The notes under the pieces were generated by a model. It was not told the origin of the DNA and made no database searches. It worked only from the letters and a program-made list of their open reading frames with translations. From Nitrospinota bacterium (GTDB lineage Bacteria; Nitrospinota_A; UBA7883; JACRLM01), in contig JACQXA010000004.1 of the NCBI GenBank assembly GCA_016208975.1, positions 559,501-623,500 of the forward strand: a DNA stretch of 64,000 nucleotides. The letters run 5' to 3'. The translations under genes and the position numbers were made by a program. How positions within the stretch are numbered: position 1 is the first letter of the stretch; the number at the start of each line of letters is the position of its first letter. Below, piece after piece: positions 1-64,000 of the stretch.

Positions 1-111
1 GCCATCCGCAACGGTTCCGACTACCTGGTGGTAGGCCGCCCAATCCTAAAAGCCCAACACCCGGCGGACGCCGCCCAAAGGACGCTGGACGAGATAGCCG
101 CCGCCCTCTAA
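1..111 (+). CDS. pyrF: Orotidine 5'-phosphate decarboxylase, C-terminal end (partial)
   Basis: Only the last 36 codons are in the window; the gene starts to the left. The visible end, IRNGSDYLVVGRPI followed by a helix rich in Ala and ending EIAAAL, matches the C-terminus of bacterial PyrF, where G-R-P-I binds the phosphate of the substrate. The enzyme decarboxylates OMP to UMP in pyrimidine synthesis. No neighbouring pyr gene is visible. Identification rests on this short motif only, but the motif is characteristic. Confidence 0.8.
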   Translation, partial: AIRNGSDYLVVGRPILKAQHPADAAQRTLDEIAAAL

Positions 112-130
112 AAAACCGGCCTGTCCAAAA

Positions 131-281
131 GGTGGTGTCTCAGTTTGAATCCCAAATAACAGACAGATCCTTCACTTCGCTTGCGCTTCGCCCAGGATGA
201 CAATGTTATCAGCGGCTTTTATATTGTCATTCTGGGCGTAAGTGAAGAATCTCCCCTGTACTTCCAAACTGGGACACTACC
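131..281 (+). repeat. 151-bp terminal-inverted-repeat element, copy 1
   Basis: The element starts GGTGGTGTCTCAGTTTGAA and ends with the near reverse complement (CCAAACTGGGACACTACC), so it has imperfect inverted ends of about 18 bp. The interior carries two inverted modules of the GATCCTTC...AGGATGACA kind. The reverse complement of 9406-9557 aligns along the whole length with about 90% identity by eye. It has no convincing gene; short reading frames through it are incidental. It looks like a non-autonomous MITE-like element. Confidence 0.8.
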
Positions 282-404
282 GTCCAAAAACGTTGTTTTC
301 CAATCCGCCGGAAAACGGGTAGAATGGAAAACCAGAGGGAAATATACAGTCCGGTTTCCAGCCATATTATCTTTACAACCGCCATGTAATGGGTTTTGGC
401 AAAC

Positions 405-740
405 ATGACTACAGCAGGGCATGTGGACAAACGCCGTCACAGAAGAAGCGACGAGTTCGCCGGAACGGTAGTAGATGTTATGGTGGAGGACAGGAGCAAT
501 TACTCCATAATCCACGGGGCGGTCATCCAGAACCATTCCGAAGGCGGCCTGCAAATGAGCTTTCCGGACAGCCATGCCCTTTGCGTGGGGGATACTGTGG
601 TAGTCTTCGCCTACGTGGGCTCACCGCCGCGAAAAGAGAGGCTGGACGCCCACGTGGTGTGGATGAAAGAGAACGCCGGCAAAACCCAGGCCGGCCTGGA
701 ATTGGTAAATCCCCTCATGGGCGTACCCTATTATTTCTAG
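405..740 (+). CDS. PilZ-domain protein
   Basis: A 111-residue single-domain protein. The N-terminal KRRHRRSDEF provides the basic RxxxR-type switch of PilZ domains, and NHSEGGLQ about 35 residues later corresponds to the (D/N)xSxxG motif; together these bind cyclic di-GMP in the family. The rest is a short beta-barrel pattern. It probably acts as a c-di-GMP effector. A diguanylate cyclase/phosphodiesterase lies at 25640-27700 but is not linked. The start is uncertain: a TTG nine bases upstream (396) is in frame, neither has a clear Shine-Dalgarno, and ATG was preferred. Confidence 0.72.
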   Translation: MTTAGHVDKRRHRRSDEFAGTVVDVMVEDRSNYSIIHGAVIQNHSEGGLQMSFPDSHALCVGDTVVVFAYVGSPPRKERLDAHVVWMKENAGKTQAGLELVNPLMGVPYYF

Positions 741-804
741 CCCGCCGGTCTTTTTAGTTAAGCTTAAGCGCCCTTAATTTTATCAAAACCGGAACGCTAA
801 ATAA

Positions 805-835
805 TTTCACAGCCCGCCCGGTGACAGGTTATAAT
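805..835 (+). promoter_or_regulatory. Probable promoter of tRNA-Ser
   Basis: A consensus -10 box TATAAT (830-835) ends 11 bases before the tRNA. A weak -35 (TTTCAC, 805-810) lies 19 bases upstream of it. The position just before the mature 5' end is typical of a tRNA gene promoter. Confidence 0.55.
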
Positions 836-846
836 AGCCCCCTTGC

Positions 847-937
<91 letters not shown>

Positions 938-959
938 TTGAACCGCAAATACCCCTCCT

Positions 960-1478
960 TCACCCCTTAATTGCCTGAATAATCGTTCCGATCGGAAGAA
1001 AAAGGGATGCAGGTTGCGGGCGGTCGCCCAACCATCCACTTTGCAGGTTGAGCGGCGCAAAACCGAGTTTTTCATAAAAAGCCGCGGCTTCCGGTTTCGC
1101 GTCCACCACCACCCCGGCGCAGGCTATTTTTTCATGGAGATCCACGGCGGCCAAAAGCATTGCCCGCAACAACGCGCTACCCACCCCTTGTCTTTGATAC
1201 CGGAGAGCCACCCCAAGCCTGGCTATCCTGAAGACAGGAATTGGATAGGATGGAAGTTTTTTGCGGATTGCGATGGCAATCTTATCGGTGGTCAGCTCAC
1301 CCACCGAAACGGTAACGAAACCGAGAATCACACCATCGCGGGTGGCTATATAGGTTGAACCCAGGTAGTGCCGCCACTGGTTCTGCCCGGCGTATTTCCT
1401 GAAAAACCGGTCAAGGTCTCCATCACCACAGGAAAAGCCTGAACGGTCGTCGGAAGGTTCGAGCTTTCGAATCTCCAT
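960..1478 (-). CDS. GNAT-family acetyltransferase toxin (TacT/AtaT-like)
   Basis: A 172-residue GNAT protein. The start FSCGDGDLDRFFRKYAGQNQ is the signature of the toxin branch of GNATs (TacT, AtaT, ItaT), which acetylate the amino acid on charged tRNA and block translation. The acetyl-CoA loop RYQRQGVGSALL (R/Q-x-x-G-x-G/A) and the AAAFYEKLGF C-terminal motif are present, so it looks intact. It is the second gene of a pair: its start lies 4 bases after the RHH gene at 1483-1752. Target and activity are inferred from the family. Confidence 0.85.
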   Translation of the reverse strand: MEIRKLEPSDDRSGFSCGDGDLDRFFRKYAGQNQWRHYLGSTYIATRDGVILGFVTVSVGELTTDKIAIAIRKKLPSYPIPVFRIARLGVALRYQRQGVGSALLRAMLLAAVDLHEKIACAGVVVDAKPEAAAFYEKLGFAPLNLQSGWLGDRPQPASLFLPIGTIIQAIKG

Positions 1479-1482
1479 CCGC

Positions 1483-1752
1483 CTATTTGCCGCGTATCAG
1501 TTCTTTAAGCGCCTTAGGCGGTTTCGGGGCGCCGGACAGGCTGGCCGCCACCTGTTTCATGCTGTCATCGGAAATCACCAGCCGCGAGGGTATCACCAGT
1601 TCCTCAGGGATCTCGCGGAGCGCCTGGAGGTGATGCAGCAACGCCTCTTCGATGAAATAGGCCTTCTTTAAACCACGTCCCCGGACGTAGGCTTCCAAGG
1701 CGTCGAGCGTGTCATCCGAAATAATCGCCGATATTTGCCGCGAGCCGGACAT
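1483..1752 (-). CDS. Ribbon-helix-helix antitoxin of the GNAT toxin pair
   Basis: An 89-residue protein. Residues 1-45 fit a ribbon-helix-helix fold: a short beta strand (RQISAIIS), then two helices ending EEALLHHLQAL. The C-terminal half is basic and probably wraps the toxin. The gene has a good ribosome binding site (GGAGG a few bases before the ATG) and precedes the GNAT toxin by 4 bases, the usual antitoxin-first order. The 16-bp perfect palindrome just upstream (1764-1799) is the likely operator for autorepression. I assign the family from fold pattern and context rather than a named motif. Confidence 0.75.
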   Translation of the reverse strand: MSGSRQISAIISDDTLDALEAYVRGRGLKKAYFIEEALLHHLQALREIPEELVIPSRLVISDDSMKQVAASLSGAPKPPKALKELIRGK

Positions 1753-1763
1753 AATGATCCTCC

Positions 1764-1799
1764 AATATATTTATCTACATTTTTGTAGATAAATATATT
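1764..1799. promoter_or_regulatory. Perfect palindromic operator upstream of the TA pair
   Basis: AATATATTTATCTACA (1764-1779) is the exact reverse complement of 1784-1799, separated by TTTT. It lies between the antitoxin ribosome binding site and a candidate minus-strand -35 (TTGACT, complement of 1821-1826), so it would overlap the -10 region. This is where RHH antitoxins normally bind as dimers. AT content is far above that of the surroundings. Confidence 0.8.
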
Positions 1800-1931
1800 T
1801 ATTCACAAGACAGGATGCAAAGTCAAACGCATCTGTTCTTCTCGCTATTTTACTAACAGCGATGGAGAAATAATGTCTCCGGCATTCCTGTATCTGATTT
1901 GGCAATTTGGAGGAACGTAGAATTCAACACC

Positions 1932-2324
1932 TCATCCCCCCATTCCCATCAGGGCCATGGACATGCCGCCGAAAATGGCCATCAGGAACCCCCCTATCAT
2001 GAAAAGGATTATCAGCGCGGGGATGGAGGCCAAGGCCCATTTGATCATGAACACCACCATGGAGCCGAAGCTCATGTTGATGTCGGCCACGTAAACTTTC
2101 ACGGGCCGGTCATCGTGCCGGGGATTCATCGCGGGCGGGTTCGGGGCTGGCGGCGTGGGTGGAATGTGGCCGAGTTCCCCCAGCCTTTTCCACTCGGCCA
2201 TCCCCTCGGCCCAAACCATGGTGACAGGCGTTACCGCGCCCGAAACCTTGAGGGCGTTTAATTCCTCTTCGGTTACCGGGCCGGCCTTTTCGCCCTTTTC
2301 ATTTACGTAATGCCACTGCGCCAT
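1932..2324 (-). CDS. GYF_2-domain membrane protein
   Basis: A 130-residue protein. Residues 2-60 form a GYF_2 (DUF4339) module: WHYVNEKGEKAGPVTEEEL followed by VWAEGMAEWKRLGEL, the usual W-Y...GP...W...W pattern of a peptide-binding domain. A Pro/Asn linker follows, then a hydrophobic segment (about residues 88-125) that should span the membrane once or twice and ends in Gly/Met. Function is unknown; such proteins often sit beside membrane secretion or regulatory systems. It lies just downstream of the phosphorylase gene on the same strand, 27 bases away. Confidence 0.75.
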   Translation of the reverse strand: MAQWHYVNEKGEKAGPVTEEELNALKVSGAVTPVTMVWAEGMAEWKRLGELGHIPPTPPAPNPPAMNPRHDDRPVKVYVADINMSFGSMVVFMIKWALASIPALIILFMIGGFLMAIFGGMSMALMGMGG

Positions 2325-2351
2325 TAAAATGCTCCCGTCTTTTTCCTGCCC

Positions 2352-4916
2352 TTAGCTCCAGATGGCGTAACCGGGCTCTATCCTGTCGAACAGGTCCGGG
2401 TGGTTGGGCATGACCCGGATGGAGAACCCGTGACGGCCGCTTTCCGTAAGGGGTATGGAGCCTTTGAACACCCCCTTGTCCCCCTCCTGGGTGGCGAAGG
2501 TCATGGGCGCGGGCTTGCCATGGCTTAAATGGTCGCGCGAGTCCAGCGAGCCGAAGTATATCTCCACCTTCAGGCTGTCCGGGGTAAGCCCGCCGAGCCT
2601 TACTGTTACGATAACCTCCAGCATCTGGCCCACCCGCAGGTCCTCGGAGTGCATTTGCTTGACATCTTCCACCGCCACGCCGGACCATTTTTCGGCCACC
2701 TTCTTCTTCCATGCCGCCAGGTCCTTCAACCGCTTCCTGGTATCCTGCGACAGCGCCTGCGCCCGCATGGCGCATGGCAGGTAGAAGTTGGTGGTGTAGT
2801 TCCTCACCATGCGGTTGGTGTTGAAGAACATGTTCAGCTTGGACATGGATGATTTCATGAGTTTTATCCAGCCCCGGGGCATGTCGTCCCGGCCCCGGTC
2901 GTAAAACAGGGGAACCACTTCCTTCTCCAGCAGGTCGTAAATTTCCTTGGACTCTATAAGGTCCCACTCGGCCTCGTTGGGATAGTCCCGCGCCTCTTTC
3001 CCGCCGCCTATGGCCCAGCCGGTGTCCGTGCCGTAACCCTCGCACCACCAGCCGTCCAGCACCGAAAGGTTCAGCGCGCCGTTGGCCGAGGCTTTCATGC
3101 CCGACGTGCCGGAAGCCTCCAGCGGCCTCCTGGGGTTGTTCAGCCACACGTCCACCCCCTGCACCATGTAACGGGCCACGTTGATGTCGTAATTCTCCAG
3201 GAAAACTATCCTGTTCCTCAGCTCCTCGTCGCGGATGAGATGGATAATGTCCTTGATCAGGGTTTTACCCTCGTTGTCCCTGGGGTGGGCCTTTCCGGCG
3301 ATGACAAACTGCACGGGCTTGTCTTTGGCGCACAGGATGGCCTTGAGCCGGTTCAAGTCCTTAAACAACAGCTGGGCGCGTTTGTAAGTGGCGAACCGGC
3401 GGGCGAACCCTATGGTGATGGCGTCGGGGCGCAGGGCCTCGTCGGCCATGCGGATTTCCCCCACGGGGGCGCCCCGTTTCACCAACTGCTCCTTCAGCCG
3501 CTCCCGGGCGAACCCCACCAGCCGCTCGCGCCGCCGCTCATGGGTGCGCCAAAGCTCGGCGTCGGGTATGTCGTTGAGCCGTTTCCACACAGTGTCGTTG
3601 GATGGCTCGTGCACCCAGTGATGCCCCAGGTAGCGGTCGAACAGCCCCCACATGTCGTCGGACAGCCACGAGCGGATGTGCACGCCGTTGGTTATGGATT
3701 TTATGGGCACATCGTGCCCGTCCAGCCCTTTGTATATGCCGTGCCACATCTGCCGCGACGTTTCGCTGTGAAGCTCCGAAACGCCGTTGGTGAAGGTGGA
3801 AAGCCTGATGGCCAGCACCGTCATGCAGAAAGGCTCCTGATCGTTGGCCTGGTCTTGCCGGCCCAGGCCCAGGAAGGTTTTATGGTCTATCCCCACGGAT
3901 CGCTCGTACTCGCCGAAATACTCCTGCATCAGCGGCGCGGGGAACATGTCGTTCCCGGCGGGCACCGGCGTGTGGGTGGTGAACACCGATGAGGTTATCA
4001 CCTCTTCCCGCGCCTCGTCGAAGGTCATTTTCTCCTCCGCCATCAGCAGGCGGATGCGCTCCAAAGCCAGAAAGGCCGAGTGCCCCTCGTTCATGTGGTA
4101 CACGGCGGGGTTGATCCCGAGGGCCTTGAGGGCCATCACACCGCCCATGCCCAGCATTATCTCCTGCTCTATGCGCACCCTTATGTCGCCGCCGTAAAGC
4201 TGGTGGGTTATGGCCCTGTCCGCGTCGCGGTTATCGGGTATGTTGGAGTCCAGCAGGAAAAGCGGCGTCCTGCCCACCTGGGCGCGCCACACGCGGGCGG
4301 TAACGGTCCGGCCCGGGTAGGGGATGCGCACCTTCACTTCTTTTCCCTCGGCGTCCCGCTCCGGGAACACCGACATGTTATAAAAATCGTTCTCCGGGTA
4401 TAGCTCCTGTTGCCAGCCGTCTATGTTCAGATACTGCTGGAAATACCCCTGCTGGTACAACAGCCCCACCCCCACCAGCGGCAGGCCCAGGTCTGAGGCG
4501 GATTTTAAATGGTCGCCCGCCAGGATGCCCAGGCCGCCCGAATATATTGGCAGAGACTCGCTGACGCCGAATTCGGCGGAAAAGTAGGCTATCTTTATGT
4601 CTCCCACCCGGGGCGCGTGGGTCTTCTGGAACCAGAAGGAGGACTCCATATAATCGGTGAGGGAGTAGATCACCCGGTCCATGTGGGTGGTGAACCCGTC
4701 ATCCTCGGCCAGCTGGTCCAGCCGCGACTGGCTGATTAGCCCCAAAAGCTTCACCGGATTGTGGTTCGTCTCCACCCACAGGTTCGGGTCCAGCCTGCTC
4801 CACAGGTTCACCGCGTCCGGATGCCACGCCCACCAAAGGTTTTTGGCCAACCCCTCCAGCGGGCGCAGGCGCTCCGGGAGGGAGGGATGGATCATGTACT
4901 CCTGAATTTTCCGCAT
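2352..4916 (-). CDS. glgP: Alpha-glucan (glycogen) phosphorylase, short GT35 type
   Basis: An 854-residue phosphorylase that releases glucose 1-phosphate from alpha-1,4-glucans in the cytoplasm. The N-terminal LEGLAKNLWWAWHPDA region is the DUF3417 module of the short alpha-glucan phosphorylase family. The PLP-lysine motif EASGTSGMKASANG lies near residue 607, and the C-terminal part is an extra beta-rich domain typical of this subfamily. Length is normal. No other glycogen gene is adjacent; RNase G lies upstream on the same strand. Substrate length preference cannot be told from sequence. Confidence 0.93.
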   Translation of the reverse strand: MRKIQEYMIHPSLPERLRPLEGLAKNLWWAWHPDAVNLWSRLDPNLWVETNHNPVKLLGLISQSRLDQLAEDDGFTTHMDRVIYSLTDYMESSFWFQKTHAPRVGDIKIAYFSAEFGVSESLPIYSGGLGILAGDHLKSASDLGLPLVGVGLLYQQGYFQQYLNIDGWQQELYPENDFYNMSVFPERDAEGKEVKVRIPYPGRTVTARVWRAQVGRTPLFLLDSNIPDNRDADRAITHQLYGGDIRVRIEQEIMLGMGGVMALKALGINPAVYHMNEGHSAFLALERIRLLMAEEKMTFDEAREEVITSSVFTTHTPVPAGNDMFPAPLMQEYFGEYERSVGIDHKTFLGLGRQDQANDQEPFCMTVLAIRLSTFTNGVSELHSETSRQMWHGIYKGLDGHDVPIKSITNGVHIRSWLSDDMWGLFDRYLGHHWVHEPSNDTVWKRLNDIPDAELWRTHERRRERLVGFARERLKEQLVKRGAPVGEIRMADEALRPDAITIGFARRFATYKRAQLLFKDLNRLKAILCAKDKPVQFVIAGKAHPRDNEGKTLIKDIIHLIRDEELRNRIVFLENYDINVARYMVQGVDVWLNNPRRPLEASGTSGMKASANGALNLSVLDGWWCEGYGTDTGWAIGGGKEARDYPNEAEWDLIESKEIYDLLEKEVVPLFYDRGRDDMPRGWIKLMKSSMSKLNMFFNTNRMVRNYTTNFYLPCAMRAQALSQDTRKRLKDLAAWKKKVAEKWSGVAVEDVKQMHSEDLRVGQMLEVIVTVRLGGLTPDSLKVEIYFGSLDSRDHLSHGKPAPMTFATQEGDKGVFKGSIPLTESGRHGFSIRVMPNHPDLFDRIEPGYAIWS

Positions 4917-4964
4917 GACGCAAAGCTCCGATTAAAAAAGTTATTCCAAGGCGTCTGCCAAACC

Positions 4965-6491
4965 CTACGCGGGCCTCACCTCAAACTTCTCCTGATGCAG
5001 TTTCTCGTCGGGGGTGATAATCACCTCCACGTTCAACGCCTCCTCCAGATGGTCCAGATAGGCGCTTTCCTCCTCGAACATTATGTCCGCGACTCCGGGG
5101 TTGACCGAACATATTATCCCCCTTTTGGCCCCCCCGTCCCGGGCCGCCACCCGGCGTATTTCCCTGTAAACTTCATACAGTACCGTAAGGTTGGATTTTA
5201 CCACTCCCCGCCCCTCGCAGTACGGGCAAGTGGTGGTGAGGGCGCGGGTAAGCGAGTCTCTCACCCTCTTGCGGGTCATCTCCACCAGGCCCATGTCGGA
5301 AATCTTCAGGATGTTGGTCCGGCTCCTGTCCGTCTTCAGCGCCTGGGCCAGCGCGCCGAACACCTTCTCCTTGCTTTCCTCTTTTTCCATGTCTATAAAG
5401 TCGATTATTATCAGCCCGCCGATGTTCCTCAGCCGGAGCTGGTACACGATTTCCTTCACCGCCTCCAGGTTGGTCTTAAGGATTGTCTCCTCCTGGTCGC
5501 TCTTCCCTACGTACTTGCCGGTGTTCACGTCTATGGCGGTGAGCGCCTCGGTCTGGTCTATCACTATGTACCCGCCGGACTTCAGCCAAACCCTTCTGCC
5601 CAGCGCCCGCTCGATCTCTATCTCCAGCCCGTAGGCGTCGAATATGGGCTCGGCCCCCTGGTAAAGCTCTATTTTCTCCACTATGTCTGGCACATAGGAG
5701 GAGCAGAAGGAAACGGCCCTGTCAAACTCCTCCGGGTCGTCTATTATCATCCTGCTCACGTCGCGGTTGAAAAGGTCGCGGATGGAGCGCTGGATTATGT
5801 TGAGGTCCTGGTATATCAGGCTGGGGGCCTGGGCTGTCTCGTATTTTATGGCCACATCGGCCCAAAGCTTGTCCAGAAACTCCGTGTCCCGCAGAAGGTC
5901 TATCTCGTCCTTCCCCTCGGCGGCGGTGCGGATTATGTAACCGGCCCCGTCTTTCTTCAACCGGCGCAATATGTCGCGGAGCCTCTTCTTCTCCCCTTCC
6001 CCTTCTATCCTGCGGGATACGCCTATCTGCCCCGCGCCTGGCATGTACACCAGGTACCGCCCCGGCATGGCTATATAGCTTGTGATCCTGGCGCCCTTGG
6101 TGCCCATGGGGTCTTTGGAGATCTGCACCATGATGTCCTGACCTTCGTAGAGCAGGTCGTCTATTTTCAACTGGTCGCCATTGGCCTGGTACGGGTCCAT
6201 CTCCACGTCTTCATCGTGGGCGGGGTCTCCCGCGCCGCCGGCCAGATAGCCGGTCATGGGGCTGGCGGAACGGTCCACGTCGGATATGTACAGGAAACCG
6301 GCTTTCGGCATGCCTATGTCCACAAAGGCCACCTGCATCCCCGGCAGGACTTTCATCACCTTCCCTTTGTAGATGTTGCCCACGATGCCCTGGTCCGAGG
6401 CGCGTTCGATGAAAAGCTCGGAGAGGGCCCGGTTCTCCAGAAGGGCCGCGCGGGTTTCCCTGGAGGTGACATTGCAAATTATCCTGGACAC
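4965..6491 (-). CDS. rng: Ribonuclease G/E family endoribonuclease
   Basis: A 508-residue Rne/Rng protein that cleaves single-stranded, AU-rich RNA in rRNA maturation and mRNA decay. The order is an S1-like domain (GNIYKGKVMKVLPGMQVAFV, with an insertion of about 30 residues rich in Gly and Asp), the RNase H-like core, and a DNase I-like catalytic part with AIDVNTG and IIIDFIDME supplying the two metal-binding Asp residues. TCPYCEGRG is the zinc-link. It lacks the long C-terminal scaffold of RNase E, so RNase G is the better label. It is transcribed divergently from the chemoreceptor gene. Confidence 0.93.
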   Translation of the reverse strand: MSRIICNVTSRETRAALLENRALSELFIERASDQGIVGNIYKGKVMKVLPGMQVAFVDIGMPKAGFLYISDVDRSASPMTGYLAGGAGDPAHDEDVEMDPYQANGDQLKIDDLLYEGQDIMVQISKDPMGTKGARITSYIAMPGRYLVYMPGAGQIGVSRRIEGEGEKKRLRDILRRLKKDGAGYIIRTAAEGKDEIDLLRDTEFLDKLWADVAIKYETAQAPSLIYQDLNIIQRSIRDLFNRDVSRMIIDDPEEFDRAVSFCSSYVPDIVEKIELYQGAEPIFDAYGLEIEIERALGRRVWLKSGGYIVIDQTEALTAIDVNTGKYVGKSDQEETILKTNLEAVKEIVYQLRLRNIGGLIIIDFIDMEKEESKEKVFGALAQALKTDRSRTNILKISDMGLVEMTRKRVRDSLTRALTTTCPYCEGRGVVKSNLTVLYEVYREIRRVAARDGGAKRGIICSVNPGVADIMFEEESAYLDHLEEALNVEVIITPDEKLHQEKFEVRPA

Positions 6492-6590
6492 TTAAACCCC
6501 ACCAACTCCCTTAATGTCAATTTCGTGATTGTAACATACCAAGCCGCCACCGCTCCCGTCCGGCGCCCCGCAAAACTATCTCTTTTAGCT

Positions 6591-6619
6591 TTGAATAACC
6601 AGTTAGAAGTGTTTTAATA
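6591..6619 (+). promoter_or_regulatory. Candidate sigma-70 promoter of the chemoreceptor gene
   Basis: TTGAAT (6591-6596), a 17-base spacer, and TTAATA (6614-6619) lie 55 bases before the ATG at 6675, in a locally AT-rich stretch between divergent genes. Confidence 0.45.
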
Positions 6620-6674
6620 TGTCAGCGGCAAAGCCTTATGAAACCTCCCTCTTAAAAAAACGGAGCATCCGCGT

Positions 6675-8939
6675 ATGAAAAGCCTGCAGGCTAAGCTATT
6701 GGGGATTGTTTCCCTGATGTTGCTCGTCTCTCTCATTCTTGCGTCGTTTCTCATTAAAGGATCCCTGGAAACCCGGACAAGTTCCAGCCGCTATAACATA
6801 CTCAACAAGATCGCCGGGCATTTGAACGTGGCGGCGGGCTGGCAGGCCATTGAACGGGGCACGGGCAACACCATCATAGGCAGTGAAAGCCCTTCACCGG
6901 AGCTTTTGTCGCGGTTCGACGAGGTTGGCGCCAAAGGGGATGAGGAGGCTCAAAAGGCCCACGCTTTGATAAACCAACTGCTGGACATGGGGGAAAACTC
7001 GGATTTTAAAACCCAGGCCACAGCTTGGAAATCCAGCTATGAGGGGATGAAATCCCTCCGGTCGCAGGTTAAGGGCAAAAGCATCGCCAGCAAAGACTGG
7101 GTGGCCAAAAGCACCGAGAACATAGACGCCGAGTTCCTGCTGAGAAACGTGAGTTTCGCTCCCGATGATCCCCAGGGGAAAGTGCTTTATTACAACAGCG
7201 TCCTCCGGGCGGACGTGGCCACGCTGGCCGAGTACGCCGGGCGCGAACGGGCGCAGATCGGCGGAGCCGTGGCCACTGGCGCCCCTATCGCGCCGGAAAC
7301 GCTGGAGAAGCTTAAAGCTTTCCGCGCCATTGTGGACAACTCCGCTGGAAAGATAGTCGCGCTCAAATCGCTAAAGTCCACGCCCCCCGCCCTGTCGTCG
7401 GCCATCTCCGGCTTCGAGACCGAATTTTTAAAGACATACCAGGAATTGAGGCTTTCGGTATATAAGGCCAGCGAGGAGGCCCAGCCATACCCGGTGGACG
7501 GGCCCACATGGATAGCCAAATCCACCCAGGCAATAAACTCCGCGCTCAACATCTCCAACGTGGTGGGGGATTTGTCGGACGAATCTGCCCAGGGTCTCCA
7601 GGCCGCGGCGCGCAACGAGATAATACTCAACACCACCCTTTTCGGCCTGGCGGTGCTGGTGTTCGTGTTTGTGGCCATTTTCATCCGCCGGGCAGTAGTG
7701 AATCCGGTGAACAGGATTATTGATGTCCTCAACGAAGGCACAAGCCAGATAGTGGCGGCTTCCGGCGAGGTGTCGTCCGCCAGCCAAACCCTGGCCGAAG
7801 GCGCCACCGAACAGGCCTCTTCCATAGAAGAGACATCCGCGGCGCTGGAGCAGATAACCGGCAGGACACGGCAGAACGCCGACCAGGCATCCAACGCTAG
7901 CCGCCTGGCCACGGATACCCGGGAGGAAGCCGAGAAGGGCGCCCATGCCATGGGCGAGATGATAGCCGCCATGAAGGCCATCAACACCTCGTCCCACGAG
8001 ATAAACAAGATAATAAAGGTGATCGAGGAAATAGCTTTCCAGACGAACCTTCTGGCGCTAAACGCCGCCGTGGAGGCGGCCCGGGCCGGTGAACACGGCA
8101 AGGGTTTCGCCGTTGTGGCCGAGGAAGTAAGGAACCTGGCCCAAAGGTCCGCCTCCGCCGCAAAGGACACGGCTTCGCTTATAGCCGACGCGGTGAAAAA
8201 GGCCGAGGCTGGCGGCGATATGGCCAACAGGGCTGAGAAGGTTTTGCAGGGCATCGTGGGAAGCGTGAACAACGTGACCGACATCGTGGGGGGTATCGCC
8301 GGAGCCTCCAACGAGCAGGCGCAGGGGGTTGGCCAGGTGAACATAGCCGTGGCGGAGATGGATAAAGTCACCCAGCGCAACGCCGCGGCCGCCGAGGAAA
8401 TAGCCGCCGCCGCCGAGGAGATGAACGCCCAGGCCGAAAGCATGACCGAAGTGGTTAAAGACCTTCTCCACCTGGTTCACGGCTCCGATGTGGAGGCCGC
8501 CAGCGCAATGTTGCTGGGAGGCGGGAAATTGTTGCTGGAATGGGATCCGGTGGAGCTTGGCATCAGCGTGCCGGAGATGGACCGCCAACACAAAAAACTG
8601 GTGGACATAATAAACAACCTCAACCGCGAGGTGCAATCCGGCTCCCATGGCAACGGGGCCGCCAAGGCGCTGGACGCGCTGATGGAATACGCCGCCACCC
8701 ACCTTAGGGAAGAGGAAGCGTTCCAGAGGAAGATAAAATATCCAGATTACGAGACCCACAAGAAACTTCACGACAGCCTGCGCTCCAAACTTACCGGCCT
8801 GAAGGAACGGTACGAACGGGGCGACAAGGACGTTGTCGTGGAGCTAATGATGTTCCTGAAAGACTGGCTGGTAAACCACATCAAGAAGGTGGACAGGAAA
8901 TACGGGGAGCACTTCACCCACACGAGAGGGTTGAGATAA
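6675..8939 (+). CDS. Methyl-accepting chemotaxis protein with C-terminal hemerythrin domain
   Basis: A 754-residue chemoreceptor. It has TM1 at about 8-28, a periplasmic sensor of about 285 residues containing [11 protein letters not shown]-like and ERGTGN segments (reminiscent of NIT-type helices, not firmly assigned), and TM2 at about 316-337. The signalling coiled coil has the conserved tip [20 protein letters not shown] near residue 455. After residue 620 a bacteriohemerythrin follows, with the seven expected ligands visible in DRQHKKL, THLREEE, HKKLH and NHIKKVD. A diiron O2-binding domain on the cytoplasmic end suggests aerotaxis or redox sensing. No che genes are in the window. Confidence 0.92.
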
Positions 8940-9037
8940 CCTTGATGTAGGGGCGGCGCGCCCGGGGTTCCCTCGGGAGGTTCCGCCTCGCCACTAAAGA
9001 AAACACCCGCTCAACCCATCGCCCACGTTGTCGCCAT

Positions 9038-9165
9038 TTGCTCGTTTCCCCGTAGCCGCTTTTCGATCGCTTCCCCGTGGTCACCATTTAATCGCTTCCC
9101 CGTGGCCGCCTGACCACGGATTTCCCCTCTTTTGCTTCCCCATGGTCGCCCGACCACGGGGAAGC
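9038..9165. repeat. Four degenerate tandem units of a CTTCCCCGTGG-type motif, last one palindromic
   Basis: Units beginning near 9038, 9064, 9090 and 9130 share (T/C)G(C/T)TTCCCCGTGG followed by a GCC or ACC step. The last unit forms a 15-bp stem (9134-9148 with 9151-9165, one mismatch, 2-base loop). A related hairpin occurs at 24169-24194. No gene is seen in 8940-9637 and the function is unknown. Confidence 0.6.
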
Positions 9166-9224
9166 GCAACATTTTATTGCGGCTCGTTCCATGTCACCCT
9201 TCGATAAACTTGCGGTACGCCAAG

Positions 9225-9308
9225 TGTCATCCCGGCCAAGCGACAGCGCGAGCCGGGATCAGGGCCTAAAAGAAGGAGCCCCGACGCCGGGTCAAGCCCG
9301 GCATGACA
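9225..9308. repeat. REP-like inverted intergenic repeat
   Basis: TGTCATCCCGGCC at 9225 faces GCCCGGCATGACA ending at 9308, with an internal inner hairpin (CCCGGCC...GAGCCGGGATC). This is the common TGTCATCCCGG...CCGGCATGACA class of proteobacterial intergenic palindromes. Confidence 0.6.
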
Positions 9309-9375
9309 ATATCCCCCACCATCTTCCGCTGTGCAAAGAATCCCGGTTCCATTTTCAATTGAAGCCCTGTCGAAA

Positions 9376-9396
9376 ATTTCAAACTGAGGAGTTACC
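9376..9396 (-). repeat. Isolated, decayed end of the TIR element
   Basis: ATTTCAAACTGAGGAGTTACC resembles the terminus TTTCAAACTGAGACACTACC (reverse complement of the start of copy 2). It lies only 9 bases before copy 2 and has no interior, so it looks like a remnant of an older or deleted copy. Confidence 0.45.
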
Positions 9397-9405
9397 TAAA
9401 AATCC

Positions 9406-9557
9406 GGTAGTGTCTCAGTTTGAAAGTACAGGGGAGATTCTTCGCTTACGCCCGGAATGACAATATAAAAGCCGTTGCTAACATTGTCATCCTGAGCGAA
9501 GCGCAAGCGAAGTGAAGGATCTGTCTATTATTTGATATTCAAACTGGGACACCACCA
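9406..9557 (-). repeat. 152-bp terminal-inverted-repeat element, copy 2 (inverted)
   Basis: The element starts GGTAGTGTCTCAGTTTGAA and ends TTCAAACTGGGACACCACC. Its reverse complement matches 131-281 from end to end with a few scattered substitutions. It ends 10 bases before the -35 box of dinB. Confidence 0.8.
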
Positions 9558-9567
9558 AAAACCCCCT

Positions 9568-9595
9568 TGCTTTTCGCTTTTTATTTGCTATCATG
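9568..9595 (+). promoter_or_regulatory. Promoter of dinB
   Basis: TTGCTT (9568-9573), a 16-base spacer, TATCAT (9590-9595). Transcription should start near 9602, which excludes an ATG at 9593 inside the -10 box and supports the dinB start at 9638. Confidence 0.6.
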
Positions 9596-9603
9596 ACTAT
9601 AGC

Positions 9604-9618
9604 GAACATTATACGAAC
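9604..9618. promoter_or_regulatory. LexA-type box GAAC-N7-GAAC
   Basis: GAAC ATTATAC GAAC is, on the other strand, GTTC-N7-GTTC, the direct-repeat SOS box described for alphaproteobacterial LexA. It overlaps the expected transcription start of dinB, an SOS gene in many bacteria. This is a single site judged by eye. Confidence 0.5.
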
Positions 9619-9637
9619 ATATAATGACGAGGCGGTA

Positions 9638-10918
9638 ATGATGGAACTTTTAAGCGAAACGGGCCCGGATGGGGAGTTGGGGGAAAAAATCATCCTGCAT
9701 GTGGACATGGACGCGTTCTTTGTGTCCGTGGAAGAAGTTTTGAACCCCAAACTAAAGGGAAAACAGGTAATTGTGGGGGGCGACCCGAACGGGCGCGGGG
9801 TGGTTTCCTCCGCCTCTTACGAGGCCAGAAAAATGGGCGTAACCTCCGCCATGCCCATGAAAACCGCCAAGCGCCTGTGCCCCCGGGGAATATTTTTGAA
9901 AGGCTCCCACTATGTTTATGGGGATTTTTCCCGCAGGATAATGGAAATTCTCCGGCGGTTCACCCCGGCGCTGGAACAAGTGAGTGTGGACGAGGCTTAC
10001 TTGGACCTTACCGGGTGCCAACGGGTACACAAGGCCGGGCCGGTGGCCATAGCCCAGAGGATCCACGACGCCGTGCGCGATGAGGTGGGTGTGCCCTGCT
10101 CCATCGGCATAGCTTCTAACAAGGTTACCGCCAAAATCGCCTCCACCCTGTCCAAACCCCATGGGTTGATCTATATAAAACCGGGCTACGAGGGGGCTTT
10201 CCTGGCGCCGTTGCCCATAGGCAAAATGCCCGGGGTGGGGCCCGCCACGGAAACCGGATTCGTGAAAATGGGCATCCGCACCATTGGCGACCTGGCCCGG
10301 TTCCCCCAGGAGGCGCTTTCTAAAGTTTTCGGCGTCCGCGCCACGGAGCTTTCGGACCGGGCCGGTGGAAAGGGGGGAAGCGAAGTGGATCCGGAAGGTG
10401 ACGACGCCAAATCCATCGGGCGGGAGCTTACATATTCCACCGACACTGACGACCCGGAGCTTTTGCTGGCCACCCTCTCCTATCTTTCCGAAAGCGTGGG
10501 CACGCGCCTGCGGCGGGCCGGGTGTGTGTTCCGCCGGGTGACAGTGAAACTGCGGTACGCCGATTTCAACACATACACCCGTTCCAGGACGCTGGAAGAG
10601 CCTTCCGGCGACACCCGGGCCATATACAAATCCGCCTCGGACCTTTTAAGCCTCCTGCATCATCGGGGCAGGGGCGGCGTGCGGCTGGTGGGTGTATCCG
10701 TTTCCATGCTGGCCGAACCGCCGCGCCAGGCCGGGCTGTTCGAAAACAGGAGCGCCAAAAAGGTGGAACGGCTGAATTTCTCCGTGGACAGGGCGCGGGA
10801 GATGTTCGGATTCGAGTCGGCCATGACGGCCCGTTCATACATCCACGCGTCCCTGCGCGCGTCATCTAAAGACGGGGTAGCGGCAGTAGCTGTGAACCGC
10901 GGTGCGCGGGCGGCGTAA
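9638..10918 (+). CDS. dinB: DNA polymerase IV (Y family)
   Basis: A translesion polymerase of 426 residues from the start chosen here. The palm begins with HVDMDAFFVSVEE (first catalytic Asp), followed by SVDEAYLDLTG with the catalytic Asp-Glu pair. Helix-hairpin-helix segments (KMPGVGPATE) and a little-finger domain follow. Two ATGs at 9638 and 9641 have GAGG at a fitting distance, whereas the in-frame ATG at 9593 sits inside the -10 box. No C-terminal beta-clamp peptide was firmly identified. The SOS-type box upstream suggests induction by DNA damage. Confidence 0.95.
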   Translation: MMELLSETGPDGELGEKIILHVDMDAFFVSVEEVLNPKLKGKQVIVGGDPNGRGVVSSASYEARKMGVTSAMPMKTAKRLCPRGIFLKGSHYVYGDFSRRIMEILRRFTPALEQVSVDEAYLDLTGCQRVHKAGPVAIAQRIHDAVRDEVGVPCSIGIASNKVTAKIASTLSKPHGLIYIKPGYEGAFLAPLPIGKMPGVGPATETGFVKMGIRTIGDLARFPQEALSKVFGVRATELSDRAGGKGGSEVDPEGDDAKSIGRELTYSTDTDDPELLLATLSYLSESVGTRLRRAGCVFRRVTVKLRYADFNTYTRSRTLEEPSGDTRAIYKSASDLLSLLHHRGRGGVRLVGVSVSMLAEPPRQAGLFENRSAKKVERLNFSVDRAREMFGFESAMTARSYIHASLRASSKDGVAAVAVNRGARAA

Positions 10919-11007
10919 CAAATTATGCGAATAATGTGGTAATTTTACAACGCCAGTAGGATAATTTTAGAAGTAGTTATTATTGTTTTCCTGAAAGGAG
11001 AGGGGAC

Positions 11008-11106
11008 ATGAAAGGCAAGAAGAAGATCGTAACCAAGAAACTTCTCCGGGGCTTTCTCCCAGAACCGATGGGTTGTTGCGGTGGAGCGCAAGCCAGATTC
11101 GTATAA
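11008..11106 (+). CDS. Small 32-residue protein with a GCCGG motif
   Basis: The ATG follows a strong ribosome binding site (AGGAGAGGGG, 1 base before the ATG after AC) and a short frame of 32 codons ends with TAA at 11104-11106. The product begins with a very basic stretch (KGKKKIVTKK), continues LLRGFLPEPMGCCGG and ends AQARFV. A hairpin with a T-rich tail follows at 11157-11194, so this is a compact, self-contained transcription unit. I do not recognise the family. It could be a small metal- or redox-active protein or a modified-peptide precursor, but no modifying enzyme is adjacent. Confidence 0.5.
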   Translation: MKGKKKIVTKKLLRGFLPEPMGCCGGAQARFV

Positions 11107-11156
11107 CGCGGTTTGGCCAGATAACCGCCGGTTCGGCGTCTGGTGAACCCAACTCG

Positions 11157-11194
11157 GGCCGCTTGGCTTATAATCATCAGGCGGCCATTTTATT
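11157..11194 (+). terminator. Terminator-like hairpin after the 32-residue gene
   Basis: GGCCGCTTG (11157-11165) pairs with CAGGCGGCC (11178-11186) around a 12-base loop, and ATTTTATT follows. One G-T pair is needed. Confidence 0.5.
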
Positions 11195-11291
11195 ACCTTC
11201 CTTATTGACTCTCCCCGCGTATGGATGAACAATAGCCCCATAGAGTTTTTCGGCGCGCCAGCGTAAACATAAATTAAGGAGAGCCGGACCC

Positions 11292-11957
11292 ATGAGCAAT
11301 ACTTTCGACCTCCAGCGGTACCTGAAAGAGGGGTGGGAATTATTCAACGCCAACATGGCCAACCTGGTGGTTGCCACCCTGGTATTCCTGGCGGTAAATT
11401 TCGCGGCCAGTTTCATACCACTAGGGCTGGGATCCATACTGGTGTCCGGCCCCATCACGGGCGGCATGTACTTTCTGCTATTAGACCTTATGAAAGGTGA
11501 GCCGTTCAACGTGATGCGGATATTCGACGGGTTCAAGAAGTTCGTTCCATTAGTGCTTGTGGGGCTTCTTACCTCCATATTCATAGCGGCTGGAATGATT
11601 TTCCTTATCCTTCCTGGCCTGTTGGTGGCCGGGTGGTACCTGTTCCCCTATCTTTTCGTGGTGGACGAGGATATGGATTTCTGGCCCGCCATGGAAGCCT
11701 CGCGGGAGATAGGCTTTCAAAACCATCTCAACGTGTTTTTAATGATAATCGTCTTGATAATGATCAACATCGCGGGCGCGCTGGCTCTGCTTGTGGGGCT
11801 TCTCGTAAGCATCCCGCTATCGTTCTGCGTGATACTCAAGGCTTATCAGGACATTCACGGCATTAAAGGGCTTGCCGTCCCGGCCACCAGCTCCGGAGCC
11901 ATGGGTTTCACTCCGCCCCCGCCGCCTCCTCCGCCGCCGCCCTCTACCCCTGAATAA
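11292..11957 (+). CDS. Integral membrane protein with polyproline tail (DUF975/YciC-like)
   Basis: A 221-residue protein with five to six hydrophobic segments between about 25 and 185, including FIPLGLGSILVSGPITGGMY and ILPGLLVAGWYLFPYLFVVD. This pattern recalls membrane proteins of the DUF975/YciC and glycerophosphodiester-phosphodiesterase membrane-domain group. The C-terminus (about 205-221) is cytoplasmic-like and carries an uninterrupted run of prolines. The ribosome binding site GGAG lies before the ATG. Function unknown. Translation of the proline run would be expected to need EF-P. Convergent with the TonB-like gene. Confidence 0.7.
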   Translation: MSNTFDLQRYLKEGWELFNANMANLVVATLVFLAVNFAASFIPLGLGSILVSGPITGGMYFLLLDLMKGEPFNVMRIFDGFKKFVPLVLVGLLTSIFIAAGMIFLILPGLLVAGWYLFPYLFVVDEDMDFWPAMEASREIGFQNHLNVFLMIIVLIMINIAGALALLVGLLVSIPLSFCVILKAYQDIHGIKGLAVPATSSGAMGFTPPPPPPPPPPSTPE

Positions 11958-11971
11958 GGGGGCAAGGGGGG

Positions 11972-13036
11972 CTAACGCACGTTGTTGAAGGTGGGCTGGT
12001 ATATGAACGTGCCCACAATGTGCAGGCGCTTTTTGTTCAGGGTTTTGGGAAACGGGTTGTAAGGGCCGGCCACTTTCACCGCAAGCTGGGCCTCGTCGTC
12101 CAAAATCTTGTGTCCGCTGGTGCGCATCAGCCTCACGTCTTCCAGCTCCCCGGCGCTGTTGAGCGTGAACTTCACCACCGCCGCCCCTGACATTCCGTGG
12201 ATGATAGCCTCCTCGGGGTACGCCCACACAAGCTCCACCGCTTTCTTGATGGAGGTGAAGTAATCAATATACTTGAACGATGAGGTGTTCAGCGAGACTA
12301 TGGCCTCGTCCCCCATCTCAATCACATCGCCCGTGGACGAGGAGGCGAACTTTGCCGCCTCGGCGCCCTTGAATCCTTTCACTCCCGACAGGCGCGTGGC
12401 GTCGGCCGAAGGCGTGGGCTGGTCGGTCATTTTGGCGCTCAGCTGGCGTCTCTGCTCTTCTCTGGGTTGCGCGTCTTTTTCAAACCTGCGGGCCTTGTCG
12501 GTCTCCAGGGCTTTCCTTATGGCTTCCTCGGAGAAGAGGTTGACGTCTTTAACGCTGTCCTTGCGCCCGAAATCCAGCCTGGGTTTTGTTATGGCCGCCA
12601 CCTGTGTCTTGGGTTTTTCCTTGCGCGTTTCGGTCAGGTCCTGTTTTGCCCTGGTAAGCGACGGGGCGGGAATCTCTTTTTCCTCCCGGGGGATGGCTGT
12701 CTTCCGGGCCTTAAGTTTGTCCCCCTTCTCGGGTGAGTGGGCCTTGCTGTCGTATTTGGAGAGTATGTCGGCCTTCGCCGGTTTGTCCACCTTTGGCGGC
12801 ATGGGCAGGTCTTCAATGCGCCCCTCTGGCATGTCCTCCTGCTTTGGGATGTCCATATACGCCAGATTCACCTTGATGGGGACCGCCGCGTTTTTCCCCG
12901 GCACGGCCACCAGCAACGTGGACAACGCCAACAGGGAAAGATGGAGAAGTGCAGAAACGCCCATGAACTTGTACAGGGGCTGTTTTGCGTAATGGGGGCC
13001 CAAAACCGGCTTCGGATTTCCGGACGGCTGGCTCAT
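11972..13036 (-). CDS. TonB-like energy-transducer protein
   Basis: A 354-residue protein with one N-terminal membrane anchor (about 28-48) and a long charged, Lys/Glu/Pro-rich periplasmic stretch. The C-terminal TonB/TolA-type domain runs from about 255, with SGAAVVKFTLNSAGELEDVRL and TSGHKILDDEA, the typical beta-strand and 'S-G...LD..A' pattern. It probably transmits energy to, or contacts, outer-membrane receptors. No ExbB/ExbD partner is in the window, so it could also be a TolA-like envelope protein. Its start overlaps the upstream trpF stop by 4 bases, implying coupled translation. Confidence 0.75.
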   Translation of the reverse strand: MSQPSGNPKPVLGPHYAKQPLYKFMGVSALLHLSLLALSTLLVAVPGKNAAVPIKVNLAYMDIPKQEDMPEGRIEDLPMPPKVDKPAKADILSKYDSKAHSPEKGDKLKARKTAIPREEKEIPAPSLTRAKQDLTETRKEKPKTQVAAITKPRLDFGRKDSVKDVNLFSEEAIRKALETDKARRFEKDAQPREEQRRQLSAKMTDQPTPSADATRLSGVKGFKGAEAAKFASSSTGDVIEMGDEAIVSLNTSSFKYIDYFTSIKKAVELVWAYPEEAIIHGMSGAAVVKFTLNSAGELEDVRLMRTSGHKILDDEAQLAVKVAGPYNPFPKTLNKKRLHIVGTFIYQPTFNNVR

Positions 13037-13707
13037 CGGCCCGCCTTAAGGGTTTCGGCTATGGTGGAGAACAGGCGGGCCACTTTGGCCTCGGATTTTT
13101 TCCCTTTCTCCTCCTCCACTCCACTGGCCAGGTCTATACCGCTAATGCCCGGCACTTTTACAGCCTCGGCCACGTTATCCGGGTTTATGCCCCCCGCCAG
13201 AAAAACCGGCAGGGGCGAGACGGCCACTATCCGCGCCGCCAGGCCCCAGTCGCTTTTTTTGCCCGTGCCGCCAAACATCCCGGCTGAGGATGTGTCCAGA
13301 ATAAAACCGTCTATCCCGGCCTTGGCGTACTCCTCCATCCGCGATTGGATAGAGGCCACATCCACATCCCCCTCGCCCGATGGCGGCAGATGGATGGATT
13401 TGTACACAGCCCTGCCAGCGCTGGCCCGGGCCAACCCGGCGGTTTCAGGCGTCTCATGCCCGGTCAGCTGAAGGGCCAGGGGATTGAGTTTTTCCACTGC
13501 GGACAGGTAAGCTTCGTCCACTTGGCGGTTAAATGTGAGCATGAAGGTTTTCGGGCGGAACTTCTCGAATATCCCCTTGGCCTGGTCAACGGTGAGCGAC
13601 CGGGGGGTCCATGGCACATCCACCACCACGCCAAGATAGTCCGCCCCGTGGGCCAGGCTCATGGCGCAATCCTCCACGGAGGTTTGCCCGCAGATTTTAA
13701 CTTTCAT
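13033..13707 (-). CDS. trpF: Phosphoribosylanthranilate isomerase-like protein (divergent TrpF)
   Basis: A 224-residue TIM barrel. KICGQTSVEDC holds the catalytic Cys, FILDTSS...GGTGKKSDW the catalytic Asp and phosphate loop, and AGGINPDNV plus GIDLASGVE the second phosphate-binding region, all as in TrpF. The usual VQLHG strand is replaced by LQLTGHET, which is unusual. The enzyme rearranges phosphoribosylanthranilate in tryptophan synthesis. No other trp gene is here; instead it overlaps a TonB-like gene. Either an orphan trpF or a paralogue with another substrate. Confidence 0.75.
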   Translation of the reverse strand: MKVKICGQTSVEDCAMSLAHGADYLGVVVDVPWTPRSLTVDQAKGIFEKFRPKTFMLTFNRQVDEAYLSAVEKLNPLALQLTGHETPETAGLARASAGRAVYKSIHLPPSGEGDVDVASIQSRMEEYAKAGIDGFILDTSSAGMFGGTGKKSDWGLAARIVAVSPLPVFLAGGINPDNVAEAVKVPGISGIDLASGVEEEKGKKSEAKVARLFSTIAETLKAGR

Positions 13708-13737
13708 GGCGTCCTTGCGGAGAAATGGCGGGACTCG

Positions 13738-14307
13738 TTAAAACTGCTGGATCAGGGTTTGCACCTGTTTGGAGCGGTAGATGTTCACGCTCCCCGCCGA
13801 TACCATCTCCCCCGAGGCGGAGTGGATTATCTTCACGGTCAGGTCCACGTCCGACCCTTTTTGCAGATCCGCCACCATGCCGGTGGCTATAGCGTCCACG
13901 TCCAGTTCCGTTCCAAGCTTTTCGGCCTGCTCCCGGGTAAGCTCCGTAACGCTTGTGATCTTGAGTTTGGCCAGCGCCTCTCTCACCTGCCCCTGCGGGG
14001 TAACCTTGAACGACTGTTTAGCCAGCGCCCGCTCGGAGAATTTGCCGGTAAGATATCTACCCAGTTCGGAAACCTGCCCGTTGGGGTTGATGAAATCCAG
14101 CGCCGCCACCCGGCGGAACGTTTTTGTCTGGCTGGCCCTTATCCTGTCCAGCAGAAGGTCGGTCTGCTTATTAAAATATACGGAATCCGTCACGGGCGGC
14201 GGAGCTTCGGCAAGCCCAAGGGAGACCATCGCCGGGTTCACGGCCGCGCAACCTGCCATGCCGGTTATAAGGAATATGGATGCTGAGAAAACAAGGATTT
14301 TTCGCAT
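13738..14307 (-). CDS. FlgO/CsgG-like outer-membrane lipoprotein
   Basis: A 189-residue lipoprotein: a basic start MRKILVF, a hydrophobic core and lipobox MAGC at about residue 21. The mature part contains RRVAALDFINPNGQVSELG followed by a helix (RYLTGKFSERALA) and later LDVDAIATGMVADL, a pattern of FlgO-type proteins related to CsgG/TolB-N folds. The ATG at 14307 was chosen because the signal peptide begins there; 30 further upstream codons are not signal-like. It lies between trpF and glyQ, all on the minus strand. Exact role unknown. Confidence 0.7.
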   Translation of the reverse strand: MRKILVFSASIFLITGMAGCAAVNPAMVSLGLAEAPPPVTDSVYFNKQTDLLLDRIRASQTKTFRRVAALDFINPNGQVSELGRYLTGKFSERALAKQSFKVTPQGQVREALAKLKITSVTELTREQAEKLGTELDVDAIATGMVADLQKGSDVDLTVKIIHSASGEMVSAGSVNIYRSKQVQTLIQQF

Positions 14308-14399
14308 GGGGATATTTTTAACATATTTACGCCCATAGCGACAGGGGGAAGCATAATTGCCCCAAGCATGCGGCTCGCCGTCCAGCCTGGTTTCCACCT

Positions 14400-15269
14400 T
14401 TACCCTTTCAACATCGGGAAGCCCATCTGCTCCCGCAGGGCCAGGTAGCTCTCCGCCGTCTTTCGCGCGATGGCGCGCACCCTGGCTATATAACGGGTGC
14501 GCTCGGCCACGGAAAGGGCGCCCCGGGCGTCCAGCATGTTAAACGCGTGACTGCATTTCAGGCAGAAATCGTACGATGGCAGGACAAGCCCCGCCTCGAT
14601 AAGCCTCAAGGCCTCCCGCTCATACTCGTCGAACCATTTCAAATGCAAGTCCACATCGGCGTGGTTAAAGTTATAGTCCGAAAACTGAACCTCATCCCGG
14701 TGATGCACGTCACCGTAACTCACCCTATCGTTCCATTTCAGGTCGTACACATTGTCGCACCCCTGAAGATACATGGTGATGCGCTCCAGCCCATAGGTAA
14801 GCTCCGCCGTGACAGGCTTTAAGTCTATGCCGCCCACCTGCTGGAAATAGGTGTACTGGGTTATCTCCATACCGTCCAGCCACACCTCCCATCCCAAACC
14901 CCAGGCGCCAAGGGTGGGGGACTCCCAATCGTCTTCCACGAAACGGATGTCGTGCTCTTCCGGCTTTAAACCCAGGGCGCGGAGCGAGTCCAGATAAAGC
15001 TCCTGGGTGTTCTCCGGGTTGGGCTTCATCACCACCTGGAACTGGTAATAGTGCTGGAGCCGGTTGGGATTCTCGCCATAGCGGCCATCGGTGGGGCGGC
15101 GGGATGGCTCCACATATGCCGCGTTCCATGGCTCCGGCCCCAACGCGCGCAAAAATGTGTGCCGGTTGAACGTGCCCGCGCCCACTTCAATGTCGGTGGG
15201 CTGGAGTATCAAAAGGCCCCGTTCGGACCAGAAATTCTGAAGACGCAGGATAACATCCTGAAAATACAT
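14400..15269 (-). CDS. glyQ: Glycyl-tRNA synthetase alpha subunit
   Basis: A 289-residue class II synthetase subunit that forms glycyl-AMP. It begins with [18 protein letters not shown] and contains [20 protein letters not shown] and [20 protein letters not shown], hallmark stretches of GlyQ, and has normal full length. The alpha2beta2 enzyme needs GlyS, which normally follows immediately, but here the next gene downstream (93 bases) is a lipoprotein. glyS must therefore be elsewhere on the genome. Confidence 0.96.
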
Positions 15270-15357
15270 CTTTATGAAACCCTATTAATTGGAAAAAGGA
15301 TACTGAAGGATAACGCGCTTTCAGCGGTTTTTGCAACACGGGGCGCGGGGTTTTATT

Positions 15358-16776
15358 TTACCCTGCTGGCTTGGGTTCCGGCTCTTTGTCGAAAATGGCC
15401 AGCTGGGCTTCGATGGCCGGGGTTGTAACAGGGTAATCGCCGCTGAAACATGCCTTGCAGAAATCGCCCTCCCTGCCCGGCACGGCCGTCAGCATACCCT
15501 CCATGGAAAGGTAGGCCAAAGAGTCCACCCCCAAAAACCGCGCGATGTCCTCCACGGAATAATTGGCGGCGATAAGGTCGGACCTGGCGGGGGTGTCTAT
15601 CCCGTAAAAGCATGAGTAGGTGGTGGGCGGCGAGGAGATTCGCATGTGCACCTCCAGCGCCCCAGCGTCCCGCACCATTTTTACAAGCTTCCTGGAGGTG
15701 GTGCCGCGCACTATGGAGTCGTCCACCAGAATTACCCGTTTGCCCCGGATTATCTCCCGCACCGGGTTCAGCTTAACCTTCACCCCGAAATGCCTGATGG
15801 ACTGGGTGGGTTCGATAAACGTCCTTCCCACATAGTGGTTCCGTATAATGGCTTTTTCGAAAGGGATACCGGACCGCTCGGCGTATCCCAGCGCCGCCAC
15901 GATGCCCGAATCCGGCACAGGCACCACCATATCGGCGTCCACAGGTTTTTCCATGGCGAGGCTCCGGCCGAACTGTTTGCGCACAAGATGCACGTTGGCC
16001 CCGAACACCAGCGAGTCTGGCCGGGCGAAATAAATGAACTCGAAAATGCAGTGGTTGCGTGGCTCCTTGGGGAAGGGGAAATGGCTGAACATGCCCTCAT
16101 CGTTCACCACCACCACCTCGCCCGGCTCCAGTTCCCGCACGAAAGTGGCGTCTATCAGGTCGAAAGCGCAGGTTTCAGATGCGAAAACGTAAGATTTGCC
16201 CAGCCTGCCTATACACATGGGACGGAACCCGTGAGGGTCCCTGGCCACGATAAGCTCGTTGGCGGCCAGTATGGCTATGGAGTAGGCGCCGCGTAGCTGG
16301 GAGAGCGCCTCCACCACCTGGTCGTAAAGCCTGGGCCTCCTGCTTTTGGCGATAAGGTGGATGACCACCTCCGAATCCATGGTGGAGCGGAAAATTGAGC
16401 CTTCTTTCTCCAGCCTGTCGCGGACGGATTGGGCGTTCACCAGGTTTCCGTTGTGGGCCAGCGCCAGCGGGCCGGAGTGGTACATTATGGAGATGGGCTG
16501 GGCGTTTTTTATTTCAGACTCGCCCTGGGTGGAGTAGCGGTTGTGCCCGATGGCGGCAAACCCTTCCAGGGTTTGGATGTTTTGCTCGTTGAACACGTCG
16601 GACACCAGCCCCATGCCAACCTCGGCGAAGTGGCGTTTTCCGTCTGTGGACACTATTCCCGAAGACTCCTGCCCCCGGTGCTGGAGGGAGTAAAGGCCCA
16701 GATAGGCCATGTTGGCGGCCTCATGATGGCCCCAGATGGCCATCACCGCGCATTCTTCGTTAAACTTGTCCACCAT
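15358..16776 (-). CDS. purF: Amidophosphoribosyltransferase
   Basis: A 472-residue enzyme of the first committed purine step, converting PRPP and glutamine to phosphoribosylamine. The N-terminal Ntn glutaminase would be exposed by processing of a short propeptide before Cys9 (FNEEC-AVMAIWG), as in the Bacillus-type enzyme. The PRPP loop VILVDDSIVRGTTS lies in the phosphoribosyltransferase half, and Cys residues of an Fe-S-type enzyme may be present (FCKACFSGDYP). A TATAAT-like -10 lies at 16818-16823 on the minus strand. Downstream of polA on the same strand. Confidence 0.96.
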   Translation of the reverse strand: MVDKFNEECAVMAIWGHHEAANMAYLGLYSLQHRGQESSGIVSTDGKRHFAEVGMGLVSDVFNEQNIQTLEGFAAIGHNRYSTQGESEIKNAQPISIMYHSGPLALAHNGNLVNAQSVRDRLEKEGSIFRSTMDSEVVIHLIAKSRRPRLYDQVVEALSQLRGAYSIAILAANELIVARDPHGFRPMCIGRLGKSYVFASETCAFDLIDATFVRELEPGEVVVVNDEGMFSHFPFPKEPRNHCIFEFIYFARPDSLVFGANVHLVRKQFGRSLAMEKPVDADMVVPVPDSGIVAALGYAERSGIPFEKAIIRNHYVGRTFIEPTQSIRHFGVKVKLNPVREIIRGKRVILVDDSIVRGTTSRKLVKMVRDAGALEVHMRISSPPTTYSCFYGIDTPARSDLIAANYSVEDIARFLGVDSLAYLSMEGMLTAVPGREGDFCKACFSGDYPVTTPAIEAQLAIFDKEPEPKPAG

Positions 16777-16931
16777 TATAGATACGACTAAAACAGGCGT
16801 TGAAGCTCAAAAAAACCATTATACATTAATGAGGCGCGGTTTTGCGGGGCCCTTTTTAACAATCCATGGTTTCCGGGCCGGGTCAAAGCGTCAGGAATAC
16901 CTTGTTGTGGCCTCGGGCCGGGTTGACGGCG

Positions 16932-19607
16932 TTAGTGGGCCTCGTCCCAGTTCTTGCCGGATTTTACTTCCACCACCAGCGGCACATTAAGCTTGTAAGC
17001 GCCCTCCATCTCTTCCCGGACCATGGCCGCAAGCTTACCCGCCTCCTCCTCCGGAGCCTCGAAAACAAGCTCATCGTGCACCTGGAGGATCATTTTGGCG
17101 CGCCAACTCTCCCTCGCCAGCCTGCGATGGATGGACACCATGGCTATTTTTATAAGGTCAGCGGCGCTCCCCTGCATGGGGGTGTTCACGGCGTTTCGTT
17201 CGGCCATCTGGCGCGCTATCTGGTTTTTGGCGGTAATGTCCGGCAGTGGCCTGCGGCGGGACAGGATGGTGGAAACCCAACCCGCCCGCCGGGCTTCGGC
17301 TATTACGGTTTCTATATATTTGCGGATGGCCGGGTGGCGCTTGAAATAACCGTCTATATACCTTTGCGCCTCGGCCCGGGGAATTTTCAGTTCCCGGGCC
17401 AAGCCAAATGCAGTTTGGCCGTAGATGACCCCGAAATTAACCGTCTTGGCAATCCGCCGCATGTCGGAGGTTACAAAAGCGGGGCTCACGTTGAAAATCT
17501 CAGCGGCGGTTTTGGCGTGGATGTCCTCCCCGCGCGAAAACGCCTCCAGGTAAACCGGCTCGCCGGAAAAATGGGCCAGCAGGCGCAGTTCTATCTGCGA
17601 GTAATCCGCCGAGACAACCACATGCCCAGGCGGAGCGATGAAAGCTTGCCGGATCTTCCTGCCAAGTTCCGTGCGGACGGGTATGTTTTGAAGGTTCGGA
17701 TCCGACGAGGAGAGCCGCCCCGTGGCGGCCACCGTCTGGTTAAAAGATGTGTGTATCCTCCCCGTGCGGGGGTTTATCATCCGGGGAAGGGCGTCCACAT
17801 ACGTTCCCTTGAGCTTCATAAGCTGACGGTACTCCACCACCAATTGGGGCAATGGATGAAGCGCCGAAAGCTCCTCCAACTGGTCTTGGCTGGTGGAGAA
17901 GCCTGTTTTCGTCTTCCGGCCGCCAGGCAGTTTCAGCTTGCCGAAAAGTATCTCGCCCAGCTGTTTAGGGGAGTTGATGTTAAACTCCTCCCCGGCGGCT
18001 TTTAAGATCGTCTCCTCCAGGTAGCGGATATCGTCGCCCATCTGGATGGAAAGCTCACCCAAAAGCTCCCTGTCCACCAGCATGCCGTTCATCTCCATGG
18101 CGACAAGGGTTTCAATTAAAGGTGTCTCCACCTCGTCCATGAGCTTTATGAATCCACCCTGCTCCAACTGGGGCCTCAAGAGGTCGTATAACCGCAGGGT
18201 CATGTCCGCGTCTTCGGCGGAATAGTTTGCGGCGACGTCCACCGGAACCATGTCGAACGTTATCTGCCTGGCGCCGGAGCTGCAAACTTCGGAGTACTCC
18301 ACCATTTTTTCGCCCAACCGGCTCATGGCCACTTTAGACAGGCTGTGGCCGGTGGTGGGGTCCAGCAGATAATCGGCCACCATGGTGTCCATGCCTATGG
18401 GAGAGACGTTTATCCCTTCCCCCGCGAGGACTATCATGTCGTACTTTATGTTGTGCCCCACCTTGGGTTTGGCCGTATCCTCCAATAACGGTTTTAGCCG
18501 CGCCAGCGCCTTTTCCACCGGTATTTGCGCAGGGGCTCCCGCATAGCTATGCCGCAGGGGGAGATAATATGCGTCCCCCTCTCCCACGGCGAAACTTATA
18601 CCCACAAGGGTGGCGGCGGTGGGGCTTTGCGAAGTGGTCTCGGTGTCCACCGCTAACAACCTGGCGGCGGAAAGGGCGGAAATAAGGGATTCGTACTCAT
18701 CACCGGTCAACACAAGCTTATAACGGCGCTCCACGGTTTTGGCGGGGGCTGGCGCCAGCTCTTTCAAAAGCGAGTCGAACTCCATCTCCGCGTATAGCGA
18801 CCTCAGCGCCGAAACGTCCGGTTCGCCGAACCGCCAACTCTCCGGGTCGAATTCCACCGGGGCTTCGGTGGATATGGTGGCCAGCCTTTTGGAAAGCCGC
18901 GCCTGTTCGGCGAACTGAATCAGGTTTTCTGAGAGTTTCTTTTTGTCTATCCGGCCAGCGGCGGCCAGAACCCCTTCAATGTCGCCATACTCCCGGATGA
19001 GCAGGGAAGCGGTTTTCTCCCCCACCCCCGGCACCCCGGGAATGTTGTCCGAAGAATCCCCCATCAAGCCCAGCACGTCGGTAATTTTATCCGGCGGCGC
19101 CCCAAACCGCTCCTGCGCCTCGGCCTCGCCCAGGGTTTTGTCTTTCATCGGATCATACACTTTTACCCCGGGCCCTATAAGCTGGAGCATGTCCTTGTCC
19201 GACGAAACGATCATGGTGTCGAACCCCTTTTGCGCTCCTTGGAATGCTACTGTGCCGATAATGTCATCAGCTTCCCACCCGGGCAGACGCACTATTGGGA
19301 TGCGGAAAGCATTTATGAGCTGGTCTATATACGGCAACTGTTCGGCCAGTTCTTCGGGCATCTGGGGCCTGTGGGCCTTGTACTCCCCGTACATGTCGTG
19401 CCGGAACGTTTTTTCCCGGCTGTCCATGGCGATGACCATGTATTGGGGGTCCATTTCCCTGGCGATCTTTTTTAGCATCAGCGCAAAACCGTAAACGGCG
19501 TTGGTGGGAAGGCCTTTTTTGTTGGAAAGCCTCTGCCGGATGGCGAAAAAGGCCCGGAAATAATATCCGGCGCCATCTATAACGCATATAACAGGTTTGC
19601 CGCTCAT
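16932..19607 (-). CDS. polA: DNA polymerase I
   Basis: An 891-residue three-domain polymerase for repair and Okazaki-fragment processing. The 5'-3' exonuclease (residues 1 to about 290) includes VIAMDSREKTFRHDMY and GLMGDSSDNIPGVPGVGEKT. The 3'-5' exonuclease keeps the metal-binding acids (VDTETTS, HNIKYDM), so proofreading looks functional. The polymerase has DYSQIELRLLAHFSGEP, KTVNFGVIYG and QVHDELVFE. Length is normal. Nothing unusual except long antisense open frames produced by the base composition. Confidence 0.97.
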   Translation of the reverse strand: MSGKPVICVIDGAGYYFRAFFAIRQRLSNKKGLPTNAVYGFALMLKKIAREMDPQYMVIAMDSREKTFRHDMYGEYKAHRPQMPEELAEQLPYIDQLINAFRIPIVRLPGWEADDIIGTVAFQGAQKGFDTMIVSSDKDMLQLIGPGVKVYDPMKDKTLGEAEAQERFGAPPDKITDVLGLMGDSSDNIPGVPGVGEKTASLLIREYGDIEGVLAAAGRIDKKKLSENLIQFAEQARLSKRLATISTEAPVEFDPESWRFGEPDVSALRSLYAEMEFDSLLKELAPAPAKTVERRYKLVLTGDEYESLISALSAARLLAVDTETTSQSPTAATLVGISFAVGEGDAYYLPLRHSYAGAPAQIPVEKALARLKPLLEDTAKPKVGHNIKYDMIVLAGEGINVSPIGMDTMVADYLLDPTTGHSLSKVAMSRLGEKMVEYSEVCSSGARQITFDMVPVDVAANYSAEDADMTLRLYDLLRPQLEQGGFIKLMDEVETPLIETLVAMEMNGMLVDRELLGELSIQMGDDIRYLEETILKAAGEEFNINSPKQLGEILFGKLKLPGGRKTKTGFSTSQDQLEELSALHPLPQLVVEYRQLMKLKGTYVDALPRMINPRTGRIHTSFNQTVAATGRLSSSDPNLQNIPVRTELGRKIRQAFIAPPGHVVVSADYSQIELRLLAHFSGEPVYLEAFSRGEDIHAKTAAEIFNVSPAFVTSDMRRIAKTVNFGVIYGQTAFGLARELKIPRAEAQRYIDGYFKRHPAIRKYIETVIAEARRAGWVSTILSRRRPLPDITAKNQIARQMAERNAVNTPMQGSAADLIKIAMVSIHRRLARESWRAKMILQVHDELVFEAPEEEAGKLAAMVREEMEGAYKLNVPLVVEVKSGKNWDEAH

Positions 19608-19725
19608 GGGGGTTACTTTACCAGAGGCTCCGAAAGTTTGGCTATCCCCACCGGCGCTGTTATACTAAAATCTAAAAATTAGCGCCATGCTGGCGGGGGT
19701 TCGGGATAAAAGCGGGGAATGCCAA

Positions 19726-20358
19726 ATGAAACCTGAGATCAGGGTGAACGACCAGACCGTGGAACTAGACTTAAGCGGCGTCAACGACCTTGTGGGGATC
19801 GTGGAGACACTGCGGGATAACCAGCTGGCGGCGGGGGAACTTATGGTGGAGCTTACCGTGGACGGGCAAACGGTGGACATCTCCTCGTTGCGCACCGAAG
19901 GGAACCGCTCCCTGGATGGCGTCAAGGCCATAAGCCTGACCACCATGAAGAAACCGCTGGAGATGGCCGCCAGGCTCCTCCGGGAAATGGGGGGATACCT
20001 GGGCAGTCTATCCAACGGCGTAGGCAAAATAGCCGACGGGTTCCGCATGGGCAACGAGGACGATGGCAACCTTATGCTGGTGGACGCCCTGGACGGGATC
20101 CACGCCTTCGTAGAATTGATCGATACCGTAAAAACCCTTTCCAAGACAGACCTTGCCGGAATTTCCATAGGCTCCGGCACCGTGGCGGAGAAAGAGGAAA
20201 AACTGACCTCGGTACTGCGCCAACTGCAGGAAGGGCAGGTCACCAAGGACTGGGTAATGGTGGCCGACCTCCTTGAATACGAGATGGCGCCCCTGATAGA
20301 CGAATGGCGCGAAATCCTGCCACTGGTGGAAAAGGAGCTGTTAAAGAGCGATAATTAA
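19726..20358 (+). CDS. Conserved hypothetical protein before the sigma-factor gene
   Basis: A 210-residue soluble acidic protein without signal peptide or membrane segment. The N-terminal 70 residues look beta-rich (IRVNDQTVELDL, LMVELTVDGQTVDIS). A helical region (about 80-210) rich in Leu, Glu and Lys follows, ending ELLKSDN. I do not recognise a family. GGGGA before the ATG at 19726 decides the start; 13 in-frame codons upstream are not preferred. It precedes the sigma factor by 84 bases on the same strand and may be cotranscribed. Confidence 0.6.
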   Translation: MKPEIRVNDQTVELDLSGVNDLVGIVETLRDNQLAAGELMVELTVDGQTVDISSLRTEGNRSLDGVKAISLTTMKKPLEMAARLLREMGGYLGSLSNGVGKIADGFRMGNEDDGNLMLVDALDGIHAFVELIDTVKTLSKTDLAGISIGSGTVAEKEEKLTSVLRQLQEGQVTKDWVMVADLLEYEMAPLIDEWREILPLVEKELLKSDN

Positions 20359-20442
20359 TTGTCCCGCCGGTTTTCGCAGAAGACTTTAGCGGATCGAACC
20401 AGCGGGATCTAGCGGTTTGCAGTAAACGCCTGAGGTTCGAAA

Positions 20443-21255
20443 ATGGAAGACTCTCTGCGGGCTTATCTTAAGGACATAAGCGGGATAAATCCGCTTACCC
20501 GCAACGAGGAAGTGGAGCTGGCCCGGCAGGGCGGCGAAGATTCCATCCGAAAGCTTGTGGAGCGGAACCTCAAATATGTGGTAATGGTGGCCAACCATTA
20601 CAAGGGGATGGGGATGTCCATCGCCGACCTCATCAACGAGGGCAACATTGGCATGATGGTGGCCGCCCGCAGGTTCAACCCCGAGAAGGGGGTTAAATTC
20701 ATCACATACGCCGTGTGGTGGGTGCGGCAGGCCATATTGAGGGCGCTGGCCGAGCAGGCCCGCATAGTGCGGTTGCCCATGAAACAGGCCGGGCTTCTCG
20801 GCAGGATAACCAGAACGGTGGAAAACCTGACCCATACGCTGAAAAGAGAGCCAACGCTGGAAGAGGTCGCAAAAGCGCTTCACATGAAACCCAGGTCGCT
20901 GGATACGGTGATGAGGGTGTACCGCGATTACATGAGCCTGGATTCGCCCATAAGCGACGATAACGGGACCAGCTTCATAGACCAGTTGCAGGGCGAAGCG
21001 GTAACCTCTGTTGAGGAGGATTTCATCCGCCTCTGCTTCCATCACGACATGGAGAGGATTTTAAACGAGCTTCCAGACCGGGAAGCGGCGGTGCTGAGGA
21101 TGCGCTACGGGTTTGACGACCCGCCAATGACCCTGGAGCTTATCGGCAAAAAGCTATCGCTTACCAGGGAGCGGATACGGCAGATAGAAAAATCGGCCAA
21201 GGAAAAGCTACGGGAAAGAACCAAGATAAACATTCTGGAGGATTACCTGCATTGA
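20443..21255 (+). CDS. RNA polymerase sigma factor, RpoD/RpoS-like group 2
   Basis: A 270-residue sigma-70 family protein. Region 1.2 is DSLRAYLKDISGINPLTRNEE. Region 2 is NLKYVVMVANHYKGMGMSIADLINEGN and YAVWWVRQAILRAL with the -10 recognition residues. Region 3 follows, and region 4 is the helix-turn-helix SLTRERIRQIEKSAKEKL for the -35. It lacks region 1.1 and the long non-conserved insertion, so it is a secondary sigma rather than the housekeeping one; RpoS-like or RpoH-like assignment cannot be settled. The stop overlaps the next gene's start (TTGA), suggesting translational coupling. Confidence 0.88.
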   Translation: MEDSLRAYLKDISGINPLTRNEEVELARQGGEDSIRKLVERNLKYVVMVANHYKGMGMSIADLINEGNIGMMVAARRFNPEKGVKFITYAVWWVRQAILRALAEQARIVRLPMKQAGLLGRITRTVENLTHTLKREPTLEEVAKALHMKPRSLDTVMRVYRDYMSLDSPISDDNGTSFIDQLQGEAVTSVEEDFIRLCFHHDMERILNELPDREAAVLRMRYGFDDPPMTLELIGKKLSLTRERIRQIEKSAKEKLRERTKINILEDYLH

Positions 21256-21836
21256 AACCCGCCCTTCGCGCATTGGCGCTTGCCGCCACCGTAACAGTTT
21301 CCGCTTGCGCCACCACGCTGACCTCCAGCTACCAGTTCGCCGAAAACCCGTTGAGCGGAGCCGTAAAGGAGCGGGGCCGGACGGCGAAACTGTATTACCA
21401 GATAGACACCATCGCGGTAATGGACGCCATTTTGTTCGACATGGGAGCCCGGCGCGAGTGGGTGGAGCAGGAGGCCGCCGCCAAAAGGCTGTCCGCCGGG
21501 GAGAAAACCGCCTTGATTGAGGAGCAGGAAAAGGACTACGCCGCCAACGTTACGTTCTTCCTGGCCTTATACACCACCGATGAAGACTGGAACGACCTTG
21601 TGAAGAAAGACACCCGATGGGCGGTTTTTATGGACACCCCCGGTGGGCCGGTCAGGCCGGTTTCGCTGGAGAGCGCCGATGTGGAAAAACTTCCGGTCCG
21701 CGACAACCTTTATTTCAACCCGGCATTCAGGAAGTTTTACAAAGTTAAGTTCCCGAAAGACAAGGCCGGGGCCCCGCCCCACACGCTATTCGTCTCCAGC
21801 CAGCTGGGGGAGATGAAGTTTGAATGGGGGAAATAA
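21252..21836 (+). CDS. Putative lipoprotein coupled to the sigma-factor gene
   Basis: A 194-residue protein with a signal sequence (LRALALAATVTVSAC) and a lipobox VSAC at about residue 19, so it is probably a lipoprotein. The mature part contains acidic and aromatic stretches (TFFLALYTTDEDWNDL) and ends FVSSQLGEMKFEWGK; no family recognised. The start codon is TTG, overlapping the stop of the sigma gene by four bases, which fixes the start and implies it is translated with it. It may be an envelope protein whose expression follows the sigma factor. Confidence 0.68.
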   Translation: MKPALRALALAATVTVSACATTLTSSYQFAENPLSGAVKERGRTAKLYYQIDTIAVMDAILFDMGARREWVEQEAAAKRLSAGEKTALIEEQEKDYAANVTFFLALYTTDEDWNDLVKKDTRWAVFMDTPGGPVRPVSLESADVEKLPVRDNLYFNPAFRKFYKVKFPKDKAGAPPHTLFVSSQLGEMKFEWGK

Positions 21837-21848
21837 CCGGCGGGCGGC

Positions 21849-24062
21849 TTAACCCCGCCTTTTCCCCCGGACCATGGAGGATTTCACCGCGTTGCGGTCC
21901 CGCACGCGATCCACGCTTATAACCCCGGGCTGGCGCAGAACCGCGCTCATAATCTTGCGAAGGTGGGCCAGGTCGGCTATCTCTATGGTGAGATAAATGT
22001 AGCCCCGCCGCTCCTGGCCGGAGCTTATGGTGGCTTCGGTTATGTTGGAGCCGTTGTCGGCTATGGCGGCGGAGACATGGGCCAGCATCCCCGGCTTGTC
22101 TTCGGTGACCACGGCGATCATCACCAGATGTTTCCCGGCGATCTTTACGTCCCACTCCACTTCAACGCGCCGCTCGGAGTCCATCCCCAGGTTCATGGCG
22201 TTGGGGCAGTCCGCCGTGTGCACCACAAGCCCCCGGCCCCGGGATATAAAGCCTATGATGGCGTCGCCGGGCACCGGGTTGCAACATTGGGCGAATTTTA
22301 TCAGCACGTCGTCCATGTCTTGTATGCGCACCCCGGAGGGTTTGCCGGGTTTGGCGTGTTTCTCGCCGATTTTCTTCAGCGCGCCCTCGTCCGCCTGCCG
22401 CTCCCGCTCGGCCAGCGCCTCTTTTGGAAGCATTCGGGTAAGCACGTTGGCCAGCTTCAAACTTCCCAGCCCCAGGGCTATCAACATGCTCTCGGCGGAC
22501 ATGTAGCCCACCGCCTGAGCCGCCGGTAGCAGATGCACGTCTTCCATATAGTTCTGCGGCGACAAGCCCAGCGAGGCGATCTCTTTCTCCAGAAACTCGC
22601 GCCCCAGGGTGAGCGCCCTCTGCTTTTCGATTTGCTTTAAGTACGAGGTTATCTTCGTGCGGGCCTTTGCGGTTTTGACGGATTTCAACCAGTCGCGGTT
22701 GGGGTGCTGGCTTTGGCTGGTGAGTATCTCCACTATGTCGCCGTTTTTAAGCTCCTGCCGCAACGGCGCCAGCTTGCCGTTTATCTTGGCGCCTATGATG
22801 TGGGCGCCGATGTCCGTATGGATGGCGTAGGCGAAGTCTATGGGTGTGGCGCCCCGGGGGAACGCGCGCACTTCCTGTTTTGGGGTGAACACATATACCT
22901 CGTCGGGAAACAGGTCTATCTTCACCTTCTCCAGAAACTCGCGCGGGTCGGAGACCTCCTGTTGCCATTCCATCAGGCGGCGGAGCCAGTTTATCTGCTC
23001 GTCCACCTTGTCCTTTTTGGGGCCCGACTCCTTGTAACGCCAATGGGCGGCTATGCCCTCCTCGCAAACGGCGTGCATGCCGCGGGAGCGTATCTGTATC
23101 TCCACCGGTTTGCCGCCGGTGCCCACGATGGTGGTGTGCAGGCTTTGATACATGTTCGCCTTGGGGAGGGCGATGTAATCTTTCAGTTTGCCGGGGATGG
23201 GCTTGTACATGCCGTGTACCGCGCCCAGCACCGCGTAACACTCCTGGTCGTCGCTGGTGATGACGCGGACGCCCATCAGGTCGAAAACCTCTTCAAAGGT
23301 TATCTCCTGGCGGCGCATCTTGGAAAAGATGGAATAGAAATGTTTGGGCCGCCCCCGCACCTCGGCGCGGATGCCGTCGGCCGCCAGCCTGCCCTCTATC
23401 TCGGTGACGATGTTGGCTATGTAGCGTTCCCGCTCGGCCTCCACCTTCTCCACCTTGCGTTTTATCTCGGTGTAGTCCTTGGGCCACAGATATTTAAAAC
23501 TGCCGTTCTCCAGCTCCGACTTTATCCAGCCTATGCCCAGCCGGTTGGCCAGGGGGGCGTATATGTCCAGCGTCTCCTGGGCTATTTGCCTTTGTTTTTC
23601 GGGTTTAAGATAGTCCAGAGTGCGCATGTTGTGGATACGGTCCGCCAGTTTCACCAGTATCACCCGGATGTCCTTGCTCATGGCCAGGATCATCTTGCGC
23701 ACGTTTTCGGCCTGCCGCTCCTCTTTGTCCATGGCGGCGGATTCTATTTGCGAAAGTTTGGTGACACCGTCCACCAGCGCCAGCACGTCCTCCCCGAACA
23801 TCTCGCGGATCTCGTCGGGAGTGGCGAAGGTGTCTTCCAGCGTGTCGTGTAGCAGGCCCACGGCCACGGAAACGTCGTCCAGTTTCATTTTGGCCAGGAT
23901 GTGGGCCACTTCGAGGGGGTGGTTTAGATAAGGCTCGCCGGAGACGCGTTTCTGGCCCTTATGGCACCGGGCGGCGAAAGCGTATGCGCGCCACACCAGG
24001 TCCAGGTCGGCCCCGGGTATGTTCTTGCGCAGTTCCTCAACGATGAACTCTGGACGGATCAA
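21849..24062 (-). CDS. spoT: Bifunctional (p)ppGpp synthetase/hydrolase RelA/SpoT
   Basis: A 737-residue stringent-response enzyme. The HD hydrolase (about 45-150) keeps HDTLEDT and RCHKGQKRVSGEPYLNHP, indicating activity. The synthetase (about 235-345) has SIFSKMRRQ, FDLMGVRVI and EEGIAAHWRYKE. A TGS domain (VFTPKQEVRAFPRGATPIDF) and a C-terminal ACT domain (HLVMIAVVTEDKPGMLAHVS) follow. With both catalytic domains intact it is probably the single Rel-type enzyme of this organism. Convergent with the sigma-lipoprotein pair. Confidence 0.95.
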   Translation of the reverse strand: MIRPEFIVEELRKNIPGADLDLVWRAYAFAARCHKGQKRVSGEPYLNHPLEVAHILAKMKLDDVSVAVGLLHDTLEDTFATPDEIREMFGEDVLALVDGVTKLSQIESAAMDKEERQAENVRKMILAMSKDIRVILVKLADRIHNMRTLDYLKPEKQRQIAQETLDIYAPLANRLGIGWIKSELENGSFKYLWPKDYTEIKRKVEKVEAERERYIANIVTEIEGRLAADGIRAEVRGRPKHFYSIFSKMRRQEITFEEVFDLMGVRVITSDDQECYAVLGAVHGMYKPIPGKLKDYIALPKANMYQSLHTTIVGTGGKPVEIQIRSRGMHAVCEEGIAAHWRYKESGPKKDKVDEQINWLRRLMEWQQEVSDPREFLEKVKIDLFPDEVYVFTPKQEVRAFPRGATPIDFAYAIHTDIGAHIIGAKINGKLAPLRQELKNGDIVEILTSQSQHPNRDWLKSVKTAKARTKITSYLKQIEKQRALTLGREFLEKEIASLGLSPQNYMEDVHLLPAAQAVGYMSAESMLIALGLGSLKLANVLTRMLPKEALAERERQADEGALKKIGEKHAKPGKPSGVRIQDMDDVLIKFAQCCNPVPGDAIIGFISRGRGLVVHTADCPNAMNLGMDSERRVEVEWDVKIAGKHLVMIAVVTEDKPGMLAHVSAAIADNGSNITEATISSGQERRGYIYLTIEIADLAHLRKIMSAVLRQPGVISVDRVRDRNAVKSSMVRGKRRG

Positions 24063-24168
24063 TCAGGTAGCGTCCTCATTTATCCCATGTTTTCAATATA
24101 TTATCATACATGAGAAAAGGGGTTGGACGAAGGTGTCTGTAAATCTGGATAAATTAAGGATTTTCCTG

Positions 24169-24194
24169 TTTCCCCGTGGTAGCCGTACCACGGT
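24169..24194. repeat. Hairpin related to the 9.1-kb CTTCCCCGTGG repeats
   Basis: GTTTCCCCGTGGTAGCCGTACCACGGTC: CCGTGGT pairs with ACCACGG around AGCCGT. The TTTCCCCGTGGT-GCC core matches the units at 9038-9165. In the rest of the 24063-24310 gap I see no gene, only a G-rich stretch of unclear nature. Confidence 0.5.
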
Positions 24195-24310
24195 CTTCAC
24201 CGCATGACAGCGGGGAGGGGAAATGCTCGTTTGACGCTATCCGGGGGGGGCGACCCTGGAGAGGCGGCTCAGCCGCGCCCGTGGGCAGGGAAGCCCTTCG
24301 CCCTACAATA

Positions 24311-25552
24311 TCACGCCACCATACCCACCACCGCCCCGGTCATGAGGGTGGCAAGGGTGCCGGAGACGATGGACTTTAACCCCAGCGAAACTATAAGGTC
24401 TTTCTTTTCCGGGGCCATGGCGCCAAGCCCGCCTATCATTATGCCAAGGCTCCCGAAATTGGCGAACCCGCACATGGCGTATGTCATTATCAGCCTGCTC
24501 CTTGGGCTTAACGCCTCCTCCGGCAGTTGGGCCATCTGGATATATGCGAGAAACTCGTTCAACACCGTTTTCACGCCCATCAGCGACCCGGCGGTGTGCG
24601 CCTCGCTCCATGGCACGCCGATAAGCCACACCACCGGCGCCATGACGTAGCCCAACAAATCCTGGGCCGTTAATGGCTTGCCATCTATTGAGCCAGCGTA
24701 ACCCAAGAGCTGGTTTACCATGTCCACCAGCGCCACCAGTACCACCAGCATGGCGACTATGTTTATGAGCAGGGTGATTCCCTCGGCGGTTCCCTTGGTA
24801 ACCGCGTCCATGGCGCTTTTCGCGTCCACTGGCGGGGCCACCTCCCCGGTGGTTTGCGCTTCGGTCTCCGGTATCATTATAAGCGCCACCATTATTGCCG
24901 CCGGGGCGCTTATGATAGACGCGGTTAGGATGTGCCCCATGGCGTCCGGTATGGCGCGGGAGAGGATGCTGGAATATAGGACCATAACCGTCCCGGCCAC
25001 GGTGGCCATGCCCGCGGTCATAACGATGAAAATCTCGCTCCGGTTCATTTTCACAAGATAGGGGCGGATGAGAAGCGGCGCCTCCACCATGCCAACGAAA
25101 ACGTTTGCCGCCGCCGAAAGCCCCGCCGGGCCGCCTATGCGCATGGTGCGGCGCAATACCCAGGCAAAGCCCCTGACGATAACCGGTAGCGCGCCCCAGT
25201 AAAAAAAAAGCGACGACAGGGCGCTTATTACCAGCACCAGCGGCAGGGCGCGGAAAGCGAAAATATATCCACCGCCGGGGGTTTTCTCGTCAAACGGGGC
25301 CGCGCCACCACCCAGGTAGCCGAACACGAAAGATGTGCCCGCGGTGGTGGCGGTTTCCAGGATGGACACCACCTTATTGAGGAGCAGGAAAAACTCTTTG
25401 AACAACGGCAGGTGAAGCATGGAGGCGGCCAGGATTATCTGCAACCCCACACCCACAAAAATCATCCTGAAGCTTACTTTCTTCCGGTTCTCGCTTATAA
25501 GCCAGGCGAAACCGCAAAGCGCAATAAGGCCGAAAATGCCGTGAATAGCCAT
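24311..25552 (-). CDS. nupC: Concentrative nucleoside transporter (NupC/CNT family)
   Basis: A 413-residue inner-membrane protein with about ten hydrophobic segments. It starts with the MAIHGIFGLIALCGFAWLIS segment and contains GTSFVFGYLGGG and a later GYVMAPVVWLIGVPW and FANFGSLGIMIGGLGAMAPE, which correspond to the conserved core of CNT transporters (TSFVFGYLG and the FANFSSIGI-like motif). It would import nucleosides with H+ or Na+. Substrate range cannot be told. It stands alone between relA/spoT and the GGDEF-EAL gene, all on the minus strand. Confidence 0.9.
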   Translation of the reverse strand: MAIHGIFGLIALCGFAWLISENRKKVSFRMIFVGVGLQIILAASMLHLPLFKEFFLLLNKVVSILETATTAGTSFVFGYLGGGAAPFDEKTPGGGYIFAFRALPLVLVISALSSLFFYWGALPVIVRGFAWVLRRTMRIGGPAGLSAAANVFVGMVEAPLLIRPYLVKMNRSEIFIVMTAGMATVAGTVMVLYSSILSRAIPDAMGHILTASIISAPAAIMVALIMIPETEAQTTGEVAPPVDAKSAMDAVTKGTAEGITLLINIVAMLVVLVALVDMVNQLLGYAGSIDGKPLTAQDLLGYVMAPVVWLIGVPWSEAHTAGSLMGVKTVLNEFLAYIQMAQLPEEALSPRSRLIMTYAMCGFANFGSLGIMIGGLGAMAPEKKDLIVSLGLKSIVSGTLATLMTGAVVGMVA

Positions 25553-25639
25553 ATAAACCGTTTTTTAAGGAAAAATGCGAACGGACAGGGACGTGGAATT
25601 ATACGACGGGGCAAAGGGGTGGCGGAACGGATTTTTCCG

Positions 25640-27700
25640 CTACTTGCCCCCTTCGGTTATTTGACGGCCGGGAACAGGCTTACCGTAATGGTAACCCTGG
25701 CCGTAATCCACCCCCATCTCTTTTAAAATCTTGTGGGCCTCTTCGTCTTCCACAAACTCGGCGATGGATTTTATCTTGAAGTCTTTGGCCATGCCGTGGA
25801 TATGGTTCACCATTATCTTGTCCGACGGGTCCATGGCGATAGAACGCACGAAACTGCCTTCTATTTTTATGTAGTCCACGGTCAGATATTTTAGATAAAC
25901 GAAGGAGGAGAAACCGCTCCCGAAATCGTCCAGGGCGAAACGTATCCCCGCCGAGTGCAGGTCTGAAATGAGTGAGTTAAGCTCGGCAATGTGCGGCAGG
26001 GCCTCCCGTTCGGTTATTTCAAACACCACATCTTCCGGACTTACGCCCGCGTCTTTCAGTTTCTCCGGCACGCTTCTCATGAAATCGGTATGGCGGAAGG
26101 TGCGGGGCGACAGGTTGAAGAAAAGCTTAACCCCGTTCAGACGGGAAGCCATCTTTTTAAAGTCTATGCCCTTCTCGATTATCCTGATATCCAGATGCTC
26201 CGAAAGCCCCGCCTCCTCGGCGGCCTCGATAAACTGGCTGGCGGGGATTATTACGTCCCCCTCCCTTATCCTGGCCAGGGTTTCATAGGCGAACACTTTG
26301 CCGGTTTTAACGTCCACAATGGGCTGGAAATGGGCCTCCACCCTGTCGTCGTCCAGCGCCCGTTTTACCATTACGGTCTGGCTGTATGACTCCACCACCA
26401 TTTCCCTGTCGGACTCCTCTATGGTGGCTATGCGGTTTTTTCCGCCTTTTTTGGCTTTGTACATGGCCACGTCCATGGCTATTGATATGTCCGCCATGCT
26501 GGTTCCGTTCAAGGGGAACTCCACCAGCCCGAAGCTGGCCGTCATGCGTATCTTTCCGCTGGGCACTTCCATAACCGCCTCGTTGAGCCACGCCCGGATT
26601 TTCCTGGCGGCTATCATGGCGTTGTCGCCGTGGGTTTCCGGCAGGATTATGGCGAACTCGTCCCCGCCTATCCTGGCCACGATGTCCGTGTTCCGGGTGG
26701 CCTGCTCCAGCGTATTGGCGATTTCCTTCAGCGCAAGGTCTCCAATGGGGTGGCCGTAAGTGTCGTTAATGTGCTTGAAGTTGTCCACATCCATCATGAT
26801 CAGCGAGAACGGGTGTTTGTGGCGCAAAGACCTGTTCACCTCATAATCCAGGAACTGCTCGAACTTCCTCCGGTTGTAAAGCTTGGTGAGCGGATCCCGG
26901 ATGGAAAGCTCCTCCAGCTGTCTGCTGTAATCCTGCATGGTAGAGAGCATGTTGTTAAAGTAGGTCGAGAGCATTTCGAACTCCGTCACCCACCCTGTCC
27001 TTTTAGGCAGTCTTCTGCTGAGGTCGGTATGCTCTATTATTTCCTGGATAATGCCCACAAGCTGGATGAGCGGCTTGGCCAGCAGGAACCGCAAAAGGAA
27101 CTGGAGGAAAACGAAAATCAGGATAAGCACCAGCGCGAAATACCCGCTCACAACGTTTAGCATGAAGTTGAGCGATATTTTCAGGTTTTTGACGGGGAAG
27201 TCTATGTCTATGGCGCCGTTTATGTCGCCCACGTTCGCCTCGGTGTGGCACCGCAAGCACTCCTGTTTCACCTTGACCGGGTAGATGTAACGAATCCTGT
27301 CCCCCTGCGTGAAGAGGTAATCGTCACCTTTTATCAGCGCCTCCATCAGGTGCCTGTCCGCCTGGCGGACGGCCTTTTCCCCTTCGATTTCGCCGAACTG
27401 GCGGATTACCGGGAAACCCCGCATAACCCTTATCTTCATCTCCCATTCGTTCTGGTTGAGACGGGTGATAATCTCCTGGATTTCATCCTTGTTCCACCCC
27501 TTGCTCATGGCCGAATAAAGGCTTTGGAACACCAGGCCGGATATCTGGCGGGCGTCGTCCTGGGCCAGGTCTGTTATGGCCCGGTCTTTTAAATAAACGG
27601 AAATTGAATATATGAAAACAAATGCCAGGGCCATAGAGAGCGTGAAAAGGATAAAAAGGAGTTGAGCCAGGCTTATCGAAGCAAAAAAGCGCCTTTTCAC
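25640..27700 (-). CDS. GGDEF-EAL protein with periplasmic CXXCH (heme-type) sensor domain
   Basis: From the GTG chosen here, 686 residues. TM1 is at about 10-35; a periplasmic domain of about 135 residues has EIQEIITRLN and the heme-attachment motif CLRCH at about 147-151; TM2 is at about 175-200, then a HAMP-like region, GGDEF and EAL. The cyclase signature RIGGDEF is intact. In the EAL domain the eponymous motif reads ETL, but the other metal ligands (FFNLSP, FEITERE, ALDDFGSG, DYIKIEG) are present. The periplasmic part resembles the DUF3365/Tll0287 heme class. Probably a redox- or gas-responsive c-di-GMP switch. A TTG 21 codons upstream lacks a ribosome binding site. Confidence 0.88.
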   Translation of the reverse strand: MKRRFFASISLAQLLFILFTLSMALAFVFIYSISVYLKDRAITDLAQDDARQISGLVFQSLYSAMSKGWNKDEIQEIITRLNQNEWEMKIRVMRGFPVIRQFGEIEGEKAVRQADRHLMEALIKGDDYLFTQGDRIRYIYPVKVKQECLRCHTEANVGDINGAIDIDFPVKNLKISLNFMLNVVSGYFALVLILIFVFLQFLLRFLLAKPLIQLVGIIQEIIEHTDLSRRLPKRTGWVTEFEMLSTYFNNMLSTMQDYSRQLEELSIRDPLTKLYNRRKFEQFLDYEVNRSLRHKHPFSLIMMDVDNFKHINDTYGHPIGDLALKEIANTLEQATRNTDIVARIGGDEFAIILPETHGDNAMIAARKIRAWLNEAVMEVPSGKIRMTASFGLVEFPLNGTSMADISIAMDVAMYKAKKGGKNRIATIEESDREMVVESYSQTVMVKRALDDDRVEAHFQPIVDVKTGKVFAYETLARIREGDVIIPASQFIEAAEEAGLSEHLDIRIIEKGIDFKKMASRLNGVKLFFNLSPRTFRHTDFMRSVPEKLKDAGVSPEDVVFEITEREALPHIAELNSLISDLHSAGIRFALDDFGSGFSSFVYLKYLTVDYIKIEGSFVRSIAMDPSDKIMVNHIHGMAKDFKIKSIAEFVEDEEAHKILKEMGVDYGQGYHYGKPVPGRQITEGGK

Positions 27701-27938
27701 GTAATCCCCTATATTTCCCCAAGGACATGCCTGCGCAAGACGCAAACTTCCATTGGCCTGCAATAATTAGCCGGTTGTTGTATGGAACGACACCGCCGGT
27801 TTGAAAAGTACTCCCCCGGCCCGGACGGTTTTCATAGTATCAATTGTTTCCAGCCGGATTTCAAGAGGGTTAATTGGGGCGGGTCTATTCAATTGCCGAA
27901 GTCCAAATCCTGTCTTTTTCGCGCACGAGATATAACCG

Positions 27939-29162
27939 TTACCCGGTGGGCGTTATTTTCCTGATCAGCCACAACCCGCCGCCGATAAATATGGCCAGGG
28001 AAAGCACCGCCAGCCTGTGCTGAATCGTACCGCCCAGAAAGGAAAAAACATAAACAACAACGCCCCATACCAACGGGCCCGTTATGGAGGCGGCTTTCCC
28101 CGCCACGGAGTACAGCCCGAAACACTCCCCTATGGCCGATGAGGGGGCCAGGTTCACAAGCATCACCCTCCCTGCCACCCACACTCCGCCCAGGGCCACC
28201 CCGGCCATGGGCCCCACGGCCCAGAATATCGTTTCCCCGGTGGAGAAGGCGGCCAATACCAGCGTGGCCAGCCACATCCAGCACACGTATATCATGGCCC
28301 GCCGGGCTCCGGCTTTGTGGGTTATCGTCCCCCATATAAAGGAGCCCACCGCCGCGCCTACTGTGGATGTTATAAGAAACACGTTCAACCTGCCGCCGGA
28401 AAGGCCAATGACGGTATTGGCGTATATGGACATGAAGGCTATGACCGTGTTCACGCCATCCAGAATTAAAAAATTGGCCGCCAGGAACAGGAAAAGGTCC
28501 CGCCGTTCCTTTACCATCTTGAATGATGTTAATAGGGTTTTGAACGCTCCGGCTATATCCGCCCTGGCGAAGGGGGCCGGATTTTTATCTTTAACCCACA
28601 GGAAACATGGCACAGCCGAAAGCATGAACAGGACAGCCGTGGGGAAATATACGGCGTTCGGGCCAAAAGCCGATTCCACGGGGGCTATAAGCCCCAATCC
28701 TGCGATAGCCCCCACATACCCCAAAGCCACACCGTATCCAGACACCTTGGCTATGGATCCCGAACCGGTCACGTCCGGCAGAAGCCCGTCATAAAACACC
28801 AAGGCAGACTGGTAACAGTAGTTTGCCAAGGCGAACAACACAAGCCCGGCCATGAGGGTGGGGGAAAACCCTATCAAGGCCGTGGCTAGTACGCAACCGG
28901 CTGTAAGATAAAAAAGCGGTTTTACCCGCTGGCCCGTGTCGTCTGAAATGGCCCCCAGCGCAGGGGATGTTATGGCCACGAGAAACATGGACAGGGAAAG
29001 GGACACGGAGAAATAAATGTCCGGCGCGCCATGCTCCCCGGTCACCCAAAGAGGGAAATAGCGGGACACGATGTTCATGGAAAACATGGTGTTGGCGAAG
29101 TCATATAACGCCCAACCGGCTACGGTCCGGTTCCAGTCTGCTCGTCGCGAGGCGGTTTCCAT
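27939..29162 (-). CDS. MFS transporter of the UMF1/Atg22-like family
   Basis: A 407-residue membrane protein with about twelve hydrophobic segments. The start (VAGWALYDFANTMFSMNIVSRYFPLW) is the family signature of UMF1-type major facilitators related to vacuolar amino-acid effluxer Atg22, and TSPALGAISDDTGQRV is the loop-2 motif. The substrate is unknown in bacteria. Its gene stands alone, transcribed away from the cyclase-FHA gene. Confidence 0.85.
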   Translation of the reverse strand: METASRRADWNRTVAGWALYDFANTMFSMNIVSRYFPLWVTGEHGAPDIYFSVSLSLSMFLVAITSPALGAISDDTGQRVKPLFYLTAGCVLATALIGFSPTLMAGLVLFALANYCYQSALVFYDGLLPDVTGSGSIAKVSGYGVALGYVGAIAGLGLIAPVESAFGPNAVYFPTAVLFMLSAVPCFLWVKDKNPAPFARADIAGAFKTLLTSFKMVKERRDLFLFLAANFLILDGVNTVIAFMSIYANTVIGLSGGRLNVFLITSTVGAAVGSFIWGTITHKAGARRAMIYVCWMWLATLVLAAFSTGETIFWAVGPMAGVALGGVWVAGRVMLVNLAPSSAIGECFGLYSVAGKAASITGPLVWGVVVYVFSFLGGTIQHRLAVLSLAIFIGGGLWLIRKITPTG

Positions 29163-29358
29163 CCGGTTCTTGTCTTGAGTTGGCGTGGTAAAGTCTAGTA
29201 TATTAACAAATTGTGGGAAAAGAAGTTGAAACCTGTCCAGGGGCTTTGGGCTGTGTTAATGCCCGGCCGGGAAAGAAATCTGGAGGGGCCCAAGTTTGCG
29301 GCTCTTGGCAATGGGTGGCGCGGCCTTATTCCACGCCGGTAAGATTTGTGACGCCTAG

Positions 29359-30822
29359 ATGAACGAAGAAAAAAATTCACCCGGTGAAAAATCCGAGGAA
29401 GTGGACTTGGAGACACTTCTTCGGGAGAAGGAAAAGCTTGATTCGCTTATCAAGCGCAAATTCACCCGTGAGATAACCGTTCTTTTCACCGATATTTGCG
29501 GTTCCACCCGGTTGGCCGAAGAGCTGGGCGACATTGCGATGCGCACCCTGCTCAAAAACCATAACGACATCATATTCCCCATCGTTGAGGCCCATAGGGG
29601 AGTGCTGGTGAAAACCATGGGGGACGGCACGCTGTCTTATTTCGAGAAAGCTCCGGACGCGGTGCTGGCGGCGGTGGACATCCAAAAAGGTTTTGAAAAA
29701 TATAACGAAAAATCCGCCCACCCGCCCATAATCCTCCGGTGCGGCCTGAATACCGGCCGGGGCATCGTGGAGAAGAACGACGTTTATGGCGACGTGGTGA
29801 ACACCGCCCAGCGGTTCGAGGCTATGGCCAAACCAGGGGAAATACTCATATCCGCCGACACAAACAAGCTTTCCCATGAGGAGAAGGAATTAAAAATTGT
29901 CTTTTCCGGGGAAACCCAGGTTAAGGGCAAGGCCGGGATGCAGAAGGTTTACAAGGTGGTATGGAGGGAGGAATCCGCCGAGGAGCAGTACAAGACCAGC
30001 GTTAAGACCGCTCCTCCCTTGCCCCCCGCCACGCAAGTGACCACCGAGATGCCTCTGGAGTGGGATGGCAAGCGGCCCACCACCAGTTCCATCACTATCG
30101 GCGCTGGCAAAGAGGCCAAAGTAATCGTGGCCGAGGAGGGTAAAGAGCCCAAGGAGTACGACTTGAACTCGGCCCCGGTGATTATTGGGCGTTCCACCAA
30201 CGCCAACATACATCTGGACGAGACTTATGTGTCCCGCAAGCACGCCAGGATAATCTTCGAAAACGGGAAATATTACATAGAGGACCTGCACAGCCATATC
30301 GGCACCATCCACGCAGGGGTAAAGATAACCCGGTACGAAATGCGTGATAAGGACGAGTTCATAATAGGCTCCGTAAAGCTTGTGTTCCTGCAAGGGGCCG
30401 AAAAACCGGCGGAAAAAGAACAGGTTTTCATGGATGGCGAAGTCACCATGGAACTCAACGTGCGGGAGATACTGAGGCTGTTGGTTGAAGGCGAAGGAGG
30501 GGTTGTGGCCCAGTACGACCTAACCCCGTCCCCCATGGTGATCGGCAGGATAGCGGAGGCGGACATAAGGCTGGACAACCAGATAGTCTCCCGCAAACAC
30601 GCCAGGATATTCGTCAAAGAGGGCAAAGCCGTTATCGAAGACCTGAAGAGCAACAACGGCACCTATGTGAATGGCCAGAAAATAGAAAAAACCGAGGTCG
30701 CCCCCGGTGAAGAGATTGGCATAGGCCCATTCATCCTTCGTGTGGTGGATCCTACCAAGCCAACACCCAAGGGAGAGCCCAGCCTTGTGAAGAAGGTGTT
30801 TTCGTTCCTGAAAAAAACCTAA
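29359..30822 (+). CDS. Class III adenylate/guanylate cyclase with two FHA domains
   Basis: A 487-residue soluble protein. The cyclase homology domain (about 38-215) has VLFTDICGSTRLAEEL and KTMGDGTLSYF, which carry the two metal-binding Asp residues, and CGLNTGRGIV; ATP versus GTP specificity is not certain. FHA 1 (about 270-340) has IGRSTNANIHLD and SRKHARI; FHA 2 (about 390-475) has IGRIAEADIRLD, SRKHARI and NNGTYVNG. FHA 1 has an altered N-G-T (HIGTIHAG), so its phosphothreonine binding may differ. Suggests coupling of cNMP output to a Ser/Thr kinase signal. No kinase is adjacent. Confidence 0.9.
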   Translation: MNEEKNSPGEKSEEVDLETLLREKEKLDSLIKRKFTREITVLFTDICGSTRLAEELGDIAMRTLLKNHNDIIFPIVEAHRGVLVKTMGDGTLSYFEKAPDAVLAAVDIQKGFEKYNEKSAHPPIILRCGLNTGRGIVEKNDVYGDVVNTAQRFEAMAKPGEILISADTNKLSHEEKELKIVFSGETQVKGKAGMQKVYKVVWREESAEEQYKTSVKTAPPLPPATQVTTEMPLEWDGKRPTTSSITIGAGKEAKVIVAEEGKEPKEYDLNSAPVIIGRSTNANIHLDETYVSRKHARIIFENGKYYIEDLHSHIGTIHAGVKITRYEMRDKDEFIIGSVKLVFLQGAEKPAEKEQVFMDGEVTMELNVREILRLLVEGEGGVVAQYDLTPSPMVIGRIAEADIRLDNQIVSRKHARIFVKEGKAVIEDLKSNNGTYVNGQKIEKTEVAPGEEIGIGPFILRVVDPTKPTPKGEPSLVKKVFSFLKKT

Positions 30823-30837
30823 GTTGGAGCTTGGGCC

Positions 30838-31563
30838 ATACCTTCCCATTACCCTCCCATCATTATCCTTGTTAATACCCGCCACGCCGGGAACATAGGC
30901 TCCGTGGCGCGGATAATGAAAAACTTCGGTTTTTCTTCCCTTACCCTGGTCAATCCCACCAGCCGGGCCCACCTGGAGGCTATCAAAATGGCGCCGGGGG
31001 CGGAGGAAATAATAGAACAGGCAATGATGGCGGGTTCTCTGGATGAGGCGCTGGAGCCGGCTGTGGCCGCCTATGCCGTAAGCCGCCGCCCTCGCCACAC
31101 CCCTAAACCAGTCTTGAACCCGGAAGTGGCCGTTAAAGACTTGTGGAGCCTTGGCGGCCCGGCGGGACTGGTGTTCGGTTCCGAGAAACTGGGATTGTCC
31201 AACGAAGACATCCGCCGGTGCGGGGCAATAATCCAGATTCCTTCGACGGAGGCCCACCCGTCGTTAAACCTGGCGCAAGCCGTGGCGGTGATATTGTACG
31301 AGGCCAGAAAAACCTTGACCGGCGCGGAACCCGCCCCGGCTGAGGGAACGCGGGCGCCCGCACCCATGGCGGAACGCAGAATGTTTTTCAATCTTATGGA
31401 AGAAGTTCTGGGCGAAACCGGTTTTTTCGAGGGGAAAAACCCGACGGGTCTTCTTTCGCGGATGGAAGCGCTGTTCAACAGGGCAAACCCGGACGTGGAG
31501 GAAGCGCGAATCATGCTGGGCGCCTTGCGGAAGATAAAGAGGGGCATAAAACCCGTGGATTGA
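30838..31563 (+). CDS. TrmJ-like RNA 2'-O-methyltransferase (SPOUT), apparent ATA start
   Basis: A SPOUT methyltransferase of the TrmH/TrmJ class that would methylate ribose of tRNA with SAM. Its conserved N-terminal strand-loop (LVNTRHAGNIGSVARIMKNFGF) is encoded upstream of the first standard start (GTG 30904), so the real start must lie earlier. The only candidate with a Shine-Dalgarno is ATA at 30838: GGAG at 30826-30829 is 8 bases before it, and a stop lies at 30820. The C-terminal half has VFGSEKLGLSNEDI and IPSTEAHPSLNLAQAVAVILYE, the SAM-binding knot. The last 60 residues are a helical extension like TrmJ. Confidence 0.8.
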   Translation: MPSHYPPIIILVNTRHAGNIGSVARIMKNFGFSSLTLVNPTSRAHLEAIKMAPGAEEIIEQAMMAGSLDEALEPAVAAYAVSRRPRHTPKPVLNPEVAVKDLWSLGGPAGLVFGSEKLGLSNEDIRRCGAIIQIPSTEAHPSLNLAQAVAVILYEARKTLTGAEPAPAEGTRAPAPMAERRMFFNLMEEVLGETGFFEGKNPTGLLSRMEALFNRANPDVEEARIMLGALRKIKRGIKPVD

Positions 31564-31585
31564 GGGGCAATTACTCCTTCACATA

Positions 31586-31614
31586 TTGATTTGCCGGGGA
31601 CGTTTTGATATATT
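31586..31614 (+). promoter_or_regulatory. Promoter of tRNA-Gln
   Basis: TTGATT (31586-31591), exactly 17 bases, TATATT (31609-31614), ending 12 bases before the tRNA. Confidence 0.7.
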
Positions 31615-31626
31615 AATCCATTCTTT

Positions 31627-31700
31627 TGGCCCCTCGTCTAATGGTAGGACAGTAGACTCTGGATCTATACGTCGAGGTTCGACTCCTCGGGGGCCAGCCA
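31627..31700 (+). tRNA. tRNA-Gln(CTG)
   Basis: Acceptor TGGCCCC pairs with GGGGCCA; discriminator G and encoded CCA at 31698-31700. The anticodon loop CTCTGGA gives anticodon CTG, reading CAG. The anticodon stem GTAGA/TCTAT has one G-T pair. The T loop is GTTCGACTC. Confidence 0.95.
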
Positions 31701-31833
31701 TTTAAAACCCCCTTCATCCGCTCCTGATCGCCTCTTTCCGGCAAAAGTCGTTTTGAATCCCTTTTGCCACGCGCCGGATAGTGGAATACACTAATTAATG
31801 TATGGGGCGTCATTAAACCGGGGATTAAACGCT

Positions 31834-33240
31834 ATGTCCAGCGATTCTACCGAAGGCGGGGCAAATTCCGAGCTTTTCATACGCACACCCCAAGTAAGCC
31901 AGATGCGAGATCCGCTAAAGGCGGACTGGAACGTATCCATCGGCAAAGAAACCGGGGCTGACGCGCAAACTGCGCCGGAGGCGGGCGAGACCGACCTGGC
32001 CTCGCTCATAGATTTCGGGCAGATAAACCAGGTTTTCCAGAACTTCCTGGAAGTGGTGGGCCTGCCCGTGGCCATTCTCAACCTGAAAGCGAAAGTTTTG
32101 GCCTCCTCCCGTTGGCAACGGGTGTGCATGGACTTCCACAGGGTGAACGAACAGACCTTAAGCCGGTGCCTGGAAAGCGACATCAGCCTGTCCCGGCAGA
32201 TGCAGGAGGGGAAGAACTACGCGATATACCGTTGCCGGAACGGCCTTACAGATTGCGCCACCCCCATAGTTATAGAAGGCAAGCACATAGCCAACCTTTT
32301 CATAGGCCAGTTTTTCGTGGCCCAGCCGGACCTGGAGTTTTTTAGAAACCAGGCCAGGGAATTCGGCTTCCCGGAGGAGGATTACCTGAAAGCCATTTCA
32401 GAGGCCCCAATAGTGGCCGAGGAAAAGTTGCCCAGCATCCTTAATTTCCTTACCGGGTTCGCCCATCTAATAGCCACCCAAAGCCTGGCCCAGAAACGGG
32501 CCATGCAAACGCAGGCGAAAATTGAGAAAGAAGTCGAGAATCGCACAAGAGAGCTGATAGCCCTCAACAAAGAACTGGAGGCGTTTTCCTATTCGGTTTC
32601 GCACGACCTTATGTCGCCTCTGAGGGCAATTGACGGCTTCACCAAATATATATTGCAACGCCACGGGGAACATTTGCCCGAAGACGCGCGTTCGATGTTC
32701 GACATGGTGCTGACCGGCGTATCCCAGATGACAAAACTTATCGGCGCCCTGCTTGAGTTCGGCCGCATGCGCCACAGCGAGATGAAAACCATAGTGATGG
32801 ACATGGGGGAGTTGGCCAGAACGGTAATAAACGAGATGAAGCCATCGATCCAGGGGCGGGATGTCGTTTTCGAAGTGGGCGACTTGCCACCATCGAGAGT
32901 GGATGGAATCATGCTTCACCAGGTGTTGGCCAACCTTATATCCAACGCCATAAAGTTCACAAAAAACCGGGACAAGGCGGTTATCAAGCTTGGGGCCGCC
33001 AGGGATGGCCCGCATGTCATATACAGCGTAAGCGACAACGGCGTGGGGTTCGACATGGCGTACTCTGGCCGCCTGTTCGACGTTTTCCAGAGGCTCCATT
33101 CAAGGTCGGAGTTCGAGGGAAGCGGCGTGGGGCTGGCCCTTGTGCGCAGGATTATTGAACGGCACGGCGGCAGGGTGTGGGCGGAATCGGAACTTGATAA
33201 GGGGACAACGATATTTTTCACCATTCCGGATCTGGGCTAG
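31834..33240 (+). CDS. PocR-domain sensor histidine kinase
   Basis: A 468-residue cytoplasmic kinase. After about 50 variable residues a PocR-type ligand domain follows (about 55-215), with LPVAILNLKAKVLASSRWQRVCMDF and CRNGLTDCATPIVIEGKHIANLFIGQFF, conserved Cys residues included. A coiled linker leads to the HisKA dimerisation helix with the phosphoacceptor YSVSHDLMSPLRAI, and the ATPase domain has NLISNAIKFT, DNGVGFDM and GSGVGLALVRRIIERHGG. No response regulator is adjacent, so it is an orphan kinase. The start at 31834 is preferred for its GGGGAT; an ATG at 31798 is in frame. Confidence 0.88.
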   Translation: MSSDSTEGGANSELFIRTPQVSQMRDPLKADWNVSIGKETGADAQTAPEAGETDLASLIDFGQINQVFQNFLEVVGLPVAILNLKAKVLASSRWQRVCMDFHRVNEQTLSRCLESDISLSRQMQEGKNYAIYRCRNGLTDCATPIVIEGKHIANLFIGQFFVAQPDLEFFRNQAREFGFPEEDYLKAISEAPIVAEEKLPSILNFLTGFAHLIATQSLAQKRAMQTQAKIEKEVENRTRELIALNKELEAFSYSVSHDLMSPLRAIDGFTKYILQRHGEHLPEDARSMFDMVLTGVSQMTKLIGALLEFGRMRHSEMKTIVMDMGELARTVINEMKPSIQGRDVVFEVGDLPPSRVDGIMLHQVLANLISNAIKFTKNRDKAVIKLGAARDGPHVIYSVSDNGVGFDMAYSGRLFDVFQRLHSRSEFEGSGVGLALVRRIIERHGGRVWAESELDKGTTIFFTIPDLG

Positions 33241-33334
33241 TCGATACGGATTCCTGAATCTCCCTCCTTCATTTAAAACGCCACCAATTCTCCATGCATA
33301 CAAACTCCCCCTCCTGTCACCGGTATGGATTTTA

Positions 33335-33362
33335 TTGATAACTTTATAAATGGCGCCATAAT
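33335..33362 (+). promoter_or_regulatory. Candidate promoter of the liv operon
   Basis: TTGATA (33335-33340), a 16-base spacer, CATAAT (33357-33362), about 190 bases before livK, within an intergenic stretch that carries no convincing gene. Confidence 0.35.
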
Positions 33363-33555
33363 GAACAAAAATGGAGGGTGTTCGTATTATGCGCTCCGCC
33401 ATCGTATCCAGTCTTTTCCATGGAGTGCCGCGGAAAGGCTTAAGCTCCCCGGCCAAAACACCCCCACCACATAATGCGCCCGGCGCCCGGCATTGGACGC
33501 TGGTTTCTCCTTTAGATGTCTTAATATTCACAACAATCTATCTTGAAGGTGGAAT

Positions 33556-34908
33556 ATGAAGAGGTCAGGCGTTATCGGAACTGTTTCCGGCTGTTTGGCG
33601 GCCGCCGCCGTTTTCCTTATGCCGGGGCCGGGCGTTTTCGCCGCGGAACCCGTCAAGGTGGGCATAGTGCTTCCCCTTACCGGCTCGGAAGCCAATTTCG
33701 GGGAGATAGAAAAGCAGTCTTTCGAAATGGCGGTGGAGGAAATAAACGCCAAGGGGGGCGTAAAGGGCGCCCCGATAAAACTTATTATCGAGGATGACCA
33801 GAGCAAGCCGGACGTGGGGCGCAACGCGATCGAAAAACTTATCCAGCAAGACAAGGTGGCGCTGGTGGGTGGCGGGTACAGTTCATCGGTCACCGCCGCC
33901 ATGGCTGGCGTGGCCATCAACAAATCGTTCCCCCTGCTCATTAATACAGGCTCGGCGGACAACATAACCGAGCCCTCCTCCTACACCCCCAGCGGGCAGA
34001 TGGCGACCAAGAAAAAGAAACAGATGGATGAGGAGAAAGACCCCGCCAGGAAGGCGGAGCTGAAAGCGGAAATGGACGCGCTTAAGGCCAAATCTGGCGA
34101 GGAAGTGGCCTCCATAATGCCGCGTTACTCCATTTTCAGGCTCAACCCGCCCGCCAGCGAATACGCCGACGGCATCGAGGGGTTCCTTAAAGAGGTGGTA
34201 AAACCGGCCACCGCCGTTATCCTTTACGAGAACAGCCTTTTCGGCACATCTTCGGCTTCCAACGTGGAGGAGCGGTTCAAACGGCTTGGAATAAAAATCC
34301 TCATCAAAGAGGGTTACGACAAGACCACGCTGGACTTCAAGCCAATCCTCTCCAGGGTTAAGCAGGAGAACCCGGACATCATCTACATGGTCTCCTACTC
34401 CAACGACGCGGCGCTGTTGATGAACCACTCCATGGAGTTGAAACTTAATCCGAAACTTTTCGTCGGCGGCGGGGCCGGGTTCACCCTGCCGGAGTTTTAT
34501 GAAAGCGCCGGGAAAGCCGCAAACAAGGTGATCTCGGCCACGCTGTGGCACCAGTCATTGCCCCATCCCGGGGCCAGGCAGTATTTCGACAACTTCGTGA
34601 AGCGGTACAAGAAGGACACCGAATATCACGGCGCCGAGGCCTACGCGGCCATGTATGTGATAGCCGACGCGCTTAAACGGGCCAAGTCCCTGGAGCCGGT
34701 GGATGTCAAGAAAGCCCTGGCCGCGACGGACATGATGACGGTTTTCGGGCCGGTTAAGTTCGTTTCCGAAGGGAAGAAGGTAAACCAGAACAAAATGGAT
34801 ACCTACGTTGTGCAATGGCTTGGCGGCAAGCTGGAGGTGATCTGGCCCAAGAAGTCCGCCACCGCCAAATACGCTTATCCGGTGGACTGGGCCAAGGAAC
34901 GCAAGTAA
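33556..34908 (+). CDS. livK: Branched-chain amino-acid ABC transporter, periplasmic binding protein
   Basis: A 450-residue secreted binding protein with a signal peptide (cleavage near VFA-AEP, about residue 32). The mature part begins VKVGIVLPLTGSEANFGE, typical of LivJ/LivK type I periplasmic binding proteins, and has the expected two-lobe pattern. Odd: a highly charged insert (about 145-190: Lys/Glu/Asp/Met-rich, e.g. TKKKKQMDEEKDPARKAEL) that most relatives lack. It is the first gene of a complete transporter, so the ligand is probably Leu/Ile/Val or another small amide; urea and other ligands cannot be excluded. Confidence 0.9.
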   Translation: MKRSGVIGTVSGCLAAAAVFLMPGPGVFAAEPVKVGIVLPLTGSEANFGEIEKQSFEMAVEEINAKGGVKGAPIKLIIEDDQSKPDVGRNAIEKLIQQDKVALVGGGYSSSVTAAMAGVAINKSFPLLINTGSADNITEPSSYTPSGQMATKKKKQMDEEKDPARKAELKAEMDALKAKSGEEVASIMPRYSIFRLNPPASEYADGIEGFLKEVVKPATAVILYENSLFGTSSASNVEERFKRLGIKILIKEGYDKTTLDFKPILSRVKQENPDIIYMVSYSNDAALLMNHSMELKLNPKLFVGGGAGFTLPEFYESAGKAANKVISATLWHQSLPHPGARQYFDNFVKRYKKDTEYHGAEAYAAMYVIADALKRAKSLEPVDVKKALAATDMMTVFGPVKFVSEGKKVNQNKMDTYVVQWLGGKLEVIWPKKSATAKYAYPVDWAKERK

Positions 34909-35005
34909 AAGCTATTTCATTCCCGCGGGGCTGGAGCGCCAGCTTCGCGGGGTGTCTTTTCGGCTGTGACCCGGTGGATCAACCGTTCACCTTTGCAGGT
35001 GGCAG

Positions 35006-35881
35006 ATGGACCTATTCCTTCAAACCCTTGTGTCGGGTTTTCTGAAAGGAGGGCTTTACGCTCTCATCGGCATGGGGATGACCCTGATAATGGGCGTGAT
35101 GGGCATTATCAACCTGGCCCACGGCCAGATAATGATGGTGAGCATGTATCTCACTTACTCCCTGTTCACCCTGCTGGGCATAGACCCGTACCTGTCCCTG
35201 TTCCTGGGCGCTCCGGTGATTTTCACCTTGGGCCTTCTAATACAGCAACACCTGCTGAATCCTCTGCTGAGGGTGGAGACCATCCTTCCCGAAAACCAGG
35301 TGCTGATGACCGTGGGGATAGGCATGGTCCTCACGGAGATAATGCGGTTCATATTCAGTTCCGACTTCAAGTCCGTCAAAACCCCTTACTCCAACGCCAC
35401 GATATTCTGGGGCGAAATATCTTTCAGCGTGCCGCTGATGATAGATTTCGCCATCGCCGTGGCGCTGACGGCGGCCCTCTTCTTTTTCCTGGTCAAGACG
35501 GACCTGGGCCGGAGCATCCGCGCCACGGCGCAAGACAGGACCGCCGCGTCGCTTATGGGGGTGGATACGGAGCGGATAACATACATAACCTTCGGCATAG
35601 GCTCCGCCCTGGCGGCGGCGGCGGGCACTCTGCTTATGCCCATTTTCTACCTGTACCCGGACATGGGCGGCCCCTTCACAAGAAAAGCGTTCGTCATATG
35701 CATACTTGGGGGGCTGGGCTCCACGGTGGGGGCCATTTTCGGCGGCATAACGCTGGGATTGGCGGAAGCTTTCGGGGCAACCTATGTGGGGATGGAGTAC
35801 GAGGACATGATTGGGCTGGTGATATTCCTGCTGGTCCTGCTCTTCCTGCCCGGCGGGTTCCGGTGGCTCACAAAGGCTTAG
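35006..35881 (+). CDS. livH: Branched-chain amino-acid ABC transporter permease LivH
   Basis: A 291-residue inner-membrane permease with about eight hydrophobic segments. MGVMGIINLAHGQIMMVSMY and the later RATAQDRTAASLMGVDTERI are the standard LivH signatures, the second being the coupling helix that contacts the ATPases. Second gene of livKHMGF, 97 bases after livK and 4 bases before livM. Confidence 0.95.
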   Translation: MDLFLQTLVSGFLKGGLYALIGMGMTLIMGVMGIINLAHGQIMMVSMYLTYSLFTLLGIDPYLSLFLGAPVIFTLGLLIQQHLLNPLLRVETILPENQVLMTVGIGMVLTEIMRFIFSSDFKSVKTPYSNATIFWGEISFSVPLMIDFAIAVALTAALFFFLVKTDLGRSIRATAQDRTAASLMGVDTERITYITFGIGSALAAAAGTLLMPIFYLYPDMGGPFTRKAFVICILGGLGSTVGAIFGGITLGLAEAFGATYVGMEYEDMIGLVIFLLVLLFLPGGFRWLTKA

Positions 35882-35885
35882 GGGC

Positions 35886-36896
35886 ATGTTGAAAACGGGC
35901 TGGCTCCCATTGCTGATAGCCACGGCGTTGATGGCCCTGCTACCGCTTTTTGTGACCAACGACTATTACCTGCACCTGATAATCCTCACGCTGATGTGGG
36001 TGGTGATAGGCTCCGCGTGGAACCTTCTTGCCGGATACACCGGGCAGGTGTCTTTCGGCGACGCGGCTTTTTTCGGTTGCGGGGCCTATACGGCGGGCCT
36101 GCTGACAACACATCTGGGCTGGTCGGCCTGGTGGGGGCTTGCGCTGGGCGGGATAACGGCCACGCTTATAGCCTTCCCCTTTGGCTGGATATGTTTCAGG
36201 CTCCGGGGGGCCTATTTCGCTTTGGCCACGCTTGCGCTCAACGAGGTGATGCGCCATATCGCCACCATCTGGGAATCCTTCACCCAGGGGATGGTTGGGA
36301 TCATGATAATGCAGACGTTCATTTCCAAGTTGCCATATTATTACATCGCCCTGGCGCTGGCGGCGGGTTCGGTGGCGCTGGTAAAACTGGTTATGGCCAG
36401 CAAGCTTGGCTATTATTTCATATCCATCCGGGAAGACCAGGACGCCGCAGAGAGCATTGGGGTGGACACCCATTTCTACAAAATGGTATCGCTTGGCATA
36501 GCCGCCGCCCTCACTGGCGTGGCGGGGGCGCTCTATATGAACTACATGGGCTTTATAGATCCCCATGTGGTTTTCTCACTCCACGACATTTCCATAATGG
36601 CCATCCTCGTGGGCATAGTGGGCGGAGTGGGAACCATATACGGCCCCACGGTTGGCGCTTTCATAATGGTGCTGACGCAGGAAATGTTCCGCACGGGGGC
36701 TTTCGGGTATTTAGAGGCCGGGGCAAAAGCGGTGGACTGGCAATGGCTCATCACCGCCACCGGATATGTCACCAAGGCGCACATCCTTGTATTCGGCGTA
36801 CTTGTGGTGATGGTCATCCGGTTCATGCCCAACGGCGTTGCGGGTGACTTTCCCAAGCTCTTCCGGCTTTTTTCAACGGGCAGGAAAACGGCATGA
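35886..36896 (+). CDS. livM: Branched-chain amino-acid ABC transporter permease LivM
   Basis: A 336-residue permease, partner of LivH, with about nine membrane segments. WNLLAGYTGQVSFGDAAFFGCGAY and ISIREDQDAAESIGVDT are LivM signatures, the latter the ATPase-coupling loop. Its stop overlaps the livG start by 4 bases. Confidence 0.95.
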   Translation: MLKTGWLPLLIATALMALLPLFVTNDYYLHLIILTLMWVVIGSAWNLLAGYTGQVSFGDAAFFGCGAYTAGLLTTHLGWSAWWGLALGGITATLIAFPFGWICFRLRGAYFALATLALNEVMRHIATIWESFTQGMVGIMIMQTFISKLPYYYIALALAAGSVALVKLVMASKLGYYFISIREDQDAAESIGVDTHFYKMVSLGIAAALTGVAGALYMNYMGFIDPHVVFSLHDISIMAILVGIVGGVGTIYGPTVGAFIMVLTQEMFRTGAFGYLEAGAKAVDWQWLITATGYVTKAHILVFGVLVVMVIRFMPNGVAGDFPKLFRLFSTGRKTA

Positions 36897-37615
36897 GCTA
36901 CTTCCAACTGGAGAGCGTGGTTAAGTACTTCGGCGGTCTGGCCGCCGTGAACAGCGTGAGCCTTGAAGTTAACAAAGGGGAGATTTACGGCCTCATCGGC
37001 CCTAACGGCTCCGGCAAGACCACCATATTCAACCTTATCTCCGGATTCCACAAACCAACCTCCGGGCGGATATATTTCAAGGGGACGAGGATAGACGGAT
37101 TGAAGCCCCATAAGGTGAACCGGTTGGGCATAGCCCGCACTTTTCAGGTGGTGCGCCCGTTAAAACGGATGACCGTGGAGGATAACGTGATAGCCGCCAC
37201 CTTCGCGCGGACAGGCTCCATAAGCGAGGCGCGGACCATGGCCCACACGGCCCTTGAGTTCTGTGGGTTGTCGAAAAGGAAAGAGATGATCGCAGGGGGC
37301 CTAACCATAGGCGACAGGAAACGGCTGGAGATAACCCGGGCCCTTGCCACCAAACCGGAGCTCATCCTGCTGGACGAGACTTTCGCCGGGTTAAACCCCT
37401 CCGAGCAGAATGAGGCCATAGGGCTTATCCGGAAGATAAAGGACTCGGGGGTGACCATAGTCATCGTCGAGCACATAATGAAGGTGATCATGTCCATATC
37501 CGACCGGGTGCATGTGATCAACTTCGGCCAGACCATCGCTGAAGGAACACCGGCCCAGGCCGTGTCGAACCCGGCGGTGGTGGAGGCTTACCTGGGGGAG
37601 CCTTACAATGCTTAA
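36893..37615 (+). CDS. livG: Branched-chain amino-acid ABC transporter ATPase LivG
   Basis: A 240-residue ABC ATPase. Walker A GPNGSGKTT; the signature region is GLTIGDRKRLEITRAL, a LivG-like variant of LSGGQ (here TIGDR), and Walker B LILLDETFAG. NPSEQNEAIGLIRKI follows. Its start overlaps livM by 4 bases and its end overlaps livF by 8. Confidence 0.94.
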   Translation: MSYFQLESVVKYFGGLAAVNSVSLEVNKGEIYGLIGPNGSGKTTIFNLISGFHKPTSGRIYFKGTRIDGLKPHKVNRLGIARTFQVVRPLKRMTVEDNVIAATFARTGSISEARTMAHTALEFCGLSKRKEMIAGGLTIGDRKRLEITRALATKPELILLDETFAGLNPSEQNEAIGLIRKIKDSGVTIVIVEHIMKVIMSISDRVHVINFGQTIAEGTPAQAVSNPAVVEAYLGEPYNA

Positions 37616-38312
37616 GGTGATGGGGGTGGACGCGTTCTACGGCGACATGCAGGCGTTGTGGGACGTTTCGTTCGAGGCGGAGAAGGGGGAAATAGTGGCC
37701 CTTCTGGGGGCCAACGGCGCGGGCAAGTCCACCTGCCTTAGCGTGATATCCGGCCTTCTGCGCCCGGCCAGCGGCGCCGTGGAGTTCGACGGGATCCGGC
37801 TGGACCAAATCCCGGCGGATAAAATACCACGCCTGGGAGTGGCCCACGCGCCAGAAGGAAGAAGGCTATTCGCCGACATGACCGTGGAGGAGAACCTTGC
37901 CATGGGCTCCCTTTCCCCCGAAGCGCGGCGAAAAAGGAAAGAGACCATGGAATGGGTATATGCCCTGTTTCCAAGGCTCCGGGAACGGATGAAACAGGCC
38001 GCTGGCACCTTGAGCGGAGGGGAACAGCAAATGGTGGCCGTGGGCAGGGGGCTAATGTCCCTTCCAAAGTTATTCATGCTAGATGAGCCCTCGTTGGGCC
38101 TGGCTCCGCTCCTGGTGAAGGAGATTTTCCGCATCATAAAAGTTATTAACGAAAGCGGGGTCACCGTTCTTCTTGTGGAGCAGAACGTTAAGCACAGCCT
38201 GGCCATCTGCCACCGGGCTTACGTGCTGGAGAACGGGCGGGTCACATTAAGCGGGCCGGGCCGGGAGCTGGCCGAGAACGCTCACGTTAAAGAGGCTTAT
38301 CTGGGGCTATAG
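37608..38312 (+). CDS. livF: Branched-chain amino-acid ABC transporter ATPase LivF
   Basis: A 234-residue ABC ATPase with Walker A GANGAGKST, canonical signature LSGGEQQMVAVGRGLM, Walker B LFMLDEPSLGLAP, and the LivF start (VDAFYGDMQALWDVSFE). It pairs with LivG to energise uptake. Confidence 0.95.
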   Translation: MLKVMGVDAFYGDMQALWDVSFEAEKGEIVALLGANGAGKSTCLSVISGLLRPASGAVEFDGIRLDQIPADKIPRLGVAHAPEGRRLFADMTVEENLAMGSLSPEARRKRKETMEWVYALFPRLRERMKQAAGTLSGGEQQMVAVGRGLMSLPKLFMLDEPSLGLAPLLVKEIFRIIKVINESGVTVLLVEQNVKHSLAICHRAYVLENGRVTLSGPGRELAENAHVKEAYLGL

Positions 38313-38331
38313 ATTTTTTCCGGGAGGCGCC

Positions 38332-39021
38332 ATGCTGATAAACGACTGGATGACCAAAAACGTGATAACGGCGGACGACGAGATGTCCATAATGCAGGCG
38401 TCGGCCATCATGAGAAGCAAGAGCATCCGTTACCTGCCAATAGTGGACGCCGCGGGCAGGCTTGCCGGAGTTGTGACCGACAGGGATTTGAAGGCGGCGG
38501 CCCCTTCCAAGGCCACCTCGCTGGACGTGTTCGAGCTCCACTACCTGCTGGCCAATGTGGAGGTTAAAGAGATAATGACCCGCAACGTGATATGGGCCCG
38601 CCCGTCGGAGACTGTGGAGTTGGCGGCGGTGCTGATGATAGACAACAAGATTTCGGGCATGCCGGTGGTGGACACGGAAATGAGGGTGGTGGGGGTCATC
38701 ACCCAGGTGGATATTTTCAGGGCGCTGGTGACAATCACCGGAGCGTACCAGGACGGCGTGCAGTTCGCCTTGAACCTCGATGACCGGCCGGGCTCTTTAA
38801 AAGAAGCGGCGGACGAGATACGGGCTCACGGTGGAAGGATCGTTAGCGTGTTGACGCATTACCCAAATGCGGGAGGGGGGCTCAGGGAGGTCTATTTCCG
38901 CATCCACCGGGTGGAGCCGCCGAAGCTTGCTGAACTGAAGGAGGCGCTGGCTTCTAAATTCCGCCTGTTAAACGTGGTGGAGGATTTCGTTGAGGAAACG
39001 CGGAGAAGGCGCAAGAAGTAA
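38332..39021 (+). CDS. CBS-pair plus ACT domain protein (AcuB-like)
   Basis: A 229-residue soluble protein. Two CBS motifs (about 5-60 and 75-140: MTKNVITADDEMSIMQASA and EIMTRNVIWARPSETVELA) form a nucleotide-binding Bateman module. The C-terminal ACT-like domain (FALNLDDRPGSLKEAADEIRAHG) often binds amino acids. The ribosome binding site GGGAGG precedes the ATG and the gene starts 19 bases after livF, so it is probably cotranscribed and may tune uptake to the adenylate and amino-acid state. Its target is unknown. Confidence 0.82.
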   Translation: MLINDWMTKNVITADDEMSIMQASAIMRSKSIRYLPIVDAAGRLAGVVTDRDLKAAAPSKATSLDVFELHYLLANVEVKEIMTRNVIWARPSETVELAAVLMIDNKISGMPVVDTEMRVVGVITQVDIFRALVTITGAYQDGVQFALNLDDRPGSLKEAADEIRAHGGRIVSVLTHYPNAGGGLREVYFRIHRVEPPKLAELKEALASKFRLLNVVEDFVEETRRRRKK

Positions 39022-39071
39022 CCACGATCGCGGGCGGATAGGCTCTATTGGCCCGGGAACGCGGCTAATTA

Positions 39072-39100
39072 CTTGACTATTTTTACCAGCGGGCATACAT
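39072..39100 (+). promoter_or_regulatory. Promoter of the porin-cytochrome operon
   Basis: TTGACT (39072-39077), exactly 17 bases, TACATT (39095-39100), followed by a leader of about 190 bases before the ATG at 39297. Confidence 0.55.
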
Positions 39101-39296
39101 TTTTATTATTGTGCGGATCCAATGCCGGAACAATTTAGGAGAGATATGGAATAAAAGTTTGCATTCGTCCAGTCCTGACCAGCGGAAGAGTTACTGAGGG
39201 AAATTGGCGCGGAATGATGGGCGGTTAGCCCAAGGGGTCACGACGCGCAGGCTACTTCTTCACGGGGCGCTTTAAAGGATTGAGAGGAGTACCGCA

Positions 39297-40577
39297 ATGC
39301 ACACTTCAAGGACAGCGCCGGCCGCAGGCGCCGGATTACTTGCTACTTTCATCTTTCTTTCATCAACCTTCCTGATTACCCACGACGCCAACGCGCTCTC
39401 GCAATGGGCAAGAAAATACAAGACATCCTGTTTCACCTGCCACACGGCATTCCCACGGCTGAATTATTACGGGGAACGGTTCTTGTGGAACGGGTATCAG
39501 GATCCGGACAATGAACAGCCCGACGGCGACCTGATGAAAAAGGTGATAAACAACGAGTTGGTCCTAGATGATGTGACAAACCTGCTGGGATTCAGGCTGA
39601 ACCTCACGCCGTTCAGGCTAAGAGAAAAAGCGCTGAACCTCGGCGGGGACGAAAAAGACCAGATCACCATAGGCGGGCCGGACTGGATACAGTTCTTCGT
39701 GGGGGGCTCCATATTCAAGAACGCGGCTTTCTTCATGGAACTGGAGTTCGCCGGGGAGACAGTCCACTACAACTGGTGGCATTTGAGCTACCACAACATG
39801 TTCGGCACACCGGCAGTGAACTTCCAGCTGGGCAACGTGTCGGCGCTGGAATTTTCCGCCCAGACGGACAGGCTACGGATTTTCCCCAACTACTCTTCCC
39901 CTCTTTACGCCGTTAAAACCTCCAATGGCACCGGTGACGACAGCCTTGGCATAAGCCAGGCCCGGCCGGCGATCCAGTATTATGGATACGCGGGGCCGGC
40001 GCTGTGGTGGGCCGGGGTAAGCTCCGGCAAGACCGCCGCCGACGTGAACGACAAGATGTTCTACTGGGGCGGGCTCCGCTACACCGTAACCGAAGATATG
40101 GAGAGCGCCATAGAGGGGAGCAGTGTAACCCTATGGGCCTTCCAGGGGGAGGACGGGAAGAACACCGCCGCGTCGGACACCGTGTCCGCCTCTTACCTCA
40201 CTTCCACCAGCAAGAGGTACCAGGCGGCTGGTAACCTGCGGTGGAGGGATATTGACGTCATCGGAAGCTACGTATGGGGCGACGATGAGGACGGAAAGCT
40301 TTCAACCTCCGCCAATGACAAGTTCGAATTCAAGGGTTACAGTTTCCAGGCGGCCTGGCAGATAAACAAGATGTGGTACACGGGAGTGATGTACGACAAG
40401 GTGGAGAAAGACACCGGCTCCGGATTCACGGTGAGCGACCACCAGGTGATCCCGCAGATATCGTTCCTGCCCAAGGAAAACATGCGGCTGGGTTTCTACG
40501 TTAAGTTGGACATCAACGACGAGACTGGGCACACGAAGAAGAACGACTATTGGGTCAACTTCAGGGTGATGTTCTAA
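39297..40577 (+). CDS. Outer-membrane monoheme cytochrome-porin fusion
   Basis: A 426-residue protein with a signal peptide (cleavage near NALS, about residue 34), a c-type heme site CFTCH at about 44-48 in the context TSCFTCHTAFPRLNYYGERF, and then about 370 residues of alternating amphipathic strands ending in a C-terminal aromatic (NFRVMF), as in outer-membrane beta barrels. The layout (one N-terminal heme plus barrel) is that of Cyc2-type iron oxidases, but I cannot claim homology from sequence. It opens a four-gene cytochrome cassette. GAGAGGAG precedes the start. Role: electron transfer across the outer membrane (inferred). Confidence 0.82.
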   Translation: MHTSRTAPAAGAGLLATFIFLSSTFLITHDANALSQWARKYKTSCFTCHTAFPRLNYYGERFLWNGYQDPDNEQPDGDLMKKVINNELVLDDVTNLLGFRLNLTPFRLREKALNLGGDEKDQITIGGPDWIQFFVGGSIFKNAAFFMELEFAGETVHYNWWHLSYHNMFGTPAVNFQLGNVSALEFSAQTDRLRIFPNYSSPLYAVKTSNGTGDDSLGISQARPAIQYYGYAGPALWWAGVSSGKTAADVNDKMFYWGGLRYTVTEDMESAIEGSSVTLWAFQGEDGKNTAASDTVSASYLTSTSKRYQAAGNLRWRDIDVIGSYVWGDDEDGKLSTSANDKFEFKGYSFQAAWQINKMWYTGVMYDKVEKDTGSGFTVSDHQVIPQISFLPKENMRLGFYVKLDINDETGHTKKNDYWVNFRVMF

Positions 40578-40593
40578 GTTGGAGGCTTCCCCA

Positions 40594-40986
40594 ATGAACG
40601 CTATTACCAGGATCGCCGTTGCGGCGGCATCCGTCTGGCTATGCTCGTCACCCCCGGCGCTGGCCGGGGATGACGGCAAGACCTTATTTATAAACGAGGG
40701 TTGTGTAAACTGCCATTCGGTGAAATCGGCAGGCATTACAGTGATGGAATCCGCCGAGGCGAAGGAGGAGTTGAAAGAGCAGGCGGCGGAAGGGGCCAAG
40801 GCTCCGCCGGACCTCTCCGGTTTGGCGGCGAAGCGTGACGCTGATTTCCTGGACAAGTACCTTCGCAAGAAGATAGCCATTGACGGCCGCAAACACAAGA
40901 AGAGGTTCAAGGGGAGCGACGCGGAGCGTGAAACGCTTATCACGTGGATCTTGGCCCTTAAACCAGCCGCCGGGCAGGGTAAATGA
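40594..40986 (+). CDS. Periplasmic monoheme cytochrome c
   Basis: A 130-residue secreted protein: signal peptide (about 1-25, ending SSPPALA), then a single CVNCH heme site at about 38-42 in DDGKTLFINEGCVNCHSVKSA. A Lys/Glu-rich middle (AEAKEELKEQAAEGAKAPPDLSG) precedes LAAKRDADFLDKYLRKK. The C-terminal Met/His ligand is not certain. GGAGG 8 bases before the ATG fixes the start. It sits between the porin fusion and the tetraheme gene, so it is the likely shuttle between them. Confidence 0.85.
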   Translation: MNAITRIAVAAASVWLCSSPPALAGDDGKTLFINEGCVNCHSVKSAGITVMESAEAKEELKEQAAEGAKAPPDLSGLAAKRDADFLDKYLRKKIAIDGRKHKKRFKGSDAERETLITWILALKPAAGQGK

Positions 40987-41594
40987 AACTGGCGCTCCTC
41001 CTGCTTGCCATGTGTAACGCGGGCTTCATCGCTATCTTGTGGAAAGAGTGGGGCTTGCTAGGCGGGGGCGCCAGAAAACTTCTTGCCTTCATAAGCCTTG
41101 GGGTGTTCCCTTTGGTGTGGGGGGCCGGGGTGCTGGGCCAGGGGCTGGAAGAGGCGCAGAAGGTGGCATTCTGCGCCCAGTGCCACGTCATGACAGATTA
41201 CGTGAAAAGCCTGGAGGTGGACGATGACGAGCCGCTGTCCGCCTTCCATTACCAGAACAACCTGGTGCCCAAGGAAAAAGCCTGTTTCGCCTGCCACACG
41301 CAATACACCATGTTCGGCCCAATACGGGCCAAGCTACAGGGGCTGAGCCATCTTTACGTTTATTACATCAAGGGCGCTCCGGCGGGAAAGATCAGCCTTT
41401 ACTCCCCATACGATAACCGGGAATGCTTGAGATGCCACGAGTCGTCCCGGAAATATCAAAAACTGCGCATGCACAACAAGCCGGAAGAGATGTTCAAGAA
41501 GCTTGCGGACAATAAGCAATCATGCCTCGCCAAGGGTTGCCACGACCTGGCCCATCTTATCGAGGAGGAGGAATCAGATGACTCCGCAGGATGA
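40983..41594 (+). CDS. Membrane tetraheme cytochrome c (NapC/NirT/NrfH-like)
   Basis: A 203-residue protein. Two hydrophobic segments (about 3-20 and 33-53) anchor it, followed by heme sites CAQCH (64-68), CFACH (101-105) and CLRCH (148-152), and a fourth site CLAKGCH (181-187) with four residues between the Cys (CX4CH). The order and spacing recall NapC/NirT-type quinol dehydrogenases, except for the extra membrane segment and the odd fourth site. It probably exchanges electrons between the quinone pool and the monoheme cytochrome whose gene it overlaps by 4 bases. Confidence 0.82.
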   Translation: MKLALLLLAMCNAGFIAILWKEWGLLGGGARKLLAFISLGVFPLVWGAGVLGQGLEEAQKVAFCAQCHVMTDYVKSLEVDDDEPLSAFHYQNNLVPKEKACFACHTQYTMFGPIRAKLQGLSHLYVYYIKGAPAGKISLYSPYDNRECLRCHESSRKYQKLRMHNKPEEMFKKLADNKQSCLAKGCHDLAHLIEEEESDDSAG

Positions 41595-41811
41595 GCAAGC
41601 GGCAGAAGCGGCAGGGATACCACGGGGAATGAAAACAGCCCTGATTACCAACATGGCCGGGATGGTTTTCATGTTATTGTCGCTTTACGCCAAAAGCCCG
41701 TTTCAGTTTGTAGTGACGCTTGTCTCCGGCACCGGTTTTCTGCTGGCAAGCTTTGCGTTATGGCTATGGATGGTGTTCACCGAAGCGCGTGTTAAAGGGA
41801 TGTTCAGATGA
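41578..41811 (+). CDS. Small two-segment membrane protein of the cytochrome cassette
   Basis: A 77-residue protein with two hydrophobic segments (about 20-37 and 45-63) and an acidic N-terminus. The ATG at 41578 follows GAGGAGGAATCAG and lies inside the 3' end of the tetraheme gene (17-base overlap), which argues for coupled expression; a longer frame from 41503 is not needed. Unrecognised. Possibly an assembly or quinone-site subunit of the tetraheme protein (inference from position only). Confidence 0.65.
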   Translation: MTPQDEQAAEAAGIPRGMKTALITNMAGMVFMLLSLYAKSPFQFVVTLVSGTGFLLASFALWLWMVFTEARVKGMFR

Positions 41812-41839
41812 TGGCGGTTGGGTTTGACCGCCAGGCCCT

Positions 41840-43663
41840 TTAAAGCCCCAGCCGGGGCCACATTTCGTTAACCCTCGTTTTCACCGCCGGGATCATCTCA
41901 AGATCGTCTGGCCATTCCCTTGGGTGCCCCTCCTCCACCAGTTTTTTTGTGGCGTCTATTATCATGCGGCCATCCTCGAAAACCATGTCCCGCCGGGGAT
42001 CCACGTTGTTGAAAAATTTCCAGAGCGCCACGGAATAGTTCGCCGGGTCTATTTCTTTATCCAGAGCGATCACTATTTTTATCGAGCGGGCCGTATCCGC
42101 CTTAAGCGCCTCAGACGGGATCCTGCGCCCATCGAAAGGCGCCCGCTTGTCCACAGCGATAATGGCCAGTGGATTGGCTACGTCCTCATACGGTATGGCC
42201 CAGGAGATTACATCGGCCCTCTGCCGCAAGGCGTTGATGAAGGGTTCCAATGGCCTGCCACCCCAATATTCCGGAGCCTTCCGGGATTCCCCCTCCACCG
42301 GCGACGTTACATCTATCCCCAGCTTGGCGCCATACAGGGCTTTTGGCGCCGAATGGTCCAGCACGTCCAGTACCCCTTCGGAGATAGTGATATCTTCCTC
42401 CATGTTCAGCCTGTTGAGCAGGACATGCGCCACCTCGGCGTAATCATGCACGTTAACCCCGGCGTCCATGGTCATTATCATCTTGGCGAAACTCATCTGC
42501 CCCGCGCCCCATAGCGAGCTCATGAGCTGTTTGGCGTTGGCCGGGTACCGCTTCTTCACCGACACGATGACGCAGTTATGGAAAACCCCCTCCCAAGGCA
42601 GGTCGTAATCCACAATCTCCGGATGGAGGGTTTTGAGCAACGGCAGGAATATGCGTTCGGTGGCTTTCCCCATGTAACAGTCTTCCATGGGGGGTTTGCC
42701 AACGATGGTGGTCGGATAAATGGGATTCTTCCGGTGGGTAATGGCGGTTACATGGAATACCGGGTACATACCGGTAAGCGAGTAATAGCCGGTATGGTCG
42801 CCAAAAGGCCCTTCCAGCCTCGTCTCGTCCGGGTTCACATACCCTTCAATAACTATCTCCGCCGTCCGGGGAACCTCAAGGTCCACCGTGCGGCATTTCA
42901 CAAGCTCCACCCCTTTGCCCCGGATGAAGCCAGCCAATAGAAGCTCGTCCACCCCAGGCGGCATGGGCGCCGTGGCGGAGAATATCACCGCAGGATCGCA
43001 CCCCAGGGCCACGGCCACTTCCATCCGCTCCCCTCTGGCGCGATGCTGGTCGAAAAACCGCGCGCCGTCTTTATGGATGTGCCAGTGCATCCCCGTGGCG
43101 CGGGCGTTATAGACCTGCATGCGGTACATCCCCACGTTGCGCCGGCCGTCCACCGACTTTGTAAAGACACACGGCAGGGTGATGAACCTTCCGCCGTCAT
43201 CGGGCCAGCATTTCAAAACGGGAATGGCGGTAAGGTCCACATCCCCTTCCAGCAATACAACTTCCTGGCAAGGGGCGTTTGCGTCGTTCACGGTTTTAGG
43301 TGTGAACCGGGCCATCTTGAAAAGAGTGGGCAACATGGCCAGTTTTTCCTGCCACGTTTCAGGGGCTTTCATCTTGATGAGCCAGTCCAACCCGGCGGCG
43401 ATTTTCTCCACATCGTCCACGCCAAGGCTTGCGGCCATGCGCTTGCGGGATCCGAAAGCGTTGATGAGGACCGGCATGGAAGAGCCTTCCACGTTCTCGA
43501 AAAGCAACGCCTTCCCCCCGCCGGGCATTTTGCTCACCCGGTCGGTTATCTCGGTTATCTCCAGCTCCGGCGAGACTTTTTCGCTAATGCGCACAAGTTC
43601 CCCCATCTGCTCCAGATGGGCCATGAATTCGCGGATGGAGTCGAATCGAATCGTGTTAATCAC
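41840..43663 (-). CDS. UbiD-family (de)carboxylase
   Basis: A 607-residue prenylated-FMN-dependent decarboxylase. MGELVRISEKVSPELEITEI at the N-terminus and DGGRFITLPCVFTK, NPDETRLEGPFGDHTGYYS and VPRTAEIVIEGYV are typical of UbiD and its menaquinone-pathway (MqnL-like) relatives, including the conserved Glu-Arg-Glu network region. It probably acts in quinone synthesis, which would fit the respiratory genes around it, but UbiD enzymes also process aromatic acids. No UbiX is adjacent. Starts with GTG overlapping the gpmI stop by 4 bases. Confidence 0.88.
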   Translation of the reverse strand: MINTIRFDSIREFMAHLEQMGELVRISEKVSPELEITEITDRVSKMPGGGKALLFENVEGSSMPVLINAFGSRKRMAASLGVDDVEKIAAGLDWLIKMKAPETWQEKLAMLPTLFKMARFTPKTVNDANAPCQEVVLLEGDVDLTAIPVLKCWPDDGGRFITLPCVFTKSVDGRRNVGMYRMQVYNARATGMHWHIHKDGARFFDQHRARGERMEVAVALGCDPAVIFSATAPMPPGVDELLLAGFIRGKGVELVKCRTVDLEVPRTAEIVIEGYVNPDETRLEGPFGDHTGYYSLTGMYPVFHVTAITHRKNPIYPTTIVGKPPMEDCYMGKATERIFLPLLKTLHPEIVDYDLPWEGVFHNCVIVSVKKRYPANAKQLMSSLWGAGQMSFAKMIMTMDAGVNVHDYAEVAHVLLNRLNMEEDITISEGVLDVLDHSAPKALYGAKLGIDVTSPVEGESRKAPEYWGGRPLEPFINALRQRADVISWAIPYEDVANPLAIIAVDKRAPFDGRRIPSEALKADTARSIKIVIALDKEIDPANYSVALWKFFNNVDPRRDMVFEDGRMIIDATKKLVEEGHPREWPDDLEMIPAVKTRVNEMWPRLGL

Positions 43664-45183
43664 TCCAGCAAACTCTTTCCTGTCATTTCTTCCGGTTGTG
43701 GCAGTCCCAGAAGTTTTAGCATCGTAGGCGCGATGTCCGCCAGCCTGCCGCCTTCCCGCAATTTAAACCCGCCGGGGCCTATGTAATAAAACGGCGCCGG
43801 GTTGGTTGTGTGTGCGGTCATGGGTTTGCCGTTCTCCACCATGCATTCTATATTGCCATGGTCGGCGGTGATTAAAAGGTGCGCTCCGGTTTTAGCGCAG
43901 GCTTCCACTATGCGCCCCACCTGGGTGTCCACCACGTTCACGGCTTTCAACGCCGCCTCCCATATGCCGGTATGCCCCACCATGTCGCCATTGGCCAGGT
44001 TCACTATAATCACGCCGAAATTGCCGGACTCCACCGCTTCCACCACCCCGTCGGTCACTTCAGGGCAACTCATCTCCGGCTGGAGGTCATACGTGCGCAC
44101 CCGGGGGGATGGCACCAGCTTGCGGGACTCCCCCTCGAAAGTGGTCTCCATCCCGCCGTTGAAGAAAAAGGTGACGTGGGCGTACTTTTCCGTTTCCGCC
44201 GTGCGGAACTGTTTTAATCCGTTCCGCGCCAGAACCTCCCCCAGCCCATTCTTGGGGATATGGGTTCCATAGGCAACAGGCAAGGGAAACTTGGCGTCGT
44301 ACTCCGCCAGACAGGTGATAGAGACCCTTGGAAACGCCTGCCGGGGAAACTCCGCGAAGGCCGGGTCGAACAACGTCCGGGTGATCTCCCGCATCCTGTC
44401 GGCCCGGAAGTTGAACATTATCACTTCGTCGCCGTCCGATAGCGTGCCCACCGGCTCGCCATCGGCGCCTGTGATAACCGACGGCTCCACGAACTCGTCT
44501 GTCACTTTCCGCGTATAGGAATCGGCCATGGCTTCTTGCGCCGTGGCAAATTTTAAACCCGCTCCCCGGGTCAGACAATCGTGGGCTTTGTTCACCCGTT
44601 CCCACCGGTTGTCCCGGTCCATGGCGTAGAACCGGCCAGTCACCGTGGCTATCTTGCCCACGCCCTTGGCGGCTATTTGGGCTTCCAGCTGTTGAATGTA
44701 CCCCAATCCCGAGTCCGGGGGAGTGTCTCTGCCGTCCATGAATGCGTGGACGAACACATTAGAAAGCCCATGGCGCTTGGCCAAGTCCAGAAATGCGTAA
44801 AGGTGCTCGATATGACTATGTACGCCCCCATCGGAAACCAGCCCCATAAGATGCAACGCGGAGCCTTTCTTGACCGCCCGTTCCACGGCGGATTTTAACG
44901 CCTCGTTCTCGAAAAAAGAGCCGTCCCGGATGGAGACGGTCACCCGGAGAAGGTCCTGGTACACCACACGGCCCGCGCCAATGTTAAGATGCCCCACCTC
45001 GGAGTTGCCCATTTGCCCCGCAGGAAGCCCCACTTGCTCGCCGGAGGCGTCTATGGCCACATAAGGGCGCTCTTTGTCCAGCCGGTCGAACAGCGGGGTT
45101 ACGCCCTGTGCGATGGCGTTCCACTGGGTATCTTTTGATATTCCCCATCCATCCAGGATTAGAAGAACTACGGGACGAGCCAT
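43660..45183 (-). CDS. gpmI: 2,3-bisphosphoglycerate-independent phosphoglycerate mutase
   Basis: A 507-residue metal-dependent enzyme interconverting 3- and 2-phosphoglycerate. MARPVVLLILDGWGIS supplies the first metal Asp, MGNSEVGHLNIGAGR the catalytic Ser, and ITADHGNIE the second metal site. Full length, no oddities. It overlaps ubiD by 4 bases, forming a two-gene operon. Confidence 0.96.
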   Translation of the reverse strand: MARPVVLLILDGWGISKDTQWNAIAQGVTPLFDRLDKERPYVAIDASGEQVGLPAGQMGNSEVGHLNIGAGRVVYQDLLRVTVSIRDGSFFENEALKSAVERAVKKGSALHLMGLVSDGGVHSHIEHLYAFLDLAKRHGLSNVFVHAFMDGRDTPPDSGLGYIQQLEAQIAAKGVGKIATVTGRFYAMDRDNRWERVNKAHDCLTRGAGLKFATAQEAMADSYTRKVTDEFVEPSVITGADGEPVGTLSDGDEVIMFNFRADRMREITRTLFDPAFAEFPRQAFPRVSITCLAEYDAKFPLPVAYGTHIPKNGLGEVLARNGLKQFRTAETEKYAHVTFFFNGGMETTFEGESRKLVPSPRVRTYDLQPEMSCPEVTDGVVEAVESGNFGVIIVNLANGDMVGHTGIWEAALKAVNVVDTQVGRIVEACAKTGAHLLITADHGNIECMVENGKPMTAHTTNPAPFYYIGPGGFKLREGGRLADIAPTMLKLLGLPQPEEMTGKSLLE

Positions 45184-45413
45184 GGGTATTGATTCTCCTT
45201 ATGGTTCAAGATTCACTCTACTATCCGCCAAGGCCCCCGTCAACGCTCCAAAAAAAGCCCCCAAGCCCGGCCCGCGTAACTAGACCGCCAAAACCCTGGC
45301 TTTTTTAGACATGGATATTCAACAAGTTACACAAGAGTCCAAGGCATCCCCCAATAATACAGAAAAGGATTATATTTAAGGTAGGAATAAGGACCCTTAT
45401 AAGGAGATCTGTC

Positions 45414-45581
45414 ATGGCAACTACGTTGCACCATTTCGGGGAAGGTCATCCTGAGGATTTAGCCCACCGGGATGAGAGCGTTCCAATATTGGTGGTGGTG
45501 TTTGGCATGGGAATTTTCGCCGCCGCCCTGATGTTCGTGATAATGCTAGGGATGTACACAACCACCTTGTACGGTGGTTGA
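45414..45581 (+). CDS. Small 55-residue single-pass membrane protein
   Basis: The ATG at 45414 follows AAGGAG at a good distance and 55 codons end with TGA at 45579-45581. The N-terminal half is polar with four His (MATTLHHFGEGHPEDLAHRD); residues 24-48 form one hydrophobic membrane segment (LVVVFGMGIFAAALMF). A strong intrinsic terminator follows at 45678-45710, so this is a real, probably well expressed small gene between gpmI and the sox cluster. I do not recognise the family. A small oxidase- or cytochrome-associated subunit is possible but unproven. Confidence 0.65.
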   Translation: MATTLHHFGEGHPEDLAHRDESVPILVVVFGMGIFAAALMFVIMLGMYTTTLYGG

Positions 45582-45677
45582 CCGGCACATCGTGATTTTT
45601 TGAAAGTAAGCCGCCCGAGGGGCCGGGGGTAAGAAGAGAGCGTATTAAATTTTCTAAACACCCTGCCCCGATAGGGT

Positions 45678-45710
45678 AAGGCCATCAGGAAGTTGGTGAT
45701 GGCCTTTTTT
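45678..45710 (+). terminator. Intrinsic terminator after the 55-residue gene
   Basis: AAGGCCATCA (45678-45687) pairs perfectly with TGATGGCCTT (45697-45706) around a 9-base loop, followed directly by a T run. The minus strand lacks a T run, so it acts on plus-strand transcripts. Confidence 0.85.
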
Positions 45711-45736
45711 ATTGCCCAGCGTCATCACAGATAGCG

Positions 45737-46195
45737 TTAACCACCCCTTGCCAGACGTTCCAGGTATTTCTCGAAACTCTCTTCAACGTAATGCTTCCGG
45801 GTAACGTACTTTAACATCTCCAAAAAATCCCGGGTCTCGAAAAACCCACGGATGCGGGCTATCTCGTTTCCTTCGGATGTTTTGAAGACCAGCGTCGGAT
45901 AAATGTCCACCCCCTGCTCCCTGGCCAGCTGTTGTTGAGGTTTCCCGCCTTTGCCCGGGTCCACCGGCGCGTTGGACGAAATGTTCACACGCACAAAGTT
46001 CAGGGTTTTTAGTTCCCCCAGCACGGTTTGGTCTTTCAGCGGCCCGGCTTCGAACCTTGCGCAATATATACAACCCTGCTGGAAAAAATATAGCGCCGTT
46101 ATTTCCGGGTCCGCCGTCTTTGCGGAATCCGCATACGCCCCGGCGCCCGCGAGCAGAGCCAAAATCACCGCGCCCAATAACTTCCTCACAACCAC
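45737..46195 (-). CDS. Thioredoxin-like protein, SoxW type (downstream copy)
   Basis: A 152-residue secreted thioredoxin-fold protein: signal peptide (about 1-23), then ALYFFQQGCIYCARFEAG with the redox pair CIYC. A later cis-proline context (VDIYPTLVFKT) completes the fold. Likely keeps Sox cysteines reduced or recycles SoxY in the periplasm. It is the last gene of the sox operon, following soxB by 9 bases. A second, different one (CPYC) opens the cluster. Confidence 0.82.
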   Translation of the reverse strand: MVVRKLLGAVILALLAGAGAYADSAKTADPEITALYFFQQGCIYCARFEAGPLKDQTVLGELKTLNFVRVNISSNAPVDPGKGGKPQQQLAREQGVDIYPTLVFKTSEGNEIARIRGFFETRDFLEMLKYVTRKHYVEESFEKYLERLARGG

Positions 46196-46204
46196 TCCAA
46201 ATCT

Positions 46205-47902
46205 TTACGCGCCCACAACCCGGACGTTGGACGTAACCGGGGCGGACACTTTGCCGCGGCTACGGATATACTCCGCTACCACGTCATACACAGGGGCGGA
46301 TTCCGGCCGAAGGTTCTCGCCGGCCCGGTGGAGATTGCCACCCCACGCCGAAAGCTTATATTTGCGTTGAGCCTCCAGCGGTTTGCCGTTCACCAGAACG
46401 TTATGCAACCTGTCGAAAGGCTCGCCGTTCACGTGGCAATCGTAAGTCACGCCCAACAGGCGGCTCATGTCGCCCCCTTGCTGGAAATAAGGATCGCGGT
46501 TGAACACGTTGTCCACCACGTCCTCCAATATCAGCTTCAGCTGTTCCCCCTTCATGTCGAAGGTGTAAACGTTGGGGTAAGTGACGGCGGTCATGTCGTA
46601 AACGTCGTCCATGGTTATTGGCGCCCCCGCCGGGATGGTGGAGCCCCAGCGGTAACCGGGGGAGAAGACTATCTCCGAGTCATATTTTGAGCGGATGGAC
46701 TCCATTATCACGTGGTCGAACGTTCCATAAAATGTGTCGCGCCGGTAAAGAGTGGTCTCCGCCACGCCCAGCTTCTCGGATAGCTTTTGGGCGTATGGGG
46801 CGTAGGCCCGGTCTATCAGCGATTGCATCTCCCCGTCCGGTTCGATGGATTGGGAAAGCACGGGGATGAGTTTGTAACGGTACTTTCCCACCTTGCCGTT
46901 TTTCACTTCCGCGTCTATCCGGCCCAGGAATTTCCCGTGGGTACCCGCCTGCGCCACAACCGTTTTGCCGACGATGATGGGCGCGTAAACCGCATCGTGC
47001 GTGTGGGCGGAGATTAGGAAATCAATACCGGATACCTGCGAGGCCAGTTTCTTGTCCACCTCCAGCCCGTTATGGGAGAGCGCCACCACCACGTCCGCCT
47101 TCTTGTCCCGGACCTCGTTCACATAAGCTTGCATCCGTTCCGGCTGTACGCCGAAGGTGAGCCCCGCCGAGAGGTCCCCCGGATGGGCTATGGGCACATA
47201 CGGGAAAGCCTGGCCGATAACGGCCACTTTAACGCCGCCGCGTTCGTAAATTTTGTACGCGGGATAGACCATCTCGCCCCAGTCCGCGTCACGGATGTTC
47301 TGGGCCAGGAAATCCCCCTTCAACTCACTTACGCGTTGATCCACCTTGTTTCTGCCGTAGGTGAACTCCCAATGGGGAGCCATGGCGTCCACCCCTAGCA
47401 GATTTTGCGCCTCCACCATGGCCTTGCCCTCGGTCCACATGGCCACGGCGGTTCCCTGCCAGGTATCGCCGCCGTCCAGAAGTAGAATCCTGTCGGCCCC
47501 CCGGCTCTTCCGGGCGTTTTTCACCAAAGTGGCTATATGGGCGTATCCGCCCATCTTTCCGTATTTTTTCGAAAGCTCCTCGAAAGCCACGTTGGCCCCG
47601 AAATAAGCCCCAACCGAGCCTTTTTTTACCTTGTAATAGTTCAGGAAATCCTCACCGGTAAGATGCCCCGGGGTCTTGTTCATGTTGGACGGCCCTATGT
47701 TTATGGAAGGCTCCCGGTAATAGTGGGGTTTTAGATGGCCGTGGGGGTCGGTGACAAATAACAGGGTCAGATTGCCCAGCGGCTCAAACTCCAGGAATTT
47801 TTCCGGATCCACAGCCGCCAGCGCCTCCAGCGGGTCCGTGGTGGCCAGCAGGCCCGCCGCCGCCGCCAGATGCATAAAGTCCCTACGGGTAAGGTTGGAC
47901 AT
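46205..47902 (-). CDS. soxB: Thiosulfohydrolase SoxB
   Basis: A 565-residue periplasmic enzyme that hydrolyses sulfate from SoxY-bound thiosulfate. A twin-Arg signal (LTRRDFMHLAAAAGLL) directs Tat export. The metallophosphatase core has FVTDPHGHLKPHYY (metal ligands), LLLDGGDTWQGTAVAMWTEG, ALSHNGLEVDKKLA and SAHTHDAVY, followed by the 5'-nucleotidase C-terminal domain. DGGDTWQ matches the SoxB dimanganese site. Normal length. Downstream of soxA with a 76-base gap holding a GC hairpin. Confidence 0.95.
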   Translation of the reverse strand: MSNLTRRDFMHLAAAAGLLATTDPLEALAAVDPEKFLEFEPLGNLTLLFVTDPHGHLKPHYYREPSINIGPSNMNKTPGHLTGEDFLNYYKVKKGSVGAYFGANVAFEELSKKYGKMGGYAHIATLVKNARKSRGADRILLLDGGDTWQGTAVAMWTEGKAMVEAQNLLGVDAMAPHWEFTYGRNKVDQRVSELKGDFLAQNIRDADWGEMVYPAYKIYERGGVKVAVIGQAFPYVPIAHPGDLSAGLTFGVQPERMQAYVNEVRDKKADVVVALSHNGLEVDKKLASQVSGIDFLISAHTHDAVYAPIIVGKTVVAQAGTHGKFLGRIDAEVKNGKVGKYRYKLIPVLSQSIEPDGEMQSLIDRAYAPYAQKLSEKLGVAETTLYRRDTFYGTFDHVIMESIRSKYDSEIVFSPGYRWGSTIPAGAPITMDDVYDMTAVTYPNVYTFDMKGEQLKLILEDVVDNVFNRDPYFQQGGDMSRLLGVTYDCHVNGEPFDRLHNVLVNGKPLEAQRKYKLSAWGGNLHRAGENLRPESAPVYDVVAEYIRSRGKVSAPVTSNVRVVGA

Positions 47903-47978
47903 GTGCCCGCTCCATAAAAAAACCCGGGAACCCCTTTATAGCTGGGTGTCCCCGGGCCGGTTTAACAAATCAGGATAC

Positions 47979-48761
47979 CTAGCGCACCCAGCCCGGTGTT
48001 TCCATGGGACTGCCGTTGGCCAGCGATGTCACATAAAGCTCCAGCGCGGTCATGCGATAGTCACCCATGGGGAAGGGCGCCAATCGCGCGTTGCTCATGC
48101 ATTGCTGGAACCGCCTTTGCAACTGCGTGGTCTCGCCATTCACCATGCGATAGGCCGGCCAATGGGCCGCCGCGCCGTTAATCTTGTTCAGCGCCTGCAT
48201 ACGAAGAGTGGAACCCACCAGATCCTCGTGGCAAGTGGCGCAGGCCAAATTGCGCTGGCCCCGCCGGGTGGCGAAAACCTTTCTGCCCAGATCGAAGGTA
48301 TCTTTGGCTTCACCGCCAGTTGAGACGTTCACCTTCATCCCTTTGGACAGGGAGCGCACATAGAGGGATATGCCCGTCATGGTGGCGGACTTCATCTCCA
48401 GCTTCTCGGCCCCCATCCCGCCGGTTACGCACATGTTGATGCGGTCCTCCAAGGTGACGACCTTTTTGGCCGAGGCTATCCATTTGGGGAAAGTGGCCGC
48501 GGAGCCTTTCAGGCTCTTCTTTGCCGCTGGCCCCTCATGACACGCGGCGCAGGATGTTTTCTTTTCACCCTGTTCTTTTCTAAAGAACGCCTCGCCCGCG
48601 TCCACATCCGCGTCGGCGGGGTTGATCCCCGTTCTATACAACGCCATATCCGCGTCGGATATGGAAGTGGTGACCCCCGCCTCCTGGGCCATAATGGCCG
48701 GAGAGAACGCCACGATGGCGGCGAGCGCCGCCGCTACTGCCGGAACGAACCCCTTCATCAT
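47979..48761 (-). CDS. soxA: SoxA diheme cytochrome c
   Basis: A 260-residue secreted subunit of the SoxAX complex, which couples thiosulfate to the SoxY cysteine. Signal peptide about 1-25. Two heme sites, CAACH (about 72) and CATCH (about 175), so it is of the diheme type. The catalytic Cys heme ligand is in RRFQQCMSN near residue 220. Cys in NMCVTGG is also seen. Partner SoxX lies two genes upstream. Confidence 0.94.
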   Translation of the reverse strand: MMKGFVPAVAAALAAIVAFSPAIMAQEAGVTTSISDADMALYRTGINPADADVDAGEAFFRKEQGEKKTSCAACHEGPAAKKSLKGSAATFPKWIASAKKVVTLEDRINMCVTGGMGAEKLEMKSATMTGISLYVRSLSKGMKVNVSTGGEAKDTFDLGRKVFATRRGQRNLACATCHEDLVGSTLRMQALNKINGAAAHWPAYRMVNGETTQLQRRFQQCMSNARLAPFPMGDYRMTALELYVTSLANGSPMETPGWVR

Positions 48762-48778
48762 TGCCGGGCCTCCTTTGT

Positions 48779-49108
48779 TTAGGCTAAAGTGACGTCCGCA
48801 CTCTGCTCGAAAACGCCACCCTTGTTGTCTTTCCAGGTCATCTTCAGCTTGCCGGGCTTGTCGGTCTTCAGGCTGTATGAGAAATACGGGTCTTTGCTGA
48901 TGGAGCCGCCCGTCTTTATCTCGTACACCGCCTCGCCGTTGAACTCCACCTTCACGCTCTCGATGAAATAGGCGGGTATTACCTTGCCTGTCTTCTCATC
49001 TTTCACAAACCCAGTGTCGTTTGGGTGGATGATTATGGACTGTATCTTCGCGGTCTCCCCCTTGCTCATCTTCTGGAGCCGTATTATGGCTTTACCTATA
49101 TCGGCCAT
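48779..49108 (-). CDS. soxZ: SoxZ
   Basis: A 109-residue immunoglobulin-like partner of SoxY. IQSIIIHPNDTGFVKDEKTG, YFIESVKVEFNGEAVYEI and SISKDPYFSYSL are characteristic. It has no signal peptide and would be exported bound to SoxY through the Tat pathway. Located between soxY and soxA. Confidence 0.95.
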   Translation of the reverse strand: MADIGKAIIRLQKMSKGETAKIQSIIIHPNDTGFVKDEKTGKVIPAYFIESVKVEFNGEAVYEIKTGGSISKDPYFSYSLKTDKPGKLKMTWKDNKGGVFEQSADVTLA

Positions 49109-49126
49109 TTTTATAAACCTCCTTTT

Positions 49127-49582
49127 TTAACCGCAACCGCCGATGGTGACCTTCACGGTCTTCGTGTCGCCATGGAGCGCCCCCTTGGCGTCGTAGGCGT
49201 AGGCCCGCACGTTGGATGTTTTCCTCATCCTTATCCTGGCGCCGATAGCGCCGTCTCCGGCGTATTTGGCGTTTACTTTAGCGTCTATCACCAGGGGGGA
49301 GGGGTTCTCATCCACAATCAGGATCACCCGAGCCGGGGTGAACCCCTTGGCCTGTATGGAAACCGGCACCACCGCGCCATTCTCAGCGATAGTGGGGGCC
49401 TCCAGCGTCAACGCCCCCTTTGCCGCCTCTTTGCCACCCGTGGCTTCCTTTATGGCCGCGTCCGCCTTGGCTTTCTGCTCCGCCGCTTCGTCGGCGAAGG
49501 CTAGGCCTGGGCCGCTAAAAGCCGCCGCCGCGCCCGCCGCGCCGGCGATCTTCATAAAATCCCTTCTGCTAACCGATTTCAT
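49127..49582 (-). CDS. soxY: SoxY sulfur-carrier protein
   Basis: A 151-residue periplasmic carrier. Tat signal VSRRDFMKIAGAAGAAAAFS; the mature part has a beta-rich SoxY domain (ENGAVVPVSIQAKGFTPARV). The protein ends VTIGGCG: the cysteine that carries sulfur lies second from the end. The usual C-terminus is GGCGG, so one glycine appears to be missing. The start at 49582 is fixed by the signal peptide; the frame upstream is open but not coding-like. Confidence 0.93.
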   Translation of the reverse strand: MKSVSRRDFMKIAGAAGAAAAFSGPGLAFADEAAEQKAKADAAIKEATGGKEAAKGALTLEAPTIAENGAVVPVSIQAKGFTPARVILIVDENPSPLVIDAKVNAKYAGDGAIGARIRMRKTSNVRAYAYDAKGALHGDTKTVKVTIGGCG

Positions 49583-49617
49583 CCCTGTCCCTTTCCTCAA
49601 TAACTCCTGGTAAAAGG

Positions 49618-50094
49618 TTATTTCAACGATTCTAAAAACGCCGCCACATCCGCCACCTGCTCCGCGCTCAACACGCTGGTGGTGATTGTGGGTGGCATGA
49701 CGGTATCGGGGTTGTCCACCCTGGAGTCCGCGACTTTCTGGTAAATCCAGCTGGATGTGCGTTCTTTGCCCAGGTCCTTTTTGTACTTCACCAGCGACGG
49801 GCCGATGTTGCCGCACCCTTTCACCCCATCGGCGCAATGGCAGGCGGCGCAGTTGCCCTGGTTCACGTCTGAAAAAATCTTAAACCCGTTTTCCTTTGAA
49901 GATGTGTATCCGCCCGGGCTTTCATAATTTTTGGCTGGGGCCGGGATGTCTGGGAAAAGTTCCGCGTCACTCATCTTCAGCGCCTCCACCCCCAGCTTGG
50001 CGTCCTTTTTCTCCTGAGCCCACCCCTGGGGAGACAACGCCGCCGCCACGACGAATAGCGCCGCCACAAAGGTCATTACCAAGGTCTTTCTCAT
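49618..50094 (-). CDS. soxX: SoxX monoheme cytochrome c
   Basis: A 158-residue secreted cytochrome, small subunit of SoxAX. Signal peptide about 1-27; heme site CAACH (about 82-86) in GNCAACHCADGVKGCG; NIGPSL follows, and MPPTITTSVLS provides the Met ligand. Extra Cys residues (CHCADGVKGC) are frequent in SoxX. Its ATG overlaps the upstream thioredoxin stop (ATGA). Confidence 0.92.
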   Translation of the reverse strand: MRKTLVMTFVAALFVVAAALSPQGWAQEKKDAKLGVEALKMSDAELFPDIPAPAKNYESPGGYTSSKENGFKIFSDVNQGNCAACHCADGVKGCGNIGPSLVKYKKDLGKERTSSWIYQKVADSRVDNPDTVMPPTITTSVLSAEQVADVAAFLESLK

Positions 50095-50678
50095 TCGGCC
50101 CCCTCCTTCGTTTCCGGTTTGAACCAATGGTATCTCAAAAACTCCTGAAAACTCATTTTCCCGTAATGCCCCTCCCGGGCGTAAACCATGGCGGCCTTGA
50201 AATGTGGAGCCTGCCAAAACCCGGGGAGCCGGAAAGTCTCCCTGCCTTCCTTGTCGAAAAACACCACCGTAGGTGTGTAGATAACTTTCATTTGCCCGGC
50301 GAAACTCTTTTCGGTGAACGGCTTCCCGGCGAAATCCCCCATTTCCTTTGAACCAAAAATGTTCACCTCCATCGGATGGAACTTTTCGGACAGCGTCTTT
50401 TTTATCTCCGGCGCACTTAAAACCTCTTTCTCCATTCTTTCGCAGTATGGGCATCCCTCTTGCCAGAAATAGACCATCAGGGTACTTCCTTCGGAGTTGG
50501 CAATCCCCAACTCCTCTGGCATGGAGCCAAAATGTAACTTAAAAACCCCTGTGGCGTACGGATCCGCCGCAAATCCGGGGCCGGGCAGAACGACAAGTAA
50601 AAATAGCGCCAGAGCCACAAAGCGCCTTACGCCCTGCGGAATGAAAAGCCCGCCCACGGTAAATACGCCTGGTGTCAT
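50091..50678 (-). CDS. soxW: Thioredoxin-like protein, SoxW type (first gene of the sox cluster)
   Basis: A 195-residue secreted thioredoxin-fold protein: signal (about 18-38), then LMVYFWQEGCPYCERMEKEV with CPYC, and YTPTVVFFDKEG carrying the cis-Pro. Probably reduces SoxY or other Sox disulfides. It starts the sox operon and overlaps soxX by four bases. It differs from the downstream thioredoxin in active-site dipeptide and length, so the two are not recent duplicates. No soxV (CcdA-like) reductant is in the window. Confidence 0.82.
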   Translation of the reverse strand: MTPGVFTVGGLFIPQGVRRFVALALFLLVVLPGPGFAADPYATGVFKLHFGSMPEELGIANSEGSTLMVYFWQEGCPYCERMEKEVLSAPEIKKTLSEKFHPMEVNIFGSKEMGDFAGKPFTEKSFAGQMKVIYTPTVVFFDKEGRETFRLPGFWQAPHFKAAMVYAREGHYGKMSFQEFLRYHWFKPETKEGAE

Positions 50679-50831
50679 ACCAATCCCAGTGGTTGCGCCA
50701 ACATCTTGATAATACTGGTTGTTCTACGCCACGCCCGGCTTTTAAACCCCTAAACCGGGGATGGATACGGCTAACTTCGCATGATAGGACGATTCTAACT
50801 TCAACTAGATGCGGAAGGCGGCGAAAAGATT

Positions 50832-51341
50832 CTAAAGAATATTCACTTTGGCTTTTTGGACCGGAACAACGCCCAGCTTTTTGAGTTCATCCAGCGCCAT
50901 GGCGGTCAAATCTTCCAAGCGGGATTTGATCAGGCTGGACAACTCCATGGTGTAGGTTTTAATGTCGTGCGGTTTGACCCCGATTATGGTGACCGTTTTG
51001 GGTAACGCATCGTCCAACTCGGCCAAGGCCAGGCATTCTACGAAACCCACATCGTGGATGGACATTTTTTTGGGGATTACCCGTTTAAAATCCTCCGCTG
51101 AATAACGGTAGAGCGTTCCCGGCTCCCCCGGGCCGTCCACCGCATCCACCACTATCACATGGGTGGACTCTTCGATGTACGGTAGCAGGTAAAGCCCTGT
51201 GGCCCCTCCATCCACCAGGTTCACGTTGGGGGGAAATTCATATTCGGCCAGCAGTTTTTCAATGACCCGCACCCCGACCCCTTCGTCGCAGAGAAGGAGG
51301 TTGCCGATGCCGAGAATGGTGATGAAAGGGGAGAGGGTCAT
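50832..51341 (-). CDS. hyaD: [NiFe]-hydrogenase maturation protease
   Basis: A 169-residue endopeptidase of the HyaD/HupD family that clips the C-terminal tail of the large subunit after nickel insertion. LGIGNLLLCDEGVGVRVIE, VIVVDAVDGPGEPG and KMSIHDVGF supply the Glu, Asp and His that bind nickel. It is the last gene of the hydrogenase operon and is separated from its cytochrome b gene by the inserted small-gene cluster. The first 14 codons are duplicated at 52137-52179. Confidence 0.93.
   Translation of the reverse strand: MTLSPFITILGIGNLLLCDEGVGVRVIEKLLAEYEFPPNVNLVDGGATGLYLLPYIEESTHVIVVDAVDGPGEPGTLYRYSAEDFKRVIPKKMSIHDVGFVECLALAELDDALPKTVTIIGVKPHDIKTYTMELSSLIKSRLEDLTAMALDELKKLGVVPVQKAKVNIL
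51299..51341 (-). repeat. 43-bp direct repeat, copy 1 (5' end of the protease gene)
   Basis: On the plus strand it runs from GGTTGCCGATGCCGAG to GGTCAT; 42 of 43 bases match 52137-52179 (mismatch G/T near the end). It covers codons 1-14 of the protease gene. Confidence 0.85.
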
Positions 51342-51357
51342 GTTTATTTATCCTAAT

Positions 51358-51924
51358 TTAAACTGGCTCGGCTTCTTTTATCAAACGGTTCATTAGAGCC
51401 GTTATCCCCAACTTTTGCGCCCATGTTTTCATATAGTTAAAATCCAGCGTGGCGTATTGAAGTTCATACACCCTCAGCGCGTCCGTAAATTGTTTTTCGC
51501 TTCCGCCAGCCAGCATACCCCAACGCAATTTCATCAATATGGTGTCTTCAGGAGTGGAGATGTCTATCCCAACACCAAAAATGGTTTCCCTGATTTTTCT
51601 CTCAAACCGGGACCTGTCGAAGTCGTTCTCCGTAAGAAGCCAGAAATCAATCCTGTCACCGCTTTCCAAGTCTAGCATGTTGAACATGCCATTCTGGGAA
51701 ATGGCTTTTTTGATGCTTTCAACATCAACGTGGTACCTGGGTGGCGGAAACGCATCCGCCAAATTAATCACGTCCTCCCGATTTACTGAAACAACAATAT
51801 CTATGTCATGGGTAGAGCGGGGTTCCCCTTGAAGACTGGAAACCAGGGAGCCGGTAATCATGTAATCGATGGAAAGAGCGTCCAGCGACCGGACGGCTTT
51901 AATCAGTAATTCCTGTTGTGACAT
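51358..51924 (-). CDS. Nucleotidyltransferase-fold protein, probable toxin/accessory gene
   Basis: A 188-residue protein with a nucleotidyltransferase start: MITGSLVSSLQGEPRSTHDIDIVV holds a GS motif and the Asp-x-Asp pair. STPEDTILMKLRWGMLAGG is typical of AbiEii-like or DUF6036-type proteins. AT-richer than the hydrogenase genes around it. It overlaps the upstream small gene by 22 bases and both lie between the two 43-bp repeats. Function unknown; in this family such pairs often belong to toxin-antitoxin or phage-defence modules. Confidence 0.7.
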   Translation of the reverse strand: MSQQELLIKAVRSLDALSIDYMITGSLVSSLQGEPRSTHDIDIVVSVNREDVINLADAFPPPRYHVDVESIKKAISQNGMFNMLDLESGDRIDFWLLTENDFDRSRFERKIRETIFGVGIDISTPEDTILMKLRWGMLAGGSEKQFTDALRVYELQYATLDFNYMKTWAQKLGITALMNRLIKEAEPV

Positions 51925-52133
51925 TTATCCAGCCGTTTCAACAGCTCTTCGCGAAACTCTTTCTCGGCAAGGCCTTTGAACTTTTTCCTTAATCCTTGAA
52001 TGAATAGTTCCCTTGAGAAATCGGAAAGCTCAAAAGCTTTCATAAGCCTTTGTTCCGGTGTCATCCGCCGGAGCGTCTTGATATAAAGCCGGTGGTTGGG
52101 GCGCTCTTTCATGTCCATGCCGTCATTATACAT
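51903..52133 (-). CDS. Small helical partner of the nucleotidyltransferase
   Basis: A 76-residue, highly charged helical protein (MTPEQRLMKAFELSDFSREL... ending DKCHNRNY). This type is commonly found just before nucleotidyltransferase-fold genes, as here (22-base overlap). The start is uncertain; a second ATG follows at 52118 and neither has a clear ribosome binding site. The first ATG lies only 4 bases from the duplicated sequence at 52137. Confidence 0.62.
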   Translation of the reverse strand: MYNDGMDMKERPNHRLYIKTLRRMTPEQRLMKAFELSDFSRELFIQGLRKKFKGLAEKEFREELLKRLDKCHNRNY

Positions 52134-52136
52134 CCC

Positions 52137-52179
52137 GGTTGCCGATGCCGAGAATGGTGATGAAAGGGGAGATGGTCAT
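52137..52179 (-). repeat. 43-bp direct repeat, copy 2 (orphan protease start)
   Basis: It repeats codons 1-14 of the hydrogenase protease gene (reading MTISPFITILGIGN on the minus strand) but is not followed by the rest of that gene. It borders the 795-base cassette holding the two genes at 51358-52133. Confidence 0.85.
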
Positions 52180-52208
52180 ATTGCTAGCAAATCCCATATT
52201 TTAAGACA

Positions 52209-52640
52209 TTATGCATGCCGATGGGCGCTCCTCAATATCCCCTTTGGAAACATCTTCCTTGCGGCATTTCTTACGCGGCGCGCTATGGTTACCGCTTTCC
52301 TGGCTTCATTCAATGTTATAGGCTCATAATCGCCTGGATACCGTGTTATGGTTGCATATTCTGTCAATACGTCCTGCTCTTCATCGCTGATTGGCAAATT
52401 AATGCTTTTTGGCAACAGAGCTAACAGATTCGCTATGCTGTGAATTCCAGGAAATTCCACGCCGTTCATTGTTAACACGGCTTTCCGATATTTTTCTACG
52501 CATTGTTGCGCATGGAAGCACACAGTATCAGTAGGACATTTGGATCCGAGCTTCAAAGTGTGAGCGGCGTTTATCAGATCGTTTTCAGCCTTGGAAATCC
52601 ATTCGCGGGCGACTTTTAATAGGCGCTCACGGTTTTGCAT
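52209..52640 (-). CDS. HEPN-domain protein
   Basis: A 143-residue all-helical HEPN protein (PF05168-like). WISKAENDLINAAHTL, HAQQCVEKYRKAVLTM and ITRYPGDYEPITLNEARKAV are family marks. The RxxxxH RNase motif of toxic HEPNs is not visible. It overlaps the MNT gene at 52627 by 14 bases, the usual MNT/HEPN arrangement, so they probably form a complex. Whether it is a toxin is open. Confidence 0.8.
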   Translation of the reverse strand: MQNRERLLKVAREWISKAENDLINAAHTLKLGSKCPTDTVCFHAQQCVEKYRKAVLTMNGVEFPGIHSIANLLALLPKSINLPISDEEQDVLTEYATITRYPGDYEPITLNEARKAVTIARRVRNAARKMFPKGILRSAHRHA

Positions 52641-52944
52641 ACAGAACCTTGCCCTCTTTGTATGCGGGGCGCTCCAAGGTGCCAGGCACTTCCTTGCGCC
52701 ACTCGAACTCTTCCGGGGTGGTCACTATCACATTCTTTGGCGCTGTTATGTTATGCAAGGCTCTTCTTATTTCCAATTGTTTGGTCCGTTTTGAGCCAAC
52801 CACATTCATGACAACCATAATGTCCACATCGCTGTCCGGGCCAGCCTCACCTCTGGCATGAGAACCAAAAAGGATAATCTTGTCCGGGTGGAAGCGGGAA
52901 GCTATCCGCCTGGCCATCTTTTCTATGGTTTTAATGTAGCTCAT
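52627..52944 (-). CDS. Minimal nucleotidyltransferase (MNT)
   Basis: A 105-residue MNT. IILFGSHARGEAGPDSDVDI has the GS-x10-DxD motif. In MNT/HEPN pairs this subunit AMPylates or binds its HEPN partner and acts as antitoxin. First gene of the pair. Confidence 0.85.
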   Translation of the reverse strand: MSYIKTIEKMARRIASRFHPDKIILFGSHARGEAGPDSDVDIMVVMNVVGSKRTKQLEIRRALHNITAPKNVIVTTPEEFEWRKEVPGTLERPAYKEGKVLYAKP

Positions 52945-53004
52945 ATTAAAAATTTAGAAGCCACAATTAAGCGCCCTGTATCCAATAAGCATTCACGACA
53001 TTCA

Positions 53005-53673
53005 TCAGCGGCATGATCGCGGAGAGCCGCAAAGCTCGATATCATGACGACCATTGTCATCCCAATTGATCTTAATATCCACATTTTGTGGTTTCTCGTC
53101 CTTTTGGTAAAGACTAATGTGCAACACGGTGTCGCCACCCTCGTTTTTCAACAAGGAATATTCAGGGATGTCTCTGCCCACCGAAGCGCAAAGCCACAAA
53201 GTATTGTTGAGGCACGGGGAGGCGATATCCAAATACGCCGTATGATTGGTGAATATATTTCTGCCTGATATTCCAGGTCTTTCTTCAAATGGCGAATGTG
53301 TCCATTTTAAGGGGACTGGCATGAAATTTTGTCTTAACGAATTATTTTCGCAAATACTCTCCACAATGGCATAAACATCCAGCGCATATGCGCTCCCCTC
53401 GTTTTTTACTGGAAGGCGAAAGACCAGTTCACGCTGGAAGTTCATTTGCCTTCCGTGCGACTGACCATGTTTAACTATACTTTTTGGTATTAATTTAGGC
53501 TTATTTATTAATTTATTAACTTCCTCCTTTAATCCTACCCAAAGCGCAACAATGGTGGCGTCAAACGTGGCAATAGCGGAAAATTTGTTGGTGTCCTCTA
53601 GGAACATGTAAAAAAAACAATCCGTCAGAATAAGGGCCACACCAACCAATAAATTCCACATATTTTTCCCCAA
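53005..53673 (-). CDS. Hypothetical membrane-anchored protein
   Basis: A 222-residue protein with one or two N-terminal membrane segments (about 6-45: LLVGVALILTDCFFYMF, FDATIVALWVGL) and a soluble, AT-rich-coded remainder with beta character (FQRELVFRLPVKNEGSAY). No family recognised. Composition differs from the hydrogenase genes on both sides and supports recent gain together with the MNT/HEPN and nucleotidyltransferase genes. Confidence 0.6.
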   Translation of the reverse strand: MGKNMWNLLVGVALILTDCFFYMFLEDTNKFSAIATFDATIVALWVGLKEEVNKLINKPKLIPKSIVKHGQSHGRQMNFQRELVFRLPVKNEGSAYALDVYAIVESICENNSLRQNFMPVPLKWTHSPFEERPGISGRNIFTNHTAYLDIASPCLNNTLWLCASVGRDIPEYSLLKNEGGDTVLHISLYQKDEKPQNVDIKINWDDNGRHDIELCGSPRSCR

Positions 53674-53748
53674 TATGCATCAATAGTCCATTTTAGGGTT
53701 TGCTGACGAAGGAGGCATCAAGAAGGGCTGGCGGTTTCCGCGCCTCAC

Positions 53749-54441
53749 CTACTCCACGTCCCGGTACTTGTACCCGCCCACGATGGCGGCGATATGGCCG
53801 TCGCGCCAGATAATGGTTTTGGCCACCTGGATATACACGTGGAATATCACGCCGGAGACGGTTATCCACATCATGACATGATGCACCCAGCGCACGGCCT
53901 GGTCGCCACCAAGCACAAACGTTATCCAGTCGGTACTGAGATGTATCAGGGATGTCCACCAGTAATCGGCGGGAAGGGCGTGGACGTACAGCTGGAACCC
54001 GGTGAGAAGCTGTAACACCATGGTGAGGTGCAGGGCAAGGAACAGTAGCCCGTCAAACGGGTCCACATGCCGGTAGAACGGGGGTTTCGAAAAGGTCATA
54101 TAGCTCTTCACTATTTTTATGGCCCCTTTCACGCGTGAGGGAAGCGGAAGAAGCTCGTACCAGTCCCGGTGGTAAAGGCTCATGAACGCCAGGTAGAACC
54201 GGACGATTATGGCCACGTCCAGCGCCATGGCGGCGAAGAAATGGTACAGCCGGATGTCGGCCATGACGGTGGCCTGGTACGCTTCTCCCTCACCCACCAG
54301 TCCCGTGGGATTGCCCATGTAATAACCGGTGGGAAGCAGTACCAGCACCGAGAAGAAGATAATCCAGTGCAATAGCCGGTTTGAAAAATTGCGCACGTAA
54401 ACCAGCTTCTTCTTCTGCGGCGATATGTGCCTGGCGATCAT
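53749..54441 (-). CDS. hyaC: [NiFe]-hydrogenase cytochrome b subunit, copy 1
   Basis: A 230-residue membrane diheme cytochrome b with four to five segments. RNFSNRLLHWIIFFSVLVLL and YHFFAAMALDVAIIVRFYLAF supply the His ligands near the small-subunit side, and RWVHHVMMWITVSGVIFHVYI completes the pattern. It conducts electrons from the hydrogenase to the quinone pool. It is 18 bases after the large-subunit stop. A paralogue (57296-58174) precedes the small subunit. Confidence 0.92.
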   Translation of the reverse strand: MIARHISPQKKKLVYVRNFSNRLLHWIIFFSVLVLLPTGYYMGNPTGLVGEGEAYQATVMADIRLYHFFAAMALDVAIIVRFYLAFMSLYHRDWYELLPLPSRVKGAIKIVKSYMTFSKPPFYRHVDPFDGLLFLALHLTMVLQLLTGFQLYVHALPADYWWTSLIHLSTDWITFVLGGDQAVRWVHHVMMWITVSGVIFHVYIQVAKTIIWRDGHIAAIVGGYKYRDVE

Positions 54442-54459
54442 GGCCCGATCCCTCTTTCC

Positions 54460-56124
54460 TTAAACCACCCTTGTTTCGTAAACCTCGTTGCTGACGGGGT
54501 CTATAACGTGCACGGAGCAGGCCAGGCACGGGTCGAACGAATGGACGGTGCGCAATATTTCCAGCGGCCTCTTGGGATCCGCCACGGGAGTGCCGATAAG
54601 CGACGCCTCGAACGAGGAGCGTTGCCCCGTATGGTCCCGGGGGGAGCCGTTCCACGTGGTGGGAACCACCAGCTGGTAATTCTTTATCTTGCCGTTGCCT
54701 ATCTCTATCCAGTGGCCAAGGGCGCCGCGCGGAGCCTCCACCGTGCCGTACCCCTGGGCGGACATGGGCATGCTGTAATCGGCCACGGTTTCCAGATCCC
54801 CTTTCTTCACATTGGCGATAAGCTCGTTCACCCAGCTTTCCATCTGGTTCACCATTATCTGGGTCTCAATGGCCCGGGCGGCTGTCCTGCCCAACGTGGA
54901 GAATAAAATCTCCGGCCCCACATTGAGATGTTTCAGCGCGCCGTTCACAGCGTCCACCGTGGCCTGGTGGCCGGAGGCGTAGTTCACCAGCATACGGGAC
55001 AACGGGCCCACTTCCATGGCAGTCCCGTCGTACCTGGGCGTTTTGAGCCATGAGTATTTGCCGTCGGCTTTATCTGTCTCCACGCCGGTGTACCAGGGGC
55101 TCGTCTGCCCCACGGAAGGATGCAATGGACTGCCCGTGTCGTACTTGTACCATGAGTGGGTCACGTCTTCGGTAATCTTGGCCACATCCACCGGCTGGGC
55201 CTTGGAAATGTCCCGCTCGCGCACCGTGCCGCGCGGGTACCACTGGTTTTCGGGCCCGCCGCCCACCTTGGTGGGGTAATCGCCATACGCCAGGTAATTT
55301 TTCAGCCCGCCGCCGATACCGGCCCATTCCAGATAAAACGGCGCTATGGCAAGAACGTCCGGCACATAAACGTTATCTATGAATTCCTTCATGTCCTTAA
55401 GCAGGTATAGGAACTCCGCTATCCTGCTGGGCGTAAAGTCCGCCACGCAGGTAACGCCCCCCACCACCAGGGTCTGGATATGAGGGTTCTTGGCGCCGAA
55501 AATGGCCATCATCTGCCGCGCCTTGTTCTGCAGTTTCAGCGCGTAAAGGTAATGGGACACCGCCAGCAGGTTCACCTCCGGCGGCAGTTTCATAGCCGGA
55601 TGGCCCCAGTAACCGTTGGTGAACGGCCCCAACTGGCCGCCTTCCACAAATTTTTTCAGCTTGTCCTGCGTGGCCTTGAAATCCCCAGCGCCGCTGGCCG
55701 GGGAGTGGGGGTTTATGGCCGAAGCCAGGTCCGCCGTCTTCTTGGGATCCGCCCCCAGCGCCGAAACCACGTCCACCCAGTCCAGCGCATGCAGATGATA
55801 GAAATGAACAGGGTGGTCGTGGATCATCTGGGTGCCTAAAATAAGGTTCCTTATGATCCTGGCGTTGTCCGGGATGGTAACGCCTATGGCGTTCTCCACC
55901 GCCCGCACCGACGCCACGGCGTGCACGGCCGTGCAAACGCCGCACACCCGCTGGGTGATATACCACGCGTCCCTCGGGTCGCGGTCTTTTAAAAACACCT
56001 CGAACCCGCGCCACATGGTGCCGGAACTCCAGGCGTCTTTAACCCGGCCGCCTTCAATTTCCACCTCAATGCGGAGATGGCCCTCAATCCTGGTTATCGG
56101 GTCAATTACATGACGCTCACCCAT
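54460..56124 (-). CDS. hyaB: [NiFe]-hydrogenase large subunit (group 1)
   Basis: A 554-residue catalytic subunit with the NiFe(CN)2CO centre. IDPITRIEGHLRIEVEIEGG is the N-terminal Arg-rich signature. RVCGVCTAVHAVASVRAVE (L1) and FDPCLACSVH (L2) supply the four Cys ligands, and cleavage is expected after His539, leaving a 15-residue tail (VIDPVSNEVYETRVV) that the protease gene downstream would remove. Overall it matches periplasmic uptake hydrogenases. Confidence 0.96.
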   Translation of the reverse strand: MGERHVIDPITRIEGHLRIEVEIEGGRVKDAWSSGTMWRGFEVFLKDRDPRDAWYITQRVCGVCTAVHAVASVRAVENAIGVTIPDNARIIRNLILGTQMIHDHPVHFYHLHALDWVDVVSALGADPKKTADLASAINPHSPASGAGDFKATQDKLKKFVEGGQLGPFTNGYWGHPAMKLPPEVNLLAVSHYLYALKLQNKARQMMAIFGAKNPHIQTLVVGGVTCVADFTPSRIAEFLYLLKDMKEFIDNVYVPDVLAIAPFYLEWAGIGGGLKNYLAYGDYPTKVGGGPENQWYPRGTVRERDISKAQPVDVAKITEDVTHSWYKYDTGSPLHPSVGQTSPWYTGVETDKADGKYSWLKTPRYDGTAMEVGPLSRMLVNYASGHQATVDAVNGALKHLNVGPEILFSTLGRTAARAIETQIMVNQMESWVNELIANVKKGDLETVADYSMPMSAQGYGTVEAPRGALGHWIEIGNGKIKNYQLVVPTTWNGSPRDHTGQRSSFEASLIGTPVADPKRPLEILRTVHSFDPCLACSVHVIDPVSNEVYETRVV

Positions 56125-56127
56125 GGC

Positions 56128-57273
56128 TTATTCGTGCCCCCCCTCTTCTTTCTTTTGTGTTTCGTCGAACTTGCCCCGGTTGGCGAAGGTGTACACCGCA
56201 TGCGCCCCGGCGCCCGCCAGCGCCGCGCCCACGAGGGTAAGGCCCACCTTGTCCGCCGAAGCCTCCACGCCGGGCACTTTGATGTTCGGCAACCTTTCGT
56301 AGAAGGGTTGCATCGTGTCCCAGAAATCCGGCTCGGAGCATCCTACGCATCCATGACCGGCTTTCACCGGCCACGAAGTGCTGTCGTTATACTCCACAGT
56401 GGGGCAGTTGTTATATGTCTGCGGGCCTTTGCACCCCACCTTGTAAAGGCACCATCTCTGCTTGGCGCCGTCGTCCCCGAATTTCTCCACGAACTGGCCC
56501 GCGTCGAAATGGGCCCGGCGCAAACAATGGTCGTGCACCCTTTTGCCGTAAGCGAAAAGGGGGCGGCCGTAACGGTCGGTCTTGGGCAGGGACCCCAGCA
56601 AGAGATAATTGACTATCGTTCCCACGAGGTTGACGGGATTGTGCGGGCACCCGGGTATGTTGATGGTCGGGATGCCCAGAGCATCCCCCACGGATTTCGC
56701 GCCGGTGGGGTTGGGCCTTTGCGCCTGGACACCGCCGTAGGAGGCGCAGGTGCCAACGCACACCACCGCCGCGGAGTCTTTAATCACTTCCGTGGCCAGG
56801 TCCAGGGCCGTCTTGCCGCCTATGGCGCAATAAGCCCCCTTGGCCCCGCCGGGGCCCGGCGGCGTGCCGGTGGGGATGGCCCCTTCACACACCACAAGGT
56901 ATTTGCCCTTGTTGTCGGCCATGGCTTTTTTAAGCGCCTCTTCGGCCTGGAAGCCGTTGGCGGCCATTATCGTCTCGTGATAGTCCACCGAAAGAATGTT
57001 CAGCACCAGCTCTTCCACCGATGGATAGCTCAGGGACAAAAACGCCTCGGAGTCCGCCGTGCATTCCTGGAAATGCAACCATATAACCGAAGGCTTCCTG
57101 GCGGCCCCTTCCACGGCCTCCGCCACCTGCGGGATGAACGAGGGCGCAAGCCCTATGGTGGCCGCTATCTTGGCGCAGAAGGACATGAACTCACGCCTGT
57201 CAATGCTCTCTATGGCGGAGTTCCGCTCCTCAGGCGTCAAGGGTTGCGGCGGTTGCGAAAATGCTCTGCACAT
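56128..57273 (-). CDS. hyaA: [NiFe]-hydrogenase small subunit (group 1)
   Basis: A 381-residue iron-sulfur subunit. Tat signal SIDRREFMSFCAKIAA lies after about 25 residues; the mature part has proximal-cluster CXXC and CGTCASYGG, HDHCLRRAHFDAG, NNCPTVEYND and GHGCVGCSEPDFWD cluster sites, and a C-terminal membrane anchor (TLVGAALAGAGAHAVY). The start at 57273 has GGAGAGGG before it and begins MCRAFSQ; upstream in-frame codons were not used. Standard length. Confidence 0.94.
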   Translation of the reverse strand: MCRAFSQPPQPLTPEERNSAIESIDRREFMSFCAKIAATIGLAPSFIPQVAEAVEGAARKPSVIWLHFQECTADSEAFLSLSYPSVEELVLNILSVDYHETIMAANGFQAEEALKKAMADNKGKYLVVCEGAIPTGTPPGPGGAKGAYCAIGGKTALDLATEVIKDSAAVVCVGTCASYGGVQAQRPNPTGAKSVGDALGIPTINIPGCPHNPVNLVGTIVNYLLLGSLPKTDRYGRPLFAYGKRVHDHCLRRAHFDAGQFVEKFGDDGAKQRWCLYKVGCKGPQTYNNCPTVEYNDSTSWPVKAGHGCVGCSEPDFWDTMQPFYERLPNIKVPGVEASADKVGLTLVGAALAGAGAHAVYTFANRGKFDETQKKEEGGHE

Positions 57274-57295
57274 ATTACCCTCTCCAATCCCGTCG

Positions 57296-58174
57296 TTAAG
57301 ATTCCTGTTTCTCAGCCGGAGTTTCACCGGATTGATGATGATGTTTGCCTCGCGGGGTTTCCAGCCCTTCCCACTGGCCTGGCCCTTCCTCCATGGGAAC
57401 GGAAGCTTTCGCCATCTCTTCCACGGTGGGCGGTTGCTCCTCCCGCCGCAGGCCGTAAATGTCCGCGAAATGGCCGATGTCTTTCTGGTTGAACACCTTG
57501 TACCCGCCGATGATGGAGACTATGTCCCCCTCGGCGAACATGCTGGTTTTCCAGATTTGCATGTAAACGTGGATCATCACGAAAAAGATAAGGATGTACA
57601 TGGCTACATGGTGGATCATCCGTATGTTCTGCGTTCCGCCCAGAAGGCTTTCAACCCAGCTCCGGGACAGCCAGCCCCAGGGCAACGCATCCGCCCCGTG
57701 GGAATAAAGCGTAAGGCCGGTAACTATCTGGATAACGAAGATGGTGGCCATGGAGAAAATGCCGATACCGCCCAGGGGGTTTACAAACCTGTAATGGGCG
57801 TGCTGGCCCCGGAGGGTAATAAAATAAATGGCAAGCTTCACCGCCGCCACGATGTTTTTGCGGGTGGGCATGAACTGCATGATGTCGCGGTTGCAAGACT
57901 CCGTAAAGGCCAGGTAGAACCTGCCCGCCACGGCGGCGATCATGAACATTGCCGCCAGGAAATGGTAATAGCGGGCGTCCGCCATGGAGAAGGCCTGATA
58001 CGCCTCGCCCCTGCCGTAGAAAAATTGTGGGGCTCCAACATAAAGGCCGGAGAGGACAAGAGTAACCACGGAAAGGAATAGAACCCAATGGAGAATACAG
58101 GCGAGGATGGATCTGGTTCGAACTACCAGATATACGCCGCCAACGTCATTTGCGCCTGAGGAAACCGTGGACAT
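57296..58174 (-). CDS. [NiFe]-hydrogenase cytochrome b subunit, copy 2
   Basis: A 292-residue HyaC-like cytochrome b. LACILHWVLFLSVVTLVLSGL, ARYYHFLAAMFMIAAVAGRFYLAF and RMIHHVAMYILIFFVMIHVYM correspond to the heme-binding helices. It keeps the GRGEAYQAFSMADARYYHF segment seen in copy 1 (GEGEAYQATVMADIRLYHF), so it is a paralogue, but it has a 60-residue Glu/Pro/His-rich C-terminal tail absent there. It is the first hydrogenase gene, 22 bases before the small subunit. The division of labour between the two is unknown. Confidence 0.88.
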   Translation of the reverse strand: MSTVSSGANDVGGVYLVVRTRSILACILHWVLFLSVVTLVLSGLYVGAPQFFYGRGEAYQAFSMADARYYHFLAAMFMIAAVAGRFYLAFTESCNRDIMQFMPTRKNIVAAVKLAIYFITLRGQHAHYRFVNPLGGIGIFSMATIFVIQIVTGLTLYSHGADALPWGWLSRSWVESLLGGTQNIRMIHHVAMYILIFFVMIHVYMQIWKTSMFAEGDIVSIIGGYKVFNQKDIGHFADIYGLRREEQPPTVEEMAKASVPMEEGPGQWEGLETPRGKHHHQSGETPAEKQES

Positions 58175-58477
58175 CGCGCGCCCCCTGCTTTTCCAGCCGC
58201 CGCGGCATATTTCATACGCTACGGCGCCAAGATACGCTTTATACGGTCCTGGCCGCCCGGGCCACCTGAAGCCTATCTCTTTTCAGGGGTTTTTGGGCAA
58301 CCTGCAAAATTATTACTCCCATTTAGAACATGTTGTCAACACAAAACGGGTTAATTCGCGTTCACCGCATAGCGGCAATCCCGTGTGGTTACTTTTAGAA
58401 TGTTTCACGGGGCCGCCCGGCCCCGGATTTCCTTCCATAGCGGGACAACTGTGACAGCCCTGACGAAACGATAAAGC

Positions 58478-58705
58478 TCAACGCTTCAATTTGCGGTAGA
58501 AGTTTTCGTGCGCCCCTGCCATCAATAACAAGCGGGTGGCGGGGTTGTATTCGTAGGCAAGAAGGAACGGCTTTCCTACACAAGCGAATTTGTAAACGTG
58601 CCCCCCGCCAAATCGCCCTTTTTCGCATCTCCCAGAGCGGGATCCGCCACTATGGCGCCTACGGCGTCATCAACATCGGCCTTTTGAAGGATTTCGGCAT
58701 CCGGT
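58478..58705 (-). pseudogene. RelE/ParE-family toxin remnant with a frameshift
   Basis: On the minus strand two frames join into one RelE-like protein. The N-terminal part reads ILQKADVDDAVGAIVADP then ALGDAKKGDLAG; the C-terminal part, in another frame, reads HVYKFACVGKPFLLAYEYN then LLLMAGAHENFYRKLKR and stop at 58478-58480. The switch falls in a run of six C (58601-58606), where one extra base would restore the frame. The N-terminus and antitoxin partner are not clear. Probably a decaying toxin gene; a sequencing error in the run cannot be excluded. No other gene is seen in 58175-58771. Confidence 0.55.
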
Positions 58706-58771
58706 TCTTGGCCGCCATAAGGTGGCGGGATGAAACGATGGTGTCTAATCCCTTCATACCCGCTGGCTTGG

Positions 58772-59308
58772 CTACTTCACTATCCGCCACACGTCTTTAA
58801 AATAGGGCGATTCAGCGCTGGCCAGCAGATCGAACAGGGCCATTTCCACGCTGGTGATGGAGGCTCCCAGGTCTTTCATTTTTTCTATGCCCACCCGTTT
58901 GTTCTCCGGGTCGCGGCTGGAGACTGCGTCCACCATTATCTCCACGTTATACCCTTGGGCCAGCATGTCGCGGACGGTTTGATACACGCAAACGTGGGCC
59001 TCTATGCCGCTTATCAGGAAGTTGCGCCTGCCGGTGGCGTTAAGGGCGTTTACGAATTTATCGTCCCCCATGCACGAGAAACAATTCTTGGCCACGGGCG
59101 AAAGGCCGCCGAGCAGGCCGCTGATTTGAGGGATGGTATGCCCCAGCTTGTGGGGAACCTGTTCCGCCCAAAGGATGGGCATGTCCATTGCCTTGGCGCC
59201 GTTTATGGCCTTGGCTATGTTTTCGAAAAGCGCCTCTTTGGCGCTCATGGTATGGGCAAGGTTGCCCTGCACGTCCACCACCACCAGAGCTGTCTCGTCA
59301 ATCTTCAA
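58772..59308 (-). CDS. Isochorismatase-family cysteine hydrolase
   Basis: A 178-residue hydrolase with all three expected catalytic residues: Asp in ALVVVDVQGNLAH, Lys in LSPVAKNCFS, and Cys in SGIEAHVCVYQTVRDM. AAG-GAGATCACT before a TTG at 59308 fixes the start, so 16 in-frame codons upstream are dropped. Substrate is unknown; family members include nicotinamidases, biuret and isochorismate hydrolases, and this branch (YcaC-like) is uncharacterised. Stands alone after the DUF507 pair. Confidence 0.85.
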   Translation of the reverse strand: MKIDETALVVVDVQGNLAHTMSAKEALFENIAKAINGAKAMDMPILWAEQVPHKLGHTIPQISGLLGGLSPVAKNCFSCMGDDKFVNALNATGRRNFLISGIEAHVCVYQTVRDMLAQGYNVEIMVDAVSSRDPENKRVGIEKMKDLGASITSVEMALFDLLASAESPYFKDVWRIVK

Positions 59309-59383
59309 AGTGATCTCCTTGCAGGCTCTAAAGAGACCGCCCGGGGGGGTGGGCAAGGCCGGAAACGGGGGAAAGCCCGGGCG

Positions 59384-59671
59384 TTAGCCCAGCGAGAGGC
59401 CCCGGCGGCGCTTGGTCTCTTCGTTATAATGCTTGTGGTAAAGGATGTCCCACTCGTTGGAGCCTTCGCGGATGTCCCGGGAGTAGGTGGAGATGACTTT
59501 GCGCACGGCGTCGTCTATCTGCTCCTCTATCTCTATTTCCTCCCGCAGTATGTCCACTATGTCCAGACGCAGGTCGTTCTCCTCGCAGAAAAACTCCACC
59601 CTGTCGTCTTCGAGCAGGCCTTTTAATATCAGTTTGGAGAGATGGTTTATCTTTTCCCTTGAAAGTTTCAC
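59384..59671 (-). CDS. DUF507 protein (second of a tandem pair)
   Basis: A 95-residue acidic helical protein. KLSREKINHLSKLILKGLLE, DLRLDIVDILREEIEIEEQID and ending YHKHYNEETKRRRGL are typical of DUF507. Related to its neighbour at 59688 by the same layout. Function unknown. Confidence 0.85.
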   Translation of the reverse strand: MKLSREKINHLSKLILKGLLEDDRVEFFCEENDLRLDIVDILREEIEIEEQIDDAVRKVISTYSRDIREGSNEWDILYHKHYNEETKRRRGLSLG

Positions 59672-59687
59672 TTTGCCCTCTCCGCCT

Positions 59688-59969
59688 TTAAAGAATTATC
59701 CCCCGTTCCCGGGCCAGCTTCTGCTTGACCATCTGGAACATTTTGCGATAGTCCACCTGGGAGCGATCCAGCTCATCCCCCATTTTCTCCAGCATGGCCT
59801 TCACCTCGTCATTGAGGTCGTCCTCTTTGTGCAGGTCGGCGAAGATCACGCCGCTTATGCTTTCGCATACGCCCTCGGTGTCCTCACCCGGGTCTATATG
59901 CCCTTTTTCAATGAGAACGGTGACGATCCGCTGGGCCAGGTAGTCTATCATCTCCTTTTTCAGCCTCAT
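59688..59969 (-). CDS. DUF507 protein (first of a tandem pair)
   Basis: A 93-residue DUF507 protein, starting MRLKKEMIDYLAQRIVTVLI, with EDDLNDEVKAMLEKMGDELD and VDYRKMFQMVKQKLARERGIIL. It lies 16 bases before the second DUF507 gene and 12 bases after the PHP gene, so the three may be cotranscribed. Function unknown. Confidence 0.85.
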   Translation of the reverse strand: MRLKKEMIDYLAQRIVTVLIEKGHIDPGEDTEGVCESISGVIFADLHKEDDLNDEVKAMLEKMGDELDRSQVDYRKMFQMVKQKLARERGIIL

Positions 59970-59981
59970 CCCTGCTCCTCC

Positions 59982-60830
59982 CTATATATGCCTTGCGGCT
60001 GTGGCCGATAACGCCGCCCGCTCTTTTAATTTTTCCACCCGCCCATAAGACAGCCTCACCGAGCCCATGCTCCTGCCATGGCGGCCGTGGCCATGGCTGT
60101 CGGACCCTCCGGTGACCAGGAGGTTGAACTCTTCAGCCATCGCAAGATATTTTTCTACGGTCCTGTTGTCGTGCTGTGGGCTGTAAGCCTCTATCCCGTC
60201 CAGCCCTTCCGCCGCCAGATGGCCTATGTCGTCATCCATGCCGGTATGCCCCGGATGGGCCAGGGACGAAACACCCCCCGCGGATTTTATTATCGCAATC
60301 GCCTCTTCAGGGGTAAATTTCGGCACCGGTTCATAAACCGACCCCCCATCGCCCAGGAGTTTCTCGAACACTTCCTCGACGGTTTTAAAATACCCAAGTT
60401 TTACCAGATACCGGGCCAACTGGGCCCGGCCCACCGTGGCCTCGCCGGTAAAACCTAAAATATCGTCCAGCGTCACTTTATATCCAAGCGCAACCAGCTT
60501 TTCCACCATCCGGGCCATCCGGGAAACGCGGCCTTCCGCATTCAAGCTCACAAGCTTTTTAAAATCATCGCTTTCCATGTCCATAAAATACCCCAGGACA
60601 TGAACGCTTTTTTCACCCGAGTGGGCGGACACTTCAATGCCCGGAATAATCTCCACCCCGTATTTTTCCCCGGCCTCGAACATCTCCGGGTATCCCGCGC
60701 AGGTGTCATGATCGGTAAGGGATAGGCACGACATGCCCATTTCCGCCGCGACCCGGACTATTTCGGCGGGGTTTTCCACCCCGTCGGAATGGCGGCTGTG
60801 CGTGTGCAAATCGGCCCATTTTCCGGACAT
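59982..60830 (-). CDS. PHP-domain phosphoesterase
   Basis: A 282-residue PHP hydrolase (RNase AM/YciV-like). ADLHTHSRHSDGVENPAEIV, SLTDHDTCAGY, IPGIEVSAHSG, LAHPGH and GGSDSHGHGR supply the metal-binding His and Asp residues of the trinuclear site. It probably removes phosphates from short RNA or nucleotides such as pAp. The start is at MSGKW, supported by GGAAACG; an alternative is 60842. A longer frame from 61037 would begin upstream of the promoter found at 60867-60896 and is unlikely. Confidence 0.9.
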   Translation of the reverse strand: MSGKWADLHTHSRHSDGVENPAEIVRVAAEMGMSCLSLTDHDTCAGYPEMFEAGEKYGVEIIPGIEVSAHSGEKSVHVLGYFMDMESDDFKKLVSLNAEGRVSRMARMVEKLVALGYKVTLDDILGFTGEATVGRAQLARYLVKLGYFKTVEEVFEKLLGDGGSVYEPVPKFTPEEAIAIIKSAGGVSSLAHPGHTGMDDDIGHLAAEGLDGIEAYSPQHDNRTVEKYLAMAEEFNLLVTGGSDSHGHGRHGRSMGSVRLSYGRVEKLKERAALSATAARHI

Positions 60831-60866
60831 TTTCGTTTCCATCAATCTATATAAAGCTATCTTGCT

Positions 60867-60896
60867 ATAATAGCGCATGCTTTGCAGGACTGTAAA
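60867..60896 (-). promoter_or_regulatory. Promoter of the PHP-DUF507 genes
   Basis: On the minus strand, TTTACA (complement of 60891-60896), 18 bases, TATTAT (complement of 60867-60872), about 25-35 bases before the PHP start codon. Confidence 0.6.
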
Positions 60897-60975
60897 CCGG
60901 TTTCGCCGATATTTCGCCATCTTTATGGCGATGAAGTCCTTCAACTTATTCAATGAATGAGGATTATTTGTAAAA

Positions 60976-62124
60976 ATGCCGGCATCTACCCCATACCAGC
61001 CCGCTGAAAGCTCCCGTATCCGGGCGGAGTTCCCCATGCTGGAAAACTATATATATTTCAACAGCGCCGGGCTGGCCCCCATTCCCGTTAAAACCCGGGA
61101 CGCCATAATGGGCATGGCCCGGGAAGTGTCTGTTACGGCATACCTGAACATGGATGAGTGGAAGGCCAAGGTCGCCGAAACCCGCCAACTGGCCGCCAGG
61201 ATAACCGGCGGGACGGTGGAAGAAACGGCTTTTATAAGAAACACGTCGGACGGGGTGTCTTTAGTGGCCTCCGGTTACCCGTTCCGGGAGGGGGACGAGG
61301 TGATAATCAACGACCTGGAGTTCCCGTCCAACGTTTATCCCTGGCTGAACTTGCAACGTAAAGGCGTGAACGTAAAGATCGTAAAGAGCCGGGAGGGCAG
61401 GGTTACCGTGGACGACATAGCCCGGGAGGTAACGTCCAAAACCCGTTTTGTGGCCATATCAACGACGCAATATTCCACCGGGTTCCGGGCGGACCTGGCC
61501 GGGCTGGGCCAACTGGCCCGGGAGAAAGGGTTTTTGTTTTTTGTGGACGCTATCCAGTCGCTAGGGGTTCTCCCCATGGACGTGAAGGGATTCGGGATAG
61601 ATTTTCTGGCTTGTGGCGGCCACAAATGGCTTTGCGCGCCGGAGGGTATCGGCATATTCCACTGCAACCGGGAGCGGCTGGACACTCTGGAATTGACCCG
61701 GACGGGCTGGCATACGGTGAAAGACTGTTATAACTTCGCCCATATAGACTTCACCCCACACCCTACCGCCGAACGGTTCGAGGAGGGCACCATGAACATA
61801 ATGGGCATATACGGGCTGGCGGAATCATTGAAAACGGTGATGATGTTCGGCATACAGCGCAACGAGGCCCAGGCGCTCCACCTAACCGGGCTCATCGCCG
61901 AAGGCGCCCGTTCAAAGGGATATAATGTCCTTTCCCCCATGGAGGACAGGGAGCGCTCTTCCATACTGATAATTTCCCACGCGGATCCGTCGCAAAACGC
62001 CCGTATAGTAAAACGGCTGAACGCCAACCGGGTTTTGTTGATGGAACGTGGCGGCGGTATCCGAGTGGCGGCCCATTTCTTCAACACCGAAGAGGACGTG
62101 GAAAAGCTGGTGGAACTGTTGTAA
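60976..62124 (+). CDS. Class V aminotransferase-fold PLP enzyme (cysteine-desulfurase-like)
   Basis: A 382-residue PLP enzyme. The N-terminal IYFNSAGLAPIPVKTRDAI and FIRNTSDGVSLVASG, then DEVIINDLEFPSNVYPW and the lysine segment GGHKWLCAPEGIG (Schiff-base Lys near residue 218), belong to class V. It resembles SufS/isopenicillin-epimerase-like proteins. No conserved catalytic Cys loop of cysteine desulfurases was found, so the substrate is unknown. Divergent from the PHP gene. No suf or isc genes nearby. Confidence 0.85.
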   Translation: MPASTPYQPAESSRIRAEFPMLENYIYFNSAGLAPIPVKTRDAIMGMAREVSVTAYLNMDEWKAKVAETRQLAARITGGTVEETAFIRNTSDGVSLVASGYPFREGDEVIINDLEFPSNVYPWLNLQRKGVNVKIVKSREGRVTVDDIAREVTSKTRFVAISTTQYSTGFRADLAGLGQLAREKGFLFFVDAIQSLGVLPMDVKGFGIDFLACGGHKWLCAPEGIGIFHCNRERLDTLELTRTGWHTVKDCYNFAHIDFTPHPTAERFEEGTMNIMGIYGLAESLKTVMMFGIQRNEAQALHLTGLIAEGARSKGYNVLSPMEDRERSSILIISHADPSQNARIVKRLNANRVLLMERGGGIRVAAHFFNTEEDVEKLVELL

Positions 62125-62153
62125 CCTGCCATCCTGAAACTTTTTTACGGAAT

Positions 62154-63521
62154 ATGAAATCCTGTTTGCGCCCACTATCTGTACTCGCCCCAGCCTGCGC
62201 TTTGTTGTTACAGCTATCCTGTGGGGGCGGCCAGCCAAAGGCTTTGGAGCCACCCGCGCCCGTGAGTTTCGCCATGGCCTTCGGCGGCGGGGAGGATGAC
62301 ATGGCCTACGCCGTCCGGCAAACCTCGGACGGGGGTTATATAGCGGGCGGCGGCCAATGGTCTTTCGGCGCGGGGGAAAAGGACTGGATGATCCTGAAGC
62401 TCAACGCCGATGGCTCATTACAGTGGCGAAAAATAATCGGCGGGCCGGACATTGACAATATCCAGTCCATCCTGCAAACCGAAGACGGCGGCTACATGGT
62501 GGCCGGGTACACCCTCTCTTTCGGGCAGGGGGAGTATGACATGCTGGTGGCTAAACTTTCCGCCGATGGAGCCGTGAAGTGGTCAAAAACCTACGGCGGG
62601 CCGAAAATTGAATACGCCAAGTCCATAAAATCCACACCTGATGGCGGATATGTCGTGGCAGGCACCACCGGCTCTTTCGGCTCCGGGGCGCACGACGTAT
62701 GGATACTCAAGATTGCCGAAGACGGTTCCATTGACTGGCAAAAAACCTACGGCGGGGCGAACGTGGAGAATACCTATTCCATATCGGTAACGCAGGACGG
62801 GGGTTATTTTATCGCCGGTCAAACCAACACCCTGGACAACGCCGGGGTGAACATATGGGTCATGCGGCTGGATAGTGGAGGCAATGTTATTTGGGATGGC
62901 GTTTATGGCGGGTCAAAAAGCGATGGAACCCATTCCGCCGCGACAACCAGCGACGGCGGTTTCATTGTGGCGGGGGACACAAACTCGTACGGCGCGGGCG
63001 GGCACGATTTTTGGGTAATAAAACTTTCGGGCGCCGGAACGGTGGAATGGGCCAAGGCTTATGGCGGCTCCGGGGATGAGTACCCTTACGCCGTAATCCA
63101 GGCGGAAGATGGCGGGTTTGTGATATCCGGCGAGACCACTTCGTTTGGCGCCGGAGCCAAAGACGCATGGGTGATAAAACTTGGGGCCGATGGCGCCATC
63201 CTGTGGCAATGGGCTTTCGGCGGCGCCGGTGACGATCTGGCGCACGGATATTCCATTGAACAGACTTCTGATAACGGTTATGTGTTGGCCGCCCAAACCG
63301 CATCTTTTGGCGCCGGAGCGTCCGACATATGGATTTTAAAATTGTTTGAGGATGGCTCCATCCCCTCCATGGGAGCTCAAACCAGCGCATCAGCTGTGGA
63401 TACCGACATCGCAGGCTCACCAGGCGGTATCACCGTGGTGGATACATTCGCGGAGCCTTACGATGTGTCACTGACAGGTACCGAAGGGGAGGTTGTCTCC
63501 ACACGACAGGCCCCAGAGTAA
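62154..63521 (+). CDS. Repeat-containing lipoprotein (seven DGGY-type beta-propeller-like repeats)
   Basis: A 455-residue surface or periplasmic lipoprotein; lipobox LSC at about residue 23 in LLLQLSCGGG. Seven repeats of about 52 residues follow, each with a [D/S]DGGY/F-xVAG-x-T core (SDGGYIAGGG, EDGGYMVAGYT, PDGGYVVAGTT, QDGGYFIAGQT, SDGGFIVAGDT, EDGGFVISGET, SDNGYVLAAQT) and a W-x-x-x-[YF]GG turn. The pattern suggests a seven-bladed propeller. A Ser/Thr-rich tail of about 50 residues ends the protein. Function unknown; similar repeats occur in secreted adhesins and enzymes. Confidence 0.75.
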   Translation: MKSCLRPLSVLAPACALLLQLSCGGGQPKALEPPAPVSFAMAFGGGEDDMAYAVRQTSDGGYIAGGGQWSFGAGEKDWMILKLNADGSLQWRKIIGGPDIDNIQSILQTEDGGYMVAGYTLSFGQGEYDMLVAKLSADGAVKWSKTYGGPKIEYAKSIKSTPDGGYVVAGTTGSFGSGAHDVWILKIAEDGSIDWQKTYGGANVENTYSISVTQDGGYFIAGQTNTLDNAGVNIWVMRLDSGGNVIWDGVYGGSKSDGTHSAATTSDGGFIVAGDTNSYGAGGHDFWVIKLSGAGTVEWAKAYGGSGDEYPYAVIQAEDGGFVISGETTSFGAGAKDAWVIKLGADGAILWQWAFGGAGDDLAHGYSIEQTSDNGYVLAAQTASFGAGASDIWILKLFEDGSIPSMGAQTSASAVDTDIAGSPGGITVVDTFAEPYDVSLTGTEGEVVSTRQAPE

Positions 63522-63615
63522 AGAAGCTTCAAAAATTCTGGTCAACCAAGCCGCATGGATGTATCATTTCGTAATGTATTTAAAGCGTAATGATAGATTT
63601 TTGAGGCCACACGGC

Positions 63616-64000
63616 ATGCTCCCGGGCGTTAGGGCCAGCCGTTTATTTGGCGTCATGGGCCTTTCATTACTCTTAACCGCCTCAATTTTCCTGTCCGGTT
63701 GCAAGCTTCAGTACGCCAGCGAAGATTTCAACATGGCCGTTACGCCCGAAGGGGCCGGTAAACTTACGGTGTACTACCAGTATATCGGCACTGAAGAAAC
63801 CTTGAACTATCTGAAGGGCAAGGATCTGGACACCTTAAAGGACCTGGCTAACAACCCGGAGCATATCAAAGACGCCTCGGAGAAAAACGTTAAACTCATC
63901 AGCCGCAGGCTGGATTTTGTGGATTTCTCCGTTCACGCCAATGTGGAGGCGGAGGCCGGGGATTACAAGAAGCTTTTTGATGTCTTCACCAATTACAAGC
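63616..64000 (+). CDS. Lipoprotein, N-terminal part (cut by the window edge)
   Basis: The first 128 codons of a protein that runs off the right edge. A signal sequence (LFGVMGLSLLLTASIF) ends in the lipobox LSGC at about residue 31. The mature part starts KLQYASEDFNMAVTPEGAGKL, then a Leu/Asp/Lys-rich region. The ATG at 63616 has GAGG 9 bases upstream; in-frame starts at 63574 are less well supported. Family unknown. Confidence 0.6.
   Translation, partial: MLPGVRASRLFGVMGLSLLLTASIFLSGCKLQYASEDFNMAVTPEGAGKLTVYYQYIGTEETLNYLKGKDLDTLKDLANNPEHIKDASEKNVKLISRRLDFVDFSVHANVEAEAGDYKKLFDVFTNYK

Follow-up and report, generated by a model that had tools for sequence, protein, structure and literature searches.

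Four consecutive genes on a contig of a Nitrospinota bacterium form a conserved cassette, and we think it rather likely that they specify a minimal envelope-spanning conduit linking the menaquinone pool to the exterior, with export of electrons somewhat likelier than uptake. The window, that is, the whole stretch analysed, covers 64,000 nucleotides (JACQXA010000004.1, positions 559,501 to 623,500), and positions below are counted from its first letter. The genes, called P1 to P4, and the signal preceding them are as follows.

39286-39291, forward strand: Shine-Dalgarno-like AGGAGT 5' of P1 (direct sequence reading).
39297-40577, forward strand: P1, fused monoheme cytochrome and predicted outer-membrane barrel of a Cyc2-like sister clade (open reading frame and translation, 426 aa).
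40594-40986, forward strand: P2, exported class I monoheme cytochrome c in an MtoD/Cyc1-like position (130 aa, PF00034, E 5e-9).
40983-41594, forward strand: P3, NapC/NrfH-type tetraheme membrane cytochrome, putative quinone oxidoreductase (203 aa, PF03264, E 1.4e-10).
41578-41811, forward strand: P4, two-helix inner-membrane protein, putative partner subunit of P3 (77 aa, small open reading frame directly 3' of P3).

The translated reading frames bear out the four genes and positions given by a first-pass annotation of this DNA, together with both overlaps, of exactly 4 bases between P2 and P3 and exactly 17 bases between P3 and P4. The single promoter that it placed before the cassette found no support: the two upstream candidates with a -35/-10-like pattern (39073-39101 and 39082-39109) fall within chance expectation, three promoter-like matches being observed in the upstream region versus 1.7 +/- 1.4 expected. 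A terminator was sought on the cassette's strand and none was found. The GC content of the cassette is 0.559, versus 0.562 for the window, and on this base composition we reject a recent import. P1, P2, P3 and P4 carry 1, 1, 4 and 0 heme motifs, respectively.

P1 ends in a phenylalanine and contains one CXXCH (CFTCH, residues 45-49). By the published definition (Keffer 2021, PMC8406198), a Cyc2 protein has at least 365 aa, exactly one N-terminal CXXCH, the motifs AxPxFAR[Q/K][T/Y] and PxL, a 16-stranded barrel and Fe(II) oxidase activity. P1 agrees with this definition in size, in its single heme motif near the N-terminus, and in the PRL found four residues after it (CFTCH-TAF-PRL). However, the place of the AxPxFAR[Q/K][T/Y] motif is taken by ALSQWARKY, its spacing to the CXXCH being conserved (heme region: ALSQWARKY-KTS-CFTCH-TAF-PRL). 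The P1 clade reads Ax[ST]xW[AS]RKY at this place: in all six members compared, P is replaced by S or T and F by W, and the W is invariant in a nine-member alignment of the clade. Because the diagnostic AxPxFAR is replaced by AxSxWAR, we reject the assignment of P1 to Cyc2 proper; judged by its sequence, it belongs to a clade that is sister to Cyc2 in the superfamily of fused cytochrome-barrel (Cyc2-like) proteins. The earlier reading of P1 as a Cyc2-type monoheme protein with a barrel is supported as to overall design, in that the P1 clade aligns with barrels bearing the canonical motif over 389 columns, the barrel part included (hhalign probability 100, E 1.8e-41), but not as to the motif that defines Cyc2.

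Profile searches of 385 genomes with P1 returned a tight set of close relatives (E 1e-88 or better, five genomes, the window's among them) and, with weaker scores, a wide range of single-heme barrels. The P1 clade, with ten close members, is separated from 29 other barrels with an SH-aLRT support of 100. No Pfam or NCBIfam family covers P1, and the Pfam scan gave no recognisable catalytic domain. P1 has no relative among solved structures, whether searched by sequence or by profile, none among viral contigs and plasmids, and no match in PHROGs. Its AlphaFold2 model, built from only two sequences (P1 and its homolog in L002, a Kiritimatiellales MAG), has a pLDDT of 28, too low for use. The outer-membrane barrel is predicted from homology, from composition and the C-terminal Phe, both of which agree with a barrel, and from a weak signal of strand periodicity.

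The same superfamily includes a second type of single-heme barrel, with motifs such as AIPAFSKKY, which is widespread in the window's class and occurs in the window's own genome (L051:8448-10815, on contig C4 at about 2,117,400-2,119,800; also L044, L045, L046, L048, L050 and L054). In seven loci its immediate neighbour is a gene for a HAD phosphatase, after which there is usually a small, Cys-rich gene resembling YkgJ; no cytochrome lies nearby. Two outgroup barrels from different genomes (L088:820-3351 and L093:565-3158) each have a same-strand exported pentaheme cytochrome of ~450 aa on their 5' side, which is possibly another barrel cassette. A barrel with the canonical Cyc2 motif (L098:427-2781) adjoins a gene for cytochrome c oxidase subunit II (COX2) with a fused cytochrome c, as one would expect if iron oxidation fed electrons to oxygen.

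The first-pass annotation had proposed a search for the four genes as a syntenic block in other genomes, and such a block was found. P1-P2-P3-P4 occurs in the identical order in a second phylum (L101, genome G219), and P1-P2-P3 in a third (L102, G066), on a contig that ends 166 bases past P3. Since the order is shared with other phyla, we reject a chance juxtaposition of the four genes. P1-P2 is found in a further locus (L120, G433). In two others (L104, G378; L118, G401), P1 is followed by a monoheme cytochrome and then by a heptaheme NapC/NirT protein of 508 and 504 aa, respectively, with 3 TM helices, one CX3CH (CGKLCH or CGKMCH) and six CXXCH. L002 holds the C-terminal part of a heptaheme NapC/NirT-type protein, then P1 and P2. 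In the remaining three of the ten members of the clade (L103, L119, L121), P1 stands alone, with no cytochrome neighbours. Phylum-wide searches place the P1-clade genomes in five phyla (the window's, that of G219, that of G066, that of G378 and G401, and that of G317, G433 and G458), and a sixth is possible with L002. The distribution of the clade is sparse and patchy; in two of its phyla, for example, members occur in 1 of 9 genomes and in 3 of 39. A NapC/NirT-type quinone module lies at most two genes from the barrel in 6 of 10 P1-clade loci, whereas no such module is that close to any of the 29 outgroup barrels (Fisher p 6e-5). This value overstates the association, since the loci are non-independent and for many of the outgroup barrels the visible flank is no longer than about 0.3-1.5 kb.

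The heptaheme proteins of L104 and L118 have all the hallmarks of ImcH, a quinol oxidase of Fe(III) reducers: 495-519 aa, 3 TM helices, one CX3CH and six CX2CH (PMC6295460). ImcH homologs are implicated only in quinol oxidation (PMC6295460).

P2 has a signal-peptide-like N-terminus, one CXXCH and a PF00034 match above cutoff. Its homologs adjoin P1 in L002, L101, L102 and L120, and P3 in L041 and L105. P3 has two predicted N-terminal TM helices and four c heme motifs, CAQCH, CFACH, CLRCH and an atypical CX4CH (CLAKGCH). With this membrane anchor and a PF03264 score of 41.6 bits (cutoff 24.1), it falls in the NapC/NirT/NrfH superfamily, as the first-pass annotation had it, and NrfH (2j7a) is the best PDB match to the profile of its family (E 3.9e-6). 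However, P3 scores far under the curated NCBIfam equivalog cutoffs (TIGR03153, 31.9 vs 134.2; TIGR02161, 28.4 vs 310.6; TIGR02162, 24.7 vs 478.2), and we reject it as an NrfH, NapC or TorC equivalog. His 89, 164 and 191 are invariant in 13 sequences of the family, and His 123 nearly so; these four are candidate distal heme ligands. P4 has two predicted TM helices, and a match to MgtC lies under the cutoff and was disregarded. A P4-like two-helix reading frame directly follows P3 in seven genomes (the window's and those of L041, L042, L040, L101, L106 and L107), which suggests that P4 is a subunit of P3.

Relatives of P3 occur in 12 of the 385 genomes, and their tree is weakly resolved, including on whether P3 moved together with P1. 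In another class of the window's phylum (L042), P3-P4 comes after a DmsE-family decaheme cytochrome and an MtrB/PioB barrel, each scoring above its curated cutoff (TIGR03508 and TIGR03509), together with a triheme cytochrome. In L105, P2-P3 is divergent from a decaheme and MtrB/PioB pair (PF11854 above cutoff), and a cd1-type cytochrome also neighbours the P3-family gene. In L040, P3-P4 follows a C-terminal MtrB/PioB remnant of 102 aa. L041 has P2-P3-P4 without an adjacent barrel, and L106 and L107 have an octaheme cytochrome, then P3-P4. Given the octaheme, cd1-type and tetrathionate-reductase-like neighbours (L106, L107, L105 and L040), P3 is not devoted to outer-membrane conduits.

Two of these loci merit a word of their own. 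The remnant in L040 (4738-10439) has a tetrathionate-reductase-like Mo/FeS/NrfD operon on one side and P3-P4 on the other, which suggests that this genome lost a decaheme conduit by deletion or replacement. In L108 (3698-8379), a monoheme gene and a tandem pair of tetraheme genes resembling P3 adjoin the gene of a membrane cytochrome that has 11 hemes and a cytochrome-b-like part; the locus also has a heptaheme gene, then a gene for a 674-aa protein without a Pfam match.

Modules are thus swapped on both sides: the P1 clade is found with P3/P4 or with an ImcH-like protein, and P3 with P1 or with MtrAB-type conduits. Such mutual replacement of quinone-side and outer-membrane modules is strong indirect evidence for an electron conduit through the envelope, and the simplest reading is that the cassette probably encodes one. 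The first-pass annotation had proposed a compact electron route over outer membrane, periplasm and inner membrane, and the proposal gains support from the conservation across phyla, the full-length alignment of P1, the likeness of P3 to NrfH and the P3 relatives beside MtrB/PioB. The quinone modules near six of the ten barrels of the clade, the menaquinone-biosynthesis gene that faces the cassette and the lack of an MtrB/PioB match in the window's genome also speak for it. The analysis establishes gene order, family assignments, conservation in several phyla and the exchange of modules, and from these we infer the barrel, electron flow, substrate and direction. P3 would exchange electrons with menaquinol at the inner membrane, probably anchored or stabilised by P4, and P2 would carry them through the periplasm. 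P1, with one heme at the periplasmic mouth of the barrel, would exchange electrons, in one direction or the other, with a soluble partner outside the cell that is small enough to fit into the pore. The arrangement would be that of the Mto pathway (MtoAB, MtoD and CymA/ImoA), with a single-gene monoheme barrel replacing MtoAB.

As to direction, we judge export from menaquinol somewhat more likely than uptake or Fe(II) oxidation, because of the role of ImcH in quinol oxidation, the reductase-like neighbours of P3, and the potential of menaquinol (about -80 mV), which is below that reported for a Cyc2 heme (+208 mV; both literature values). The P1 clade would then run opposite to Cyc2 and let electrons out through the outer membrane at the end of a three-part quinol-oxidising export chain, a specific reading that we hold tentatively but take to be quite possible. 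Alternatively, P1 may oxidise dissolved Fe(II) or another reductant, with P2 as carrier, P3 sending part of the electrons uphill to quinones and the rest going to terminal oxidases. The nearest characterised relatives of P1, the Cyc2 proteins, are indeed Fe(II) oxidases (PMC8406198), the window's genome has at least three strong heme-copper oxidase genes, and in Sideroxydans CymA/ImoA is proposed as the quinone reducer of the Mto pathway (PMC13390432). However, P1 lacks AxPxFAR, and the cassette is without an oxidase gene, unlike known cyc2 operons and the L098 locus with its COX2. Moreover, three P1 cassettes come with an ImcH-like module, a type known only as quinol oxidase, and electrons leaving a heme near +200 mV would have to move uphill to reach menaquinone (about -80 mV). 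We consider uptake unlikely.

A third possibility is that no extracellular partner is involved: P3/P4 and P2 would pass electrons from quinol to P1, which would act on a small molecule with a reductase or peroxidase-like activity in the periplasm or outer membrane, or P1 would be a redox-gated porin. The octaheme cytochromes, the cd1-type cytochrome and the tetrathionate-reductase-like operon near P3-family genes are compatible with such a role, as are the HAD phosphatase and YkgJ neighbourhoods, which are not redox ones, of other single-heme barrels in the window's class. P1, however, has one heme and no recognisable catalytic domain, and P3 is partnered at the outer membrane by an MtrB-type conduit, or by what is left of one, in three further genomes, so that we regard this possibility as improbable.

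The first-pass annotation had also put the cassette next to sox and hydrogenase genes. They are close, with soxB, soxA and soxX (SoxB, A and X above curated cutoffs) 4-9 kb and [NiFe] hydrogenase genes 9-15 kb from the cassette, but not directly adjacent: both groups are on the opposite strand, and a menaquinone-biosynthesis decarboxylase gene (TIGR03701), which faces the cassette, and a phosphoglycerate mutase gene lie between. At 4-15 kb and on the other strand, they are neighbours rather than partners. We reject the cassette as part of a sox or hydrogenase operon, in view of the strand, of the genes between, and of the relative loci examined, where neither was recognised. The SoxX reading frame (window 49618-50454) is listed as 278 aa, and the SoxX model matches only residues 198-276; the true start is therefore probably well downstream of the listed one.

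The gene set and order had been noted at first pass as not those of a described system. In the open-licence literature, as far as it was seen, we found the separate parts described, and no description of a Cyc2-like barrel paired with a NapC/CymA/NrfH/ImcH-type quinone module. We rate the cassette as a putative electron conduit of the porin-cytochrome kind whose modules are combined in a new way. Cyc2-like genes serve as markers of iron oxidation; the P1 clade is tied to quinol dehydrogenases, not to oxidases, and the cassette suggests that some Cyc2-like barrels may export electrons. The clade can be set apart by one motif (W for F, S/T for P). If the export reading is true, the cassette would be among the smallest gene sets for cross-envelope respiration, with a modular inner-membrane side (NrfH-like or ImcH-like) and an occurrence in at least five phyla. 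The four-gene unit is small enough to be tested in Shewanella.

Among known conduits, the cassette does not belong to the Mtr/Mto porin-cytochrome complexes, P1 being monoheme and PF11854 (MtrB/PioB) having no match across the window's genome, nor to PCC3, with its very-many-heme extracellular and periplasmic cytochromes, porin and inner-membrane protein, given 1, 1, 4 and 0 heme motifs. P1 resembles the Cyc2 of Acidithiobacillus, Mariprofundus and Gallionellaceae in its signal peptide, N-terminal CXXCH, PxL, length above 365 aa and fused predicted barrel. It differs in that the neighbours of its clade are quinone-linked cytochromes, whereas those of Cyc2 are terminal oxidase genes, which published cyc2 operons include. 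P3 resembles NrfH, NapC and CymA in its PF03264 match, with NrfH as best solved relative, but has an extra N-terminal helix and a CX4CH motif and scores far below equivalog cutoffs. The proteins of L104, L118 and probably L002 resemble ImcH of Geobacter (about 500 aa, 3 TM helices, and CX3CH with six CX2CH in L104 and L118); they differ in adjoining a Cyc2-like monoheme barrel, and the window uses the tetraheme P3 instead. With the Mto pathway of Sideroxydans, the cassette shares an outer-membrane conduit (predicted in the case of P1), a periplasmic monoheme cytochrome and an inner-membrane NapC/NirT tetraheme protein in one cluster. However, one monoheme barrel stands in place of the decaheme MtoA and 26-strand MtoB, and P3 brings two predicted TM helices, a CX4CH as fourth motif and the extra subunit P4.
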